This document shows, piece after piece, positions 1 to 64,000 of a stretch of 64,000 bases of DNA (the first letter of the stretch is position 1; each line of letters opens with the position of its first letter). The stretch is taken from contig NZ_CP037922.1 of assembly GCF_004355185.1 (NCBI RefSeq), forward strand, positions 2,946,001-3,010,000, read 5' to 3'. The notes beneath the pieces were generated by a model that was given only the letters and a program-made list of their open reading frames with translations, did no database searches and had not been told where the DNA came from. Origin of the DNA: Hymenobacter radiodurans (lineage in GTDB: Bacteria; Bacteroidota; Bacteroidia; Cytophagales; Hymenobacteraceae). Made by a program: the position numbers and the translations under genes.

Positions 1-304
1 ACGTCAGCTCCTGCGTCATAAATACCCGGAACGTAATCAGTACGACGCTCAGCGTAATAGATGCGCCCAGCACTAACAGCAGCCCCAGACGTTGACGCAA
101 ATAAGATACTGAGGGCAGCTGAGGCAGAGAAACAGGCATAAGCAGGCAGAGCAATGTGGCAATTACCATAACGACCAAGCACGCGGTTTGGGTATAGACG
201 AGCCCCGCGCCCTTGCTAAAGATAAGACACGGCCCTGAAACTCCCAGCTGTATTGCAGCAACCACAGTGCGCGCAGCTTGCAGAGATTTGCCCCCAACGG
301 CCAC
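1..304 (-). CDS. partial membrane protein, cut by window start
   Basis: An open frame with no stop runs off the left edge, about 101 codons from a possible GTG at 304. The same frame continues upstream to a stop at about 321-323, so the start is uncertain. Two hydrophobic segments are visible, around residues 36-60 and 68-95, as in a polytopic inner-membrane protein. It is divergent from the periplasmic-binding protein gene at 431. A G5 run at 291-295 lies at the start, and an undercalled base there would change the N-terminus. I do not recognise the family. Confidence is low because only the N-terminal part is present. Confidence 0.35.
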   Translation of the reverse strand, partial: MAVGGKSLQAARTVVAAIQLGVSGPCLIFSKGAGLVYTQTACLVVMVIATLLCLLMPVSLPQLPSVSYLRQRLGLLLVLGASITLSVVLITFRVFMTQELT

Positions 305-353
305 AGTAGTAACTCAGGGAGTATAGGCAGATATCATCCCCGCCGATCCTGCG

Positions 354-361
354 TACCTTTG
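354..361 (+). promoter_or_regulatory. candidate -7 box (TACCTTTG)
   Basis: TACCTTTG fits the Bacteroidota -7 consensus TAnnTTTG and lies 69 bp before the ATG at 431. No convincing -33 TTG is seen at the usual spacing. Confidence 0.4.
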
Positions 362-430
362 TAGGGCATACATGGTGGCCTCGTCCGCCCCCGCGTTTTT
401 TCTCCCCCTATATTCCATTGCCCCTCCTTT

Positions 431-2334
431 ATGAGGCACTTGTACTCTCTTCGCTTAGCTAGCTGGCTTTGCTGTTTTTGGTGGCTGACCGCCCTGCCCT
501 CGATGGCCCAAACAGCGCCGGCGCGGCCGGCCAGCAAGCCAGCCGTTACGAAGCCGGCTACCACAAAAGCCCCCCAGCCAGCCAGCACTGCTTCCAACAA
601 AGCTGTAACCCCCAGTAAGCCAACGACTACAACGACGGGCAGCAAATTGCCCCCCACGGCACCAAAGTCGACGGCTAAGCCTCGCCCCGCCCTACCTACC
701 AATCTTAACTCCTCCGATCAGAACACGCGCTACCAAAATGGCAAGGTGCTGCTCGATCAGGGCCGCTACGACCTGGCAATGCAGGAGTTGGCACCCCTTA
801 CCCCGCCTGCCGCCCGCTTCGAGCGTGGTGCTGAGGCCGCTTACTTATATGCGGTAGCAGCCACTCGCGCCAAGAAATGGGCGGAAGCGGAGCAAATGCT
901 CAATTTAATTCGCTCTGAATATGCCAAGTGGGAGAATCTACCCGAGGCGTTGTACCTGCAGGCGCAAGTGTCGTTTGAGCAGGGTGAGCCCGACAACGCT
1001 TTGCAAGTGCTCGAACTGATTCCGAACAAAACACTTGCCACCGAGCAGAACGCTATAAAAGCTACCTATTTGGCTCGCATTCAGGACAAAGCACTGTTTC
1101 AGACCCTATTGCAGCGCTATCCTAAAGATGAAGCCTTAGGTCGGGCCTACGCTGACAAGCTGATAGCCGGCGGGTGGTATACCGAGGCTGACAAACCAGT
1201 GCTGGAGCAATTAATTAAGGATTTTTCCCTCGATCGGGCCCGCTACTCGGCTATTCCTCAAGCTCAAAAGAAGGCTATTTATCGAGTAGGGGTACTTCTC
1301 CCTTTCGAGTTTAATGACCCAAGCTGGGAGAAAGTACGTCGAAACCAATTTGTGACGGACCTCTATGCGGGTTTGCTGCTCGCACAGGATTCGCTGCAGC
1401 GCGAAGGTCGCCCCGTTCAGCTCTTTGCTTACGATACGGGTGCCGATACCATCCAGCTCAAGCAAGTGCTGGCCTTGCCCGAGCTAGCCAGTATGGATAT
1501 GATTATTGGGCCCATTTATAAGTCGGGCAGCAAGTTGCTGGCGCGCTATGCCCAACAGCGCCAGATTATTACCATCAATCCCCTTTCTCAGGATGGCAAC
1601 CTGACCATCAGTAACAACTGGCATTATCTGTTCGAGCCCAGCATGGCTACGCAGGCTCAAGTGGCCGCTCAGTATGCGTTTCGCACCTTCAGTGGACGCA
1701 CGGCGGCTGTTCTTCACGAGGACACCAGCGACGATCTGGCCTTCGCGCAGGCCTACAAGACCGCATATGAAGCGCTGGGGGGCAAAGTACAGGTATTGCG
1801 GCGCCTCAACTCCAACATGGAAGAATCATTGGCAGCGGGCTTTGCGGGCATCGACTTCGCCACCTTGGGACACCTAGTCGTTGCTTCCGACAACCGGAAG
1901 GCTGGAGCATTTACGCTCAAGCAACTGCAAACCCAGGCTGCTCAACTTCCCCTTATTACCTACGGCTCATGGCTGGAAAATCCATCGGTGAGCCCCAGCC
2001 GCCTCGATGCGCGCGACGTATATCTGATTCATCGCAAATACATTGACCCGACCAGTTTTGGCGTGCGCCGCTTTCGTCAATTGTACGTGCAACGCCATAA
2101 TTTGCCCCCAGCGTTTTTGCCCATTCAGGTTTCGAACTATTGTATTACTTCGGCCACCAACTTCACCAGCACGGCCCCGCGTTTCAACAGGGCTTGGCCA
2201 CGTCGGGTCCAATTTCGGGGTCACTATTCCAAGGTATCGGCTACCCTAATGGCGCCCACGATAATCAGTACGTACCGCTTATCAAGCTTGAACGATTGGA
2301 GGTAGAAGTGCAGAATCCGGTGGGTAGCCGCTAA
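431..2334 (+). CDS. secreted TPR / periplasmic-binding-fold protein (frame break repaired)
   Basis: The product has a signal peptide (about residues 1-26, ending SMAQ), then a Pro/Thr/Lys/Ala-rich linker to about residue 92. TPR-like helices follow at about 95-215, then a type I periplasmic-binding fold from about residue 285 (begins VGVLLPFEF). This resembles the LivK/PBP-activator group, so it may bind a ligand or envelope component in the periplasm. The raw frame ends early at 2305. Adding one C to the C5 run at 2105-2109 gives ...NLPPSVFAHSGFELLYYFG and joins it to the downstream frame ending at 2334, for about 634 residues. It lies 63 bp upstream of hemL and may be co-transcribed. The family assignment is by fold only; the ligand is unknown. 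Confidence 0.75.
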
Positions 2335-2397
2335 GCTCCACCGCTGTTTTACCACTACTTTCCCTAGACTTTTACGCCCGTTGCCTGTTTTACATGT

Positions 2398-3726
2398 ATG
2401 AATTCGACGTCTCTTTCTCCTGCTCCTGAGCTGACGCTTGCCAAAAGTGAAGCTCTTTTTTCCCGCGCCAAAAACCATATTCCCGGTGGTGTTAATTCGC
2501 CGGTACGTGCCTTTCGAGCCGTAGGCGGCCATCCGGTATTTATGCAGTCGGCTCAGGGCGCTTGGCTGACAGACGTTGATGGCAACAAATACATTGACTT
2601 TATAAACTCTTGGGGGCCAATGATTTTGGGTCACGCTCCCCAAGTGGTAGTGGAAGCCGTTCAAAAAGCAATTCCCAGTTCTTTATCATTTGGCGCGCCC
2701 ACCCAACGTGAAGTGGAGATGGCCGAATTGATTAAAGCCATGGTGCCCAGCATTGAAAAAGTGCGACTGGTAAACTCGGGTACGGAAGCCACCATGTCGG
2801 CTATCCGCGTGGCGCGGGGCTATACGGGGCGCGACAAGATCATCAAGTTTGAGGGCTGTTATCACGGCCACGGCGATTCCTTCCTCATTGCGGCGGGTAG
2901 TGGTGCCCTCACCCTGGGTACACCCGATTCGCCGGGCGTAACCGCTGGCGTAGCCCGCGATACCATCACCGTTCCCTACAACGACACCGAGGCTGCGCGC
3001 CAGGCTATTGAGGCCAACGCGGGCCAAGTGGCGGCTCTTATCCTGGAGCCGGTAGTTGGCAATATGGGACTGGTAGAGCCCGCCGCCGGCTATCTGCAAG
3101 CCCTGCGCGACCTGTGCACCGAGCATGGCATCGTCTTGATTTTTGACGAGGTGATGACTGGTTTCCGCCTTGCTCGTGGTGGCGCGCAGGAACTGTTCGG
3201 GATCAAGCCCGACATGACGACCTTGGGCAAAATCATCGGCGGCGGTATGCCCGTTGGTGCCTATGGCGGCCGTCAGGACATTATGGATAATGTAGCGCCC
3301 GCTGGCAAAGTTTACCAAGCGGGTACGCTCTCCGGCAACCCCATCGCAACGGCCGCTGGTATTGCTCAGCTAACTTATTTGCAGCAAAACCCTGACCTAT
3401 ATACTGAACTCGACCGCATTAGTGCCCGCTTGGCCGATGGCACCCGCCAGATTGCTGCCGATCTCGGCCTAAACTATACAGTCAACCGGGTTGGCTCCAT
3501 GTTCAGCGTATTTTTCACGGATAAGCCAGTTCATAATCTGGAAGATGCTAAAATCTCTGACACAGAGGCTTTTGGCCGCTATTTCCAGGCGATGCTGCGC
3601 CGGGGCATCTATCTAGCTCCGGCCCAGTACGAAGCACTATTTGTAAGCACCGCTATTACCGACGAGTTAGTAGATCTATATCTTACAGCCTGCCGCGAAT
3701 CTATGCGGGAAGCGCACGGGTTATAA
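2398..3726 (+). CDS. hemL: glutamate-1-semialdehyde 2,1-aminomutase
   Basis: Converts glutamate-1-semialdehyde to 5-aminolevulinate, the committed C5-pathway precursor of heme and cobalamin, using PLP in the cytoplasm. The 442-residue length is normal for the family. Visible signatures are NHIPGGVNSPVRAF near residue 26, NSGTEATMSAIRVARG near 126, GCYHGHGDSF near 153, IFDEVMTGFR near 248, and the PLP-binding lysine K278 in TTLGKIIGGGMPVGAYGG. The ATG at 2398 gives the expected N-terminus. A strong terminator follows 22 bp after the stop, so this gene ends its unit. Confidence 0.97.
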   Translation: MNSTSLSPAPELTLAKSEALFSRAKNHIPGGVNSPVRAFRAVGGHPVFMQSAQGAWLTDVDGNKYIDFINSWGPMILGHAPQVVVEAVQKAIPSSLSFGAPTQREVEMAELIKAMVPSIEKVRLVNSGTEATMSAIRVARGYTGRDKIIKFEGCYHGHGDSFLIAAGSGALTLGTPDSPGVTAGVARDTITVPYNDTEAARQAIEANAGQVAALILEPVVGNMGLVEPAAGYLQALRDLCTEHGIVLIFDEVMTGFRLARGGAQELFGIKPDMTTLGKIIGGGMPVGAYGGRQDIMDNVAPAGKVYQAGTLSGNPIATAAGIAQLTYLQQNPDLYTELDRISARLADGTRQIAADLGLNYTVNRVGSMFSVFFTDKPVHNLEDAKISDTEAFGRYFQAMLRRGIYLAPAQYEALFVSTAITDELVDLYLTACRESMREAHGL

Positions 3727-3748
3727 ATGGCCCCATTTGTAAGCTTAT

Positions 3749-3784
3749 AAAAGCCCCCCATAAAGTCTCTGGGGGGCTTTTTTT
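3749..3784 (+). terminator. rho-independent terminator after hemL
   Basis: Perfect stem AAAGCCCCCC / GGGGGGCTTT with an 11-base loop, followed by a T tract. Confidence 0.9.
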
Positions 3785-3957
3785 ACATATAAAGCATAGA
3801 AGACTGCGCAAGTAGGAAGCCTGAAAGAGCACAAACAGAGGTGATGGCAATGGCAAGGCTCAGTCTTATCACTTCCCATATACATCGGTTATTCGGTATG
3901 GCTGAGCGCATTTTACTCAAATCTTGTCTTTCTCTATCGTAGCCATGTGCTAGCGGT

Positions 3958-3965
3958 TACCTTTG
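3958..3965 (+). promoter_or_regulatory. candidate -7 box (TACCTTTG)
   Basis: TACCTTTG lies 22 bp before the ATG at 3988, so a transcript would have a very short leader. The rest of the 203-bp gap after the hemL terminator (3785-3987) shows nothing else. Confidence 0.4.
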
Positions 3966-3987
3966 CGGCCAAACTGTAGCTCCTCTT

Positions 3988-4848
3988 ATGGCCCAACTTC
4001 GTCTCTTTTCTTCATTATTCGTGTTGTGGTGCCTGCTCGCGCCTGCCCTTCAGAGGGCACAAGCCCAGACGCCAGCGGAGGCCAACAAGCGCTTGTTTGA
4101 CCGTAGCATTGATGAGTTGAACTTTCGTACCATGGAAACCGTGTACGACAAGTCGTTTACCCGGCGCAAGTTTCCGGTTACGCTTCGTACCTATCAGGCC
4201 CGCCGCGAGTTTGACGACTTCAACAATAACGCCGACCTGAAGCGGCTGTTTCAGAACTACAACGACGTATCGGAACGCTTTAAGAACCGTTTTGGTAAGG
4301 GTCGTCGTGATTTGGCGGAGTTTCAGAAACAGCTTAACTCCGTTCTGATCGACAAGAACTTTGAGTTCTTTATCCGCGTGCTGCCCCGCGACGAGCGAGT
4401 GGCGCTCATCCGGTCGTTGCAACGGACTGTCAAACAAGCTACCGCCCAATTCAACGCCTCCGAAGATCCGGCCCCGGAAGACTTAGCAGCTGATGGCGCG
4501 GCCGTGCCCCCCGCTGATGTTGATGCCGACCCGGAGGCGGCTTCAGCCGCTGAGCCGCTCGTAGATCCTACGCCGCAGCCAGAAGCTGGTATCCAGGAGT
4601 CAGCTTCCCCTGCACCCACCCGCGCTGCTGACGCTCCAGCCCGCCACGATTGGGTTGACTACTTTACCCTGCTGCTGGCTGGTACTTCTACCCTGCTATT
4701 GATATATCTTATCGTGAGTGTGCTGCCTGATCTACGGGCTCGCCTCGACGGATTAGCTGACCAGATAGATCCGCAAGCCCAGCGTCGCACACCGCGTCGA
4801 GATGCGATGGATCTGCCCGAAGACCGCTACGAAGAGGAAGACAATTAA
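3988..4848 (+). CDS. secreted/anchored protein of unknown function
   Basis: I do not recognise the family. The 286-residue product has an N-terminal signal peptide (about 1-26, ending RAQAQ), a basic helical domain to about 155, and an acidic Ala/Pro/Glu-rich linker at about 160-215. One transmembrane helix follows near 228-248 (LLLAGTSTLLLIYLIVSVLP), then a short charged tail. This predicts a periplasmic domain tethered to the inner membrane with a small cytoplasmic tail, or the reverse if the N-terminal helix is not cleaved. It precedes dcd by 82 bp on the same strand, but no functional link is evident. Confidence 0.75.
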   Translation: MAQLRLFSSLFVLWCLLAPALQRAQAQTPAEANKRLFDRSIDELNFRTMETVYDKSFTRRKFPVTLRTYQARREFDDFNNNADLKRLFQNYNDVSERFKNRFGKGRRDLAEFQKQLNSVLIDKNFEFFIRVLPRDERVALIRSLQRTVKQATAQFNASEDPAPEDLAADGAAVPPADVDADPEAASAAEPLVDPTPQPEAGIQESASPAPTRAADAPARHDWVDYFTLLLAGTSTLLLIYLIVSVLPDLRARLDGLADQIDPQAQRRTPRRDAMDLPEDRYEEEDN

Positions 4849-4930
4849 CAGCTAGGAAAATATCAGGCAATGAGCACTCAAAACTCATCCTATTTACTCT
4901 TAGCTGTTTACCCATTTTATTTTTTGAAAT

Positions 4931-5467
4931 ATGATTCTTACTGATCAGCAGATCCTGGCCGAAATAGAGCGGGGCAACATCGTGATTGAACCCTACGACC
5001 GGGCTTGCTTGGGCACCAACTCATACGACGTCCACTTAGGCCGCTACCTGGCTACTTACCGTGATGCGGTACTTGACGCCCGTGCCCACAATAAGATTGA
5101 TGTGTTTGAGATGACGGAGGAAGGCTTCGTACTTCAGCCCGGCACCCTTTATTTGGGCGTAACGGAGGAATACACAGAAAGTCATGCGCAGGTACCCTTT
5201 CTAGAGGGAAAATCCAGCGTAGGTCGCTTAGGAATAGATATCCACGCCACGGCAGGTAAGGGTGACGTCGGCTTTTGCAACACTTGGACGCTTGAGATAT
5301 CCGTAACTCAACAGGTGCGCGTTTACCCAGGCATGCCCATTGGTCAGCTTATCTATTTTGCCGTGCAAGGCGACGTACAGACCTTCTACAATCGCAAAGC
5401 CAACGCCAAGTACAATGAGCGCACCGACAAGCCCGTTGAGTCGATGATGTGGAAGAACGTATGGTGA
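4931..5467 (+). CDS. dcd: dCTP deaminase
   Basis: Deaminates dCTP to dUTP, feeding dTMP synthesis. Length is 178 residues, typical of Bacteroidota Dcd. The active-site block EGKSSVGRLGIDIH near residue 96 supplies the conserved Ser/Arg residues. The downstream GDVGFCNTWTLEISV block contains the catalytic glutamate (LEI), followed by RVYPGMPIGQLIYF of the trimer core. The ATG at 4931 gives the standard N-terminus (MILTDQQILAEIERGNI). A stand-alone bifunctional dUTPase-type activity cannot be excluded from sequence. Confidence 0.95.
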   Translation: MILTDQQILAEIERGNIVIEPYDRACLGTNSYDVHLGRYLATYRDAVLDARAHNKIDVFEMTEEGFVLQPGTLYLGVTEEYTESHAQVPFLEGKSSVGRLGIDIHATAGKGDVGFCNTWTLEISVTQQVRVYPGMPIGQLIYFAVQGDVQTFYNRKANAKYNERTDKPVESMMWKNVW

Positions 5468-5681
5468 GAATGACTCGCAGAGCCTAAGCCAAATAAATAC
5501 GTCTGCGTGTGCGTTTACTGCATAATAAAAATAAAAATTAGGCTCTAACTTATGCGTTCATCAAGTCAAGCCTGAACCCACTGGCACAGTTTTTCGTTAA
5601 TAACCTATACAACTGCTATTGTAAACCTTTACTGGTCCGATTGGTAGTTTGATAAATTGAGTTGCTAAACGACTGACACTG

Positions 5682-6218
5682 ATGAGAAAGAAACTTGCCA
5701 CCGCTACCCTGGCCCTCACCGTCGCTCTCGGTGCGCAGGCTCAACAGAAGCCTGTCGCTACCGTTATGCCCCAGGACCAGACCCGCCCTACACCACGGCT
5801 AAATGCGGTGCAGGAGCGTGCCCAACGCCTCTCCGACCAGATGGCTAAGGAATTGCGTCTCAATGGCTATCAAGCCACTAAGCTACGAGCCATCAATGAG
5901 GATAAAGTGGCTAAAATGGCTGCCATTGAACAGCAACATGCTGGCAACCCAACCCTTATTGACGAGAAGTGCAAGGGCGTGTGCAAAGAGCGCGATAAAG
6001 AGTTGACCGCTGTGTTGACGACCAACCAATACAGTGACTACTATAACTCCCGCAGCTCCTACTATAAGTACGATAAAGACTATGCGGCCACTGCTTCCGA
6101 TTTCCTTTTCGTAAATTCGGTGAAGAACCCGCTACCAGCTAACAGCAAGGGTGCCACTATTGGTCCAGGAAAGACTACCACACCTACTCGTTCTACTTCG
6201 AGTTCTGGCAACAGATAA
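5682..6218 (+). CDS. small secreted helical protein
   Basis: A 178-residue protein with a clear signal peptide (about 1-21, ending GAQAQ). Its central region is charged and helical (about 40-125), containing KLRAINEDKVAKMAAIE and a Cys pair in KCKGVCKERDKE. The pattern of helices with a turn before LTTNQYSDYY resembles Spy/CpxP-type periplasmic proteins, but the LTxxQ signature is only approximate (VLTTNQ). The tail is low-complexity Thr/Ser/Gly. It stands alone, with a 214-bp gap before it and a terminator after it. Function is inferred only as a periplasmic protein. Confidence 0.7.
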   Translation: MRKKLATATLALTVALGAQAQQKPVATVMPQDQTRPTPRLNAVQERAQRLSDQMAKELRLNGYQATKLRAINEDKVAKMAAIEQQHAGNPTLIDEKCKGVCKERDKELTAVLTTNQYSDYYNSRSSYYKYDKDYAATASDFLFVNSVKNPLPANSKGATIGPGKTTTPTRSTSSSGNR

Positions 6219-6235
6219 GCCTAGTTTTTGATACT

Positions 6236-6273
6236 AAAAAAGCCCCCCAGAAGATCTCTGGGGGCTTTTTTAT
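6236..6273 (+). terminator. rho-independent terminator between convergent genes
   Basis: AAAAAAGCCCCCCAG...CTGGGGGCTTTTTT stem-loop. It is usable in both directions, by the gene ending at 6218 and by gldC ending at 6292. Confidence 0.88.
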
Positions 6274-6291
6274 GGCACAGGTTAAAGTAAT

Positions 6292-6630
6292 CTATTTACT
6301 CTTGCTTTCCTCGTCTTCCAGGTGCTGCATGAGCGCGCGGCACAGTTCCTGCATTTTGGCAGCCATTACTTTATCGTTGGTAGCCGTGGTGATGCTTTCG
6401 GCCATTGCACCGATGGTATCAACGTAGAAGCGCTTCATTTCATCAACAGGCATTTCCTTCGTCCAGAGGTCAATTTTCATAGTACCTCGCTCATCACGAT
6501 CCCAAAGGGCTATGTTGATGGCTTTGGCGAAGTGAATATCGGGACCAGCATCGGTAGCCTGCCAGCTAATGGCTTCCGGCACTTTCTGGTCGTCGAGGGC
6601 GATACTAAAGCGAATTTCAGATTTCTTCAT
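6292..6630 (-). CDS. gldC: gliding motility protein GldC
   Basis: Cytoplasmic protein required for efficient gliding/T9SS function in Flavobacterium; its biochemical role is not settled. The 112-residue product starts MKKSEIRFSIALDD and contains the family blocks DAGPDIHFAKAINIALWD and TMKIDLWTKEMPVDEMKRFY. A longer in-frame start at 6705 exists, but the ATG at 6628-6630 gives the conserved family N-terminus. It lies 107 bp downstream of dnaN on the same strand. Confidence 0.92.
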   Translation of the reverse strand: MKKSEIRFSIALDDQKVPEAISWQATDAGPDIHFAKAINIALWDRDERGTMKIDLWTKEMPVDEMKRFYVDTIGAMAESITTATNDKVMAAKMQELCRALMQHLEDEESKSK

Positions 6631-6737
6631 TGCTTGAATTGCTAAACGATTGTGGGTTAAATAGCTGATTGTTTGTAGCTGCGTCGATATCAGCACAACA
6701 ATCAACTATTTAACCCACAGCTATTTAACATTGAAAT

Positions 6738-7862
6738 TTAAACGTAGTTATTAAGCATGACCGGCATCACGAGCATTAGAATGCTTTCGTTGTCGTCGGC
6801 AGTGGTTGGCATGAGCAAGCCAGCTCGGTTGGGCGTACTCAACTCCAGGGTAATTTCTTCTGAATCAATGTTGGAGAGCATTTCTGCCAGGAAACGAGCA
6901 TTGAAGCCAATCTCCATATCCTCGCCCTCATACTGGCAGGCCAGGCGCTCGCTGGCTTCGTTGCTGAAGTCCAAGTCTTCGGCTGAAACCGTTAGCTCAG
7001 AACCAGCTAAGCGTAGGCGAACCTGGTGAGTAGTCTTGTTGGAATAGATGGAGATGCGCTTTACCGAGTTCAGGAAATCGGCCCGGCTGATGATCAAACG
7101 ATTCGGATTGCTGACCGGAATTACGTTTTCGTAATCAGGATAGCGCTCATCGATTAGGCGGCACACAAGGCGCATCTGATTGAAGCTAAAGAAGGCATTG
7201 GAGCTGTTAAATTCTACTTTCACCGTAGTGGCCTCGGATGGCAACGCACTTTTAAGCAGATTGAAAGCTTTCCGCGGAATAATCAGGTTAGCTGATTGAC
7301 CGGCACCTACATCGAGGCGGCGATAGCGCAGCAGGCGATGGCCATCGGTAGCTACAAACGTAGCTTGGTTATCCGCAAGTTGCACCAGAATCCCGGTCAT
7401 GGCTGGCCGGAGCTCGTCGGTACTTACGGCGAAGATAGTCTTGTTGATAGCCCGCGCCAGCGACGAGGACGGTATTTCAATTGGAGCCGAGCCCTTAACT
7501 ACTGGCACACGTGGAAAATCAGTAGCATTCTCGCCGGCTAGCTTGTAGCGGCCATTGGCGGAGCTTATTTCGATGGTGTACGTTTCCTCATCCAGCGTAA
7601 AGGTTACGGGCTGGTCGGGCAGGTTTTTGAGCGTATCGAGCAGAATGCGGGCGGGGGCAGCAATGCGACCTGTTTCGCGGGCCTCCACTGGCAACTCGGT
7701 TATCATGCTGGTTTCCAGATCGGAGGCCGTAATAGTCAACTTGCCGTCCTCAATCTCGAAAAGGAAATTCTCCAGAATGGGCACTACGGGGTTGTTCGTG
7801 ACTACGCCGTTAATGCTCTGGAGCTGCTTGAGCAAGGCAGAAGACGAGACAATGAATTTCAT
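6738..7862 (-). CDS. dnaN: DNA polymerase III beta sliding clamp
   Basis: Forms the ring-shaped processivity clamp on DNA. The 374-residue length is normal. The N-terminus MKFIVSSSALLKQLQSINGVV is canonical. Internal blocks are PILENFLFEIEDGKL, the second-domain VSTDELRPAMTGI and FVATDGHRLL, and the C-terminal LMPVMLNNYV ending in the usual LMP(V/M)ML tail. A candidate -7 box lies at 7898-7905. No dnaA is nearby. Confidence 0.97.
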   Translation of the reverse strand: MKFIVSSSALLKQLQSINGVVTNNPVVPILENFLFEIEDGKLTITASDLETSMITELPVEARETGRIAAPARILLDTLKNLPDQPVTFTLDEETYTIEISSANGRYKLAGENATDFPRVPVVKGSAPIEIPSSSLARAINKTIFAVSTDELRPAMTGILVQLADNQATFVATDGHRLLRYRRLDVGAGQSANLIIPRKAFNLLKSALPSEATTVKVEFNSSNAFFSFNQMRLVCRLIDERYPDYENVIPVSNPNRLIISRADFLNSVKRISIYSNKTTHQVRLRLAGSELTVSAEDLDFSNEASERLACQYEGEDMEIGFNARFLAEMLSNIDSEEITLELSTPNRAGLLMPTTADDNESILMLVMPVMLNNYV

Positions 7863-7897
7863 ATAGTGGGGGTTCGGCCAGGGTTGGGGGAAGGCGA

Positions 7898-7905
7898 CAA
7901 AGATA
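7898..7905 (-). promoter_or_regulatory. candidate dnaN -7 box (TATCTTTG)
   Basis: On the minus strand TATCTTTG matches TAnnTTTG. It is preceded at 19 nt by TGG, a weak -33 element. It sits 35 bp from the dnaN ATG. Confidence 0.5.
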
Positions 7906-8134
7906 GGAAACGCACCCGGCTTTGCCAGCGCCAGCAGCAGGGAATAACATAACCTGCTAGTCAGGATTTGCTGACGAAGTTTAGCGTGATGAAAACTCCA
8001 AAACTTCGCCTCCGGTAGAAGCGCGATAAAGCCTGTGCAAATTATAACACAATACTGAAAGTGGCCTAATCCATGCTGTATAGCATGAAATTCGCTAATG
8101 TTGATTCACATAAAACCTGATCACTTTCTGCTTT

Positions 8135-8578
8135 ATGGCTCCCGAGGCTCTACACCGTTTAGTTTATCAAAGTACCGCTACCCTGCCCATGAATGATAAG
8201 GAGTTGGAATCCTTACTTAAGCAGGCGCGCGACTGGAATGCGCAGCATCAGCTTACCGGTGTTCTGCTCTACAGCGAGCATAGTATCATGCAAGTATTAG
8301 AGGGCCCTAAAGACGAGGTGTTCTATATCTTCAATAAAATTAAGCAGGATATCCGCCACCGCAACGTGATTAAATTAGCCGACGGTGAGATCCAGCAGCG
8401 TGATTTCTCCCAGTGGTCTATGGGCTTCAAGGTTGTAGCTATAAGTGACTTCGAGCATCTGGCTGGGTACTTGAATATTAACCGAACTGATTTTTTGCCC
8501 CCTAGTACTGAGCAAAACGATACATCTCTACATTCGCTCCTTGCCTCATTTGTAACTGAGGATATTATTAAATTTTAA
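8135..8578 (+). CDS. BLUF-domain blue-light sensor
   Basis: A single BLUF domain of 147 residues that would bind FAD and respond to blue light. Photocycle residues are present: Tyr11 in LVYQS, Asn35 before LTGVLLY, Gln53 in IMQVLEG, and Trp94/Met96 in QWSMGF. No output domain is fused, so it would signal through a partner, as short BLUF proteins of the PixD/YcgF class do. The 3' end overlaps the gldG stop by 11 bp on the opposite strand, so transcription is convergent. A photolyase and a B12 photoreceptor-like protein are elsewhere in the window. Confidence 0.92.
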   Translation: MAPEALHRLVYQSTATLPMNDKELESLLKQARDWNAQHQLTGVLLYSEHSIMQVLEGPKDEVFYIFNKIKQDIRHRNVIKLADGEIQQRDFSQWSMGFKVVAISDFEHLAGYLNINRTDFLPPSTEQNDTSLHSLLASFVTEDIIKF

Positions 8579-10289
8579 ATGACGCATACCGCCGCTTGCG
8601 CTGCCACGCCCTTAAGCCTCCAAATACGCCTAGCAACACTAATGGAGCGCAAATATTAATGAGTTGCCAGCGGCGGCGCTGTTCTGTTACTTTCACTTTA
8701 TCGAGCGGCCGCAGTGTAATTTGCTTACTGCGAACGGCGATGAGGCCGGTTTCGTCGAGCATGTAATCCACGGCGTTTAAGGCAAGCTCGCGATTGGCAA
8801 ACTCGGTGTTGGCGAGCCGGTCGAAGCCGAGGCGGAAGGGCTGACCAGTTTTAGGATCCAGTTCGCTACGCACAAAGTCGCCATCGCCGATGATCAGTAC
8901 TTTGCCGGGGCGGGCATTGGATGCCGTGGCGGGTTGAAACTGCGTGGTACCTGGCTGAGCACGATTAGCAAACAGTGAGCGAAATTGTCCTTCTAGCAGG
9001 TATCCTACTGGCTTAAAGCTCTCGCGGTACAGCTTGGCATTGGGCTCCATGCGGGCGTCGTTCAAATTTACGGGCACTGGAGACGGCAGCACACGAGTAT
9101 AGCGAGAGGTGAAAAGCAGTGGCGTTTTGCGAATGCCGACTGCCTTTACCGTATCGATGGTACTCACAAACTTGGTATAGACAGCGTCGAGATTGCGGGT
9201 GATGGGGTGCGGGCTAAACTGATTGATGAGCGGATAAAACTGCCACGGCATTGGCTCTACGGTGGGCTGGTCGCCGGTGGTACCGGTCACAAGCGGGATT
9301 ACGCCGGAGTTCAGGTCGAGCACCAAGTTGGGATTGATGCGGGCACCGTACTTAAATAAGAGGTCCTCTAAGTTCAGCTGATATGGAAACGACAACATGC
9401 CGCCACGGGCCGCACTATCGAGGTTCACGCGCATGGCATCCACAAAAAAGAGCGCTTTGCCCCCCTGAATAACGAATTGGTCGAGCTTGAACTTCTCGAT
9501 TTCGGAGTAGGCTTGCTCAGGCTTGGCCACAATCACCGCGTCGAGGGTGCGCAGATTAGGCACAGCAGCCAAATTGACGCGGTATACGTCGTAATACTCC
9601 TGCAAAGAGCCTATCAGGTCGCCAGCTTGAGCATTGGTCAACTCCCCGTGTCCTTCAACTACGCCAATGATTTTGCGGCGACCGGGCGACAGTTTGCGAA
9701 TGTTGCTAGCCAACTCGTATTCGAGACCTTCAATGCTCTGATTAAGACGCACATCGGAAGAAGCAGTCTGATTGCCGCGTAATAGCAACACTTGCTTTTC
9801 GCGGGGCCCAACGGCCACGGTAGCCCAGGGAAAGATGATTTTCTCGACGCGCTTCCCGTTTTCCGTAGCAGCCAAGTTGGTTGGGCGAAGCCCCTTTTTG
9901 ATCAGGGTTTCGTAGTATTCGCTGCGTGCTTTCTCAGAGCTAGCCGCCGAAGGATCGACAAATACGTAGCGCAGATTTGCCCCCCCGTACACTTGCATCT
10001 CATTCAGCGTTTCGCGTACAGCCTGTTGGAGGCGGCGGAAAGCGGGCGGAAAGTCGCCATCTAGATATACCGTGACCGTAACCGGCTCGGGCAAATTTTG
10101 CAGAAGCTGCTTCGTAGCCGGCGACATGGTGTAGCGCTTTTCCTCCGTTAGATCGAGGCGAAAAAAGAGCCGCTGTCCAACAAAATTGAAGAGCAAAAGC
10201 ACTCCTATGATTAACAGAAACCGGATGAGGTCGCGGCGCTTGCGGGAAGGTTGAATGGGTGATTCGGGCATGTTGTGCGGGGCTTCCAT
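8568..10289 (-). CDS. gldG: gliding-associated ABC transporter component GldG
   Basis: The 573-residue product carries the ABC-type uncharacterised transport (GldG) fold. There is an N-terminal membrane helix (about 20-42, LIRFLLIIGVLLLFNFVG), then the large periplasmic domain beginning RLDLTEEKRYTMSPATKQLL, including GVVEGHGEL near residue 213. A C-terminal membrane anchor (about 543-562) and a basic tail follow. GldG works with GldF and GldA as a putative exporter linked to gliding. It is the last gene of the gldA-X-gldF-gldG cluster, 35 bp after gldF. Confidence 0.94.
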   Translation of the reverse strand: MEAPHNMPESPIQPSRKRRDLIRFLLIIGVLLLFNFVGQRLFFRLDLTEEKRYTMSPATKQLLQNLPEPVTVTVYLDGDFPPAFRRLQQAVRETLNEMQVYGGANLRYVFVDPSAASSEKARSEYYETLIKKGLRPTNLAATENGKRVEKIIFPWATVAVGPREKQVLLLRGNQTASSDVRLNQSIEGLEYELASNIRKLSPGRRKIIGVVEGHGELTNAQAGDLIGSLQEYYDVYRVNLAAVPNLRTLDAVIVAKPEQAYSEIEKFKLDQFVIQGGKALFFVDAMRVNLDSAARGGMLSFPYQLNLEDLLFKYGARINPNLVLDLNSGVIPLVTGTTGDQPTVEPMPWQFYPLINQFSPHPITRNLDAVYTKFVSTIDTVKAVGIRKTPLLFTSRYTRVLPSPVPVNLNDARMEPNAKLYRESFKPVGYLLEGQFRSLFANRAQPGTTQFQPATASNARPGKVLIIGDGDFVRSELDPKTGQPFRLGFDRLANTEFANRELALNAVDYMLDETGLIAVRSKQITLRPLDKVKVTEQRRRWQLINICAPLVLLGVFGGLRAWQRKRRYASFKI

Positions 10290-10324
10290 CTTAGCTTTTT
10301 GGTAGGGTCAAGATGCAAGCAGTG

Positions 10325-11049
10325 TTACCAATTGCGGCTTTGCAGCACTAGCCGGGTGGCTAAAAGCAGTACGGCCATTAGGCTAAAAAAATACGTCAGG
10401 TCGCGGGAGTCGATCAGGCCTTTGCTGATATCGCGGTAATGGGCCGCGATGCCGAGCTGGCTGATATAATAAGCAGCGCTGCCTTCAAAAACGGATGCTA
10501 GGGAATCAAAGCCCGAATACACTAAAAAGCAGCCTACCACAGCCACCAAAAAGGCGATAATCTGGTCGCGGGTAATGGCGGAAGCAAATACGCCCATCGC
10601 CACAAACACCCCAGCCAATAGCGCCAGCCCCAGATAAGAGCCCACCGTAGCCGCCGAATCAATATTGCCTTCCGGGTTTCCGAGCTGATACACCGAATAA
10701 TAATACAGGAGCGTAGGTAGCAGTGCCAGCAAGGTCAGCAGCAGGCAAGCCAGAAATTTGCCCCCAGAATCTGGCCATCGGTGAGTGGCCTAGTGAGCAG
10801 CAGTTCGATGGTGCCCGCCTTTTTTTCCTCGGCAAAGGTGCGCATGGTAATGGCCGGAATCAGGAAAAGAAAGATCCAGGGAGCAATATTAAACAGGGTT
10901 TGCAGGTCAGCGTAGCCGTAGTCCAGCACGCTACTATCGGGAAATACCCACACGAACAGCCCGGTAGCCACCAAGAAAACGCCCATCACCACGTAGGCAA
11001 CCGGCGAGCTTAGAAAGGCATTAAATTCTTTGCGAAGAATGGCAAACAT
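10325..11049 (-). CDS. gldF: gliding-associated ABC transporter permease GldF (frame break repaired)
   Basis: Permease partner of GldA/GldG. It starts MFAILRKEFNAFLSSPVAYVV and has six predicted membrane spans and the FAEEKKAGTIELLLTRP motif typical of GldF/ABC-2 permeases. The frame breaks at the C5 run 10761-10765. One extra base restores QILGGKFLACLLLTLLALL and joins it to the downstream frame, for about 241 residues, the family length. The gene upstream, 12 bp away, is the AT-rich ORF and not gldA. Confidence 0.92.
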
Positions 11050-11061
11050 TGAACTCTGTCT

Positions 11062-11697
11062 TCAATTTTGAAAATTGATAGCTATTTTATTTAGTAATTT
11101 TAATTTAATAATCTCATATAAATAAAAATACCATAAAAAAGATGCAGCAATCAGATAATTTAAATTAAAATCGTTTCTAAGTATAAAGAATTTATCAACT
11201 ATGTGATAAGACATAAACGCTAATACAAGAAGCAGGACACATTTGCTTCTGGCATCCTCAACATTAGACAGCAGGACAGATACACCAGCAAAGTTGATTA
11301 ACACAAAAGCAATTGACAAGCAAAACAACAGCGTACTAATCTGGTTGATATCAGTTTTATTTGATAAAGGAAGCAAGCTAAATAACACTAATACTAAACC
11401 TGAGAGGCCAAATATATATGCAGCGATTTTCATCTTTTTTAATTCTACTGCTATGAGTATCCATAAGAGCATCATTAAGATCCCAACCAAAAAATAACTA
11501 AATATGGCCGGAATAAATTGAAAATCCATTCCAATAATATTGAATTGGAATGGGGTAATTAATCCTAATTCAGCATATGCTTTTTTGTTTAGAATAAAAA
11601 ATACTGTTAAGGACAAGAAAAATAAATTAGGAACAGCAAATGACAAAACCCGAATAGCACGTAGCCTATTTATTGAGCTTATTGAAACCGCATTCAT
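11062..11697 (-). CDS. AT-rich multi-pass membrane protein inside the gld operon
   Basis: I do not recognise this 211-residue protein with confidence. Five to six hydrophobic helices are visible, for example FAVPNLFFLSLTVFFIL, IFSYFLVGILMMLLWILI, IFGLSGLVLVLFSLLPL, LLFCLSIAFVLINFAGV and LNYLIAASFLWYFYLY. The layout is loosely like DUF998-type proteins. Base composition is very different from its neighbours: long A/T runs and Lys/Asn/Ile/Phe-rich coding. It begins 3 bp after the gldA stop and ends 12 bp before the gldF start, so it could be translated from the gld mRNA. Recent horizontal acquisition is likely. Confidence 0.75.
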   Translation of the reverse strand: MNAVSISSINRLRAIRVLSFAVPNLFFLSLTVFFILNKKAYAELGLITPFQFNIIGMDFQFIPAIFSYFLVGILMMLLWILIAVELKKMKIAAYIFGLSGLVLVLFSLLPLSNKTDINQISTLLFCLSIAFVLINFAGVSVLLSNVEDARSKCVLLLVLAFMSYHIVDKFFILRNDFNLNYLIAASFLWYFYLYEIIKLKLLNKIAINFQN

Positions 11698-11700
11698 TTT

Positions 11701-12609
11701 CTACTTCGTCAAATTCTGAAATACTTGCTCCAGCGACTGCTCTTCCTGGCGCAGCCCCAACAGCACCCAACCTTCCTGGGCCGCGAGGCGCGAAATTGCC
11801 CCCCGAACGTCAGTTCCGGCGCTGGCCCGGATGTGGTACATATTCTGGGGGGCAATTTCGACGCTCGTAATGCCTGGCAAAGCCCGCAAAGGTGCGGGAT
11901 CGATGGCTTGCTCAAACTCCGCACGGATAAGCGTATCGCCGGCGGCGCGGGCACCTAACTCGCTCACGGAGCTGTCGGCCACAAGTTGGCCCCTATTAAT
12001 AATTACTACTCTAGTGCACAGAGCCGTTACTTCGGGAAGAATGTGAGTTGAGAAAATCACAGTTTTATCTTCACCCAGCTCCCGGATAAGCGTGCGGATT
12101 TCGCCGATCTGGTTGGGGTCGAGGCCGGTAGTGGGCTCATCAAGAATGAGTACGCCGGGGTCGTGAATAAGCGCCTGCGCCAAGCCGACCCGCTGCCGAT
12201 AGCCTTTCGATAAAGCTCCGATCTGCTTGTTCTGCTCCCGGCCGAGCCCTACTCTATCTACCATGGCAGCCACGCGCCGGCGCCGGTCAGTACCCTTCAG
12301 TCCGTGCACAGAGCCAATAAATTCGAGGTACTCGTGCACGTACATATCCAGGTAAAGCGGGTTGTGCTCAGGCAGATACCCTACCTGGCGGCGCACTTCC
12401 AAGGGTTCGGTCAGCACGTCGTGGCCGGCTACACGCACGGTACCGGCGCTGGGGGGCAAATAGCCGGTGGCAATCTTCATGGTGGTGGACTTGCCGGCCC
12501 CGTTCGGCCCCAGGAAACCCAGAATCTCGCCCTTGCCCACTGAGAATGAAATGTCATTCACAGCGGCTTGAGTACCGAAGTTTTTGGTCAGATGCTGTAT
12601 TTCAACCAT
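11701..12609 (-). CDS. gldA: gliding-associated ABC transporter ATPase GldA
   Basis: ATPase subunit of the gliding ABC transporter, 302 residues. Walker A is GPNGAGKSTT (about residues 34-43), the signature is LSKGYRQRVGLAQAL, Walker B is VLILDEPTTGLDP, and the switch His is in STHILPEV. The GldA-specific GYLPEHNPLYLDMYVHEYL block follows the Q-loop region. The C-terminal about 90 residues form the regulatory extension. It heads the cluster, and a repeat element lies immediately upstream. Confidence 0.94.
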   Translation of the reverse strand: MVEIQHLTKNFGTQAAVNDISFSVGKGEILGFLGPNGAGKSTTMKIATGYLPPSAGTVRVAGHDVLTEPLEVRRQVGYLPEHNPLYLDMYVHEYLEFIGSVHGLKGTDRRRRVAAMVDRVGLGREQNKQIGALSKGYRQRVGLAQALIHDPGVLILDEPTTGLDPNQIGEIRTLIRELGEDKTVIFSTHILPEVTALCTRVVIINRGQLVADSSVSELGARAAGDTLIRAEFEQAIDPAPLRALPGITSVEIAPQNMYHIRASAGTDVRGAISRLAAQEGWVLLGLRQEEQSLEQVFQNLTK

Positions 12610-12614
12610 AGAAT

Positions 12615-12713
12615 GTAGCGCGAAGCTCCAGCTTCGGGCATCTTTGCGAAGCCCAAAATGGGATGCAACGATAGGTTTGGACGAGGAAGCACGGAGCTGG
12701 AGCTCCGCGCCAC
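12615..12713. repeat. 98-bp inverted-repeat element upstream of gldA
   Basis: Two arms of about 22 bp, GTAGCGCGAAGCTCCAGCTT and the inverse of GTGGCGCGGAGCTCCAGCTC, differ at few positions and enclose about 55 bp. Each arm is itself nearly palindromic (CGAAGCTCCAGCTTCG). It looks like a small non-coding REP/MITE-type element. It fills the gldA-SDR gap and is a different family from the elements in the trp operon. Confidence 0.6.
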
Positions 12714-12717
12714 AAGT

Positions 12718-13413
12718 TTACTTTTTAGGCTGTAATGGCCGCATTTCCAAGTCCACAATGTGGAAATTAAATGGCGTTTGCAGCGCATAAATGATTGTAT
12801 CGGCAATATCCTGGGGCTGCATCATGTGCTCGTTGGCGTCGGTGCCGGGGATATCATCGAAGAAATTCGTTTGCACCGAGCCCGGATACAAGCAGGTTAC
12901 TTTGATACCATCATTGCGCACTTCCTTAAACAACGACTGCGAAAAGCCTCGCACAGCAAACTTGGACGCACAGTAACCCGCCATTTTTTCGATGCCCGTA
13001 GTTCCGGCAATGGATGAGATGTTCACGATATGGCCGATTTGCTGACGCTTCATGGTAGGCAGCACGGCTTGGCAGCAATAAAATGTACCGTGCACATTTG
13101 TATCGAACATCGTGTGCCAGTCTTCGGCCGAGAAGCCATCAACGGGACCAGCAATGCCCAGCCCGGCATTATTTACGAGCACATGCACTTCGGAGCCAAG
13201 TTGATTAATAGTATTGGCAAAGGCAACCTGCACACTGGCTTGCTTGCGCACATCGCACTCGAAAAAATGAAACCGCTCGTGCTTCAAATTCGTCGGGCGG
13301 GTGCGGCCCCAGCCGGCCACTACTGCCCCCTGGGCCAGCAGTGCCTGAGCAGTAGCCAGTCCAATCCCTTTGCTGACGCCCGTTAGAATAGCTACCTTGC
13401 CGGTCAGGTCCAT
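12718..13413 (-). CDS. SDR family NAD(P)-dependent oxidoreductase
   Basis: Classical short-chain dehydrogenase of about 231 residues. The Rossmann glycine motif TGVSKGIG is near residue 10, NNAG is near 85, the catalytic Ser is in NISSIAG, and the catalytic Tyr/Lys are in GYCASK. The substrate cannot be read from sequence. The ATG at 13411-13413 (MDLTGKVAILTG) is preferred over an upstream in-frame start at 13449 because it begins directly at the first beta strand. Its start is about 10 bp from the divergent lipoprotein gene. Confidence 0.9.
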   Translation of the reverse strand: MDLTGKVAILTGVSKGIGLATAQALLAQGAVVAGWGRTRPTNLKHERFHFFECDVRKQASVQVAFANTINQLGSEVHVLVNNAGLGIAGPVDGFSAEDWHTMFDTNVHGTFYCCQAVLPTMKRQQIGHIVNISSIAGTTGIEKMAGYCASKFAVRGFSQSLFKEVRNDGIKVTCLYPGSVQTNFFDDIPGTDANEHMMQPQDIADTIIYALQTPFNFHIVDLEMRPLQPKK

Positions 13414-13422
13414 AGTTTGGGT

Positions 13423-14214
13423 ATGTTGCGAGTGAATAGTTGGTTGCAAGTTAGCTGCCTGCCGCGGCTTTTGCGCAGTTGGGTAAGTCTGTTCATCGTG
13501 ATGTCAGGGCTGGCGGGCTGCGCGAAGGATCATGAGGGCGATTGTTTTAAGAGTACCGGCAGCATTGTAACGGAGCGGCGGGCGCTCCCACCCTTTCAGG
13601 ACTTAGTTACCTACACCAATGTAGATGTGATACTGGTTCAGGATAGCACAGCGAATGAACCCTACGCCGAGGTACGCACCGGCAAAAACCTGCAGGAAGA
13701 CATTGAGCTTCAAGTTGAAGATGGGCGCCTCACCATACGAAATACGAGCCGCTGCAACTGGGTGCGCCGCTACGACACGCCCCGCGAAGTAACTTTGCAC
13801 GTAGCCAGCATCCGCGATGTCGCCTTACTGGGCGCCGGTAATATCCGCACGGCAGGCAACTTCCGCGTCAGCACCGTTTTCTTTCACCTCGTGGGGGCCG
13901 GCGACTACGACCTCGACCTGACCAGCGACATTATCTTTTTGGATATGTATGAATTAGGTGATGTACGTCTGCGCGGGGCCGCCGACGAACTGAGCCTAAC
14001 CGTGGGCGGACTAGGCTCCCTGCGCGCTACCGAACTCCAAACCAAACGCTGCTTTTTTGAGCTCACCCGCAACAGCGACGGGTCAGCCTACGTTTCGGCT
14101 TCCGACATTGTGGGTGGCAGCCACGCCGGCACCGGCATTCTTTACTACAGCGGTAATCCTGCTGCCACCGACATTCGGATAACTGGCAAAGGCAAGACAG
14201 TAAAGCTCGATTAA
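13423..14214 (+). CDS. DUF2807 (GIN domain) lipoprotein
   Basis: About 263 residues with a lipoprotein signal (lipobox LAGC near residue 31) followed by the DUF2807 beta-helix-like domain. It contains the typical opening RRALPPFQDLVTYTNVDVILVQD and repeated short strands around Gly/Asp/Ala turns. Members are outer-surface or periplasmic proteins of unknown function, common in Bacteroidota. The start at ATG 13423 gives a proper signal; a TTG at 13417 is also in frame. The promoter would have to lie inside the divergent SDR gene. Confidence 0.85.
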   Translation: MLRVNSWLQVSCLPRLLRSWVSLFIVMSGLAGCAKDHEGDCFKSTGSIVTERRALPPFQDLVTYTNVDVILVQDSTANEPYAEVRTGKNLQEDIELQVEDGRLTIRNTSRCNWVRRYDTPREVTLHVASIRDVALLGAGNIRTAGNFRVSTVFFHLVGAGDYDLDLTSDIIFLDMYELGDVRLRGAADELSLTVGGLGSLRATELQTKRCFFELTRNSDGSAYVSASDIVGGSHAGTGILYYSGNPAATDIRITGKGKTVKLD

Positions 14215-14234
14215 CTATCGACTCTTGCCGCCCG

Positions 14235-14946
14235 TTAAATATCGCCTAGCTGAGGCCGGATCAGGAGTTCTTCCACCACCGCCTGCGGCGACAAGGAGTA
14301 AGCCCCAAAGATAGCTTCGGCTACATCTTCTGCCTTAATAAACCGCTCGGGGGCAAATCAGCACCCTCCCAGCTAGCCGTGAGCGTAGCCCCCGGCAACA
14401 CAGCCGTCACCCGGATATTCTGCTCTTTCAACTCTTCGCGCAGCGCTTTTGTCAGGCCAAGCAAGGCAAACTTTGCTACGCTGTAGGCGCCGCCACTGGG
14501 ATATGCCCGCAAGCTGGCCACTGAGCACATCGTGAAAATATGCCCCCACCGTGCGCCAATAAGCTGGGCAGCAAGGCGCGGGTTACATCGTAGGTGCTAT
14601 ATAGATTCACGTCAATCATATGCCGTAGCACTGAGCCTTCTTGGTCATCATCTTGAAGGCGACCAGGAGTAAATGCTCCCGTGTTATTAATTAGGACTTC
14701 GATTTTGCCCCCCAGCGCCAGCACGAAATCGGTGAAGCGGCGGGTGTCAGCAGGTTGGCTCAGGTCGGCGGCTAAGGTGTACAGCTCACTACCCGGAAGT
14801 TCCTCCTCCACGTCAGCGGCTAGCGTTAGTAAATCGGCGGCTGAGCGGGCGCAGGTAACCACCGCGAAACCAGCCCGCGCAAAACGCATGACCACAGCGC
14901 GCCCAATTCCCTTCGTTCCGCCGGTAACAATGATATATTTTTGCAT
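14235..14946 (-). CDS. SDR family oxidoreductase (two frame breaks repaired)
   Basis: Short-chain dehydrogenase with TGGTKGIGRAVV at residue 8, NNTGAF near 89, and active-site Ser...Tyr/Lys in CSVASLRAYPSGGAYSVAK. The frame breaks twice, at C5 14543-14547 and G5 14349-14353. One extra base at each restores GGGHIFTMCSVAS and DLPPERFIKAEDVAEAIFGA, and the protein then ends ...LLIRPQLGDI at 14235, about 237 residues. Two independent breaks, both in the same motif, argue for sequencing undercalls rather than decay. The substrate is unknown. Confidence 0.88.
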
Positions 14947-15062
14947 TCCTTTACTTGTTGAGTTCGTTTTTACGTAGGGTTATCAAACACGGGCCGAGCA
15001 TTTCCTAAGCGTAGCTGTTTGCTCTGCAAGTTCCTGTATTTCTCCCTTCCTCCTTCCGCTTT

Positions 15063-15794
15063 ATGGTCAAAAACTTCGGCGAGTTTCTGCTTTTTCTACA
15101 AAGTATGGTCACGCGGACCGAGCGCCTTAAAACGCTCTGGAATCGCACCCTTGAAGAGGCCGTAATTATCGGCTTCAATTCTGTTTTTATCGTCGCTATC
15201 GTCAGCGCTTTTATCGGAGCTGTAACGTGCGTTCAGATCTCGTATAACCTTGTTAGTCCGCTTATTCCGAAGTCGACCATCGGCTTTATGGTGCGCGAAA
15301 TGACTATTTTGGAGCTTGCGCCCACTATCACCAGCATCGTGCTTGCGGGTAAAGTGGGGTCGAGCATCGCGGGCGGCTTAGGCACTATGCGTATCACGGA
15401 GCAGGTAGCAGCGCTAGAAGTAATGGGCATCAACTCTGCCTCTTACTTAGTGCTCCCGCGAATCGTAGCAGCCATTCTCATGTTCCCGTTGCTGGTAATT
15501 CTGGCAATGCTTCTTTCCATCTTAGGAGGCTACTTGGCCGGCACTCTCACCGGTGCCATTTCAGCTCAGGAATACATCGAAGGACTACGGAGTGATTTCA
15601 TTCCCTACAATATCACCTTTGCCCTAATCAAGTCGGTAGTATTCGCTTTTCTGGTGTCTGCTATTTCCTCTTACAAAGGCTACTTCACCACGGGTGGGGC
15701 GCTGGAAGTAGGAGCAGCCAGCACCGGCGCCGTTAATAACTCTATCATCGCTATTCTGCTGGCTGACTTCGTGTTAGCTGCGCTTCTTCTGTAA
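15063..15794 (+). CDS. mlaE: MlaE-family lipid ABC transporter permease
   Basis: Inner-membrane permease of the Mla/Mce phospholipid transport family, 243 residues with about five spans. Family blocks are ITSIVLAGKVGSSIAGGLGTMRITEQVAALEVMGINS (about residues 93-130) and LVLPRIVAAILMFPLL. It forms a two-gene unit with the ATPase 105 bp downstream; no Mce-domain or periplasmic gene is in view, so those parts must be encoded elsewhere. The symbol is by family. Confidence 0.92.
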   Translation: MVKNFGEFLLFLQSMVTRTERLKTLWNRTLEEAVIIGFNSVFIVAIVSAFIGAVTCVQISYNLVSPLIPKSTIGFMVREMTILELAPTITSIVLAGKVGSSIAGGLGTMRITEQVAALEVMGINSASYLVLPRIVAAILMFPLLVILAMLLSILGGYLAGTLTGAISAQEYIEGLRSDFIPYNITFALIKSVVFAFLVSAISSYKGYFTTGGALEVGAASTGAVNNSIIAILLADFVLAALLL

Positions 15795-15899
15795 ATGCTT
15801 GAATGGCTGAGTGGTTAACTGGCTGATAGTTCCAACTTCTGAACGCAACCATTTGGCCATTCACCCTTCACCCATTTCATCATTCAACCATTTAGTACC

Positions 15900-16709
15900 A
15901 TGATTGAAATTCATAACGTCCAGAAATCCTTTAATGGCAACCAAGTGCTGAAGGGTATTACCTGCACGTTTGAGACGGGCAAGTGTAATTTGTTGCTGGG
16001 TGGTTCAGGCACTGGTAAAAGCGTGCTGTTACAGTGCATTGTGGGGCTGATGCAGCCCGACATCGGGAGCATCACTTATGACGGCAGCGTGTTCACCAAT
16101 AACAAGGTGCAGATCAGGCAGGAAATCCGGCGCAAAATTGGGATGCTGTTTCAGGGCTCAGCGCTGTTCGACTCTATGACGGTGTTCGAAAACATTGAGT
16201 TTCCCCTGAAAATGCTTACCCCCGAAATGACCAAAGAAGAACGTCGCGACCGGGTAGAGTTTTGCCTGAAGCGCGTAGGTCTTGAAAATGCGGGCAACAA
16301 AATGCCGGCGGAAATTAGCGGCGGCATGAAGAAACGCGTGGGTATTGCCCGCGCCATTGCGCCCAACTGTACCTATCTATTCTGCGACGAACCCAATTCC
16401 GGCCTCGACCCACTCACCAGCCTCAAGATTGACGAGCTGATTCACGAAATCACGCACGAGTACAACATCACCACCGCTATCATCACCCACGACATGAATT
16501 CCGTGGTGGAAATCGGCGACCATATTATCTTTTTGCATAAAGGGCAAAAGCTGTGGGATGGTACCAAAGACGAAATTCTGAATGCACAGGTACCGGAGCT
16601 GAAAGAGTTTATCTTCAGCAGCAGTTTGGTGCGAGCTGCCAAAAAAGTGGACGACGAATCGGAAGGAGGCCTCGCGGCCATCACAGAAGGCGAGTCTACC
16701 AGTGCATGA
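15900..16709 (+). CDS. mlaF: MlaF-family ABC transporter ATPase
   Basis: ATPase partner of the preceding MlaE-type permease, 269 residues. Walker A is GGSGTGKSVLL (about 34-44), the signature is ISGGMKKRVGIARAI, Walker B is YLFCDEPNSGLDP, and the H-loop is in ITHDMNSV. A charged C-terminal tail of about 25 residues follows. A strong terminator lies 19 bp after the stop. Confidence 0.93.
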   Translation: MIEIHNVQKSFNGNQVLKGITCTFETGKCNLLLGGSGTGKSVLLQCIVGLMQPDIGSITYDGSVFTNNKVQIRQEIRRKIGMLFQGSALFDSMTVFENIEFPLKMLTPEMTKEERRDRVEFCLKRVGLENAGNKMPAEISGGMKKRVGIARAIAPNCTYLFCDEPNSGLDPLTSLKIDELIHEITHEYNITTAIITHDMNSVVEIGDHIIFLHKGQKLWDGTKDEILNAQVPELKEFIFSSSLVRAAKKVDDESEGGLAAITEGESTSA

Positions 16710-16726
16710 TACATTTGTTTATTCTA

Positions 16727-16766
16727 CATAAAAAAGCCCCCAGAATTACTTTGGGGGGCTTTTTTC
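16727..16766 (+). terminator. rho-independent terminator (bidirectional)
   Basis: AAAAAAGCCCCCAGAA...TTTGGGGGGCTTTTTT stem-loop between the convergent mlaF and DinB-like genes. Confidence 0.88.
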
Positions 16767-16768
16767 GT

Positions 16769-17313
16769 TTAATCAAGATTGGCTTTGTGGTCGCGAAGGC
16801 CAGTTAAGTGAGCCAAGTGGTGCTGTCCGTGCCAGGCATAGAGCACCAGCGCCTGATCGAGCGTATAATCCCGATCGTTGCCGGGATGATAAAAGGTGCG
16901 TTGCCATTGGGCCTCCGTTAGATGATGCAGCAATACAGACCAGCGGGTATGCAAGGCCTCTAACAGCGTTAACGACACGGTGATAGGCGTTGCTTCCACG
17001 TCGGGCAATTCGGCCCAGGCGTGCTCTTCATAGGGCTTCACGGTGGGCCTTTCCTCCGTGAGAGCCAAGCGGAAACGCGTATAGCTATTAATGTGTGAAT
17101 CGGCCAGATGGTGAATGACCTGCCGGCCCGTCCAGCCACCGGGGCGGTATGGCTCCTGCAAACGCACTCCACCAATTTCGCGGGCTACAGCCGTAAGCTG
17201 GGCTGGCAGTTGCTCAATCTGTCGAATTAGAGCAGCTCGCTCCGTAACGGAAAGCTTACCGGCCGGCAGCGTGGGCTGCCCAATTGGATAACGAAGATCG
17301 GGGCTGGGGGCAT
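16769..17313 (-). CDS. DinB/YfiT-like putative metal-dependent hydrolase
   Basis: Four-helix DinB-superfamily protein of about 181 residues. It has the YfiT/BstA-like opening RYPIGQPTLP and three metal-binding histidines, in IHHLADSH and WHGQHHLAHL. YfiT relatives are bacillithiol transferases or putative metal hydrolases. In the raw sequence no ATG is in frame: the longest frame starts at a TTG upstream of a terminator hairpin. Adding one base to the G5 run 17306-17310 places ATG (17313) directly in frame, giving MPPSPDLRYPIGQ, so I choose this start. Confidence 0.78.
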
Positions 17314-17345
17314 TTTCAGTTGGTTGGGTGAAAGATGTTTGGCAC

Positions 17346-17380
17346 AAAAAAAGCCTTCCATACAAGGAAGGCTTTCTTTC
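17346..17380 (-). terminator. terminator after DUF151 gene
   Basis: Stem AAAGCCTTCC / GGAAGGCTTT with a 6-base loop. On the minus strand it is followed by a T tract and lies 17 bp after the stop at 17397. Confidence 0.8.
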
Positions 17381-17396
17381 TAAAACGACCAAAATT

Positions 17397-18023
17397 TTAG
17401 CCGTTGCGCTTATTTAGCTCATCGCGAATTTTGGCGGCCTTTTCGTAGTCTTCTTTTTCCAGAGCCTGGGCCAGCATCTTCGTCAACTCGTCCAACGACA
17501 CCTGACCACTGGGGTCGCGAGGGGTTGGCGTTGAGGCCGGCGTACCGCCGTTATCGTCATCATCGTCGTCCTCGTCATCATCGTCCGAAGCATCTTCGGC
17601 ATTTTCATCGAGGTCGCTTAGAATGATACCGGCTTCGCTCAGTACGCTTTCCACAGTGAAGATCGGCACGCCGAAACGCAGGCCGATAGCAATGGCATCG
17701 CTGGGGCGTGCGTCGATTTCGAAGGTTGTGGCCCCATCGGAGCACACAATCTTGGAATAGAATACGCCTTCCTTTAAATCCGATATCATCACTTCAATGA
17801 TGGCCACATGCACGTGCTCCGCAAACGACTTGAACAAGTCATGCGTCAGGGGACGGTTGGGGCTAATTTTTTCTATTTGAATCGCAATACTCTGCGCCTC
17901 AAACATGCCAATGATGATGGGCAACCGGCGGTTACCTGTTTTTTCGCCCAGGATAAGAGCGAAAGAACCCGATTGGGATTGGCTGGATGACAGGCCGAGA
18001 ATTTCGAGCTGAATTTTCTTCAC
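17397..18023 (-). CDS. bifunctional nuclease family protein (DUF151 + UVR motif)
   Basis: N-terminal DUF151 domain (residues about 5-135), with RRLPIIIGMFEAQSIAI and IDARPSDAIAIGLR. A very acidic Asp/Glu linker follows (about 138-157), then a C-terminal UvrB/UvrC-like motif (LAQALEKEDYEKAAKIRDELN). DUF151 proteins have reported RNase/DNase activity in plants and mycobacteria; here the role is inferred only. The 208-residue domain order is common in Bacteroidota. Single-gene unit with its own terminator. Confidence 0.9.
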   Translation of the reverse strand: MKKIQLEILGLSSSQSQSGSFALILGEKTGNRRLPIIIGMFEAQSIAIQIEKISPNRPLTHDLFKSFAEHVHVAIIEVMISDLKEGVFYSKIVCSDGATTFEIDARPSDAIAIGLRFGVPIFTVESVLSEAGIILSDLDENAEDASDDDDEDDDDDDNGGTPASTPTPRDPSGQVSLDELTKMLAQALEKEDYEKAAKIRDELNKRNG

Positions 18024-18140
18024 AAGCGATTAAGCTGATTTTAGGTGTGTCGATTTGCGTTTACTAAACTAGTAATCAATAAGTTAGTGCGTTAAATAAA
18101 ACAATAGCAGCAACCCATCAAAACTTAATGTAGCGACGCA

Positions 18141-19118
18141 CTAATTCAACTCTTTAACGGCCTGAGTTAATTTCGGTAATACGTCGAAAACGTCGCCAAC
18201 GATACCATAATCAGCCGCTTTAAAGAATGGCGCTTCTGGATCCTTGTTGATGACGACAATAACCTTCGAAGAGTTTACGCCAGCTAAATGCTGAATAGCT
18301 CCCGAAATACCGCAGGCAATATACAAGTTAGGCGACACCGTGATACCCGTTTGGCCCACGTGCTCATGGTGAGGGCGCCAATCTACATCAGATACCGGCT
18401 TGGAGCAGGCAGTAGCTGCGCCCAAAGCTTTAGCTAAGTCTTCAATCAGATTCCAGTTCTCAGGGCCTTTCATGCCCCGGCCACCAGACACCACTTTGTC
18501 GGCTTCCGGGAGCAGAATACCACCAGCCTGCTCCTGCATGATCACCTGCTTTGGTGCATCGGAGAAGTCGGCGTCGGTGAGCTGAGCGGAGAAGTTCTCT
18601 ACCGTTGCGGTTTGGCCAGCATTGTGCAGAGGCTCCATCGAGTTCTTCTTCACGGCAATAATTTTGCGCTCGCCACTCAAAATAACGTCCGAGAAGGCTT
18701 TGCCGGAGAAAGCACCACGCTTCACCACAAATTGCCCCCCATCGGTTTTGGGCAGCTCTACTACGTTAGTAGCCAAGCTCGCTTGCAGACGCACCGACAG
18801 GCGCGAACCGACAGCCGCTCCGATGTTGGAGTTAGCTAATACAATTATCTGCGCACTTTCCTGCTGGGCCGCGGCGGCAATCAGTTTGGTATAGGCGCCG
18901 TTTACGAAATCCTTCAGACGGGAATCGTTGTCGTATAAAACTTTGCTGATGCCCTGCTCGCCGAGAGCGGCAAGGTTAGCTTCAGTAGCCTCACCCACGG
19001 CGACAGCCGTAGCCGTGGTGCCAAGCATCTGAGCCACCTGGCTGCCATAGGAAGCTACTTCCAATGAGGATTTTTTGACCTCGCCGTTATCACACTCAAC
19101 TACAACTAGAACAGACAT
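18141..19118 (-). CDS. etfA: electron transfer flavoprotein alpha subunit
   Basis: Binds FAD and, with EtfB, passes electrons from acyl-CoA dehydrogenases toward the quinone pool. Length is 325 residues. The C-terminal FAD domain is clear: VSGGRGMKGPENWNLI (about 207), HEHVGQTGITVSPNLYIACGISGAIQHLAG and VVINKDPEAPFFKAADYGIVGD. It lies 110 bp downstream of etfB on the same strand, as an operon. Confidence 0.96.
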   Translation of the reverse strand: MSVLVVVECDNGEVKKSSLEVASYGSQVAQMLGTTATAVAVGEATEANLAALGEQGISKVLYDNDSRLKDFVNGAYTKLIAAAAQQESAQIIVLANSNIGAAVGSRLSVRLQASLATNVVELPKTDGGQFVVKRGAFSGKAFSDVILSGERKIIAVKKNSMEPLHNAGQTATVENFSAQLTDADFSDAPKQVIMQEQAGGILLPEADKVVSGGRGMKGPENWNLIEDLAKALGAATACSKPVSDVDWRPHHEHVGQTGITVSPNLYIACGISGAIQHLAGVNSSKVIVVINKDPEAPFFKAADYGIVGDVFDVLPKLTQAVKELN

Positions 19119-19228
19119 TTATTTAGACATAAGAAGTGAACTACAAGAAATGAGTTGTTTACCAGAGAAGCTTATTAGCAGACGTTTATCTCATGTCTGC
19201 TTCGTGGTTCTCTAATCTCAATTCTGTA

Positions 19229-19966
19229 TTAGATTACTTTGGCTTCGTTGCGCAGCAGCTTAATCAGGTCGCCGGCCGATTCGGCAGGGATAAGCTTAAC
19301 ACCCTGCTTCTTGGGGGGCAAAGCATACTCGGTAACCTGGGTGCGGGGAGCTTCGCCGGTTGGCTCTACTACTTTCAAGGGCTTGGTCCGGGCCGTCATG
19401 ATACCGCGCATGTTGGGGATACGGGGTTCACACATGGGCTCCTGACACGAAACAACGAAAGGCGTAGCCACCTCTACTATTTCTTTGCCACCTTCAATCT
19501 CACGCTCCAGCGTAGCCGTACTGCCTTCTACATCAAGCTTTATGGCCGGTGCTACCGTTGGAATGCCGAGCAGTTCGCCAACCATGCCGTGTACTTGAAA
19601 ACCATTGTAATCTATGCTTTCCTTACCCATCAGAATGATGTCGTAGCCACCTTCTTTAGCGGCCGCCGCAATTTGCTGAGCTACGAAATAGGCGTCGGTG
19701 GGCTTGGCATTGACCCGGATAGCGTCATCGGCACCAATGGCTAAAGCCTTGCGAATATTGGGTTCAGTATCGGCTTCGCCTACGTTGAGCACCGTCACAT
19801 TGCCCCCCAGTTTTTCCTTCAACTCAATGGCGCGAGTGAGGGCATATTCATCCCAAGGATTAATTACAAACTGCACCCCAGCCTTGTTGAGCTCCTTATT
19901 ATCAGGAGTAAAGGTGATTTTAGTGGTCGTGTCGGGCACGTTGCTGATACAAACGAGAAACTTCAT
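19229..19966 (-). CDS. etfB: electron transfer flavoprotein beta subunit
   Basis: AMP-binding partner of EtfA, 245 residues. Family features are MKFLVCISNVPDTTTKI, VINPWDEYALTRAIELKE (about 35-52), ADDAIRV, and ILMGKESIDYNGFQVHGMVGELLGIP. The ATG at 19966 is the only sensible start. First gene of etfBA. Confidence 0.96.
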   Translation of the reverse strand: MKFLVCISNVPDTTTKITFTPDNKELNKAGVQFVINPWDEYALTRAIELKEKLGGNVTVLNVGEADTEPNIRKALAIGADDAIRVNAKPTDAYFVAQQIAAAAKEGGYDIILMGKESIDYNGFQVHGMVGELLGIPTVAPAIKLDVEGSTATLEREIEGGKEIVEVATPFVVSCQEPMCEPRIPNMRGIMTARTKPLKVVEPTGEAPRTQVTEYALPPKKQGVKLIPAESAGDLIKLLRNEAKVI

Positions 19967-20041
19967 CGAAGGTGCTTATATGGACAAATAACTACGGGAA
20001 AGCCCCTAATTTCGGGCGAAGATACATAAAACTCCTGCCCC

Positions 20042-20380
20042 ATGGAAACCTCACCCAGCCGTTTACAGCAACTCCTAGCCTTCTACGCCGATGACCCCAA
20101 CGACGCATTTACGATCTACGCACTGGCCACTGAATATAGGTCTACGGAGCCGCTAGTGGCTATGAAATATTATCAAACGCTACTGGATGAACACCCCGAC
20201 TATGTGGGCACATACTACCATGCAGGCAAGTTGCTGGAGCAATTAGAAAAGCCGGAAGAGGCTGAAAAAGTTTACCGTCAAGGCTTGCAGGTGAGTCGCA
20301 AAGCCGGGCAGATGCATGCGGCCAGCGAATTGCAACAGGCTCTCAACCAGTTGCTCGGCTTAGACTACGAAGACGAGTAA
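20042..20380 (+). CDS. small TPR protein
   Basis: A 112-residue protein composed of TPR-like helix pairs: DPNDAFTIYALATEYRST, YQTLLDEHPDYVGTYYHAGKLLEQL and EEAEKVYRQGLQVSRKAGQ. No signal peptide, so probably a cytoplasmic scaffold. Divergent from etfB (75-bp gap) and convergent with the B12-binding gene (10-bp gap). Confidence 0.85.
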   Translation: METSPSRLQQLLAFYADDPNDAFTIYALATEYRSTEPLVAMKYYQTLLDEHPDYVGTYYHAGKLLEQLEKPEEAEKVYRQGLQVSRKAGQMHAASELQQALNQLLGLDYEDE

Positions 20381-20390
20381 AATGACTGGT

Positions 20391-21467
20391 TTATTTTTTT
20401 TGCATGAGCGCGCGAGCTGCTTCCACGGCTATCCGGGCATTGGGGGCGAAGGCATCGGCCCCGATGGAGCGCCACAGCGTCGGGTCGGCGTTGAATGGCT
20501 CCCCTCCTACTAACACAAATACGTTGCTGGCACCTATCGTATTCTTTTTGGCGTCAATAAGTTGGCGTAGTATGCCCACGTGGTGAGCCATAGAAGCACC
20601 AATAACTAGCAAATCGGCTTTAAACCCAACAACTGCTTTCCAAATGCCATCAGTCGGCGTGTTCGCACCTAAAAAGTAGGGCGTCCAGCCATCAAGTTCC
20701 AGAAAATCGGATACCATTCGCACCGGCATGCTATGCAAATCGCCGGACACCGTGGTAGCCACAAAACGGAAGCCATTGGGGGAACCAGCTTGCAGATATG
20801 GGTGTAGCATAGCCATAGCCAACTCCGTAGCGGCGGTGCAATAATGCTCTTGCGCTACAGTAATTTGCCCTTTGTGCCAGCGCGAGCCCACCTCCCACTG
20901 CACAGGCATAAATACATGCTCATAGAGCAGCCGGACATCAATCCCGTCCTTCGCTTCTTTTCTGAGTAAGCTAATAGCTTCCGTACGCTGCCCAGCTAAT
21001 AAATGCGCTAGATAGGCATCAGCTAAGTCTTTAAGCGGAGTTTCCTGAAGCGAGACGGCGGGCGTCGAAGTGGCCTTTTCAACCAGCGGGTGCTCTAATT
21101 CTTTAAAAGCGGCACTCAGATAGCCTGCTGCGGCAATATACTCTGTGATGGGCAGCCTTTGGGCAAGCACCTGCTTCAGGGCTGCTAACTGCTGTGTCAG
21201 ACTTTGATCGTGGGCGGGGTCGGGTGGATGGTGCCGGGCATGAAACAGATGCGTTTCAAATAAGCCCGCACTGTTCATTAGGATGGCATTGGCGAGCGCC
21301 GTCAGATGGCTTTGCATCTCCTGCTCCAGCGCTCTCCGACCTTCCTCATCGCCTTCGCAGTAATTTATACCGGGTGCTAGCTGACAGTAGAGCGTCGCGG
21401 CCTCCCCAGTTATATTCTCGGCCTGTTGATAAATGCTTTCGGCCGTACGTTGCTGTTTTACATTCAT
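20391..21467 (-). CDS. B12-binding photoreceptor-like protein without DNA-binding domain
   Basis: Of the 358 residues, the N-terminal about 140 are helical and unrecognised. A B12-binding cap (about 145-225) and a Rossmann B12 domain (about 233-355) follow. The cap carries W197-x9-E207-H208 (WHKGQITVAQEH), the motif that shields adenosylcobalamin in CarH/LitR light sensors. The lower-ligand motif appears as DLHSMP with His245 (CarH has E-x-H-x-x-G). GG is in LVGGEPFN. No MerR domain is present, so it would act through a partner rather than DNA directly. A methyltransferase corrinoid protein is the alternative, but the W-x9-EH motif favours a sensor. Confidence 0.85.
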   Translation of the reverse strand: MNVKQQRTAESIYQQAENITGEAATLYCQLAPGINYCEGDEEGRRALEQEMQSHLTALANAILMNSAGLFETHLFHARHHPPDPAHDQSLTQQLAALKQVLAQRLPITEYIAAAGYLSAAFKELEHPLVEKATSTPAVSLQETPLKDLADAYLAHLLAGQRTEAISLLRKEAKDGIDVRLLYEHVFMPVQWEVGSRWHKGQITVAQEHYCTAATELAMAMLHPYLQAGSPNGFRFVATTVSGDLHSMPVRMVSDFLELDGWTPYFLGANTPTDGIWKAVVGFKADLLVIGASMAHHVGILRQLIDAKKNTIGASNVFVLVGGEPFNADPTLWRSIGADAFAPNARIAVEAARALMQKK

Positions 21468-21866
21468 TACTGTATACCCATTGCTGCCCCCATAACACTG
21501 CTACACAGCTTATTGTATCAACAGCTATCTATTTTACATAGAATACATTCTGTGAGAAAAAGGCATAGCTTACCCTATCCGGTCTTTGTACTCTGAACCG
21601 CGCCGACTGGTTTCGCAGAATGCGTTTTTACCTGCCATATAACGACAAAAAGCTTCTTGTATAAGATTCGGTGGCTGGGCAGTGCCTCCACTACAAAATT
21701 AATAGTTACCCGCTTTTGGCAAAACCCCTATTAAAGCCGTTAGGGGGCTTCTATTCAGTTATATCGCCTAAGGCAAGCAAGTCAGCAGTACTTTTTTGAG
21801 AGTACAGACCGTGTTGTTATCTGGTTGGTACTGAACTTTCTCTGGCCAATCTGTGTCAGAGGGACC
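21468..21866. other. 399-bp intergenic region
   Basis: Divergent gap between the B12-binding gene and the barrel gene. It holds an imperfect hairpin at about 21723-21752 (ACCCCTA...TAGGGGGCTT), possibly a terminator relic. I see no coding or RNA gene. Confidence 0.5.
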
Positions 21867-22736
21867 ATGCCCAAAACCTCTTTATGGCTTATTGGGGGGC
21901 TTTTTTTAGCTACTCCAGCCAATCTGCTGGCCCAGACTACCGATCCTACTCTCAACGCTGATGCGCCGTTCGTGCGCAACATCCGTCCTGATAGGCCCGG
22001 CCGCACCATCACGACCAACATGGTACCCTTGGGCCAAGTGCAGATAGATGCGGGTACCAACCGCTTTGAGCCGGCCACCACTACAGGTTTTGGCCCGAAT
22101 CGTACGCTGTCAGGGGCTACGCTGCGTATTGGCTTGCCTAGTCATATTGAGTTGCGCCTGACGCAGGGCTACCTCCACCCCACCGACAAACTCGCCGCCG
22201 CATCAACAATGATTACGGGCAACGATTTTGAAGTCCCAGTGCCTTCTGCATCGCTTCCTGGTGGATTTATGCCGTTGACCGTAGGGGCCAAATTTCTGGC
22301 TTCTACAGTCCCCAATGCTCGCTCCCAAGTGGTGCTTTTGGGTGAATTGACGCTACGCAACGGCAATACGTCTTTTCCAAATAAGGTACTGGAGCCCGGA
22401 GCCCGTTTACTAGTATCGCAACAGTTGGGGCAGCGCTATGGGCTGGAAGCTAACCTTGGCTTCCGCCAGCGTGGCTTCCGCGCCGCCGACACAAAATTGG
22501 GCACCTACCTTGGCACGCTGGCCTTGAATGGACCCTTGGGGGGCAATTTTGGCTTCTTTGCTGAAACTTATACCACTTGGCAGCGCGAATCAAAGCTGGC
22601 GCCTGGGGCTACGGCCGGTGTTTACTGGCGGCCGCTGCCCAACCTCCGCTTCGACCTGAATGCTGGCCAAGGCTTCACCCGCGAAGCCGAGGGCTTATCC
22701 GTAGGGGCTGGCTTTAGCGTACGCCTTCCCAAATAG
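21867..22736 (+). CDS. outer-membrane beta-barrel (MetA-pathway transporter-like)
   Basis: A 289-residue protein with a signal peptide (about 1-23, ending NLLAQ). It begins with the NIRPDRPGRTITTNMVPLGQVQIDAG block, which resembles the opening of the phenol MetA-degradation transporter family. Alternating hydrophobic/polar strands run to an end in GAGFSVRLPK. The ATG at 21867 is chosen because the signal peptide starts there; an upstream in-frame start at 21825 adds a non-signal stretch. The substrate is unknown. A strong terminator follows. Confidence 0.82.
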   Translation: MPKTSLWLIGGLFLATPANLLAQTTDPTLNADAPFVRNIRPDRPGRTITTNMVPLGQVQIDAGTNRFEPATTTGFGPNRTLSGATLRIGLPSHIELRLTQGYLHPTDKLAAASTMITGNDFEVPVPSASLPGGFMPLTVGAKFLASTVPNARSQVVLLGELTLRNGNTSFPNKVLEPGARLLVSQQLGQRYGLEANLGFRQRGFRAADTKLGTYLGTLALNGPLGGNFGFFAETYTTWQRESKLAPGATAGVYWRPLPNLRFDLNAGQGFTREAEGLSVGAGFSVRLPK

Positions 22737-22760
22737 TAACCTAGTATTCGTTTAACATGA

Positions 22761-22806
22761 AACGGCCGCCCCAATACTTATTTAGTATCGGGGCGGCCGT
22801 TTTTTC
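22761..22806 (+). terminator. rho-independent terminator
   Basis: Near-perfect stem AAACGGCCGCCCCAATACT / AGTATCGGGGCGGCCGTTT plus a T tract, between convergent genes. Confidence 0.92.
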
Positions 22807-22821
22807 AGACAGACCCAAGCG

Positions 22822-24170
22822 CTACGGACGCTGACCTACACTGGCGGGCTCAATGCGAGTGGGTGTTTGCTCGCCGCCGATTATTCCGGTGGCACTGCGC
22901 GCAATGGCCGAAATAATGGCGGTCATGTTGGTCAAGTTCAAGCTTTCCACTTCGTCATCTACCGAATGATACAGCTTATCCGTCGGAATCTGGTCGCTGC
23001 TGATGGTGTGGGCCGGCACCCCCAATCGGGCTAGCGTCGCATTATCGGAGCGGTAAAAAAGGTTTTGCTCGGGGTACGGATCTGGCTCGAAGCGAAAGGG
23101 TGTGCCTTCCAGCTTTTGCTGAAGCAACTTGCCAAAGTCGGAGCGCTCATAGCCAGTAATGAAAGCCGTTTGGGGGCCAAATTTGGCTTCCTTACCAATC
23201 ATTTCAATATTAAACATGGCCACAACCTTCTGCGGATCAATTTGCTGGGAAAAATACTTAGAGCCGAAGCCTCCAATTTCCTCCGCCGTGAAAGCCACGA
23301 ATACCAACGTCCGCTGGTTCTTCTTTTTCTTCCCGGACGTCTCCAGCTTGTTGTTTTTGAAGTACTCCGCTAAGGCTACCACGGCTGTTGTGCCGCTAGC
23401 ATCATCATCGGCCCCATTGGCGATGGAGTCGCCAGCTACGGCTGGCAACGTGCCAATGTGGTCGTAATGAGCTGAGAATACCACCATTTCGGCCGCACGG
23501 GCCTTATCCTTGGCCTGTCCGGGCAACACCCCTACTACATTGCGTAGCTCCACGGTTTTGATAGTAGTCGTGGCCGTAGCAGCAAATTTGACGGGGCGGC
23601 CGGGGCGGCAGCTAACACAAATACGCTGGCAAAAGGCTTCGGCTGCTCACCCTGCATACCTCCATGACTCAGATAGCCAGATAATTGTTTGAAACGTTGC
23701 GCATGTGCCGGATCGACCAGCACCAGTGTGTTGGCAGTAGGCTGCAGCAATGCGCCCATCTGTTGGCGCACGTTATCCTGGGGGCCAATAACGACCACGC
23801 GCGGCGGCATAGCATCCTCACTGGTCCAGCTAAGTGTAGGCAGCCCCGATACAGGTAGCACATTTTCGGGCGCTACCGCCACGCCATTCAGTGTTGCGCT
23901 GCTAGCAACTACCCGTACTTCGTACGCCGGAAACACCTGCTCGTAGGTAGTAAGACCTGACATCTTCTCCAGCCCAATCCGTTCAAACTCAGCAGCCAAG
24001 AATTTAGCTGCCTGTAACCCGCCCGGCTTACCAGCGGCTCGCCCCTGCATGTCATCGGCCGCCAACGTGCGGATGACGCGCTCAACGTTTGCTTGCTTAA
24101 TTGTTTTCTTTTGTGCTTCAGCTAATTGCCCTATACAGGCCAATCCAAGGATCAGGACGAGTTTTTTCAT
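22822..24170 (-). CDS. secreted M28-family zinc peptidase (frame break repaired)
   Basis: Signal peptide (1-19, ending LAEAQ), a PA-like insert (about 80-175), then the M28 catalytic domain. Zinc ligands/catalytic residues are visible in FSAHYDHIG, NGADDDASG, FTAEEIGGFGS, FNIEMIGK and LYHSVDDEVESLN. The frame breaks in the GC-rich stretch near 23593-23596; adding one C restores AAPAAPVKFAATATTT and joins the halves, about 449 residues. It probably acts in the periplasm or outside the cell as an aminopeptidase. Confidence 0.88.
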
Positions 24171-24258
24171 GGCTCAAGGTAGGAATTTTGCCTCATCACA
24201 AAACCACTAATTCCCTTTGGCTTACCTTTTCCCCGGCTTTTCACTTACCGTTATTTCT

Positions 24259-24696
24259 ATGTCGCTGCGCTTGCTTCTGTTTTTTCTACCGCTTTTTCTA
24301 TTCAGCGCCTGCAAAACGGCAAAAGACACTACCCCCAATGCCAGCCTGCGTAATACGCGCTGGGTACTCCGAACCCTGGGTGCTACCCCCATCACCACGC
24401 CCGAGAATAGTCAAGAAATCGATCTGCAATTCAACGCCACTACCGATCAGATAGCTGGCTACGCGGGCTGCAACCGTTATTTCGGCCGCTTCGAACAGCC
24501 TACAAATGCTGCGCTACGCCTCTTGAATATTGGCTCCACCCGAATGCTATGCGAAGCCCGACAACAAGTAGAAACCGACTATTTAAAAGCGCTTCAAGAA
24601 GTCTCACGCTTTCAGATAAAAGGCGATACTCTACGGCTTTACGCAGGCACAAGTGAGGAGCCACTGGCAATTTTTGAGGCCGTTTATCTAAGATAG
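24259..24696 (+). CDS. META-domain lipoprotein
   Basis: A 145-residue lipoprotein (lipobox LFSAC, Cys18) with one META/HslJ domain. Core motifs are NTRWVLRTLG, YAGCNRYFGRF and GSTRMLCEARQQVETDYLKAL. The function of META proteins is poorly defined; some are heat-shock or drug-sensitivity factors. The ATG at 24259 gives the lipoprotein signal; the longer start at 24217 does not. Confidence 0.88.
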   Translation: MSLRLLLFFLPLFLFSACKTAKDTTPNASLRNTRWVLRTLGATPITTPENSQEIDLQFNATTDQIAGYAGCNRYFGRFEQPTNAALRLLNIGSTRMLCEARQQVETDYLKALQEVSRFQIKGDTLRLYAGTSEEPLAIFEAVYLR

Positions 24697-24745
24697 GCGC
24701 ACAAAAAAGCCCCCCAATTACGTTGGGGGCTTTTTGTGCGCCTAT
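24695..24745. terminator. long bidirectional terminator
   Basis: A near-perfect stem of about 22 bp (TAGGCGCACAAAAAAGCCCC pairing to GGGGCTTTTTGTGCGCCTA) serves both convergent genes. Confidence 0.92.
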
Positions 24746-24753
24746 AGCACGAC

Positions 24754-25491
24754 CTATTTGGCGGGCAGTGCGGGCAACGTATTCAGCCAGGGCATGAAAG
24801 CCACAAAGTCGGCTTCGGTGCGCAGAGCCGGGCGCTTTTTAAGCTCCGCCTGAATTTGGGCCGAGTGTTCGGGTAAAGCAGCCGTCAACGCTTTTGCGTT
24901 TAGCTTGAGAGGTTGCAACCGACCATCAGCCGTACGGACGAAGTAGTCGGTTTGATCAACCAGCTCATCATAGCGCCGGTCGGCGCTGTACGCGCCGGCG
25001 AAGCTGGCTTTTTGCAGCGTTTTGCGCTGAAGCTTGAGAAGGCTGTAGTTGCCCGGCACCAGTACTTCAAAATACTCCCGGCGCATTGCCGGATCGGGCG
25101 CGTCATAGAAGCGCTTGAAAGCTCGCGGCTGCGTTTTGGTCGGGTCGTTCAGAACGAAAGACTCTATCCTGTTCATATCCAAGTATATGGAGTCCTTAGC
25201 ATTCCGAAGCAATAACAGCAAACGCTGATTGGCATCATACTTCAGTTTTAGCTCCGGTAATGGCACCTTGGAAGCAAGTTGGACGCTGCCCGGAAGCCAG
25301 CTAGGAATCAGATAAGGCGTTCCCCGTACTCCCTCGTAGCGATTATCGAAGCGAACAAAGGCTGAGCCCTCAACCAAGTTCTTAATATTTTCCTGGGCTG
25401 CATTGCCCGAGTTGATCACTGTACTTTGGGCCGTAGCTTGCAGACTCACCAAGGCGCTGGCGATAACAATAAATAGTTGAAAGCGTCTCAT
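24754..25491 (-). CDS. secreted protein of unknown function
   Basis: A 245-residue protein with a signal peptide (about 1-21, ending ATAQS). Basic, beta-rich and without recognised motifs; the block FKRFYDAPDPAMRREYFEVLVPG is the most distinctive stretch. It probably resides in the periplasm or outer membrane. Located between a META lipoprotein and the pyruvate carboxylase gene, with 91 bp to the latter's stop. No functional inference. Confidence 0.7.
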   Translation of the reverse strand: MRRFQLFIVIASALVSLQATAQSTVINSGNAAQENIKNLVEGSAFVRFDNRYEGVRGTPYLIPSWLPGSVQLASKVPLPELKLKYDANQRLLLLLRNAKDSIYLDMNRIESFVLNDPTKTQPRAFKRFYDAPDPAMRREYFEVLVPGNYSLLKLQRKTLQKASFAGAYSADRRYDELVDQTDYFVRTADGRLQPLKLNAKALTAALPEHSAQIQAELKKRPALRTEADFVAFMPWLNTLPALPAK

Positions 25492-25582
25492 TTAGAGATT
25501 GAAGTTGAATAATCAGCAGTATTGCTCCGAAAATATATTCATTTTCAGATTAAAAGTCAGACTACGCGCTGTAAACACAAGA

Positions 25583-28500
25583 TTAGCTCAGCGTAAGTAT
25601 AAGGTCATCAGCGTTTACTAAGGTTCCTTCGCCCAGGTGCAGGCTTTGCACGGTAGTGTCTTCGGGGGCGGTGATGGTGGTTTCCATCTTCATGGCTTCG
25701 ATAATGAAGAGCGGCGTGTTGCGCTTCACCGTTTCGCCATCTTTCACCAGCACTTTGGAAAGCATTCCCTGCAAGGGCGCACCAATCTGCCGCGGGTTCG
25801 ACTTATCCGTTTTTTGGTTACGCACCGTTTTCACTTCCACCGAGCGGTCGCGCACTTCCAGATTGCGGGTCTGGCCGTTGAAGGAGAAGAACACGGTGCG
25901 GTTGCCGTCGTCATTCACGTTGCCCACCGAGCGCAGTTTCACAATCACTGACTTGCCGCGAGCAATATCGATGATGGTTTCTTCGCCGGGTTTGAGGCCG
26001 TAGAAAAACACCCTCGTCGGGATTAGCGACACATCGCCAAACTGCTGCACGTGTGCCCAATACTGCTCAAATACTTTGGGGTACAGCAAATAAGAGAGCA
26101 GATCGGTGAACTTGGTCTGGGGGCCAAATTTCGTTTGAAACGAGGCCCATTCTTTATCAAAATCAATAGGTGCGAGGTGCTCATTAGGCCGGTCGGTGAA
26201 GGGCTTCTCATCCTTGAGAATAAGCTTTTGCAACTCTGCTGGCCAGCCCCCTTCCGGCTGCCCGATGTCGCCCCGAAACAGGCTCTGCACCGACTCGGGG
26301 AATGACAGGCTTTCCCCTTTTTCTAGCACGTCCTGTGTGGTTAGGTTATTGGTCACCATGAATAGCGCCATATCGCCAACTACTTTCGACGAAGGGGTTA
26401 CTTTCACGATGTCGCCAAACAGCTGATTTACGTCGGCGAACGTTTGCTTCACTTGTTCGAACTTATCGCCTAGGCCCAACGCCGCCGCCTGGGGCCGCAA
26501 GTTCGAATATTGCCCCCAGGAATCTCGTGCTGAAATACTTCTGACGTGCCCGCCTTCAAGCCCGACTCAAACGGATAGTAGTACTCACGCACCGTTTCCC
26601 AGTAGTTCGAAAACTCGTTCAGACTCCGCTGATCGAACTCCCGATGACGAGGCGTACCACGCAGCATCTCCACAATAGAGTTGAAGTTGGGCTGGGAAGT
26701 AAGACCGGATAATGAGCCTAGGGCCACATCAATTACATCAACATCGGCCTCAATTGCTTTAAGGTAAGTAGCCGCTTGTAAGGAAGATGTATCGTGGGTG
26801 TGCAGATGAATGGGCAAATTGATGGTAGACCGAAGACCCTGAATAAGCTCAGTGGCGGCATAAGGCTTTAGTAGGCCAGCCATGTCCTTAATGCAGAGAA
26901 TATGAGCGCCGGCGTCTTCGATTTGCTTAGCCAAGCGCAAGTAGTAATCAAGGTTGTACTTGGCGCGCTTGGGGTCTAGAATGTCGCCGGTGTAGCAAAT
27001 GCTAGCCTCTGCCAATCCCTGGGTTTTGTTGCGCACAAAGCCAATACACGACTCCATGCCCGGCATCCAGTTCAGGGAATCAAAGATCCGGAAGATGTCC
27101 ACGCCCGTTTCCCAGGCCTGCTGCACGAATCGCTCGGTGAGATTATCGGGATAGGCTTTGTAGCCCACCCCATTTGCCCCCCGAATGAGCATCTGGAGCA
27201 AAATATTCGGTACTGCGGCCCTGATTTTAGCCAACCGCTCCCACGGGTCTTCGTGCAGAAAACGTAGAGCCACATCGAACGTCGCGCCGCCCCACACTTC
27301 CATTGAGAAGGTCTGAGGGTGCATTTTGGCGTAGCGCTCCGCTACCTTCAGCAAATCGAAGGTGCGCATACGGGTCGCCAGTAGGCTTTGGTGAGCATCA
27401 CGAAACGTCGTGTCGCAATAATGAATGGGCTTATCGGCCCGCAGCCACTGGGCAAATGCTTCGGGGCCCAGCTCGGTCAGTTTGTTCTTAGTGCCGGGCT
27501 GGTGGGGTTCGGTGGTATTGGCGGCCGGAATTTTGGGTTTGCGCAGATCCCGCGCGGGGTCCATCAGATTTTTAACGTCGGGGTTGCCATTTACCACCAC
27601 ATCGCCGATGTAGGCCAGCACTTTAGTGCCCCGGTCTTGGCGAGGCTTGTACTGAAATAGCTCGGGGTGGTCTTTGATGAAGTCCACATTGGCCTTGCCG
27701 CTTACAAACTCGGGGTTGGCAATGATATTTTGCAGAAACTGAATGTTGGTTCGTACCCCTCGAATACGGAATTCATCTAGCGTGCGCGCCATTTTCTGGG
27801 CCGCTCCTTCCAGCGTAGGCGCATGGGCCGACACTTTCACCAGCAGCGAATCGAAGAAGGGCGACACTTTCACACCTTGGTACACCGAACCCTGATCGAG
27901 ACGAATACCAAAGCCGCCGGCCGAGCGGTAGGCCACAATTGTACCGTAATCGGGTTTAAAGTCGTTTTCGGGATCTTCGGTGGTGATGCGGCACTGAATA
28001 GCGAAGCCCGTGCGCATTGGTTTGCCCCCCGGCTCCAGCCCTATCTCAGGCGAGGAGAGGTTGTAGCCGGAGGCAATGTAGATCTGCGTTTTGATCAGGT
28101 CGATACCGGTAATCATCTCCGTTACGGTGTGCTCCACCTGAATACGCGGATTTACCTCAATAAAGTAGATGCGGTCCTGCTCGGGGTTTACCAAAAATTC
28201 TACCGTGCCTACGTTGTTATAATTCACGGCCCGGCCCAGACGCAGCGCGTACTCGTACAGCAAATGCCGCTGGTGATCAGCCAGATCCAAAGCGGGAGCA
28301 ATTTCCACTACCTTCTGAAAACGGCGCTGCACCGAGCAGTCGCGCTCGTAGAGATGCACAATGTTGCCGTGGTTATCGGCTACCAGCTGTACCTCTATGT
28401 GCTTAGGCCGCTCCACGAACTTCTCCAAGAACACAGTGTCATCGCCAAAGGCTTTCAGGGCCTCGTTACGGGCCTCAAAAAACCCTCTTTCCAATTCTTC

Positions 28501-29028
28501 ATCCGTCCGAATGACGCGCATCCCTCGTCCGCCGCCGCCCGAAGCTGCCTTGAGCATGACTGGGTAGCCAATACGATGCGCTTCATTCAAAGCAACTTCC
28601 AGATCAACCAAATCGGCTTCGCTGCTCTCAATAATGGGCACCTGGCACTGCAGCGCCACACGCTTAGCGGCTACTTTGTCGCCCAAGGCTTCCATTACTT
28701 CCGGCCGCGGCCCCACGAAAATGACGCCTTCCTCTTGGCAGCGCCGGGCTAGCGTGGCATTTTCAGCCAGAAACCCGTAACCCGGATGAATTGCATCGGC
28801 TCCATTCTCCTTAGCAGTACGCAGAATGGCCTCGATGTCCAGATAAGGCTTTAGTGGCTCATCGTCGCGACCAATTTGATAGGCCTCATCCGCCTTATAG
28901 CGGTGCAGCGAATACCGATCCTCGTACGTGTACACGGCCACCGTTGGGATTCCCAGTTCAGTGGCGGCACGCAGCACGCGGATAGCAATTTCGCCACGGT
29001 TGGCAACGAGTAGCTTTTTAATATTCAT
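25583..29028 (-). CDS. pyc: pyruvate carboxylase (frame break repaired)
   Basis: Biotin enzyme making oxaloacetate from pyruvate. Domains in order: biotin carboxylase (about 1-450; MNIKKLLVANRGEIAIRVLR, ATP-grasp KAASGGGGRGMR, EVNPRIQVEHTVTE); carboxyltransferase (about 540-830; CDTTFRDAHQSLLATRMRT, IFDSLNWMPGM); and biotinyl carrier (end; EAMKMETT with the biotinylated Lys). The frame breaks at C5 26513-26517, where adding one base gives HEIPGGQYSNLRPQ, a canonical block. Repaired length is about 1148 residues, normal for the single-chain alpha4 enzyme. Confidence 0.96.
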
Positions 29029-29232
29029 AGTTCAGGAGATGAGGGAGAAGCGGAGAACGAATCGGGACGAAGCTAGGCAAATGCGCAACAAGCACCATAC
29101 GTAGTCAGCGAATTTTTGCTAACTGAGCCTTATTCGCAATATCGACTCCTTTGGTTATTCCGATATAAAGGCTGCTACTCAAGGTAGGAAGCATTCCTAA
29201 AAAAGCCCCCCGGTAGTGTCCTGCTTCATGCA

Positions 29233-29273
29233 AAAATCCCCTGGTTAGCCAATTAAGGCTAACCAGGGGATTT
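29233..29273 (-). terminator. strong hairpin after DUF2807 gene
   Basis: Perfect inverted repeat AAATCCCCTGGTTAGCC / GGCTAACCAGGGGATTT, 24 bp from the stop of the minus-strand gene. An orphan half-arm AAAAAAGCCCCCC lies just left at about 29200-29212. Confidence 0.8.
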
Positions 29274-29296
29274 GATTGGAAGTAACTTCAGTCGGT

Positions 29297-30019
29297 CTAG
29301 CGAGCGGCTCGCACGGAGCTGGCACCGCTGGCGCGGCTGCTTACTACGCGCGCATTGCCTTTATAGCGAATGTCGCTGGCACCGGAAGCGGTGGAGGAGA
29401 GTTCTCCATCGATATTCACCTGAGCCTCACTAGCACCCGATGCCGTTATCTGCGCACCTCTGGATTGCAACGCATATGCTTGATACTCACTACCGCCGCT
29501 GACGTTCACTTTCTGCCGCTCGGCCTGACCGGAAAGCCTCACATCGCTGGCACCAGAGCAGTTTACATCCAGGCTTTTCGCTGTGAGGCTGAGGATTATA
29601 TCGCTGGCTCCGCTGGCTTGTATCTTAAAGTCGTTCGTAGTAAAAGCTGACTGGCCCTTCACTGCCGATGCCCCGCTCACAGAAATTGCTTTAAGTGTGG
29701 GGCAGGTGATATAAATATTCACGCTATTCTCTTTGCTGCTGCCCACCAGGTCACGCCAGTTGAAATCACGGTCGCGGTATATTTTCAGGGTCCCGTTCTG
29801 CACCTCCGTTTTAAGGTATTTCTGGATTTCCTCTGATGCCTCCACTACCACGCTCGTAGCGCTGCCCTGGCGCAGAAACACATTCACCGCGCCACTGGCG
29901 CTCACGGCTTCAAAGTTGCCTGTGCGGCGGGTTTGCTTCGTTTGGGCTTGCACACAAAACTGGAGCGTACACGCAACTAACAGTAGAAAAAGTGCCTTGA
30001 AATGAGTCGAGGTTTTCAT
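29297..30019 (-). CDS. DUF2807 (GIN domain) secreted protein
   Basis: About 240 residues, signal peptide ending CVQAQ (about residue 26), then a DUF2807 domain. The repeated SGAS(D/E/A) turns (VSGASAVKG, ASGASDII, CSGASDVRL, ASGASEAQ, ASGASDIRY) mark the coils of a right-handed beta-helix-like fold. The start at ATG 30019 (MKTSTHFKALF) gives a clean signal peptide. Second DUF2807 gene of the window, but not adjacent to the first. Role unknown, cell-surface or periplasmic. Confidence 0.88.
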   Translation of the reverse strand: MKTSTHFKALFLLLVACTLQFCVQAQTKQTRRTGNFEAVSASGAVNVFLRQGSATSVVVEASEEIQKYLKTEVQNGTLKIYRDRDFNWRDLVGSSKENSVNIYITCPTLKAISVSGASAVKGQSAFTTNDFKIQASGASDIILSLTAKSLDVNCSGASDVRLSGQAERQKVNVSGGSEYQAYALQSRGAQITASGASEAQVNIDGELSSTASGASDIRYKGNARVVSSRASGASSVRAAR

Positions 30020-30261
30020 AGAGTAGAATAAGTATTTGAGAGTTGTTGAGGTAGATGGCTGTATCACACGAAGGGTTGCCTAAAGTGTAGATAATATACT
30101 CATTTAGCTGCTGAAATCAGACACAAAAAATCGGTAATAGTATTTACAATCAGCATGTTGCTTGCTGGGGGACAAATATTTTTCACTTTCGCTCCCAACG
30201 GCTTGCAACCATTTGCCTTCGAGGTGCCTCCCCTCTACAGACTACTCACAACTTTCGCTAT

Positions 30262-30705
30262 ATGGTACAAGCCTTGACCCGCTCTTTTTTGTGGTTAACA
30301 GCCGCGCTCATGCTCGGCAGCTGCGTTGAAGATTCAGACGTCAACGCCGAATTACTGAATAGGCGCTGGCGACTAACAGACGTAGGCGAAACGCCCATTG
30401 AGGTTTCCAGCTTTTTCCAGGATAGAGAATCCTATATTCAGTTTGTCGCTTCTGGCAACCGCATAGAAGGCTTGTCAGCCTGCGACGAGATTGGGGGGCA
30501 ATTTTCGCTTAATGCGGCCACCAATACGCTCAATATCACGCAGCTAACGGTGAAGGCCGGCAGTTGCTCAAGCCCAGTAATTGGGGGGCGTTATCTGGCA
30601 GCACTACCCCAAATTACCACATACAAGCAAGAAGGCAATACACTTCGTCTTTATGATGCGACGAACTCGCTAATCCCACGCTTGACTTTTCGCACAGACA
30701 ACTGA
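30262..30705 (+). CDS. META-domain-like lipoprotein
   Basis: A 147-residue lipoprotein (lipobox MLGSC) with a META-like core: NRRWRLTDVGETPIEV, SYIQFVASGNRIEGLSACDEIGGQF and GGRYLAALPQITTYKQEGNTLRLYD. Less canonical than the META protein at 24259, because the GCN motif is replaced by SACDEI. Expressed alone, with 194 bp separating it from the divergent DUF2807 gene. Confidence 0.75.
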   Translation: MVQALTRSFLWLTAALMLGSCVEDSDVNAELLNRRWRLTDVGETPIEVSSFFQDRESYIQFVASGNRIEGLSACDEIGGQFSLNAATNTLNITQLTVKAGSCSSPVIGGRYLAALPQITTYKQEGNTLRLYDATNSLIPRLTFRTDN

Positions 30706-30770
30706 GCTTACTTAGATCCCTTATTTTACCTACTGATTGTTAGTGGATTAATTGTTAGGCGCTATGTTAT

Positions 30771-30805
30771 TCAGGCCGGCAGAAGGTGCGCTTCTGCCGG
30801 CCTGA
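30771..30805. terminator. perfect GC-rich hairpin
   Basis: TCAGGCCGGCAGAAG / CTTCTGCCGGCCTGA, 15-bp stem and 5-base loop, about 66 bp after the lipoprotein stop. Only a short T-rich tail follows, so termination is probable rather than certain. Confidence 0.6.
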
Positions 30806-30929
30806 TTTAGTGATAGACGGCGGCCTTTACTCCAATTACTGGCTTCTTGGGCAGCCGTAGTTTCGCCTTGCGCAAACCTTGGCCGCTTGGTTCAGTTGTG
30901 AAGTAACCCTTCTCACCTGAACTACCTTC

Positions 30930-31646
30930 ATGGATTTCGCTCAAAAAAACATTCTCATCGTCGGTGCCTCATCGGGCATCGGGCTGGCTACGGCTAAGCT
31001 GCTGCACGGTCTTGGCGCCCAATTATTTACCGCCTCGCGCCATCTTTCTCCCGAGTTGGCCGAACTGCAAACCACCCACCTAGAGCTCGATGCCACCCAC
31101 CCCATCGCGCCCACCGCCTTCGATGGCCTGCCCGATACCTTGCACGGCTTTGTGTATTGCCCCGGCAGCATCAAGCTGCGGCCTTTCGAGCGGATTCCAC
31201 TGGATGATTTTCGGGCTGATTTTGAGTTGAATGTAATGGGCGCCGTGCAGTTGTTGCAACCCCTGATGAAGCGACTGAAGAAGGCCGAAGGCGCTTCGGT
31301 CATTCTGTTTAGTACGGTGGCCGCCACTACGGGCATGAGTTTTCACGCCAGTATTGCCACCGCTAAAGCTGCATTAGAAGGCTTAACCCGCGCGCTGGCC
31401 GCCGAATTTGCCCCCCAGAACATCCGCGTCAACGCTGTCGCACCGTCGCTGACAAATACACCGCTCGCCGCTCCTTTATTAAACACTCCCGAAAAAGCGG
31501 AAGGCGGAGCCAAGCGTCACCCATTGCAGCGCATCGGGCAGCCGGAAGACCTGGCTTACATGGCGTCTTTCCTGCTCTCCGACCATAGTAGCTTTATTAC
31601 CGGTCAGGTGATGCCCGTTGATGGCGGCATGGGTCGGTTGAAGTAA
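30930..31646 (+). CDS. SDR-fold protein lacking the catalytic tyrosine
   Basis: A 238-residue short-chain dehydrogenase fold with GASSGIGLATAKLL near residue 12 and a C-terminal GQVMPVDGG. The catalytic Ser is kept (LFSTVAAT), and so is the Lys, but the residue four before it (normally Tyr) is Ile in HASIATAKAALEG. The NNAG motif is replaced by YCPGSIKL. It may be a divergent reductase or a non-catalytic member. It lies 34 bp upstream of the photolyase gene on the same strand, so probably one operon. Confidence 0.85.
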   Translation: MDFAQKNILIVGASSGIGLATAKLLHGLGAQLFTASRHLSPELAELQTTHLELDATHPIAPTAFDGLPDTLHGFVYCPGSIKLRPFERIPLDDFRADFELNVMGAVQLLQPLMKRLKKAEGASVILFSTVAATTGMSFHASIATAKAALEGLTRALAAEFAPQNIRVNAVAPSLTNTPLAAPLLNTPEKAEGGAKRHPLQRIGQPEDLAYMASFLLSDHSSFITGQVMPVDGGMGRLK

Positions 31647-31680
31647 AATAGCCAGATTCACGTTAGGAAACATTTATATT

Positions 31681-33003
31681 ATGGCTAAAATCACGCTTTT
31701 CTGGCACCGGCGCGACATTCGCTTGCATGATAATGTGGGCTTGGCCGCCGCATTGCAAAGTGGCTATCCAGTGGTACCGCTGTTTATTTATGACCGCGAG
31801 ATTCTGGATTTGCTTCCCAGTCGCCGCGACGCGCGGGTCACGTTTATTTATCAGCAAGTGGAGCGTCTTGCGGCGCAGACAGAGGCGGCGGGGGGCAATT
31901 TTCTGGCTATTTATGGTCGGCCGCTGGAAGTATTTGAGCAACTGCTGAGTCAGCACGAAGTAGCGGCCGTATATACGAATGAAGACTACGAACCCTACGC
32001 CAAAGAGCGCGATTCGGCTGTAGCGGCAATCTGCCAGCGGCACGGGGCTGATTTTCACACATTTAAGGATCAAGTAATTTTTGCCAAAAGCGAGATTCTG
32101 ACGAAGTCGGGCACAGTACCTAAAGTATTCGGCTCTTATCAAAAAGCTTGGTTGGCCGCCTTGCGCGATGAGCACTTGCAGGCGTATCCGTCCGCCGATT
32201 TATTTCGTGCTGAGAACTTATACCGGCTGCCTGATGCGCCAGCCCGGCCAACGCTGCAAGAAATGGGATTCGAGCATTTTGAACAGTTTGTGCCCGCCGC
32301 CGAATTGCCGGATGAGGCTCTGGTTCGCAACTACCACCTGACCCGCAACCAGCCCGGCTTAGTGAACAGCAGCACTAGGCGGTCGGTGCACCTGCGCTTC
32401 GGCACCCTGAGCGTGCGCGAGGTGATGCGCCAAGCCAAAGAGCTGAACCCCAAGCTGCTCTCCGAATTAATTTGGCGCGACTTCTTTATGATGCTGCTCT
32501 GGCATTATCCCTTTACCGCCACCGAGAGCTACGACCCGAAGCTGCGCCGCGTGCCGTATCGCAACAACGAGCAGGAGTTTGCCGCCTGGTGCGAAGGCCG
32601 CACCGGCTATCCGCTTGTTGATGCGGGTATGCGGGAGTTGAACGTTACTGGCTACATGCCCAACCGCGCCCGTATTGCCGCCGCCGGTTTTCTGGTGAAG
32701 CATCTGCTCATCGATTGGCGCTGGGGCGACCGGTATTTTGCTGATAAGCTGCTCGACTATGATATGTCGCAGAACGTGGGCAACTGGCAGTGGATGGCCG
32801 GCACCGGGGCCACTGCCGCCCCGTGGTTTCGGGTATACAGCCCCCAAAGTCAGCAGGAACAATACGACCCTACGTTTGCTTACGTGTGGCAGTGGATACC
32901 CGAGTATGGCACCTGTGATTATCCCAAACCAATTGTAGATCACAAGTTTGCGCGCGAGCGGGCCATCGAAACGCTGCGCGCGGCTTACCGACAGGCAGAA
33001 TAA
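31681..33003 (+). CDS. phr: deoxyribodipyrimidine photolyase / cryptochrome
   Basis: FAD-dependent CPD photolyase family, 440 residues. N-terminal antenna domain (FWHRRDIRLHDNVGL, residues about 7-130) and C-terminal FAD domain with LLSELIWRDFFMMLLW, GYPLVDAGMREL, RARIAAAGFLVKHLLIDWRWG and NVGNWQWMAGTGATAAPWFR. Repairs UV-induced pyrimidine dimers using blue light. The residues read as a functional class I-type enzyme, although DASH or cryptochrome roles are not excluded. Co-oriented with the upstream SDR and the downstream TetR/ABC1 pair. Confidence 0.95.
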   Translation: MAKITLFWHRRDIRLHDNVGLAAALQSGYPVVPLFIYDREILDLLPSRRDARVTFIYQQVERLAAQTEAAGGNFLAIYGRPLEVFEQLLSQHEVAAVYTNEDYEPYAKERDSAVAAICQRHGADFHTFKDQVIFAKSEILTKSGTVPKVFGSYQKAWLAALRDEHLQAYPSADLFRAENLYRLPDAPARPTLQEMGFEHFEQFVPAAELPDEALVRNYHLTRNQPGLVNSSTRRSVHLRFGTLSVREVMRQAKELNPKLLSELIWRDFFMMLLWHYPFTATESYDPKLRRVPYRNNEQEFAAWCEGRTGYPLVDAGMRELNVTGYMPNRARIAAAGFLVKHLLIDWRWGDRYFADKLLDYDMSQNVGNWQWMAGTGATAAPWFRVYSPQSQQEQYDPTFAYVWQWIPEYGTCDYPKPIVDHKFARERAIETLRAAYRQAE

Positions 33004-33092
33004 GCGAGCGAAACGCGGCCACGACTTTTTACGTGGCCGCACTGCTGCTCACGGCTCAACTTTACCGGGCTTCTTGCTGTTGTATCAGTACT

Positions 33093-33737
33093 ATGGAAAA
33101 TACGGAAAAGGACCGCATCAAGCAGGCTTACCTGACTTACGTGCTGGATAAAAATAAGCCCCCAACGTCGGTGTTCAAGCTTACCAGCAAGCTGAATATC
33201 CCGGAGGAAGACTTCTACCGCCACTACCCGAACTTTGAGGCCATCGACCGGGAACTGTGGGCTGACTTTGGCCGGCAGGCGCGCGAAAAAGCGGCTTTGG
33301 AGCCCGTCTGGCAAGAGTACGGTGTTCGCGAAAAGCTGCTATCCTTCTACTATACTTTGCTCGAAATCCTGAAGCAAAACCGCAGCTACGCGCTCATGGC
33401 GCTGCGCCGCTCGATGCCGCGCGTACCGGGCGTCACGCCCCGCGTGCTCGACGATTTTCGGACCGAGTTCGAGATGTTCATTGCTGATTTGCTGCGCGAA
33501 GGCCGCCGGACCGAAGAAATTGCCCCCCGGCGCTTGGTTCAGGACAGCTACCCACGCCTGTTCTGGACGCAGGCGCTATTTGTGCTTACCTTCTTTGCCA
33601 AGGACGAAAGTCTGAACTTCGAGCGTACCGACGCGGCCGTGGAGAAAGCGGTTACGCTCAGCTTCGACCTAGTGGGCCGCAACTCCTTCGACTCCGCTCT
33701 CGATTTGACTCGTTTTCTGCTGCATCGGCGTCGCTAA
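33093..33737 (+). CDS. TetR-like transcriptional regulator
   Basis: A 214-residue helical protein with a TetR-type N-terminal helix-turn-helix region (KDRIKQAYLTYVLDKNKPPTSVFKLTSKLNIPEEDFYRHYPNFEAIDREL) and a TetR C-terminal ligand/dimer domain. The ATG at 33093 is chosen because the HTH starts there. Its stop overlaps the ABC1-kinase start (TAATG), so it is translationally coupled. It probably regulates this pair and possibly the photolyase unit. Confidence 0.85.
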   Translation: MENTEKDRIKQAYLTYVLDKNKPPTSVFKLTSKLNIPEEDFYRHYPNFEAIDRELWADFGRQAREKAALEPVWQEYGVREKLLSFYYTLLEILKQNRSYALMALRRSMPRVPGVTPRVLDDFRTEFEMFIADLLREGRRTEEIAPRRLVQDSYPRLFWTQALFVLTFFAKDESLNFERTDAAVEKAVTLSFDLVGRNSFDSALDLTRFLLHRRR

Positions 33738-35098
33738 TGGCTGAATCTGTGGACAATTTGCCCCCCAGCTCCTCGCTGGCGGAAGAGAGCGTGCCCGGCC
33801 GTCAGCTTGATTCGCTGCCCACTACCAAAGTGGCGCGGGCGGCTCGTTTTGCCAAGTCGGGACTGAAAGTAGGCGCCAATTATGTAAAGCACTACGCGCG
33901 CCGCTCGGTGGGCGCTACCAGCAGCGAGGCCGACTTGCACGCGGCCAACGCCGCGGAGCTGTATGGCACGCTGAGCGAGATGAAAGGCTCAGTGCTGAAA
34001 GTGGCCCAGATGCTGGCGCTGGAAAAGAAATTTTTGCCCCCTGCCTACGCCGATCAGTTTGCCCAAGCCCAGTATCAGACGCCCCCGATCTCGGCTCCGC
34101 TGATTATCAAAACTTTCCGGGATGCGTTTGGCAAGTCACCCTTTGAGCTTTTTGCGAAATTCGATGTAAACGCCCGGCAGGCCGCCAGCATTGGTCAAGT
34201 GCATTACGCCCTATCGCGCGACGAAAAAAGCCCCCTGGCGGTGAAAGTGCAGTACCCCGGCGTGGCCGACAGCATCCGCTCGGATATCCGTCTGGTGAAG
34301 CCCATTGCCCTGCGCGTGATGGGCCTCGATGAGGCGCAGGTCCGGCCTTACTTAGAGGAAGTAGAAACGCGCCTGCTCGAAGAAACCGATTATAAGCTGG
34401 AGCTACGGCGCGGTACTGAAATAGCCGCCAGCTGCGCACAATTGCCTCATCTGGAGTTTGCTCGCTACTATCCTGAGCTATCCTCGGCCCGCATCCTGAC
34501 GATGGATTGGCTGCCTGGCCAGCATTTGAAGGAGTTTATGGTAACAAATCCCAGTCAGGAAATCCGCAACCAACTAGGGCAGGCGTTGTGGGACTTTTAT
34601 ATGTTTCAACTCAATACGCTGCTGAAAGTCCACGCTGATCCGCACCCCGGCAACTTTCTGCTACGCGCCGATAACGGCGGCACCGTGGGCGTGCTGGACT
34701 TCGGCTGCGTAAAAGAAATTCCAGCCGATGTGCATCGGCTCTTCAATGCGCTGCTGGCTCCCGAAACCCTGGCCGATGAAGCGCGTCTTGCAACCCTGCT
34801 CGACGAAACCGGCATTCTGCGCGCCACCGATACCGCCGAGCGCCGCGCCCTGTATGTGCGCACGTTGCGCGCGTCGCTGGAGCTAGTTGGGCGGCCTTTC
34901 CGGGAGGTTACCTTCGACTTTGGCGACCCTGCTTATATGGCGTCATTGTATGCGTTGGGTGATGATTTGATGCAGGAACCGGAGCTGCGCCAACAGCGCG
35001 AGCCTCGCGGCTCCGAGCATTTTATTTATCTCAACAGGACCTATGTGGGCCTGTACGCCTTGCTCACCGAATTGGGAGCGCACATTCGCACGCAATAA
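33737..35098 (+). CDS. ABC1/AarF (UbiB-family) atypical kinase
   Basis: A 453-residue ABC1 domain protein. The invariant QxAASIGQVH loop (about 153-161), nucleotide Lys in LAVKVQYPG, catalytic HADPHPGNFLL (about 295-305) and metal-binding VLDFGCVKE are present. The KxGQ helix that normally occludes the substrate pocket reads KVAQ (Gly to Ala). Family members influence ubiquinone/isoprenoid lipid metabolism. No membrane anchor is evident. Overlaps the TetR gene by 1 bp. Confidence 0.9.
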   Translation: MAESVDNLPPSSSLAEESVPGRQLDSLPTTKVARAARFAKSGLKVGANYVKHYARRSVGATSSEADLHAANAAELYGTLSEMKGSVLKVAQMLALEKKFLPPAYADQFAQAQYQTPPISAPLIIKTFRDAFGKSPFELFAKFDVNARQAASIGQVHYALSRDEKSPLAVKVQYPGVADSIRSDIRLVKPIALRVMGLDEAQVRPYLEEVETRLLEETDYKLELRRGTEIAASCAQLPHLEFARYYPELSSARILTMDWLPGQHLKEFMVTNPSQEIRNQLGQALWDFYMFQLNTLLKVHADPHPGNFLLRADNGGTVGVLDFGCVKEIPADVHRLFNALLAPETLADEARLATLLDETGILRATDTAERRALYVRTLRASLELVGRPFREVTFDFGDPAYMASLYALGDDLMQEPELRQQREPRGSEHFIYLNRTYVGLYALLTELGAHIRTQ

Positions 35099-35229
35099 AC
35101 CCGCGGTGGTGCCTCCACCAAAACTATAGTTGGGGCTTCCGGTTAATGCGTCCTGAACTAACAATGATTCGTGTAGCAACATGAGTTGGCGCTGGCTCAG
35201 GACGCACTTTCTTTTCCCTCTCTATTTCC

Positions 35230-36090
35230 ATGAAAAAACTCTGGACTCTTTGCGCCGCGCTGCTCAGCGTAGCTACCGCGGCTTCGGCCCAAACCACGGC
35301 GCTGAGTTGCTGCGCCAAGCCGGCCGTAGCCACCGAGACATTCGCCATGCTCGCCTCCAATACCGACTTCTCGGGTGGTCACGATGCGCCGCTGCCCTAC
35401 TCCTATGAGGGCGAAGGCACGATGGTCAAATTCAAAACTGCCGATGGCCAAACTGGTCAGGGTTTCGAAATCAAGAGCGCTACGCCGTCCAAAAAGTATC
35501 TGTTCGTGATTCATGAGTGGTGGGGCCTGAACGACTACATCAAGAAGGAAGCCGCTGCTTTCGCCCGTGAGTTGCCCGGTGTCAACATCATCGCGCTCGA
35601 CCTATACGATGGCCAGGTGGCCACCACGCCCGATGAAGCCGGCAAGTACATGCAAGCCGTAAAAACGGACCGCGCCCAGAATATCATTCGGGGCGCCATG
35701 CAGTACGCCGGTCAGGATGCGCAGTTTGCTTCTGTGGGCTGGTGCTTCGGTGGGGGCTGGTCGTTACAAACAGCGTTGCTCGCGGGGCCCAAAGCCGTGG
35801 GTTGCGTGATGTATTATGGCATGCCCGAAAAGGACGTGGCCAAGCTCAAAACCCTGAACACTGACGTGTTAGGCATTTTCGCCAGCGAAGACAAGTGGAT
35901 CAATCCTGAGGTTGTGGCGCAATTTCAAAAGGATATGGCCACCGCTAAGAAGAAGGTGACCATCAAGAGCTACGCCGCCGACCACGCATTTGCCAACCCA
36001 TCTAATCCTAAATACAACCAAAAGTTTGCCGCTGATGCCCACACCGCCGCCGTGGCTTATCTGCGCAAGAACTTCAAACTGAAGTCTTAA
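35230..36090 (+). CDS. secreted dienelactone hydrolase family protein
   Basis: A 286-residue alpha/beta-hydrolase with a signal peptide (about 1-20). DLH motifs are the VIHEWWGLNDYIK oxyanion block, nucleophile Cys in GWCFGGGWS, acid Asp in FASEDKWINPE and His in AADHAFANP. The cysteine nucleophile is characteristic of dienelactone hydrolases. Periplasmic location is inferred from the signal peptide. Followed 10 bp later by a strong terminator. Confidence 0.9.
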   Translation: MKKLWTLCAALLSVATAASAQTTALSCCAKPAVATETFAMLASNTDFSGGHDAPLPYSYEGEGTMVKFKTADGQTGQGFEIKSATPSKKYLFVIHEWWGLNDYIKKEAAAFARELPGVNIIALDLYDGQVATTPDEAGKYMQAVKTDRAQNIIRGAMQYAGQDAQFASVGWCFGGGWSLQTALLAGPKAVGCVMYYGMPEKDVAKLKTLNTDVLGIFASEDKWINPEVVAQFQKDMATAKKKVTIKSYAADHAFANPSNPKYNQKFAADAHTAAVAYLRKNFKLKS

Positions 36091-36099
36091 TTTAATATG

Positions 36100-36139
36100 C
36101 AAAAAAGCCCCCCAGATTCATCTCTGGGGGGCTTTTTTG
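36100..36139 (+). terminator. rho-independent terminator
   Basis: AAAAAAGCCCCCCAGA...TCTGGGGGGCTTTTTT, perfect stem after the dienelactone hydrolase gene. Confidence 0.92.
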
Positions 36140-36205
36140 TGTAAGCTGCGGTGGGAAGAGGCGTAAGCGTGTCAACCAGCTTTCTGGCGAAAGCTGAGAG
36201 TCGGG

Positions 36206-36937
36206 TTACGCCGGCTTCAGTTGCCAACTATCCGCGAGCAAGGCGGCCATTTCCGCAACGCTAGCCGTGAGTTGCTCCCAAGAGTTGAGCACAAAGTATT
36301 GCTCTTGAAAGCGCTCCTCGGAATAGGGCGTGTCGAGCACCGTCGAAAGCTCAAACGCATGACGGACGGTTTCATCGTGCACGCAGTGGTGAATCTCGCC
36401 GGCTGAGGATAGCAAACCGGCTCCATAAATGCGCGGCTGCCCGCCTTCCTGCACCAGCCCAAACTGGACCGTAAAGCCATACAACCGCCGTAGTCGCACC
36501 AAAGCAGCCACATCGTGGCGGTGCTGCCGACCTACGATGCCTAGGAAGTGCAGAAAATCGGCGAAGGCAGAGTCGGTAAGCAAGGGCGCGTGCCCAAATA
36601 CGTCGTGAAATAAATCGGGTGTCTTCACAAAGTCGAACTGCTCCATTGCCCGCAACCGCGTGACGGCCGGAAACTTACGCTCTGCCAACAACGCAAAAAA
36701 CGTAGCATCATCCACTGCTTCGGGCACAGGTACCAGCTCCCAGTTGGTGTAGCGCTGCAGCTGCTCACTTACCGCATCAAAGTGCGGGATGATAGTGCGC
36801 TGGAAGTCGAGGCGCGCGAGGCCAGCTCCAAATGCTTGCGCCGCCCGCTTATGCAGCAGAGCCGTCTGGCGGTCGAATAACACTTTCCAAACGAGTTGAT
36901 CCTGCGTGGTGTACTGGTCGTGGGCTTGTTCGAACAT
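36206..36937 (-). CDS. phhA: phenylalanine 4-monooxygenase-like protein with altered iron ligand
   Basis: Aromatic amino acid hydroxylase fold, 243 residues. Iron-binding His111 and His116 are in the canonical FHDVFGHAPLL. The third ligand, normally Glu in WFTVEFGL, reads Gln158 in GFTVQFGL, and the preceding aromatic is Gly. If correct this would change metal binding and may abolish or alter activity. The ATG at 36937 (MFEQAHDQYT) gives the standard short bacterial start; longer frames run through a terminator hairpin. A small ORF, hairpin and -7 box lie upstream as a possible attenuator. Confidence 0.88.
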   Translation of the reverse strand: MFEQAHDQYTTQDQLVWKVLFDRQTALLHKRAAQAFGAGLARLDFQRTIIPHFDAVSEQLQRYTNWELVPVPEAVDDATFFALLAERKFPAVTRLRAMEQFDFVKTPDLFHDVFGHAPLLTDSAFADFLHFLGIVGRQHRHDVAALVRLRRLYGFTVQFGLVQEGGQPRIYGAGLLSSAGEIHHCVHDETVRHAFELSTVLDTPYSEERFQEQYFVLNSWEQLTASVAEMAALLADSWQLKPA

Positions 36938-36963
36938 AGCGCTAGGTAGAATTATTATGTCAT

Positions 36964-36996
36964 AAAAAAAGCCCGGCTCTTGACGGAGTCGGGCTT
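36964..36996 (-). terminator. intrinsic terminator hairpin in the phhA leader
   Basis: On the minus strand AAGCCCGACTC / GAGCCGGGCTT, then a T7 run, 27 bp before phhA. Its first arm contains CGACTCCG, the exact complement of CGGAGTCG inside the upstream small ORF, so a competing antiterminator pairing exists. Confidence 0.75.
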
Positions 36997-37023
36997 GTGG
37001 TTTTCGGGGTTGGAGGTGGTTAC

Positions 37024-37113
37024 TTACCTTCCTTTCCGGCCATGCAGCTCGACTCCGCCTCCATTGGGGCGATTGACGGTTAGCATAATGCATTTGGCGG
37101 ATTGCAGTAACAT
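37024..37113 (-). CDS. small ORF, candidate leader peptide of phhA
   Basis: A 29-codon ORF (MLLQSAKCIMLTVNRPNGGG... ending GRKGR) from ATG 37113, or 20 codons from the inner ATG at 37086. It sits directly after a TATATTTG box and before a terminator hairpin. There are no runs of Phe or Tyr codons, so simple amino-acid-specific stalling is not obvious. The alternative is chance coding within a structured 5' leader. Confidence 0.45.
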   Translation of the reverse strand: MLLQSAKCIMLTVNRPNGGGVELHGRKGR

Positions 37114-37117
37114 GGAA

Positions 37118-37125
37118 CAAATATA
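37118..37125 (-). promoter_or_regulatory. candidate -7 box (TATATTTG) upstream of phhA leader
   Basis: TATATTTG on the minus strand, four bases before the first ATG of the small ORF. Transcription would begin near that ATG. No -33 TTG at the expected spacing. Confidence 0.5.
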
Positions 37126-37359
37126 GAAAATCAGAATAATAAGTTGTACGCCACTAGCCAACTTATTTTCAGATAGATACCAAATTTCTGAAAATAGTTA
37201 TCGGGGGGCATTTTTGTCCAAACAGCCAGAGGTAGCCGATGTATTTTACGTAAACCTTTGCGTTCGGCAGGACTTCTAAACACCCTAATACCGAAGCAAG
37301 CTGGTTAGCACATAGCTTCATTGTGACGCGTACTATTAGCTGCGTCACCTTAAACTTGC

Positions 37360-38247
37360 TTAGAGCTTACCGCTGACTTCGTAGCCCATGCTCAGGTTGG
37401 TATCGCCGGTAACGTGCAGGTCGATGCGGGCTTTCTTGTCGGACGGATTGAGGAGGAGCGCGGTGGAGCCCGGCAAAAACCGTAGTATGGCGCGCTGCCC
37501 AGGGGCCAACGTAGCCTTACCAAAAATACCACCCCCGCGAGGCCGCTCCTTTATTTCCACGGATACGGTTCCGGTGTTACGAGCCACTACCCGAAAGGCG
37601 CCCGGCTGCCCGCCTCCCAGCGCGAACTGCTTGCCGGGCTCAATCAAGAGGTCGGACTTTAAGCTGCCGCCGCCAGCCAAGCAAGCTGTCGTGAGGAATA
37701 GCACCAGTGCAGCAGTTGCCGTAGCTACCCGCCGCGTTGGCACCAATTCGCGGAGCAGGCTCCTATTCTTAGTGAGCGCATAATCAAGCGAATAGCGCCC
37801 GCCACCTACTACGGTTACAAGCACAAAGCACCAGAAAAGGAGCTGCTGATAATACATGCCCAGCACGGGTTCGGGCGTTTCATACCACAAAAAAGCGATG
37901 ACGAAAAACTGAAAGGCCAGCTGGACCGCGCTCCAGCGCGTAAGCAGCCCAAAGGCAATCAGCAGGCCGCCTGCAAACTCTCCCCAGGTAGCCAGCCACG
38001 CCCACATATACGGTGAGGGAAACGTAAAACCCAGAGTAGCTACTTGCTGCACAAACCAATCAGGTGGCCCCAGCGCGGCCTGCCCACCTACCAACTTAGC
38101 CGCCTCAGTAGCAGTGGTCATGCTGACGAGCTTTGCCCAGCCGGCTCCAATGGCGATAGACAAACCAATGTGCAAACGAAGGAGTAGCCAGGCAACGTCG
38201 GCGAGGCGGGAGCCCAGCGGGCTGGCGGAAAAGAGAAGCTTTTTCAT
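37360..38247 (-). CDS. DoxX-family membrane protein with extra C-terminal domain
   Basis: A 295-residue protein. The first about 170 residues form a four-helix DoxX domain (AWLLLRLHIGLSIAIGAGWAKL, WAWLATWGEFAGGLLIAFGLLTRW, FFVIAFLWYE, LLFWCFVLVTVVGGGRYSLDY). A fifth hydrophobic segment (ATAALVLFLTTACLAGGG) then leads to about 100 residues of beta-rich domain (GGQPGAFRVVARNTGTVSVEI...). DoxX proteins are usually about 130-160 residues, so this is a fusion. The start at 38247 is taken as the MKKLLF N-terminus. Function unknown; 86 bp downstream of an AraC regulator. Confidence 0.8.
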   Translation of the reverse strand: MKKLLFSASPLGSRLADVAWLLLRLHIGLSIAIGAGWAKLVSMTTATEAAKLVGGQAALGPPDWFVQQVATLGFTFPSPYMWAWLATWGEFAGGLLIAFGLLTRWSAVQLAFQFFVIAFLWYETPEPVLGMYYQQLLFWCFVLVTVVGGGRYSLDYALTKNRSLLRELVPTRRVATATAALVLFLTTACLAGGGSLKSDLLIEPGKQFALGGGQPGAFRVVARNTGTVSVEIKERPRGGGIFGKATLAPGQRAILRFLPGSTALLLNPSDKKARIDLHVTGDTNLSMGYEVSGKL

Positions 38248-38333
38248 GGTCGTTGGGTAAGTAATTGAACGACCCAAAATTGCCCCCTGCTCAGCTCCCT
38301 TACGCCCCGCATCATAGCTTGGGACGTCCCAAC

Positions 38334-39635
38334 TTATGGATTGAGCCTAGCCGCCACCTCACTCGGCGTCGCCGATTTCAGCTTTTTGAACACCCGGTTG
38401 AATGTTGACTTGGAGTTGAACCCCGATTCTAGCGCCACCGCCAGTAAAGTATAGTGCTGGAAGCGCGGGTCTTGCAGCTTGCGCTCGGCCTCGGCAATGC
38501 GATACCCGTTGATGTAATCATTGAAGTTTTGCCCGAAACACGTATTGATGACGCGCGAAAGCAACGAGGTATTGGTACGAAGCTGAGCGGCCAATTCGCT
38601 CAAGGTCAGTTCCGGCGCCAGATAAGGTCGCTCGGTTTCCATGTGGCGGGAGAGCTTATTAGCCCAGCGAGTCAGGTCCGGGTCGGGCACCACCTCCGCA
38701 GTGGCCGATGTGGCGAGTGACGTTACCTGCTGGGGGGCTTTTTCTCTGAGTTTGGGTTCGAGTTCTGCTGGTTCAAATACTTCCGTGACTACTGCATTCG
38801 TCACAGTCAGAGAACTACTCTGGACAAGCTCGGTGCTGGTCGGCTGAAAGTGCAGAGCCGGCGCTGGCTGGTAAGGCGCCATAAAACCGGCAATGCTCAG
38901 GTAATAAATCAGGAGGCCGGTTGCTAGGAATGAATACCACACCTGGATATAAGACAACGGCGCCGCAATGTTTACCAAGCCAAACAATAGCGAAACCAGC
39001 AGCCCCACTAGAACTGCCACCATCAGGTTGCGCAGCCACTGGAAGCTAATTGGGCCCGTGTTGGAGTAATTGTCGTTGAGGTAGCGGCGGTAGCGGCGAT
39101 AATCGCGCAAAGTGAGCCAGCCGTAGGCAAATATGGAAAGATAGCCTAGCACCTCTAAGTAGTTGTCTACTTCCTCGCTTAGCCCCGCCAACGCCCCCTT
39201 TGTACCAAAATGCCCAGTAAATGGCTCGCCTAGCATCCAGTGCTGCCACAGCACATCATAGCAAAACACGATAAAGCGCCAGCCCAAATACCCTGCTGCG
39301 GGCAGAAAATGGCGCTTTTCCGCCCAGCCAAAGCGAAAATCCTGGTTGGTAAGGCTTCGGAAGTAGAAGTAGAAAGTAGGCCCTAGCGCCAGCCAATGGC
39401 GGAAGGGAAAATAAAACATGAAGGTAGAATAGATATTGTGCGCGTCGTACCAACCAGCAAACCCTAGCATCCACTGCGTAAGTGGTAGGGTGTTGAGTAA
39501 CAGCAGCAGCGCCAACCAGCCATCGGAGGCAAGCCCCCGCCGCCACCCACGTACCAACAATATCCCCATAAACACGATGCCCTGCACAAAGAATGGCAGC
39601 AACAGCGAGCTATACGGGCTGAATTGGAAGAACAT
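38334..39635 (-). CDS. membrane-bound AraC-family regulator
   Basis: Of the 433 residues, the first about 255 contain seven or so hydrophobic helices, a linker rich in Ser/Thr/Pro follows, and the last about 110 form an AraC/XylS DNA-binding domain. The second HTH is ALESGFNSKSTFNRVFKKLKSATPSEVAARL. This is the common Bacteroidota layout for a membrane sensor with a direct DNA-binding output. It starts 33 bp after the DAHP synthase stop and so may be read from the trp transcript, or it may control the DoxX gene downstream. Confidence 0.9.
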   Translation of the reverse strand: MFFQFSPYSSLLLPFFVQGIVFMGILLVRGWRRGLASDGWLALLLLLNTLPLTQWMLGFAGWYDAHNIYSTFMFYFPFRHWLALGPTFYFYFRSLTNQDFRFGWAEKRHFLPAAGYLGWRFIVFCYDVLWQHWMLGEPFTGHFGTKGALAGLSEEVDNYLEVLGYLSIFAYGWLTLRDYRRYRRYLNDNYSNTGPISFQWLRNLMVAVLVGLLVSLLFGLVNIAAPLSYIQVWYSFLATGLLIYYLSIAGFMAPYQPAPALHFQPTSTELVQSSSLTVTNAVVTEVFEPAELEPKLREKAPQQVTSLATSATAEVVPDPDLTRWANKLSRHMETERPYLAPELTLSELAAQLRTNTSLLSRVINTCFGQNFNDYINGYRIAEAERKLQDPRFQHYTLLAVALESGFNSKSTFNRVFKKLKSATPSEVAARLNP

Positions 39636-39668
39636 GCGCTAAAGCTACACAACCAGCACGTTACGACA

Positions 39669-40682
39669 CTATACCAGTTCTTTACGGAGTGCGTACACGC
39701 GCCGCAGATTCTGAATCAGCCGGCTTGATTCCTCGAAATTCAGCGTCTGCTGACCGTCAGAAGCTGCTTCTTCTGGCTTCTCGTGGGTTTCGTATAAAAT
39801 GCCATCGGCCCCGGCCATAACGGCGGCCAGCGCCATTGGGGCTACATAATCGCGGATGCCGATGCCGTGCGACGGATCTACTACCACGGGCAGGTGCGTT
39901 TTCTCCTTGAGAATCGGCACTGCGTTCAGGTCCAAGGTATTGCGCGAAGCCGTTTCGAAGGTTCGGATGCCCCGCTCGCAGAGAATCAGCTTCTCGTTGC
40001 CACCCGAAAACACGTATTCAGCGGAGGACAATAGCTCTTCAATTGTCCCCGAAATACCACGCTTGATGAGTACCGGCTTATCGACTCCCCCTAGCGCATC
40101 GAGCAAGTTGAAATTCTGGGTGTTACGAGCGCCAACTTGGAACACATCCACGTAGTCGTGCATCTCCTCCACCTGCGACACCTGCATTACCTCTGTTACT
40201 ACTTTGATGCCGCGGGCACGGGCCATTTGGTGAAACTGTTTTAGGCCTTCCATCCCTAATCCACGGAAGGAATATGGGGAGGAGCGCGGCTTAAAAACGC
40301 CCCCCCGCATCAGCCACACGTTGTTATCGAGCAGGTGTTGCATGACTTTCTCCATCTGCTCTTCGCTCTCAATACTGCACGGCCCAGCTACCAGACTCAG
40401 CGAACCTTCACCGATAAATACACCGTCGCCTAAGTCGAGTACGGTGGGCCGCACGCGCCACTTGCGCGACACCAGCTGGTAATCGTCTGATACCTGATGA
40501 ATATCCCGAATTCCGGGCAGCTGGCCAATAGCGCGCAAGTCGACCTCTGCCTTGCCGATGCCTACCAAGTAATGGGCGCGCTGGGTCGTCACCTCCGTAA
40601 CCTTATACTTCAGGGCTTTTATCTGATTGATAATATCCGCCTTGGTGGTCGCGGTAATATCTTTTTCGAGTTGGATGAGCAT
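39669..40682 (-). CDS. aroF: 3-deoxy-7-phosphoheptulonate synthase (type I-beta)
   Basis: Condenses PEP and erythrose-4-phosphate at the entry of the shikimate pathway. Of the 337 residues, the N-terminal about 75 form a ferredoxin-like regulatory domain. The barrel follows with LVAGPCSIESEEQMEKV, LMRGGVFKPRSSPYSFRGLG, QVGARNTQNFNLL, ILCERGIRTFETASRNTLD and VVVDPSHGIG. This T. maritima-type architecture is usually allosterically regulated through the added domain. Last gene of the trp operon (33 bp after trpA), so precursor supply is co-regulated with Trp synthesis. Confidence 0.95.
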   Translation of the reverse strand: MLIQLEKDITATTKADIINQIKALKYKVTEVTTQRAHYLVGIGKAEVDLRAIGQLPGIRDIHQVSDDYQLVSRKWRVRPTVLDLGDGVFIGEGSLSLVAGPCSIESEEQMEKVMQHLLDNNVWLMRGGVFKPRSSPYSFRGLGMEGLKQFHQMARARGIKVVTEVMQVSQVEEMHDYVDVFQVGARNTQNFNLLDALGGVDKPVLIKRGISGTIEELLSSAEYVFSGGNEKLILCERGIRTFETASRNTLDLNAVPILKEKTHLPVVVDPSHGIGIRDYVAPMALAAVMAGADGILYETHEKPEEAASDGQQTLNFEESSRLIQNLRRVYALRKELV

Positions 40683-40715
40683 GGATTGCTGGTGCTGAGA
40701 AAGGTGTTGGAGTGC

Positions 40716-41498
40716 TTAATTCAGCACCGAGGAAACGAAAGCTTTGGCGGCAGCCGGCGCATCGTCGGCGCCTTCGAGGGCCCGAATGAAGGCGGAGCCG
40801 ATGATAGCGCCATCGGCGTAAGAGCACGCGCGGTCGAAGCTGGTTTTGTCGCCGATACCGAACCCGATGAGACGCGGATTGCGCAGATTCATGGCCGCGA
40901 TACGCTCGAAATACGCTTCCTGTACACCTTCACTTTGGGTATTTTGCCCCCCAGTAGTGCCGGGACCTGATACTAGGTACAGGAAAGAATCGGTCAGCTC
41001 GTCGATGCGGCGGATACGGCTCTCACTGGTTTGCGGCGTGATAAGGAACACGGGGCGCAGGTTATAGCGCCGGAATATTTCCTGATACTCAGCTACGTAG
41101 TCATCCAGCGGCAAATCGGGCAGAATGATGCCATCAACGCCAGCTTCGGCGGCTTGGCGGCAGAAGTTCTCTACTCCAAACTGCATCACCGGATTCAGGT
41201 AACCCATGAGCAGCAGCGGCGTGTTGGGCACCGTTTGGCGGATATCCTGCAATTGCTTGAACAGCACGCGCATGTTCATGCCGTTGGCCAACGCGGCGGT
41301 GCTGCTTTGCTGAATTACGGGACCATCGGCTAGCGGATCAGAAAAGGGCATCCCGATTTCGATCAGGTCGGCGCCGGCGCCGGAAAGAGTTTGAATGAGC
41401 GGCACCGTAGCGTCGAGTGTGGGGTAGCCGGCGGTGAAGTAGATATTGAGCAGTTTACCTTTCTTAGTGGCAAACGCTTGTTGGATACGGTTATTCAT
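40716..41498 (-). CDS. trpA: tryptophan synthase alpha subunit
   Basis: Cleaves indole-3-glycerol phosphate to indole. 260 residues; catalytic Glu in ADLIEIGMPFSDPLADGP (about 45-60) and Asp in the DGIILPDLPLDD block, then FLYLVSGPGTTGGQ and GFGIGDKTSFDRACSYADGAIIGSAFI. 43 bp after trpB. Confidence 0.97.
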   Translation of the reverse strand: MNNRIQQAFATKKGKLLNIYFTAGYPTLDATVPLIQTLSGAGADLIEIGMPFSDPLADGPVIQQSSTAALANGMNMRVLFKQLQDIRQTVPNTPLLLMGYLNPVMQFGVENFCRQAAEAGVDGIILPDLPLDDYVAEYQEIFRRYNLRPVFLITPQTSESRIRRIDELTDSFLYLVSGPGTTGGQNTQSEGVQEAYFERIAAMNLRNPRLIGFGIGDKTSFDRACSYADGAIIGSAFIRALEGADDAPAAAKAFVSSVLN

Positions 41499-41541
41499 CG
41501 ATCAGTTAGTGAGTTCGTGCAGTAAGTCATGGGCCACCACC

Positions 41542-42740
41542 TTAGTGCATTTGCTCGGCGTATTTCAGGTAAGTATCCAAGTCTTTGTCGCCGCGGCCCG
41601 AGAGGTTCAGCACCACAATATCATCAGGGCCCGCCCCTATTTCGGGTAAAGCTGCTAGCGCGTGCGCCGTTTCCAAGGCTGGAATAATGCCCTCCAAACG
41701 ACTCAGCTCGGCCACCGCCCGTAAAGCCGGCTCGTCTTCAATCGAGATAAATCGTGCCCGACCCGATGCGCCCAGAAAGGCATGTAACGGACCAATACCG
41801 GGATAATCGAGGCCCGCCGATAAAGAGTACGGCTCCGTAATCTGGCCGTCTTCGTCCTGCATAAGCAAGGTGCGCGAACCGTGAATAATACCCGGCTTTC
41901 CCAGCACTGAGGTTGCCGCGGAATGACCCGAGCTAATGCCTTTACCAGCCGCTTCTACTGCAATCAGCTTCACGGAAGGCTCATCCAAGAAATGATAAAA
42001 AGCCCCCGCCGCATTGGAGCCGCCGCCCACGCAAGCTACCACATAGTCGGGCAGTTCGCGGCCAACTTTCTCTAGCAGTTGCTTTCTAATCTCTTCGCTG
42101 ATAATGGCTTGCAGACGCGCCACCAAATCGGGATACGGGTGTGGGCCTACTACCGAACCAATAATGTAGTGTGTATCCACGGGGTTACTGATCCAGTCGC
42201 GGATGGCTTCGTTGGTGGCGTCTTTGAGGGTTTGGCTGCCGCTGGTAACGGGGCGCACTTCGGCGCCGAGCAGGCGCATCCGCTCCACGTTGGGGCGCTG
42301 ACGCTCGGTGTCGGTTTTACCCATGTAAACGATGCATTCCATCCCCATCAGAGCGCAGACGGTTGCCGTAGCCACGCCGTGCTGACCAGCGCCAGTTTCG
42401 GCAATAATGCGCGTCTTACCTAAGCGCTGCGCCAGCAGAATTTGACCGACAGTGTTATTGACTTTGTGGGCGCCGGTGTGGCACAAGTCTTCGCGCTTCA
42501 AGAAGATGCGGGTACCATAGCGAGCCGACAGGCGCTTGGCTTCAAACAACGGCGTGGGCCGGCCCACGAAGTCGCGCAGGAGCTGCTGGTAGTCGCGCTG
42601 AAAGTCGGGGTCGGCGAGGATGGTGAGGTATTGCTCACGCAATTCTTCCACGTTTGGGTAGAGCATTTCGGGAATAAATGCCCCCCGAACTCACCGTAGT
42701 AGCCACGGGCATTGGGTTGGAAAGCGGAAGTAGTAGCCAT
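41542..42740 (-). CDS. trpB: tryptophan synthase beta subunit (frame break repaired)
   Basis: Condenses indole with serine using PLP. About 399 residues after repair. The PLP Lys is in [18 protein letters not shown]; also [33 protein letters not shown] and [11 protein letters not shown]. The start [20 protein letters not shown] is at 42740. The frame breaks at the C6 run 42681-42686; one extra base gives [19 protein letters not shown], the expected text. Confidence 0.96.
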
Positions 42741-42793
42741 ATCGAAGGTGAAGGGTTGTGATGCTGGTTTTGAAATCAGTTAGTTAAAACGGT

Positions 42794-42875
42794 GTCATGT
42801 TGAGCTTGCCGAAGCATCTCTACTGATAAGTAGAATCAACGAAGCGGGAGAGATGCTTCGATTCCTCAGCATGAC
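42794..42875. repeat. REP/MITE-like hairpin element, copy 1 (overlaps trpF end)
   Basis: Ends GTCATG...CATGAC, with internal arms GAAGCATCTCT and AGAGATGCTTC. Its right end overlaps trpF by 10 bp: the element supplies the final VSC codons and the TGA stop. Confidence 0.8.
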
Positions 42876-43549
42876 ACGTTCTTGTGCTTAATGTCTATTA
42901 GTTCGGCAACGGCCGCGCCCCGAAGCTGCTGAAACATCTGCCCCAGCCGAATCGGGTCTTTCTTACCTGGAGAAATTTCAAACCGACTGTTTAAGTCTAC
43001 GGCAAACAAGCCGGGCAGCTGGAGGTTCCGCAGCGTTTCGGCGTGCGTTAGGTCGAGGCCTCCGGCGAGAAAGTAGGGAACGGGTAAGGCGTAGTCGCGC
43101 AGGAGTTGCCAATCGAAGACGAGTCCGTTGCCGCCGGGCTGCTCGCCTTTGGTGTCGAACAGGAAATAATCGCAGTGCGGGACGTAGGGCAATAGCGTAT
43201 CGAAGTCAAAATTGCCCCCCAGCGCAAACGCTTTGAGTACCAGCAAATCCGACGCACGCAGTTCCTGACATTGGGCGGGCGTTTCATCGCCGTGGAGTTG
43301 CACAGCGTTTAGTTTGAACTCCTGCACTCGCTGCCTGATAACTTCAGTCGCTTCATTCACAAAGACGCCCACTTTTTTGATGTTGGGGGGTAAATTTTCT
43401 AAGCTGGCCGTGCTTAGCTCTTGCCCTACATAGCGACTGGATTTGGGATAAAATATGAAGCCCAGAAAATCCGGTTGCAGCGCTGCCACGGCCGCCAAGC
43501 TATGCGCCTCGCGCATTCCGCACACCTTTATATATAAAGTAGGCTTCAT
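42866..43549 (-). CDS. trpF: phosphoribosylanthranilate isomerase
   Basis: Isomerises PRA to CdRP. 227 residues; YIKVCGMREAHSL with the catalytic Cys at residue 11, LGFIFYPKSSRYV, KVGVFVNE, AVQLHGDETPAQC and the barrel end FLAGGLDL/FAVDLNSRFE. The C-terminus (NVSC) is written by repeat copy 1. Follows trpC by 22 bp. Confidence 0.95.
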   Translation of the reverse strand: MKPTLYIKVCGMREAHSLAAVAALQPDFLGFIFYPKSSRYVGQELSTASLENLPPNIKKVGVFVNEATEVIRQRVQEFKLNAVQLHGDETPAQCQELRASDLLVLKAFALGGNFDFDTLLPYVPHCDYFLFDTKGEQPGGNGLVFDWQLLRDYALPVPYFLAGGLDLTHAETLRNLQLPGLFAVDLNSRFEISPGKKDPIRLGQMFQQLRGAAVAELIDIKHKNVSC

Positions 43550-43571
43550 GTTACTGAATTGACGCTGTGTT

Positions 43572-44384
43572 TTACGCCGTAATCGGCTCGGTAGCTTGTA
43601 ATTCCTGCACTAGCGCGGCGCATGCTTTTTCGGGGCGACTGTGACGCATGAAAGCCTCGCCCAGCAGGAAGCCGCGGTAACCATAACTACGCACTTGCCG
43701 GATAGCGGCTGCGGTGCTCAGCCCGCTTTCCGATACTTTCACGAATTCATCAGGGATGCGCTCAGCCAGCTCAGCGGAAGTTTCCAAACTCATGCTGAAG
43801 TCGTGCAGATTGCGGTTGTTGACGCCTACCAAGTTGACTGCTTCAGCGTCGAGGCTGCGGTCCAGTTCTTCGGCGTTGTGCACTTCCAACAACACTTCCA
43901 TACCTAGGCTGCGGGCGAAGCGACCAAGCTTTGCTATTTCGGCGGGCGTAAGCACGGCTGCTATGAGCAGCACGGCATCGGCACCGATGCTTTTGGCTTC
44001 TAGAATCTGGTACTCATCTATCACAAAATCTTTGCGCAGAATGGGGCAGAAATTGAAGCGGCGCGCTGTTATCAAGTCCTCATTTTGCCCCCCAAAGAAT
44101 TCCTTATCCGTGAGCACCGACAGCGCCGAAGCACCGGCCTGCATGTAGCCAATAGTCGTGCGCTCTACGGGCGCATGCGGATTTATCCAACCCTTTGAAG
44201 GCGATTTGCGCTTAAACTCGGCGATAATACCGCTTAAGTCTTCGCGTAATAGGTAGTGACGAAGCGATAATGGCTGCGTTTTGAAGTACAGGCTGCGCTC
44301 TAGCAGCTTCACCGGCACCAAGCTTTGGCGCTCAGCTACTTCGCCGCGCTTATGTTGAATAATCTGATCAAGGATAGTAGCCAT
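43572..44384 (-). CDS. trpC: indole-3-glycerol phosphate synthase
   Basis: Cyclises CdRP to indole-3-glycerol phosphate. 270 residues; IIAEFKRKSPSKGWI (catalytic Lys), VLTDKEFFGGQNEDL, PILRKDFVIDEYQI, LVGVNNRNLHDF and VSESGLSTAA. Stand-alone (not fused to trpF). Confidence 0.97.
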   Translation of the reverse strand: MATILDQIIQHKRGEVAERQSLVPVKLLERSLYFKTQPLSLRHYLLREDLSGIIAEFKRKSPSKGWINPHAPVERTTIGYMQAGASALSVLTDKEFFGGQNEDLITARRFNFCPILRKDFVIDEYQILEAKSIGADAVLLIAAVLTPAEIAKLGRFARSLGMEVLLEVHNAEELDRSLDAEAVNLVGVNNRNLHDFSMSLETSAELAERIPDEFVKVSESGLSTAAAIRQVRSYGYRGFLLGEAFMRHSRPEKACAALVQELQATEPITA

Positions 44385-44474
44385 GAGTTAAGAACAAGAA
44401 GCCGCGGAGTTTGGTCGGCTGTGAGGATGAAAATGAATAGGTAGAGCAGGATGTAGAAATGCAGATTCGTGCAT

Positions 44475-45463
44475 TTACACGTTCAACAACTGCCGAAAAG
44501 CCCCCGAGCGCGCCCACTCGCTAACGACTCACGAGCTGCTTCCAACGCCGCGGGCAGCGACAGTGCGGGGTCAGCGCATTGAATAGCCAGAGCGGCATTT
44601 GCCGTTACGACATCGCGCTGGGCAGTGGTTCCTTTGTTATCAAGCACTTGCAGAAACAATGCGGCAGATTCGGCTACAGTTTGTCCCCCAGCTAGGTCAT
44701 TAGCGGTATAAGTAGGCATACCGAGCGTGGCGGCGGTTACCACCTGCTCGCCCCGCGCCGACACTACTTTGGCGGTGCCCGTCAGCGACAGTTCATCGTA
44801 GCCGTCGAGCGCGTGAACGACGGCGTAGCGGGTGCTGGTTTGCTGAAACAAGTAGTTATATAAACGCAGCAATTCTAGGCTGAACACCCCCGCCAATTGG
44901 GCTGCTGGCCGCGCTGGATTAACCAACGGACCCAAAATATTGAAGAAAGTGCGTACGCCCAATTCGCGGCGTACGGGCCCGGCGTGGCGCATGGCCGGGT
45001 GAAAGGCTGCCGCGTGCAGAAAGCAGATATTCGCCTCATCTAGCTGCCGCCTTAGGTTGTCGGATGGCGCCTCAAAATCGTAGCCGAAGTGAGCCAATAT
45101 ATTGGAAGAACCACACACCGACGACACCCCGAAGTTGCCGTGCTTGGCCACCTTATAGCCTGCACCAGCCGCTACAAAACAGGCCAGCGTGGAGATATTG
45201 AGCGTGTCTTTACCATCTCCGCCAGTGCCCACAATATCAAGCACTTCGTGGGTGCCTAGTTCCGGGTCGCGGCAGAGGTCGAGCAGGGCATCGCGGAAGC
45301 CGCTCAATTCCGGCACCGTGATGGGCCGCATCCGGTACACGGTCATAAAAGCGGCCGTTTCGGATGCATTGACGCCTCCCTGACCCAGGCGAAACATAGC
45401 CTCGCGGGCTTCCTCACGGGTGAGGGTTTGCTGGTCAAAAAGGGTGGTGAGGATCTGTTTCAA
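44475..45463 (-). CDS. trpD: anthranilate phosphoribosyltransferase (frame break repaired)
   Basis: Transfers phosphoribosyl to anthranilate. DIVGTGGDGKDTLNISTLA, KHGNFGVSSVCGSSNILAHFG, FFNILGPLVNPARP. Near the end the frame breaks at C5 44501-44505; the raw frame stops early at 44483. One more base gives SGRARGAFRQLLNV and a stop at 44475, about 329 residues. Confidence 0.95.
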
Positions 45464-45509
45464 AATCGGTGATTTATAGAGATTGTACTGACCTGTTTCT
45501 TATTCGTAT

Positions 45510-45603
45510 GTCATGCCGAGCGGAGCGAAGCATCTCGCGTGTTTAGTGGGATTACTAACCTCTCATCAGCACGCGAGATGCTTCGGCTCCGCCTCTGCAT
45601 GAC
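45510..45603. repeat. REP/MITE-like hairpin element, copy 2
   Basis: GTCATGCCGAGCGGAGCGAAGCATCTCGCGTG ... inverse arm CACGCGAGATGCTTCGGCTC ... CATGAC, between trpG and trpD. Variant arm sequence compared with copies 1 and 3 (GCGGAGC in place of the TTG(C/T)CG stretch). Confidence 0.8.
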
Positions 45604-45625
45604 GTTCTGAGCATGGTGCTTCATT

Positions 45626-46197
45626 TTAGTCAACAAGCCAGTTTTTCAGCATTTCGTGGCCGTGTTCGGTCAGGATGGATTCGGGATGAAACTGCACGCC
45701 GCGCACGTCATACTGGCGGTGACGCAGGGCTAGCACCTGACCATTAGCGTCGCTGGCCGTTATTTCCAGTTCTGCCGGCATCGACTCAGGAGTTACAACC
45801 CAGGAATGGTAGCGGCCTACCTTAAATTTGGTAGGCAGGTTTTTGAATAACCTGTCCTCGCCAGTAATGATATCAGCGTCGGTGGCAATGCCGTGCAGCA
45901 CGGCGGGCAGGTTATACAATTGCCCCCAAAAGCCTCGGCAATTCCTTGATGGCCAAGGCATACGCCCAGCATCCGTTTCGTGGGCGCATAGCGCTCGATG
46001 ATGGCGGGCATGAGGCCAGCATCGGCAGGAACGCCGGGGCCGGGTGAAAGCAGAATGGAATCGTATTGCTCCACTTCTTCCAACGATATTTTATCGTTGC
46101 GCACGACGGTGGTTTGGGCACCGTAGCCTAACTCGCGCAGGAGCTGCACGAGGTTGTACGTGAAGGAATCGTAATTATCGAGAACGAGGATACTCAT
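45626..46197 (-). CDS. trpG: anthranilate synthase glutaminase subunit (frame break repaired)
   Basis: Provides ammonia from glutamine to TrpE. ILVLDNYDSFTYNLVQLLRELG, LLSPGPGVP, nucleophile Cys in LGVCLGHQGIAEAFGG, and His/Glu in GVQFHPESILTEHG. Frame breaks at C5 45923-45927; one extra base restores FGGQLYNLPAVLHGIATD, about 190 residues. 162 bp before trpD, the gap holding repeat copy 2. Confidence 0.96.
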
Positions 46198-46229
46198 GAG
46201 GGCGAGAGAGTTTAAGCGAATTAATGAAC

Positions 46230-46323
46230 GTCATGCTGAGCTTGTCGAAGCATCTCTACTGGTTGGTAACTTCAATGCTATAGCAACGAAGCGGGAGAGA
46301 TGCTTCGATAAGCTCAGCATGAC
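46230..46323. repeat. REP/MITE-like hairpin element, copy 3
   Basis: GTCATGCTGAGCTTGTCGAA ... GCATCTCT and inverse AGAGATGCTTCGATAAGCTC ... CATGAC, between trpE and trpG. Closely related to copy 1. Confidence 0.85.
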
Positions 46324-46338
46324 AAACACTTAGTAGTT

Positions 46339-47798
46339 TTACTTGCTAGCCGTGGCGGTAAGCTTCTCCCCTATTGCTTCGGCCATTTTCAAGGCTTTGC
46401 GCAGGGCGGCTAGCTTGTGATGCACTTCGTTTAGTTCGGAATTGATGTCGGAAGCGGCTACTACGCCGGCGCCGGCTTGGTAATGGAGTTGGTTGCCGGT
46501 GCTAAGGAAAGAGCGAATCATAATGGCGTGGTTGAAGTCGCCGTTGAAGCCTAAGTAGCCGAGGGCGCCGCCATAGTAGCCGCGACCCGTTGGTTCGAGC
46601 TTATCTATGAGCTGCATGGCGCTGTGCTTAGGGGCACCGGAGAGCGTGCCGGCCGGGAACGTATCGGCTACTACTTGCAGCGGCGAGGCGTCGGGAGCCA
46701 GCGTGGCAGTTACTTCGCTTACTAGGTGGATGACGTGGGAGTAGTACTGGATTTCGCGGAAGACCTTCACTTTCACCTCGTCGCCGTGGCGAGCCAAGTC
46801 GTTGCGGGCTAGGTCAACTAGCATCACGTGCTCAGCATTTTCCTTGGGGTCGTCGGCTAATTTCTGGGCGAGGGCGGCATCTTCGGCATCGTGGCCGGTG
46901 CGGCGGAAAGTGCCGGCAATGGGAAACAGGCTGGCGGCGCGCCCTTTAATTAGCAACTGAGTTTCGGGCGAGGAGCCAAAGATTTTGAAGTTGCCGTAGT
47001 CGAAATAAAACAGATAAGGCGACGGATTCACGGAGCGCAACGCGCGGTACACATTGAACTCATCGCCCACAAAACCCTGCGAAAAGCGGCGCGACAACAC
47101 AATCTGGAACACGTCGCCTTTGCGGCAGTGGTTCTGGCCAGCGGCCAGCTTCTCTAAAAACTCCTCATCGGTCAGGTTGGTGGTCTCATCACCTATCGGC
47201 GCAAAACCGAACTCCGGCAAACTCGGATTGCGCACTAGGTTCACCAGTCGCGTCAGGCCGTCGTGGTCAGTGGGCTCATCGGCGGGCGAGTGTTCAAACA
47301 CGTACAGCTCATTGCGGAAGTGGTTGATGGCAATGACGTAGCGGTAGGTGCCGTAAATGATGTCCGGAATCTGGCCGGCCGATTCTTTGGCGGGGTTCAG
47401 GGTAAGGTCTTCGAAATACTGCACCGCCTCATAGCCCATGTAGCCAAAAAGCCCCCAGTAATGAAATCGAACTCGCTTTTCTCCGTTTGGAAGCGGCTCG
47501 CGAATTCGCGCAGGCGATCGAGAGCGAGGCGGGGTTGTACCAGCGTTTCGGTGGTAGTGGTGCCGTCCGGGAAGGTTTGGGTCAGCTCACTGCGGCTTAG
47601 CTCAAAGCGCGCCAGCGGGTCGCAGGCTAAGTAGCTGAATGCGTTCTGCTGCCCGTGATAGTCGGAGCTTTCCAGCAGTAGGCAGTTGGGATACTGATCG
47701 CGCAGACGCAGGTAAAGCCCCACCGGCGTCACGGTATCGGCCAGCAGGCGTACGTGGCGGGTTTTGAGCAAGTAAGTAAGTTGCGGTGAGTTATTCAT
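46339..47798 (-). CDS. trpE: anthranilate synthase component I (frame break repaired)
   Basis: Makes anthranilate from chorismate. The N-terminal LLESS at about residue 42 matches the LLES Trp-feedback site. The chorismate core is intact (FGSSPETQLLI, FPIAGTFRRTG, ENAEHVMLVDLARNDLAR, VADTFPAGTLSGAPK, GGALGYLGFNG, QAGAGVVAASD). The frame breaks at C5 47452-47456; one extra base gives FITGGLFGYMGYEAVQ, about 486 residues. First structural gene, 58 bp after the attenuator hairpin. Confidence 0.96.
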
Positions 47799-47855
47799 GG
47801 GACGCGGGGGGCTTTTGGGCGGTGAGCGATGCCTTCTGTTTTAAACCACCGGAAA

Positions 47856-47886
47856 ACAAAAAAGCCCGGCGGGTGGCCGGGCTTTC
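47856..47886 (-). terminator. trp attenuator terminator
   Basis: On the minus strand AAAGCCCGGC-CACCC-GCCGGGCTTT, a perfect 10-bp stem followed by TTTTTG, between the leader peptide and trpE. The terminator contains GGCCACC, the complement of GGTGGCC in the leader's Trp-codon stretch. Confidence 0.9.
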
Positions 47887-47923
47887 CTTTATGTTTGATG
47901 CGAGGTTCTATTTACAAATGACC

Positions 47924-48001
47924 TTACCGCACGCACAGGTTTTCCCGTCCGGAGTTTCGGAGAGGCCACCACCATGCTTGCGAAGTCATTGAGAAATTCA
48001 T
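47924..48001 (-). CDS. trpL: trp leader peptide with Trp-Trp-Trp
   Basis: A 25-residue peptide, MNFSMTSQAWWWPLRNSGRE plus NLCVR, whose three tandem TGG codons (47966-47974) lie 38 nt or more upstream of an intrinsic terminator and the trpE start. This is the arrangement of ribosome-mediated transcription attenuation: stalling at scarce Trp-tRNA would favour read-through. It is too short for standard gene finders. Confidence 0.9.
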   Translation of the reverse strand: MNFSMTSQAWWWPLRNSGRENLCVR

Positions 48002-48028
48002 TGCCACTGAGTAAAGGCGTTTGTGTCG

Positions 48029-48058
48029 CAAATATACGGGCGAACTCACACTGCGCAA
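48029..48058 (-). promoter_or_regulatory. trp operon promoter
   Basis: Minus-strand TTG (48056-48058), 19 nt spacer, TATATTTG (48029-48036): a full match to the Bacteroidota -33/-7 pattern. Transcription would start about 20 nt before the leader ATG. Confidence 0.75.
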
Positions 48059-48096
48059 GTAATTTTTAAATCGCCAACGCCATAGCTTGCTCAACG

Positions 48097-49277
48097 TCAT
48101 TGCCTGACACGCGCTTTTTTGCCCCCCGGCGCATTCGATTGGTATAGCCACTGATAAGCGGCCGGAAACTCACGCCGCCAAAACCACTCGGCGTGCTTGC
48201 CATCCGGCACAGCGTGGTAGCTGATGGCCGCGGGCTTCACTCCTGCTTTTCGCAAAGAATCTCGCATGGCAGCCATCAGCGGCACCATTGTCTCGCTTTC
48301 CTGTTCGCCAGCGACTAAGTAAAACTGCATGGGCTGCCGCACTTTAGTGCGGCGCACGTAGGCAAAAACAGAGTCCTGCGCGAACCACAAAGCCGGCGAA
48401 AACACTCCGATTTTGCTGAACACTCGGGGATATTTTAAGCCCGCGTACAACGAAATCAGGCCACCCATGGAAGAGCCAGCTATGCCCGTATGTTGACGAT
48501 TCTTTAAGGTACGATACTTTGCATCAATGTGCGGCTTAAGGGTTTGCACCATAAAATTGAGATAGGCATCGCCCTGCCCGCCACCATACTTCGCATTACG
48601 CCACGGCGAGAGCTCATCGAGGCGCGTGTCGCCGCCGTGGTCCACGGCTACCACAATGCAGCCCGCATCATGCCCAGCTAGTTGCAGCTGACGCAGTGTT
48701 TCGTCCACGCCCCACTCACCGCTGAAGCCCGTAAACTCATCGAAGACATTCTGGCCATCGTGCAGATACAGCACGGGGTAGCGCCGATTACTGGTGGCGT
48801 AGTCGTTGGGCAGATACACCCACACGCGCCGCTTTCGGTTGAGTTGAGGAATAGCAAACGAGTCGGTCAGCACAGTCACATTAGGAGTCAGTGTGTGCTG
48901 CTTGATGGGTGCGCCACCCGCCAGATCCTGCCAATTACTGATTACGTGGGTGACCGTTTTGCCCGCGGCAGCCGAATATCGCCGATTCTCGACGGCTTTG
49001 TTGGCAGCATCAGTTTCTACCGTTTCCCAGGTGCCACGCGTGAATTTGTACTCGAAATTGCCGGTGCTGGGGGCAAAATCACCTGGTAGCTGCCATCCGC
49101 ATTTTTGGTAAGCGCGTGGGGGGCATTTTTGGGGTTCCAATTATTGAAAGAGCCCGCCACATACAGTACGGCATCGGTGGGTGTATTGGCTGGTACGTGG
49201 TCAACGCGCAGCGTAACCTGGGCCTGTAGGGAGCCTGCGCACAAGAGCAAGCTGAGTGATAAGGAAGGAAGACGCAT
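48097..49277 (-). CDS. secreted CBM48-like/esterase-D family protein (frame break repaired)
   Basis: Signal peptide (1-18, ending SLQAQ), then an early-set carbohydrate-binding-like domain (AGSFNNWNPKNAPHALTKNA...FEYKFTRGTWETVE, about 40-85). An esterase-D alpha/beta-hydrolase domain follows, with the nucleophile Ser in GIAGSSMGGLIS, YLHDGQNVFDE near the oxyanion, and a His in PDGKHAEWFWRREFP. Frame breaks at G5 49069-49073; one extra base gives ILPPSTGNFEYKFTRGTW, about 393 residues. It probably de-esterifies carbohydrate or phenolic esters outside the inner membrane. Confidence 0.88.
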
Positions 49278-49394
49278 GCAAAAAGAGTGTTGTCGGCGCC
49301 CGGAGATGTTCGTGGTGTCGAGCTTAAGTAATTGGTAAAGATAAGGCTGCCGTATCATCCCGTTTTTATACCACGCCGAAATAGAATAATGCCC

Positions 49395-49402
49395 TACCTT
49401 TG
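49395..49402 (+). promoter_or_regulatory. candidate -7 box (TACCTTTG)
   Basis: TAnnTTTG match 76 bp upstream of the GH5-like ATG at 49478; no clear -33 element. Confidence 0.4.
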
Positions 49403-49477
49403 CAACGCAATCGTTTGCGCAAAACAGCTACCGTAGCCGTATCTGCGGTTTTATTAAAAGCTGATAATGTTCACTTT

Positions 49478-52068
49478 ATGCTTACTCATTTACGCTGCTT
49501 TCTACTCTTTCTTCTGCTCTGGAGTGATGCCTTCCTCACCCCAGCACTAGCGCAAGAAGCTACCCGCCGGCCGGAGGGCGACGTATTTGTAGACAAGCAG
49601 GGCGTGCTGCGGTGGCAGAAAACGAAGAAAGAGGTAGCCTTATTTGGCGTAAACTATACTACCCCGTTTGCCCACGCTTACCGGGCTCACCAGCGCGTGG
49701 GCGCTGCGCACGAGCAAGCCATCAGGCAGGATGTGTACCACCTGTCGCGGTTGGGTCTGGATGCGTTTCGCGTCCATGTGTGGGATGTGGAAATCACGGA
49801 TACACTCGGCAATTTGCAGGAAAATGAGCACCTCAAGCTGCTCGATTTTCTGGTGGCTGAACTCAAGCAGCGCGGCATTAAGATTATTCTGACGCCGATT
49901 GCTTACTGGAATAATGGTTACCCGGAGCCCGACACTGGTACGGGCTTTTCCAGCATTTACTCCAAAGCTCAAGCCTACACCAACCCACGGGCGATACTGG
50001 CGCAGGAACGGTATCTGACACAGTTTCTGAACCACCGCAATCCCTACACCAAGTTGCTCAACCGCGAAGACCCGGATATCATCGCCTACGAGGTTTGCAA
50101 TGAGCCGAAATACAGCAAGCCTGAGGCGCCTGTAACGGCCTTCGTCAACCGCATGGCCCAAGCCATTCGCGCCACCGGCTGCCGCAAACCGGTATTTTAC
50201 AACATTGCTGAAAGTCCGGATGTGTACGATGCCATTCTGGACGCCAAGGTGGATGGCGTCACCTTCCAGTGGTACCCACAAGGCTTGGTGAGCGGACACG
50301 CATTACGCGGCAACTTCCTGCCGTACGTGGACCACTATCCGATTCCATTCCGCACCGATAGGCGCTTTACTAGCAAGGCCAAGATGGTGTACGAGTTTGA
50401 GTCGGCCGACATACTTCAACCGGTGATGTACCCGTTTATGGCGCGCAGCTTCCGGGAGGCTGGTTTTCAGTGGGCCACGCAGTTTGCCTACGACCCGATG
50501 GCTATTGCCTTCGCCAACACAGAATACCAGACGCATTACTTGAACTTGGCCTACACGCCGGCCAAGGCCCTGAGCCTGCTGATTGCGTCTAAAGTGTTTC
50601 ACCGCGTGGGCCGGAGCCAGTCGTTTCCCAACTATCCGGCCGACTCGGTGTTTGATGCGTTTCGGGTGAGCTACCGGCAGCAGCTCAGCGAGATGAACAC
50701 GCCGGAAGAGTTCTACTATACTGCTTCCACCACCACTCAGCCCAGAAAGGCCGCCAGTTTGCGCCGTGTAGCGGGCGTTGGCTCCTCGCCCATTGTGAGC
50801 TACGGCGGCACCGGCGCCTACTTCCTCGACCGGCTGGCTGCTGGCGTATGGCGACTGGAAGTAATGCCCGATGCCGTGCCCATCCGCGACCCGTTCGAAA
50901 AAGCCTCGTTGAGCAAGCCCGTCACGCAGATTTTGTGGAACAACCAGCCACTGCAAATCACGCTAGCCGAGCTGGGGGGCAATTTTTCCCTACGCGGCCT
51001 GAATGAAGGCAACACTACGCAAACACAGGCAAGTGATGGGCGCGCCACCGTGCGGCCCGGCGTGTATCTGCTGGCGGCGGGGGGCAAATCGACCAGTCGC
51101 TATACGGCTCAATCCGCTTTCAACCACATCAAGCTGGGCGAGTTTGCCGCTCCAGATCCTACCAAAATTGCCCCCAGGTACTGCATAAGCCGATGGCGCA
51201 GGTTTCAGCGGGGCAGCCAGTTCGCATCACGGCTCGCCTTACCGGAGCCGAGCCGCAGGACAGTGTCTTTCTGGTGGCCCAGCACTACTATGGCCGCACC
51301 CAAGTGTTGCCCATGACTACTACCAGCTACGCGACGGTGGAGGCTACGGTGCCCGCCGAGCTAGCGTATCCGGGCTTGTTGCGCTACTGGATTGTGCTGC
51401 GCAAGGGGCAGCAGGCGCTGACGTTTCCCGGCGGTTTCACGGGCCAGCCCCGCGACTGGGATTATTATCACGCCGAGAATTATGCAGTGCCCATTGTGGC
51501 AGCCAGCACGCCTTTACCTCTCTTTACCGCGGCCCTAGATAAGGACCAAGTAGAAGCGCGTGGCCTCACCTCCACCAGCTGGACGGATTATGTTACCACT
51601 CCGACTGGCGAGTTGGCATTGCGCCTAGTAGTCGCTCAGCCCGATAAGTCGAAACCAGCGGCACCGGCTGGTCCGCAGGCGGCTTTGCGGACTTACTTTG
51701 GTCATAAGTTAGCAGGGCGAGCTACGGAGTTAGCCAGCTTCAAAGAAGTAGTGGTGAAAGGCCGCGCCAACCAGCCCGCAACCACCGTGAAAGTGGTGCT
51801 CCAAACCAAAGACGCGGCGGCATACGCTGCTACCGTACAGCTTGGCGCCGAAACGCAAGAAGTGCGCATTCCGCTTTCTGCCTTCCGCCCCGATGCGCTC
51901 CTGCTGCTGCCTCGCCCCTACCCCGGTTTTCTGCCGCTTACGCATGAATTTGCCCCCCAATCGGCGTTCAGGCTCCCCGACGCTGAGGTGTTGCAAGTAG
52001 TGGTCCAAGGCGCTGCGCCGGCCAATGGTCAGCTGCACGTTGATCTCGAATCAGTCTCTTTACGATAA
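49478..52068 (+). CDS. GH5-like secreted glycoside hydrolase (frame break repaired)
   Basis: Signal peptide (about 1-25), then a (beta/alpha)8 domain. The acid/base Glu is in the canonical YEVCNEPKYS (about residue 210), and a candidate nucleophile Glu is in MVYEFESADI (about residue 310). The C-terminal about 350 residues are beta-rich and probably carbohydrate-binding. Frame breaks at C5 51171-51175; one extra base gives TKIAPQVLHKPMAQVSAG and joins the halves, about 863 residues. ATG 49478 is chosen for the signal peptide. 5 bp before the GH2 gene, so one operon. Substrate (a beta-glycan) is inferred. Confidence 0.85.
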
Positions 52069-52073
52069 GCTGC

Positions 52074-54482
52074 ATGTTTTCTATCCCGACGCTCTCACCG
52101 GTTCTTTCACGCCTCGGCGCAGGCTTTTTGTTGGTTGCCGCGCTAAGTCAGTGCAACCGCCCCGATAAGCCCCAAAGCCTGGCTCCAGCCGTTGATTTCA
52201 ACCAGGACTGGCAGTTTGTTAAAGACATTGATACAGTTGTCACCACCTCTCTTTTTGCCAAAACGGCCGATAGCACGGCGCAGTGGATCGCCGTATCGTT
52301 GCCGCATACGGCTCAAATCGAGCCTGTTGTCACCGATAAAAAGCAGTGGCAGGCCATCTGCTTTTACCGCAAGTTTTTCCAGGTAGCCGCCACCGATTCC
52401 ACTAAGCGAGTAGCCCTACATTTCGGGGCGGCCATGCACACGGCCGATGTGTACCTGAATGGCAAGCGGCTCCAGCGGCACCTGGGGGGCTATTTGCCCT
52501 TCATGGTAGACATTTCCCGTCAGCTCAAGTTCGGTGAGGAGAACTGTTTGGTGGTAAGGCTTAATAATCAGGACAACCCCGATGTGCCGCCCGGCAAACC
52601 CCTCAAGGACCTAGATTTCAACTTCTACAGTGGCCTCTACCGCTCGGTTCAACTGTTAGTTCAGGATAAAGTATACATCACCGACCCCATACAAGTCGGG
52701 CGGCCAGCGGGTGGCGGCATTTTGTTGCACTACGAAAACGTAAGCCCCCAATCGGCGACGCTACAGGTGCAAACCGATGTGCAGAACGATGCTGCCGAAG
52801 CGCAGAAGGTGCAAGTACGCGCTACCTTGCTCGACGCAAAAGGCACCTCGGTAGGCAAGACGGAGAATCAAGAATCCACTATTGCCGCTGGTGCTTTCGG
52901 GAAAGTCAACCAGCAGCTTTCAATTGCGAAGCCGCAGTTGTGGTCGCCGGAAACACCGTATCTATATCGTTTGATGGTGGAAGTGCTACGCGACGGCGAA
53001 GTCATTGACCGCCAAGAAGTGAAAACTGGCGTACGGACCATTCGCTTTGCCACTGATGGTTTTTACCTAAACGGCCAAAAACTGCGCTTACGCGGCACCA
53101 ACCGCCACCAGGAATATCCTTATCTGGGTTACGCCCTATCAGACAACGCCCAGTACCGCGACGCGTGGCAGATTCGGGAGGCGGGGTTCAACTTCGTGCG
53201 CTGCTCCCACTATCCGCCCTCTCCGGCATTTTTGCAGGCCTGCGACGAGTTAGGAATTCTGGTAATGAACTCGATTCCGGGCTGGCAGTTTTTTGGCGAC
53301 GCTGATTTCCAGAAAAACAGCCTGCAGGACGTGCGCGATATGGTGCGGCGCGACCGTAACCACCCCAGCATCGTGCTCTGGGAGTCGTCGTTGAATGAAA
53401 CCGACATGAGCAAGCCCTACATGGAGCAAACCCACGCGGCCGTGCACGAGGAACTACCCTGGAAAGAAGGCGTGTATACGTGCGGCTGGATGGACTACGC
53501 TTACGATGTATTTATTCCCGCCCGCCAGCACCGTAAAGCCCCCGATTACTGGAACAAATACGATGGCAAAAAGCCCCTGTTTCTGTGTGAATACGGCGAC
53601 TGGGAATACTATGCCCACAATGCTGGCTTCAATCAGACTGCCTACGCGGGCCTGAAAGAATCGGAGCGGACCTCGCGCCAGCTGCGCGGGCAGGGCGAGC
53701 GAGCATTGGCCCAACAAGCCCTTAACTTCCAGGAAGCCCACAACGACAACTACCGCAGTCCCGCTGTGGGTGATGCCAACTGGCTCATGTTCGACTATAA
53801 GCGCGGCTATGCCCCCGATATTGAGTCATCCGGCGTAGCCGACATTTTCCGCCTACCGAAGTTTGCTTACTACTTCTACCAGAGCCAGTATGGCCCCATA
53901 AATGCCCCCCACGGCTTCGGTAAGCCTATGGTATACATCGCCAACTACTGGCAGCCAACTTCCAGCAAGCAAATAGTGGTGTACAGCAATTGCGACGAAG
54001 TAGAATTGTCGCTCAACGGCAAGGTAATAGCCCGCCAGCGGCCGGATAAAAACAATTTTTCTGATCAGCTACCGCATCCGCCGTTCACCTTCGCGCTTTC
54101 CGCTTACACGCCCGGTACCTTGCGAGCCATAGGTTACTACAAAGGCAAGTCGGCGGCCCAAACTGAGCGCCGCACGCCGGGCGCTGCCAAAAGTCTGAAG
54201 CTTACGTATGCCCGGCACGGCAAAGATCTGGCAGCCGGTCAGAATGACGCCGTTTTCGTGTACGCCTCTGTAGTAGACGAAAACGGTACGATTGTACCAG
54301 ATGCGATTCATTCGGTGCGCTTCACCACAAAAGGCGGCGAGCTGATTGGCGATAATCCGGTGAAAGCAGAAGCCGGGGTTGCCACTATTCTACTAAAAAT
54401 GCCCCCCAAACAGGGAACAGCACAACTCACAGCTACTGCGGCTAGCTTAACTGCTAACACACTCACGCTTAAGACCCAATAA
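52074..54482 (+). CDS. GH2-family glycoside hydrolase lipoprotein
   Basis: An 802-residue beta-galactosidase/mannosidase/glucuronidase-fold enzyme with a lipoprotein signal (ALSQC). Jelly-roll and Ig domains precede the TIM barrel (about 330-600). Acid/base Glu is in WESSLNETDM, nucleophile Glu in LCEYGDWEYYAHNAG. LRGTNRHQEYPYLGYALSD marks the barrel start. A C-terminal Ig-like domain (about 690-802) follows. Co-transcribed with the GH5-like gene, suggesting joint breakdown of a beta-glycan. The exact linkage cannot be read. Confidence 0.92.
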   Translation: MFSIPTLSPVLSRLGAGFLLVAALSQCNRPDKPQSLAPAVDFNQDWQFVKDIDTVVTTSLFAKTADSTAQWIAVSLPHTAQIEPVVTDKKQWQAICFYRKFFQVAATDSTKRVALHFGAAMHTADVYLNGKRLQRHLGGYLPFMVDISRQLKFGEENCLVVRLNNQDNPDVPPGKPLKDLDFNFYSGLYRSVQLLVQDKVYITDPIQVGRPAGGGILLHYENVSPQSATLQVQTDVQNDAAEAQKVQVRATLLDAKGTSVGKTENQESTIAAGAFGKVNQQLSIAKPQLWSPETPYLYRLMVEVLRDGEVIDRQEVKTGVRTIRFATDGFYLNGQKLRLRGTNRHQEYPYLGYALSDNAQYRDAWQIREAGFNFVRCSHYPPSPAFLQACDELGILVMNSIPGWQFFGDADFQKNSLQDVRDMVRRDRNHPSIVLWESSLNETDMSKPYMEQTHAAVHEELPWKEGVYTCGWMDYAYDVFIPARQHRKAPDYWNKYDGKKPLFLCEYGDWEYYAHNAGFNQTAYAGLKESERTSRQLRGQGERALAQQALNFQEAHNDNYRSPAVGDANWLMFDYKRGYAPDIESSGVADIFRLPKFAYYFYQSQYGPINAPHGFGKPMVYIANYWQPTSSKQIVVYSNCDEVELSLNGKVIARQRPDKNNFSDQLPHPPFTFALSAYTPGTLRAIGYYKGKSAAQTERRTPGAAKSLKLTYARHGKDLAAGQNDAVFVYASVVDENGTIVPDAIHSVRFTTKGGELIGDNPVKAEAGVATILLKMPPKQGTAQLTATAASLTANTLTLKTQ

Positions 54483-55052
54483 AAGTTTTAAACCCGGTGA
54501 TAGGTAGTAAGTCGTGCTTTACACAAGCGTTTGTGTAAAGCACGTGAATGATAGAAGCTAGCGTCACTCAACTTCTAATTTTCTTCCGGTCAGAAATATT
54601 TATTTTTTCTATGATTTGGCCTGTCATATATGCGGTTGACAAAAAGAATTATCGATTGTGTTTTTTATACAATGCGCCAGCTTAACCTTATAGAAAAAGG
54701 ATGTAAGTCAGGAAAATCTCTGTTCACAAGTGAGATGGCCTATTTTATTCACTGTGTTGTAGCAAAAAGGTGTTTCTAATGCCACTATGGCCATCTAACA
54801 CTGAAGTATATACTTCACCGGTATATTAAGTATTAACAATTTCTTTCTCTTTTTCTACGCATAAATTAATTGCATTTTTTAACGTCAAAACTTTAAATTG
54901 CGCAGTTTTTTCACCATTTTAGAATGTGCGGTTGAAATGATTAGTGCTGAATTTTTTAGTCCGCCGGCTATATCAGTTCCTCACTTCATCGCACGCCTTT
55001 TTGCTTACCCGGCTTGGCCGGCTTGTTTATTCCCACCTCAAACATTTTTTCA
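54483..55052. other. 570-bp AT-rich intergenic region before susC
   Basis: Contains a perfect hairpin at 54513-54544 (CGTGCTTTACACAA-gcg-... TTGTGTAAAGCACG) that lacks a T tract. It could be a terminator for the GH2 gene or an operator. The rest is AT-rich with no open frame of note. A promoter for susC must lie here, but no full TTG-N19-TAnnTTTG match is seen. Confidence 0.6.
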
Positions 55053-58042
55053 ATGAAACACCCTTACTTGGCGAAACTATTGTTTCTCCTCTTGTTCATC
55101 TGTGCCGGTTTTACCGGCGCGTTCGCTCAGACCGGCTCCGTGAGTGGTCGGGTATTGGACGAACAGAGTCAAGGATTACCCGGCGTGACTGTACTGGTTG
55201 AGGGTACGTCCCTGGGTAACTCCACTAATGCTGATGGTACTTTCTCTATTCAAAACGTGCCGGCGGGCCAGCAAACCTTGGTCGTATCCTTTATTGGATA
55301 CACTACGAAGCGTTTGCCGTTTGCCATTACAGCAGGGCAAAACACCGAATTGAACGCGACCCTAGGCGAAAATACTACCCTGCTCAACGAGGCAGTAGTA
55401 GTAGGTTATGGTACCCAGCGTCGGCAGGACGTGACGGGCTCCGTAGCTACCGTTGACTCTAAAGACTTCGTGCAGGGACAAATCACTAACCCCGAGCAGC
55501 TCATCAATGGTAAAGTAGCCGGTGTGCAAATCACGACGGGCGGTGGCGCCCCGGGCTCAAACAGCAATATCCGCATTCGGGTGGTGCTTCGTTGAACGCT
55601 ACCAACGAACCCCTCATTATAATCGATGGTGTACCAATTGACGGCAACAGCATCAGCGGCGCGGCAAGCCCTCTGAGCACCATCAACCCAAATGATATTG
55701 AAACCTACACCGTACTAAAAGACGCTTCAGCCACCGCCATCTACGGTTCACGCGCTTCCAATGGTGTTATCATCATAACGACTAAAAAGGGCCTAGAAGG
55801 TGAGAAGCTGACTGTTGCATTTAGCACCCAGTACTCACGCTCGAAGAAAGTAAACGAAATCAATGTTCTCTCCGCTGACCAGTTTCGCGCTGTCGTGAAT
55901 GAGCGGGGCAATGAAACACAAAAGGCATTGGTAGGAGCAGCTAGTACCGATTGGCAGGATGTGATTTTCCAATCGGCTTCTACCTACGACAATAATATCA
56001 GCCTAACGGGAGCTTGGAAGAAACTACCCTTCCGGGTTTCAGCGGGTTACCTAAACCAAGATGGTATCCTGAGAACCAGCAACCTAGAGCGTATTACGGG
56101 TTCCATCAGCCTCACGCCCGTATTGCTCAACGATAACCTTCGCCTGACTATAAACGCGAAAGGCAGCCGTGCAAACAGCTTCTTCGCTGATGAAGGGGCC
56201 ATCGGAGCCGCTACCAATTTTGACCCTACAAAGCCCGTTACGGGCGACGCATTTGGCGGCTATTTTGAGTGGGCTCAGCCAAGCGGCAACCCTATTCCTA
56301 CTGCTACCCGCAACCCGCTAGCCTTGCTGGAGCAGCGCCGCGATGAGGCTACCGTTGACCGTTTCATCGGCAACGTACAGCTCGATTACCGCCTACCTTT
56401 CTTGCCCGATCTGCGCGCCGTATTGAACTTGGGTATGGACCGCTCTTCCAGCGAAGGCACTCGCTTTGTTCCAGCTATTGCGGCTCGCTCGTTCACCCGC
56501 GGCGGTGAAAACAACCAGTACGCTCAGGACCGCTACAACAAGCTGCTTGACTTCTATCTGAACTACGTGAAGGCCTTTGGTAGCAGCCGCCTCGACCTCA
56601 CGGGGGGCTATTCTTACCAGGACTTCATTCGGGAAGAGCCCCGCTTCGCTGATCTTCGCGAAGACCGGACTCAGTTCGCTCCGGCTCCCTTCCCTTTCCC
56701 TTTCAAAACGCAGAACACGCTGGTTTCTTTCTTCGGCCGCGCCGTGTATAGCCTGAAAGACCGCTACAGCGCTACGGCTACGCTTCGCGCTGATGGTACT
56801 TCCCGCTTTGTGGACAACAACCAGTTTGGCTACTTCCCTGCCTTGGGACTTGCCTGGAACATCAAAGAAGAAGCCTTTCTCAAGGACGTAAACGTTCTCT
56901 CCCAGCTTAAGCTGCGTGGTGGCTATGGCATTACAGGTCAACAGGATCTGGAAACAGCCGTGGGCAATTATCCTTTCTTGGCTCGTTACACCCAAGGTGA
57001 CTTAAACACCCAGATTCAGGTTGGTTACAACCCCGATGGTACCCCCCGCTTCGTGTCGACGCTACGCCCTGAAGGCTACAACCGCGACCTGAAATGGGAA
57101 GAAACGACCACCTACAATGCTGGCCTTGACTATGGCATCTTGGATGATCGTATCTCGGGCTCGATTGATGTGTATAAGCGTAATACAGAAGACCTGCTGG
57201 CTGTAGTAGCCCTACCTGCCGGCTCTAACCTCATTAACGAGTTTGCCCGCAACATCGGCAGTCTGGAGAACCGTGGCGTTGAAGTAGCACTGAACTTGGT
57301 GCCTGTTCGCTCCGAGAATTTCAACTGGAGTGTCAACTTCAACGTGGCCTACAACGAGAACAAAATCACTAGTCTGAACGACGTAAATGACCCCAACTTC
57401 GCCGGGTATCTGGTAGGGGACATTTCGGGTGGTACTGGCAACCGGATTCAGATCAACTCTGTTGGTTACCCCGCTAACTCGTTCTACGTGTACAAGCAGG
57501 TATACAATACGGAAGGTGCGCCGTTGGAAGGCGTATATGCCGACCTAAATGGTGACGGTCAGGTGACGGAATTGGACAAGTATCGCTACAAGTCCTCTAA
57601 CCCTAAGACTACCTTAGGCTTGAGCTCTAATGTATCGTACCAGAAGTTCAACCTGTCGTTTACACTGCGTAGCTACCTCGATAACTACGTGTACAACAAC
57701 GTGTATTCCGACCGGGGTACGTACCGTGGTCTATTTGACCCGAACAACTTCCTCGGCAACGTATCTGAGAACGTGTTGGAGACCAATTTTGCCAATAACC
57801 AGTTCTTCTCAGATTACTATGTAGAGAACGCCTCGTTCGTGCGCATGGACAACATCACGCTGGGATATAATGGTGGACGTTTTTTCAATGAAAAGCTAAA
57901 CTTTGGCCTGACCTTCGCTGTTCAGAACCTATTCGTTATCAGCGATTACCAAGGCTTGGATCCCGAGATTTTCAACGGCATCGACCGGAATTTCTATCCT
58001 CGTCCACGCACCTTTACTGTTGGTCTAAATCTGGGCTTCTAA
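55053..58042 (+). CDS. susC: SusC/RagA-type TonB-dependent receptor (frame break repaired)
   Basis: About 996 residues: signal peptide (1-25), carboxypeptidase-like domain ([20 protein letters not shown]), plug with the SusC/RagA signature [20 protein letters not shown], then a 22-strand barrel ending [10 protein letters not shown]. Imports a glycan oligosaccharide with SusD using TonB energy. Frame breaks at 55579-55581 (CGGGTGG); one extra G gives [22 protein letters not shown], a conserved block. 21 bp before susD. Confidence 0.96.
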
Positions 58043-58063
58043 TTAGTTCGTACTTCTCAAAAA

Positions 58064-59662
58064 ATGAAAAACCTACTCATAAGGAGCCTACTAGCCTTCA
58101 CGGTTATTACCTCCACGCTTGGCCTTTCGTCTTGCGTAAAAGACCTCGACCGGGAGCCCGAATTTGATCCTACCTCTGCCCTGGTTTATACTGACCCAGC
58201 TAATTACGAGGCTGTTCTCGCCAAGCTGTATTCTGGCTTGGCAGTAAGTGGTCAGCAGGGCCCCAGCGGCGCACCCGACTTGCGGGGTTTTGATGAGGGC
58301 ACCTCTCCTTACCTGCGCATGTATTGGTTCACCCAGGAGTTGCCAACAGATGAGGCTATTATTGCGTGGAATGACGGTGACCTTCCCGATCTGAATCGTT
58401 TGACTTGGACGCCGAGCAATACGTTTGTGCGCACCATGTACAACCGTATCTTCTACCAAATCACAATCTGCAACGAGTTCATTCGTGAAACCACGGATGA
58501 AAAACTCAGCGGACGTGGGGTGTCGGGCACGGTACTGGAAAATGTAAAACAGTATCGCGCCGAAGCTCGCTTCCTGCGGGCACTGAGCTATTTCCACGCG
58601 CTCGATATGTATGGCAATGTGCCCTTCGTAACGGAGAATGATCCCGTAGGTGCTTTCATGCCCAAGCAAACAACGCGTGCTGAGCTATTCAGCTATGTTG
58701 AGTCGGAGCTGCTTGCCATTGAACCTGAGTTAGCGGCAGCCCGCCAAAACCAGTACGGTCGTGCCGACCGGGGTGCTGCGCAAACCCTACTGGCTAAGCT
58801 TTACCTAAATGCTCAGGTATATACGGGCCAGCCTAAGTTCGCTGAAGCTGCTACTTACGCTAAAAAAGTAATCGATTCAGGATACAGCCTGACTCCTACT
58901 TACCGTAATCTGTTCGTAACCGATAACAATACGGTTGCTGCTTCGGAGATCATCTTCCCAGTTACCTTCGATGGTTTGCGCACCAAGACTTTCGGTGGCA
59001 TGACCTTCCTTGTACACGCTGGTGTGGGTGGCTCCATGGATGCCGCAGCTTATGGCATTAACGGCGGCTGGTCAGGATACCGGGCTAAGTCTACCTTGGC
59101 TGACAAGTTTCCCGACCTGACGGGTGCTACTGACCAGCGGGCCGCCAACTTTGTAACGGATGGCCAAAAGCGTGAGAACAATGACATTTTCACCTTTACT
59201 GATGGCTACGCCCTGCAGAAGTACCGCAACGTGAGCTCCACGGGCGTGAAAGGCTCGGATACCGGCGGTGACCACCCCGATACCGACTTCCCCTTGTTCC
59301 GCTTAGGCGACGTGTATCTGATGTACGCCGAAGCACTGTTGCGCAGCGGCGGCAGTCAGACCGAGGCACTCACTTATGTAAACCGCGTGCGTCAGCGGGC
59401 CATGGCCTCCAATATTACCGGCAGCCAGCTAACACTGGACTTTCTCTTAGATGAGCGGGCTCGCGAATTGTACATGGAGTGCTATCGTCGCACCGACCTG
59501 ATCCGCTTTGGCCGCTTTGCTGGTCCTAGCGCCAACTACGTGTGGCCATGGAAAGGTGGTGTACTTCAGGGTCGTCCGGTTTCGGAAGCCCTCAATCTGT
59601 ACCCTATTCCTTCCTCTGATCTTACTGCTAACCCCACGCTTAAGCAGAATCCTGGCTACTAA
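58064..59662 (+). CDS. susD: SusD/RagB-type nutrient-binding lipoprotein
   Basis: 532 residues; lipoprotein signal with LSSC (about residue 24), the N-terminal SusD domain, then the conserved C-terminal block LLDERARELYMECYRRTDLIRFGRF. The mature protein caps the SusC barrel on the outside of the outer membrane and binds glycan. Confidence 0.96.
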   Translation: MKNLLIRSLLAFTVITSTLGLSSCVKDLDREPEFDPTSALVYTDPANYEAVLAKLYSGLAVSGQQGPSGAPDLRGFDEGTSPYLRMYWFTQELPTDEAIIAWNDGDLPDLNRLTWTPSNTFVRTMYNRIFYQITICNEFIRETTDEKLSGRGVSGTVLENVKQYRAEARFLRALSYFHALDMYGNVPFVTENDPVGAFMPKQTTRAELFSYVESELLAIEPELAAARQNQYGRADRGAAQTLLAKLYLNAQVYTGQPKFAEAATYAKKVIDSGYSLTPTYRNLFVTDNNTVAASEIIFPVTFDGLRTKTFGGMTFLVHAGVGGSMDAAAYGINGGWSGYRAKSTLADKFPDLTGATDQRAANFVTDGQKRENNDIFTFTDGYALQKYRNVSSTGVKGSDTGGDHPDTDFPLFRLGDVYLMYAEALLRSGGSQTEALTYVNRVRQRAMASNITGSQLTLDFLLDERARELYMECYRRTDLIRFGRFAGPSANYVWPWKGGVLQGRPVSEALNLYPIPSSDLTANPTLKQNPGY

Positions 59663-59687
59663 GCGTTTAGATGAAGTTACTTATCTG

Positions 59688-59737
59688 AATACCTGATGCT
59701 GAGCCCCAGCAGAAAGTTGAGTCCAGCATCAGGTATT
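59688..59737 (+). other. perfect intercistronic hairpin between susD and susE
   Basis: 13-bp stem AATACCTGATGCT / AGCATCAGGTATT with a 24-base loop, 26 bp after the susD stop and 48 bp before susE. No T tract, so it is more likely an RNA-processing or stability element than a terminator. Confidence 0.75.
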
Positions 59738-59784
59738 TGGTAGTGACCCTCCCACCCTCTTCAAAAAATTTAACTTCTCTACAA

Positions 59785-60882
59785 ATGAAAAACTGGCTTA
59801 CCCAAATCTTGGGTCTTTGCATGGCCGTAACGCTGCTTTCTTCCTGCGAAAAGGATGAGGAGCAGGTAGTTGCCAAGCCTGGCAGAGAGACCACGCTCAC
59901 CACCGTTTCTACCAACGTACCGCTGACCCTGGATGACAAGGACAAGACATACGTTGTCTATTCCTGGACTCCCGTTTCCTTCGGTTACTTGGGAGAAGTG
60001 GTTTCTTACACGCTGGAAGTTGCCAAGAAAGGCAATGACTTTGCTGGTGCAAAAACCTATCAGACAGGCTCAGCATTAACCAAAACCTTTACTGTTTCCG
60101 AAATCAACAGTCTGATGATTGAGATGGGGGCGGTGCAGGATGCTAAAACTAAAGAGTTCAGCCCTATCGAGTTGGAAGTACGCGCGAAAGCCGCCTTGGG
60201 CACCAGCCCTACGGCCGATGCTATGGCTAAATACTCAGCCGTTACGACCCTGGCAGGCAAGCCTTATAACGCCAATGCTGCTATTGTTTACCCATCTCTG
60301 TGGGTACCTGGCGCTTACCAAGGCTGGGCTCCCGACAAAGCCCCTGCAATTGCCTCGGGCGACAAGGACAACAAGAAGACCTATGAAGGGTATATCTATT
60401 TTCCATCGGCTGATAAGCTGAAGTTCAAGTTTACCAGCAAACCCGCTTGGGATGATGTCAACTATGGTAAGGGTGCTAGCGCTACCGACTTATCAACCGA
60501 TGGCGGCGCCGGCGACTTAGAGGTAACAGAACCAGGTTATTACTGGTTGAAAGCCAATACTGAAACACTGAAGTGGTCAGCTACCAAAACTACTTGGGCT
60601 GTAATCGGCTCGGGTACTGCTAAAGGCTGGGATAATGAGACGCCCATGACTTACGATCCTATCCAAGGCGTTTGGACTATCACCACGGCTCTTTCGCAGG
60701 ACGGTGAAATTAAGTTCCGCGCTAACAATGGCTGGGATCTGAACTACGGTGATAAGGGTGGCGACGGCTTGCTGGAATCCGGCGCCGACAACATCAAAGT
60801 ACCTAGCGCTGGCAACTACACCATCACGCTGGACCTTAGCAAAGGAGCTGGCAACTACACGTACACGCTGAAGAAGAACTAA
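59785..60882 (+). CDS. susE: SusE/SusF-like starch-binding lipoprotein
   Basis: 365 residues; lipoprotein signal (LLSSC), an N-terminal Ig-like SusE domain (VPLTLDDKDKTYVVYSWTPVSFG), and two starch-binding modules each with an aromatic platform (WVPGAYQGWAPDKAP... and WAVIGSGTAKGWDNETPMTYD). Its presence points to alpha-glucan as the substrate of this locus. ATG 59785 is the lipoprotein start. Confidence 0.92.
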   Translation: MKNWLTQILGLCMAVTLLSSCEKDEEQVVAKPGRETTLTTVSTNVPLTLDDKDKTYVVYSWTPVSFGYLGEVVSYTLEVAKKGNDFAGAKTYQTGSALTKTFTVSEINSLMIEMGAVQDAKTKEFSPIELEVRAKAALGTSPTADAMAKYSAVTTLAGKPYNANAAIVYPSLWVPGAYQGWAPDKAPAIASGDKDNKKTYEGYIYFPSADKLKFKFTSKPAWDDVNYGKGASATDLSTDGGAGDLEVTEPGYYWLKANTETLKWSATKTTWAVIGSGTAKGWDNETPMTYDPIQGVWTITTALSQDGEIKFRANNGWDLNYGDKGGDGLLESGADNIKVPSAGNYTITLDLSKGAGNYTYTLKKN

Positions 60883-60910
60883 GGTAGGCTTACTTCTATC
60901 TACCATTCTT

Positions 60911-60942
60911 AAAAGGCCGCTGCATCGCAGCGGCCTTTTTTG
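60911..60942 (+). terminator. rho-independent terminator after susE
   Basis: AAAGGCCGCTGC / GCAGCGGCCTTTTTT, perfect stem. Confidence 0.92.
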
Positions 60943-60983
60943 CATCACCACCTTACAGACCAGTTACCCAAGTTGCACAGCGT

Positions 60984-61012
60984 CGGGGGGCTTTTTTGTA
61001 AAAAAGCCCCCC
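60984..61012. terminator. symmetric G6CT6 / A6GC6 hairpin
   Basis: GGGGGGCTTTTTT-GT-AAAAAAGCCCCCC, a perfect inverted repeat with a 2-3 base loop but the opposite arm order from a normal terminator, so no functional T tract outside the stem. It looks like a back-to-back pair of terminator half-arms. Confidence 0.6.
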
Positions 61013-61161
61013 GGTGGATTATCGGTCAAACGATGCTAATCCAGCGCAATGCTTTCATCTACCAAATTCTTTTCCGTGCTTCGCTTCTGCTGCTCCGGGC
61101 ACTGCGACGGTAGCTAGCCCATTTCCCGATCTTACCATCCCTTTCTCAGACTACTTCTTCT

Positions 61162-62016
61162 ATGATAATCATTGCCGACGGCGGCTCCACTAAAACCAAC
61201 TGGTGCCTCATTGACGACGCGGGTACCCGCATCCAATTTAATACGGAAGGTTACAACCCAGATTTTATTGGTACGGAAGGAATCCAAGCCTCTCTGCAGA
61301 AAAGCCTCCCCGACACGCTGGAGCTAGATAAGGTCACAGAGGTGCACTACTATGGGGCGGGGGTTTCGTCGGCGAAGAAAGCGGAGATAGTAGCGGCCGC
61401 TATGCGAGCTGTGTTTACGCAGGCCAAAGTCGTAGTCGACCATGACCTGCTGGCGGCGGCGCGGGCCCTGTTGGGGATTAAGCCAGGCTTTGCAGCTATC
61501 TTGGGTACGGGCACCAACTCCTGCATCTACGACGGCAAAGACGTAGCCATGAGCGTCGATTCGCTCGGCTATTTCCTGGGCGACGAGGGCAGCGGCTCCT
61601 ACATCGGCAAGCGCCTGTTGCGCGACTATCTGCGTGGCCTATTGCCTGATGGCTTACAAGAGAACTTTCGCGAAACGTATGGCCTCACCCGCGATGAGGT
61701 TTTGGACCGACTTTATAACAAGCCCTTACCTAACCGCTTCCTGGCCAGTTTCGGCAAGTACGCCTACGACCATAATAACGTGAGCTACTGCCGCGAAATA
61801 GTGGTGGAAGGCTTCAAGGCTTTCTTCGATAATATCGTAACCAAGTATCCTAATTACCAGGATCATACATTCAACTGCATTGGCTCGGTGGGCTACAACT
61901 TCCGCGATGCCCTGATTCAGGTGGCCAAAAGCTACGATATGGAAGTGGGCAAAATCATCCGCTCCCCTATCGATGATCTGGTAGACTACCACACCATTCT
62001 TACTAAGCAAGCTTAA
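61162..62016 (+). CDS. BadF/BcrA-type ATPase (N-acetylglucosamine kinase-like)
   Basis: 284 residues of the ASKHA kinase fold: phosphate-1 IADGGSTKTNWCLID (residue 3), phosphate-2 GFAAILGTGTNSCIYDG, and LGDEGSGSYIGKRLLRDYL. Bacteroidota members near glycan loci are thought to phosphorylate aminosugars; substrate unproven. Co-oriented with the sus genes but separated by terminators, so independently transcribed. Confidence 0.9.
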   Translation: MIIIADGGSTKTNWCLIDDAGTRIQFNTEGYNPDFIGTEGIQASLQKSLPDTLELDKVTEVHYYGAGVSSAKKAEIVAAAMRAVFTQAKVVVDHDLLAAARALLGIKPGFAAILGTGTNSCIYDGKDVAMSVDSLGYFLGDEGSGSYIGKRLLRDYLRGLLPDGLQENFRETYGLTRDEVLDRLYNKPLPNRFLASFGKYAYDHNNVSYCREIVVEGFKAFFDNIVTKYPNYQDHTFNCIGSVGYNFRDALIQVAKSYDMEVGKIIRSPIDDLVDYHTILTKQA

Positions 62017-62030
62017 TTCTCGCCTTCATT

Positions 62031-62074
62031 CAACAAAAAAAGCAGCTCCGAAATCGGAGCTGCTTTTTTGTTGG
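62031..62074. terminator. bidirectional terminator
   Basis: Perfect stem CAACAAAAAAAGCAGCTCCG / CGGAGCTGCTTTTTTGTTG between the convergent kinase and GH13 genes. Confidence 0.93.
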
Positions 62075-62090
62075 GCGCTGGGGGGCTTTT

Positions 62091-64000
62091 TTAGTGCTGC
62101 ACAACCAGGCGTGTTGTCTGAATTTGATTGCCGGTGCTCACCCGCACTAGGTATATGCCGTTAGCCAGCCCCTTGAGAGAAAGGGGTAGCTCATGCGCGC
62201 CGATGGCCTGCCGGGAAGTGGTAGGCAGAGTGCGCACCGTAGCTCCCAGCAGATTCGTAATTGAAACGGTAACGGGAGCAGCCGTCGTCAGCTCGTAGCT
62301 AAGCGTAGCCGTAGCGGCCGCCGGATTAGGCGCGGCGGTCAGCCGCAGAGCCGTTGTGTTGCGAGGGCCGCGGACAGCCAGCACGTTGGTTGGCCGATTG
62401 ATCAGGCGGGAGGTATACACGGCGTATTCGCCGGGCTGTAAAGTCAGGTTAGCCGTGGGGTTTGTCACGCTGAGCGTAGCCCCGGTGAGGTAGTTATACC
62501 AAGTACCAGTTTGCTGAAACTGTGGATTAACTGCCTGAGGTACAATATCAAAGTTACCCACCACGGTTACCTTCAGATTGTCATCCTGCAAATGGATAGT
62601 TTTCACGGCCCCCACTACACTCTGGGTAAAATTGGTGGTTTCGAAAACTGGCTCGTTCTTTTTCAGCGCAATCAGGCTGGCATACACATTATACAGCTTG
62701 CGCCGCTCCTGCACATCACGATAATCCCAGCGGATGGGCTTGTTGGCCGTCCTGCAGTCGTTGTTATTAGTGCCATCAGGGCAGCGGTTGATGGCAAAGT
62801 CGTAGCCTAACTCCCCAAATTGCCACACCATTTTCGGGCCCGGCACGGTAAAGAAGAAAGCCGCTGCCGCTTCCTGACGAGCCAGCGCTACATTCAGGTC
62901 CTTGGTATTGTGCGTAGCGGTGGCCGCCCCGAATGACAGGTTTTTATACACCAAACGCTCCTCATCGTGGCTTTCCATGTAGCTCACCAAGTGGGGCTGC
63001 TCCCAGTTGCGGTTGCGGTAGTACGTAGCACTGAAATCCGACTTATCGCCGGTATTGTAGCCCATCGTAGCCTCGTTGTATTTATCTGTCATTTTGCCCC
63101 ACAGCATCATGCCGTAGTCGGCCAATATCTTCTCCTCGTCGTTATCGCTCAGGTGCTCCAAGATGCAGTACACGTTAGGATCAATGGTGCGAAGCTGGTC
63201 GTAGATATTCTTCCAGATGGCAATGCGCGAATCGTCGCGGCGGCTCCAGGCACCTACATCTGTAGGGTTATTGCGCTGGGTAAAGCCTTTTGATAAGTCG
63301 TAACGGTAGCCGTCAATGCGGTATTCCTGAAGCCAGAAGGCATTTACCTGCTCCACGAAGTATTTCGTGAAGGGACTTTCGTGATTGAAGTCGTAGCCTA
63401 CGTTGAAAGGGTGCGTGGCATCCGGATTAAACCATGGACTATCAGCCGTCGGCTTGCCGCCCGCAAAATACAGCTGTGCCATCGGCGACTGCCCAAACGA
63501 GTGGTTCAGCACCATATCCACAATAACGGCAATGCCACGCTTGTGGCACTCGTCTACGAAGCGCTTCAGGTCGTCTTTGGTACCGTAGTATTTGTCGGGA
63601 GTAAAGTAAAACGAAGGATTATAGCCCCAGCTTTCGTTACCCTCAAACTCATTGATGGGCATTAGCTCAATGGCATTCACACCCAGACGCTGCAAGTAGG
63701 TAAGCGTATCAGTAAGCGTTTTGTAATCGTGGCGGGCAATAAAATCACGCACCAACAGCTCATACACTACCAGATCCGTACGCTTGGGCTTCAGAAAATT
63801 TGTAACCTGCCATTGATACTCTGGCTGTCCCGACTGAAAGGTCGACACGATGCCAGTCGTCTTACCCGTCGGGTACTGGAGGCGAGCCGTGGGAAACGTT
63901 GCATCCGGGATAAAACGGTCATTGTTAGGGTCTAACACCTTTTGTGTGTAGGGGTCGGCAATGCGCAGGCTCCCATCTACTAGGTACTGATAGGCATATT
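62091..64000 (-). CDS. GH13 alpha-amylase family enzyme with T9SS tail (partial)
   Basis: The frame is open to the right edge; at least 636 residues are visible, the N-terminus lies beyond 64000. GH13 residues: Asp nucleophile in YRYDLSKGF, Glu acid/base in CILEHLSDN, and Asp in YMESHDEERL; DMVLNHSFGQSP is region I. An E-set-like segment precedes the barrel. The C-terminal about 80 residues (AAPNPAAATATLSYEL...GIYLVRVSTGNQIQTTRLVV) are a type IX secretion sorting domain, so the enzyme is exported to the cell surface or medium. It acts on alpha-glucans, matching SusE. Confidence 0.95.
   Translation of the reverse strand, partial: YAYQYLVDGSLRIADPYTQKVLDPNNDRFIPDATFPTARLQYPTGKTTGIVSTFQSGQPEYQWQVTNFLKPKRTDLVVYELLVRDFIARHDYKTLTDTLTYLQRLGVNAIELMPINEFEGNESWGYNPSFYFTPDKYYGTKDDLKRFVDECHKRGIAVIVDMVLNHSFGQSPMAQLYFAGGKPTADSPWFNPDATHPFNVGYDFNHESPFTKYFVEQVNAFWLQEYRIDGYRYDLSKGFTQRNNPTDVGAWSRRDDSRIAIWKNIYDQLRTIDPNVYCILEHLSDNDEEKILADYGMMLWGKMTDKYNEATMGYNTGDKSDFSATYYRNRNWEQPHLVSYMESHDEERLVYKNLSFGAATATHNTKDLNVALARQEAAAAFFFTVPGPKMVWQFGELGYDFAINRCPDGTNNNDCRTANKPIRWDYRDVQERRKLYNVYASLIALKKNEPVFETTNFTQSVVGAVKTIHLQDDNLKVTVVGNFDIVPQAVNPQFQQTGTWYNYLTGATLSVTNPTANLTLQPGEYAVYTSRLINRPTNVLAVRGPRNTTALRLTAAPNPAAATATLSYELTTAAPVTVSITNLLGATVRTLPTTSRQAIGAHELPLSLKGLANGIYLVRVSTGNQIQTTRLVVQH

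Follow-up and report, generated by a model that had tools for sequence, protein, structure and literature searches.

A Probable Ribosome-Mediated Attenuator ahead of the Tryptophan Operon of Hymenobacter

The DNA immediately ahead of trpE in the Hymenobacter window analyzed here (the whole stretch of 64,000 nucleotides) very probably encodes a ribosome-mediated transcription attenuator of the trp operon, a reading built on sequence comparison and predicted folds. The trp genes would probably be read through only when a ribosome stalls from a shortage of tryptophan. The elements of this leader, their conservation, the mutually exclusive helices that they can form, and coordinated changes within those helices are directly established. 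The principle is classical and is on record in related bacteria; the Hymenobacter version has an RNA layout of its own. An earlier note, made from the letters alone, had described a promoter, an ORF with three consecutive Trp codons, a 10-bp hairpin, and trpE in that order, and this order holds to the base on the minus strand. Its proposal of ribosome-mediated trp attenuation is supported as well, with a Trp-rich ORF, a promoter box, and a terminator that are conserved and competing helices that change coordinately.

The Leader and Its Operon

The elements of the leader and the genes that follow are collected in Table 1. The terminator stem is a perfect 10-bp helix (47885-47876 with 47870-47861) with the loop CACCC, followed by T6 on the minus strand. 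A hairpin scan of the window listed this hairpin on the plus strand only, presumably because the stem, extended by G-U pairs, masked the T tract of the minus strand. The promoter box TANNTTTG is absent between the terminator and trpE in the window, and it is present there in just 1 of 91 leaders. The 25-aa leader peptide belongs to no family in NCBIfam or Pfam.

Strand and spacing suggest that the genes of the operon are co-transcribed. In this assembly trpE (47798-46339) and trpG (46197-45626) each occupy two frames, as the gene preceding the leader (49358-48097) also seems to do, with overlapping ORFs at 49358-49017 and 49140-48097. The nearest relatives (G333 and G352) have one open trpE frame, so indels in the assembly are the likely source of the split genes. 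The 366-residue TrpE piece from the window is 97% identical to the TrpE of the H. roseosalivarius DSM 11622 locus (L076).

Table 1 Coordinates of the leader elements and operon genes in the window
Feature	Coordinates	Strand	Remarks
Promoter	48029..48058	minus	Bacteroidota-type; TTG 48058-48056, 19-nt spacer, TATATTTG 48036-48029
Leader ORF	47924..48001	minus	25 codons, peptide MNFSMTSQAWWWPLRNSGRENLCVR; ATG 48001; stop TAA 47926-47924
Three Trp codons TGGTGGTGG	47966..47974	minus	Putative sensing site
Segment 1 CCTCTCCG	47958..47965	minus	47965-47963 and 47961-47958 pair with segment 2 (protector)
Segment 2 CGGACGGG	47944..47951	minus	Inside the ORF, around GGACGGG; partner is segment 1 or the terminator 5′ arm
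Inner antiterminator helices, 5′ strands	47921..47939	minus	Predicted fold, stop codon included; equivalent helices counted on alignments A1 and A2
Inner antiterminator helices, 3′ strands	47886..47906	minus	Predicted fold and alignments
Terminator 5′ arm AAAGCCCGGC	47876..47885	minus	Common to terminator and antiterminator
Terminator 3′ arm GCCGGGCTTT and T tract	47858..47870	minus	T6 at 47863-47858
trpE	46339..47798	minus	Two frames in this assembly: ORFs 47798-47397 and 47439-46339; ATG 47798
Downstream operon	39669..46197	minus	trpG (two frames), trpD, trpC, trpF, PALP enzyme in the trpB place, trpA, DAHP synthase

Conservation of the Leader

Of the 96 TrpE-bearing genomes of the family, 70 were read upstream of trpE, together with 80 further Hymenobacter genomes (150 family loci); for Hymenobacter as a whole, the reading covered 110 of 118 genomes that have TrpE. 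A leader was counted when an ATG ORF of 8-60 aa with two consecutive Trp codons (WW) lay within roughly 470 nt upstream of trpE. Such an ORF is present at 150 of 150 family loci; among reverse complements it turns up in 5 of 150, and among Markov shuffles in 38 of 3000. The 80 of 80 scored for the further Hymenobacter genomes includes L240, where the ORF sits at an unusual distance and may be there by chance. A separate collection of 150 loci, from which peptides were compared, contains some genomes in both a named and an unnamed set, and L094, L137, and L146 were therefore left out when the other Bacteroidota were counted. Among these, the WW ORF precedes trpE at 61 of 63 loci versus 0 of 63 reverse complements and 22 of 1260 shuffles. 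The earlier note had called for this comparison of leaders, and it yields both the recurrent ORF and the coordinated changes described below.

The other elements recur with the ORF. The box TANNTTTG lies upstream of the WW codons at 138 of the 150 family loci (shuffles 133/3000) and at 57 of 61 loci from other Bacteroidota (shuffles 117/1220). Outside Hymenobacter, 106 of 109 leaders have a terminator-like hairpin with a mechanical score of at least 12 after the WW ORF; the corresponding figure for shuffles is 1 of 545. In the window, TGGTGGTGG occurs three times where 0.40 occurrences are expected; conservation, not this count, is the decisive test against chance. The leader combines a short upstream ORF with consecutive codons for the amino acid of the pathway, an intrinsic terminator between that ORF and the first gene, and a conserved antiterminator that excludes the terminator.

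A covariance model built on clades A and B (model R1; clades defined below) finds matches in 100 of 120 Hymenobacter genomes, and in 99 of these the top hit is a strong one (E 1.7e-6 or lower). The strong matches that were compared lie ~400-530 nt upstream of the TrpE match. The genome of the window has one match, which is the leader. The sole match in G353 (E 3.0e-4) and four second matches elsewhere (E 2.6e-4 to 9.7e-4) score weakly and resemble chance hits.

Competing Helices

The 109 parsed Hymenobacter leaders carry WWW and reduce to 92 distinct sequences in four clades. Clade A (WWWPLRNSGRE.., n = 21) includes the window leader; the others are clade B (WWWP-Y/L/F-GNSGRD.., n = 41), clade C (WWWQ-F/L-RN..GP.., n = 25), and clade D (WWWPLR..SGPDSQC, n = 5). 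With numbering that starts at the base after WWW, segment 1 covers positions 1-9 and segment 2 covers positions 13-22. The putative protector hairpin (1:2) consists of pairs between positions 1-3 and 20-22, plus an inner helix in one of two registers: positions 5-8 with 15-18 (R1) or 6-9 with 13-16 (R2).

The inner helix is complete in one register or the other in 90 of the 92 distinct leaders. Register R1 is complete in 21/21 leaders of clade A, 5/5 of clade D, and 23/25 of clade C, and register R2 is complete in 41/41 of clade B, where base 7 is changed. The pair 3-20 is U-G in clade A, C-G (37 leaders) or U-G (4 leaders) in clade B, and G-C in clades C and D. Pair 2-21 is A.G in 25 of 25 clade C leaders, which counts against a strong protector there. 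The 1:2 pairing is strong in clades A, B, and D and weak in clade C.

Segment 2 has a second partner. When the RNA ahead of a stalled ribosome is folded, segment 2 and the terminator 5′ arm are paired in every one of 91 distinct leaders, a count from which L224, with a terminator position set by hand, is left out. Contact with the arm runs through positions 19-22 in 60 of the 91 and through positions 13-18 in the remaining 31. In many of them, the final codons of the ORF, the region of the stop codon, and the spacer also fold into inner helices. In the window the predicted antiterminator helices are 47947-47944/47881-47878, 47939-47934/47893-47886, 47932-47928/47902-47898, and 47924-47921/47906-47903. 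A pairing of GGACGGG with the first terminator arm had been pointed out in the earlier note, and across the leaders this fold is retained as the antiterminator. The note also matched GGTGGCC within the Trp codons to GGCCACC in the terminator. That complementarity exists in the window but is not conserved: the exact GGCCACC is found in just 11 of the 92 distinct leaders, and with one G-U allowed the pairing is possible in 45/92 Hymenobacter leaders and in 0/25 of clade C. It was rejected as the switch.

Alignments bear on both folds. On a MAFFT alignment of clades C and D (A1, 30 distinct leaders), 98.0% of the antiterminator cells pair, and two pairs change on both sides; the observed values are reached by 0 of 500 shuffles on any of five measures, and slid versions of the structure pair at 29.1-51.7%. 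The 1:2 plus terminator structure pairs at 94.7% on the clade C and D alignment, with covariation not beyond the shuffles. On the alignment of clades A and B (A2, 62 distinct leaders), pairing reaches 98.4% for the outer 1:2 pairs, the TGCG:CGCA helix, and the terminator taken together. Two-sided change is seen at two pairs (reached by 46/500 shuffles) and the pair types also fall within the shuffles (291/500), so two of the five measures are unexceptional; the other three stand at 0/500. A one-position shift at the terminator in alignment A2 affects rows L003, L170, and L172, which were scored as unpaired at that point.

Folding with the Ribosome in Place

Folding in two ribosome states had been suggested in the earlier note, and the outcome depends on how the ribosome is treated. 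In split folding, the RNA 5′ and 3′ of the ribosome is folded separately, and 920 controls keep the peptide and the terminator. For the window leader, antiterminator pairing of the arm is 0.70 when the ribosome is stalled, and 1:2 pairing is 0.71 with the ribosome at the stop codon. Over the 92 leaders, 1:2 pairing averages 0.386 (0.60 in clade A, 0.43 in B, 0.07 in C, and 0.69 in D) versus 0.048 in controls, and both properties exceed 0.5 in 43/92 leaders versus 19/920 controls. Split folding in this sense separates leaders from controls, but when pairs across the ribosome are permitted the contrast is lost, with a change above 0.3 in 16/92 leaders versus 110/552 controls.

Other quantities from split folding are less distinctive. 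Pairing of the arm in the stalled state barely exceeds that in controls (0.761 versus 0.727; with segment 2 only, 0.688 versus 0.583). With the ribosome at the stop codon, pairing of segment 2 with anything upstream is lower than in controls (0.499 versus 0.555). Full-length folding favors the terminator in every state; it also permits pairs across the ribosome, and its stalled-versus-stop figures are not counted as proof. Since the terminator is favored in the full RNA, antitermination would have to be kinetic, with the fold chosen before the 3′ arm is transcribed. The classical attenuation model likewise has the choice precede transcription of the terminator 3′ arm.

Rare Codons in the Leader

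The trpE genes of 25 Hymenobacter loci served as the reference for codon usage after WWW. In 84 of 92 leaders the third codon is CGA (1% of Arg codons) or GGA (2% of Gly codons); codon 6 is GGA in 90 of 92, and codon 1 is CCT (7% of Pro codons) in 24. Codon 5 varies among TCC, ATC, CTC, TTC, and TCT, a set in which bases are preserved and the residue is not. Rare codons that are preserved and bases that are conserved while the residue changes point to selection on the RNA. Together, the coordinated changes and the rare codons support RNA-level selection, save for the weak 1:2 hairpin in one clade. The register shift and the rare codons present a coding sequence that seems to be maintained for its RNA folds while the residues drift.

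Proposed Mechanism and Alternatives

From these elements and folds we infer a transcription start, translation of the leader, coupling of the ribosome to the polymerase, stalling, a kinetic win for the antiterminator, and a response to tryptophan. The polymerase would start a few nucleotides past the promoter box TATATTTG, and a ribosome would follow, translating the 25 codons. With Trp-tRNA plentiful, the ribosome would reach the TAA and cover or break the inner antiterminator helix strands; segment 1 would pair with segment 2 behind it, the terminator would form, and transcription would end near 47858. With Trp-tRNA scarce, the ribosome would stall on one of the three Trp codons and cover segment 1. 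Segment 2 and the terminator 5′ arm would then pair, and the inner helices hold, before the 3′ arm exists. With the antiterminator formed, the polymerase would continue into trpE.

A related scheme dispenses with the protector: a ribosome at the stop codon masks an antiterminator strand, a stalled one does not, and the 1:2 pairing is incidental. It would account for the weak 1:2 hairpin in clade C, and Rufibacter-type leaders (see below) have a predicted antiterminator strand that starts at or just past the stop codon, which would make a protector unnecessary. The scheme is unlikely given that 1:2 pairing stands far over the peptide-preserving controls in the 92 leaders; clade B's switch of register and the coordinated change at pair 3-20 argue against it too. 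It is quite improbable that the leader peptide acts in trans and is conserved for its own sequence, a role for which the residues following WWW, conserved within Hymenobacter, could speak and which passages of one report describe for the Sinorhizobium trp leader peptide (PMC7298713). Peptide tails vary between genera, and bases are kept where residues change, as at codon 5, along with the rare codons.

Two further explanations do without the ribosome. T-box and TRAP control likewise place a terminator ahead of a Trp operon, and the fold might be decided by tRNA binding to a T-box, by a protein, or by a metabolite. No Rfam family reaches its gathering score in the window, no T-box model is among the nine Rfam matches found there up to E 10, and WWW in a conserved ORF would be left unexplained, all of which make this reading barely credible. 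Lastly, the hairpin could merely terminate the upstream gene, with a Trp-rich ORF there by chance. That gene, esterase-like with a score under the NCBIfam cut-offs, lies on the same strand, ends at 48097, and has no other terminator identified for it. The wide recurrence of the WW ORF, promoter box, and hairpin before trpE, set against the 38 of 3000 shuffles with a WW ORF, leaves this explanation next to no chance of being right.

Relation to Known Leaders

The attenuator proposed here can be compared with two Rfam families. RF00513 (Trp_leader), which we take to be the E. coli-type Trp operon leader, aligns weakly over 47980-47856 (22.8 bits, E 0.028, under the cut-off of 41 bits). The shared features are consecutive Trp codons in a leader ORF, a putative protector, an antiterminator, and a terminator. 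The stop codon of the E. coli trp leader lies between segments 1 and 2, whereas in Hymenobacter it falls 3′ of segment 2, which is itself part of the ORF, and within the antiterminator.

The second family, RF01692 (Bacteroid-trp, "Bacteroidete tryptophan peptide leader RNA"), stems from Weinberg 2010 (PMC2864571). Leaders of this kind had thus been recorded for Bacteroidota before. Both have a Trp-rich ORF and competing RNA structure before a Bacteroidota Trp operon; the RF01692 model places the Trp codons within the main stem, whereas in the Hymenobacter leader they lie 5′ of the protector stem. RF01692 has no match in the window, at gathering or up to E 10, and none in three Hymenobacter genomes (that of the window, G005, and G011). 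At gathering it is found at 5 of 20 loci from relatives, all flavobacterial, and the flavobacterial loci L116, L123, and L139 have no match. Across the phylum it occurs in 17 of 198 genomes (15 over the cut-off), all from one family, and in 1 of 14 control genomes, that of Bacteroides ihuae.

Published hints of such control in the phylum come from a few sources, each cited for particular passages. For Flavobacterium psychrophilum, an element upstream of the trp operon is described as similarly structured to that of E. coli (PMC6414381), and strong clues for leader-peptide attenuation ahead of amino-acid operons are mentioned together with TAnnTTTG as the sigma-A box (PMC9723704). For B. thetaiotaomicron, sORFs reminiscent of leader peptides are mentioned (PMC7366714). 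In a passage of a 2010 paper (PMC2965389), the authors knew leader-peptide systems only from Proteobacteria and Actinobacteria before their own Firmicutes case. Neither the Hymenobacter form nor a serial pair of Trp attenuators turned up in a search of open-licence literature.

Leaders across the Phylum

A draw across the phylum gave 88 TrpE matches, 2 of them from loci already in the set; 68 new loci were read with GTG and TTG starts allowed. In the same order or class, 21 of 22 loci have WW before trpE, and the remaining one has WLW. In other classes WW is found at 29 of 46 loci, including L272 and L276, where the odd distances may mean chance; L273 and L302-L315 have no Trp-rich ORF before trpE. 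Other classes of the GTDB phylum thus also have leaders with WWW, WFWWW, WAWWW, and NWWWW ahead of trpE (L270-L301).

It is an even bet that Trp leader-peptide attenuation is ancestral for trpE in Bacteroidota (in the GTDB sense) and that the RNA was rewired repeatedly, through an in-ORF protector with a register shift in Hymenobacter, stop-codon masking and doubling in series in the Rufibacter-type genus, and the RF01692 stem in flavobacteria. If this holds, close coupling of transcription and translation would be required in the phylum. Leader-peptide attenuation needs a ribosome close behind the polymerase, so a functional test of the Hymenobacter leader would probe coupling in Bacteroidota. 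The leader also offers a concrete, testable candidate RNA switch for a phylum in which our search turned up such control mainly as an Rfam motif and transcriptome hints.

A group of Hymenobacter with divergent TrpE (63-65% identity; L066-L070, L242, L243, and L245-L247) has a different leader, MSFxATVSQSWWHSTFP... The genomes of this group that were read have mostly this leader and no strong match to model R1. It is as if the operon had been replaced along with its own attenuator.

In the Rufibacter-type genus (g6; L081 and L083 are named examples), all 15 TrpE-bearing genomes have two WW ORFs ~155-160 nt apart ahead of trpE. A hairpin and a T-rich stretch come after each of the two ORFs, the first T tract being interrupted. 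The loci counted are L027, L032-L036, L039-L043, L045, L048, L052, and L055. The distance from WW to the stop codon is 21 nt in 15/15 first ORFs and 24 nt in 12/15 second ORFs. In first elements the predicted antiterminator starts at or just past the stop codon in 13 of 15, with L034 and L043 folding otherwise; in second elements it pairs in 15 of 15, with its strand inside the ORF in L040 and L042. Passages on the Salmonella mgtCBR leader (PMC3641672) likewise describe two leader-ORF attenuation elements in one leader; that pair senses ATP and proline, whereas both Rufibacter-type ORFs have Trp codons, each with its own hairpin. Such serial attenuators amount to a natural experiment in which one control is stacked. 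In L027 and L052, an ATG that overlaps the stop codon of the first leader opens a frame (MGEPLAVQK..) into the second WW leader, perhaps by coincidence. In a Flammeovirgaceae MAG (L101), two WWW ORFs are each followed by an inverted repeat and a T tract.
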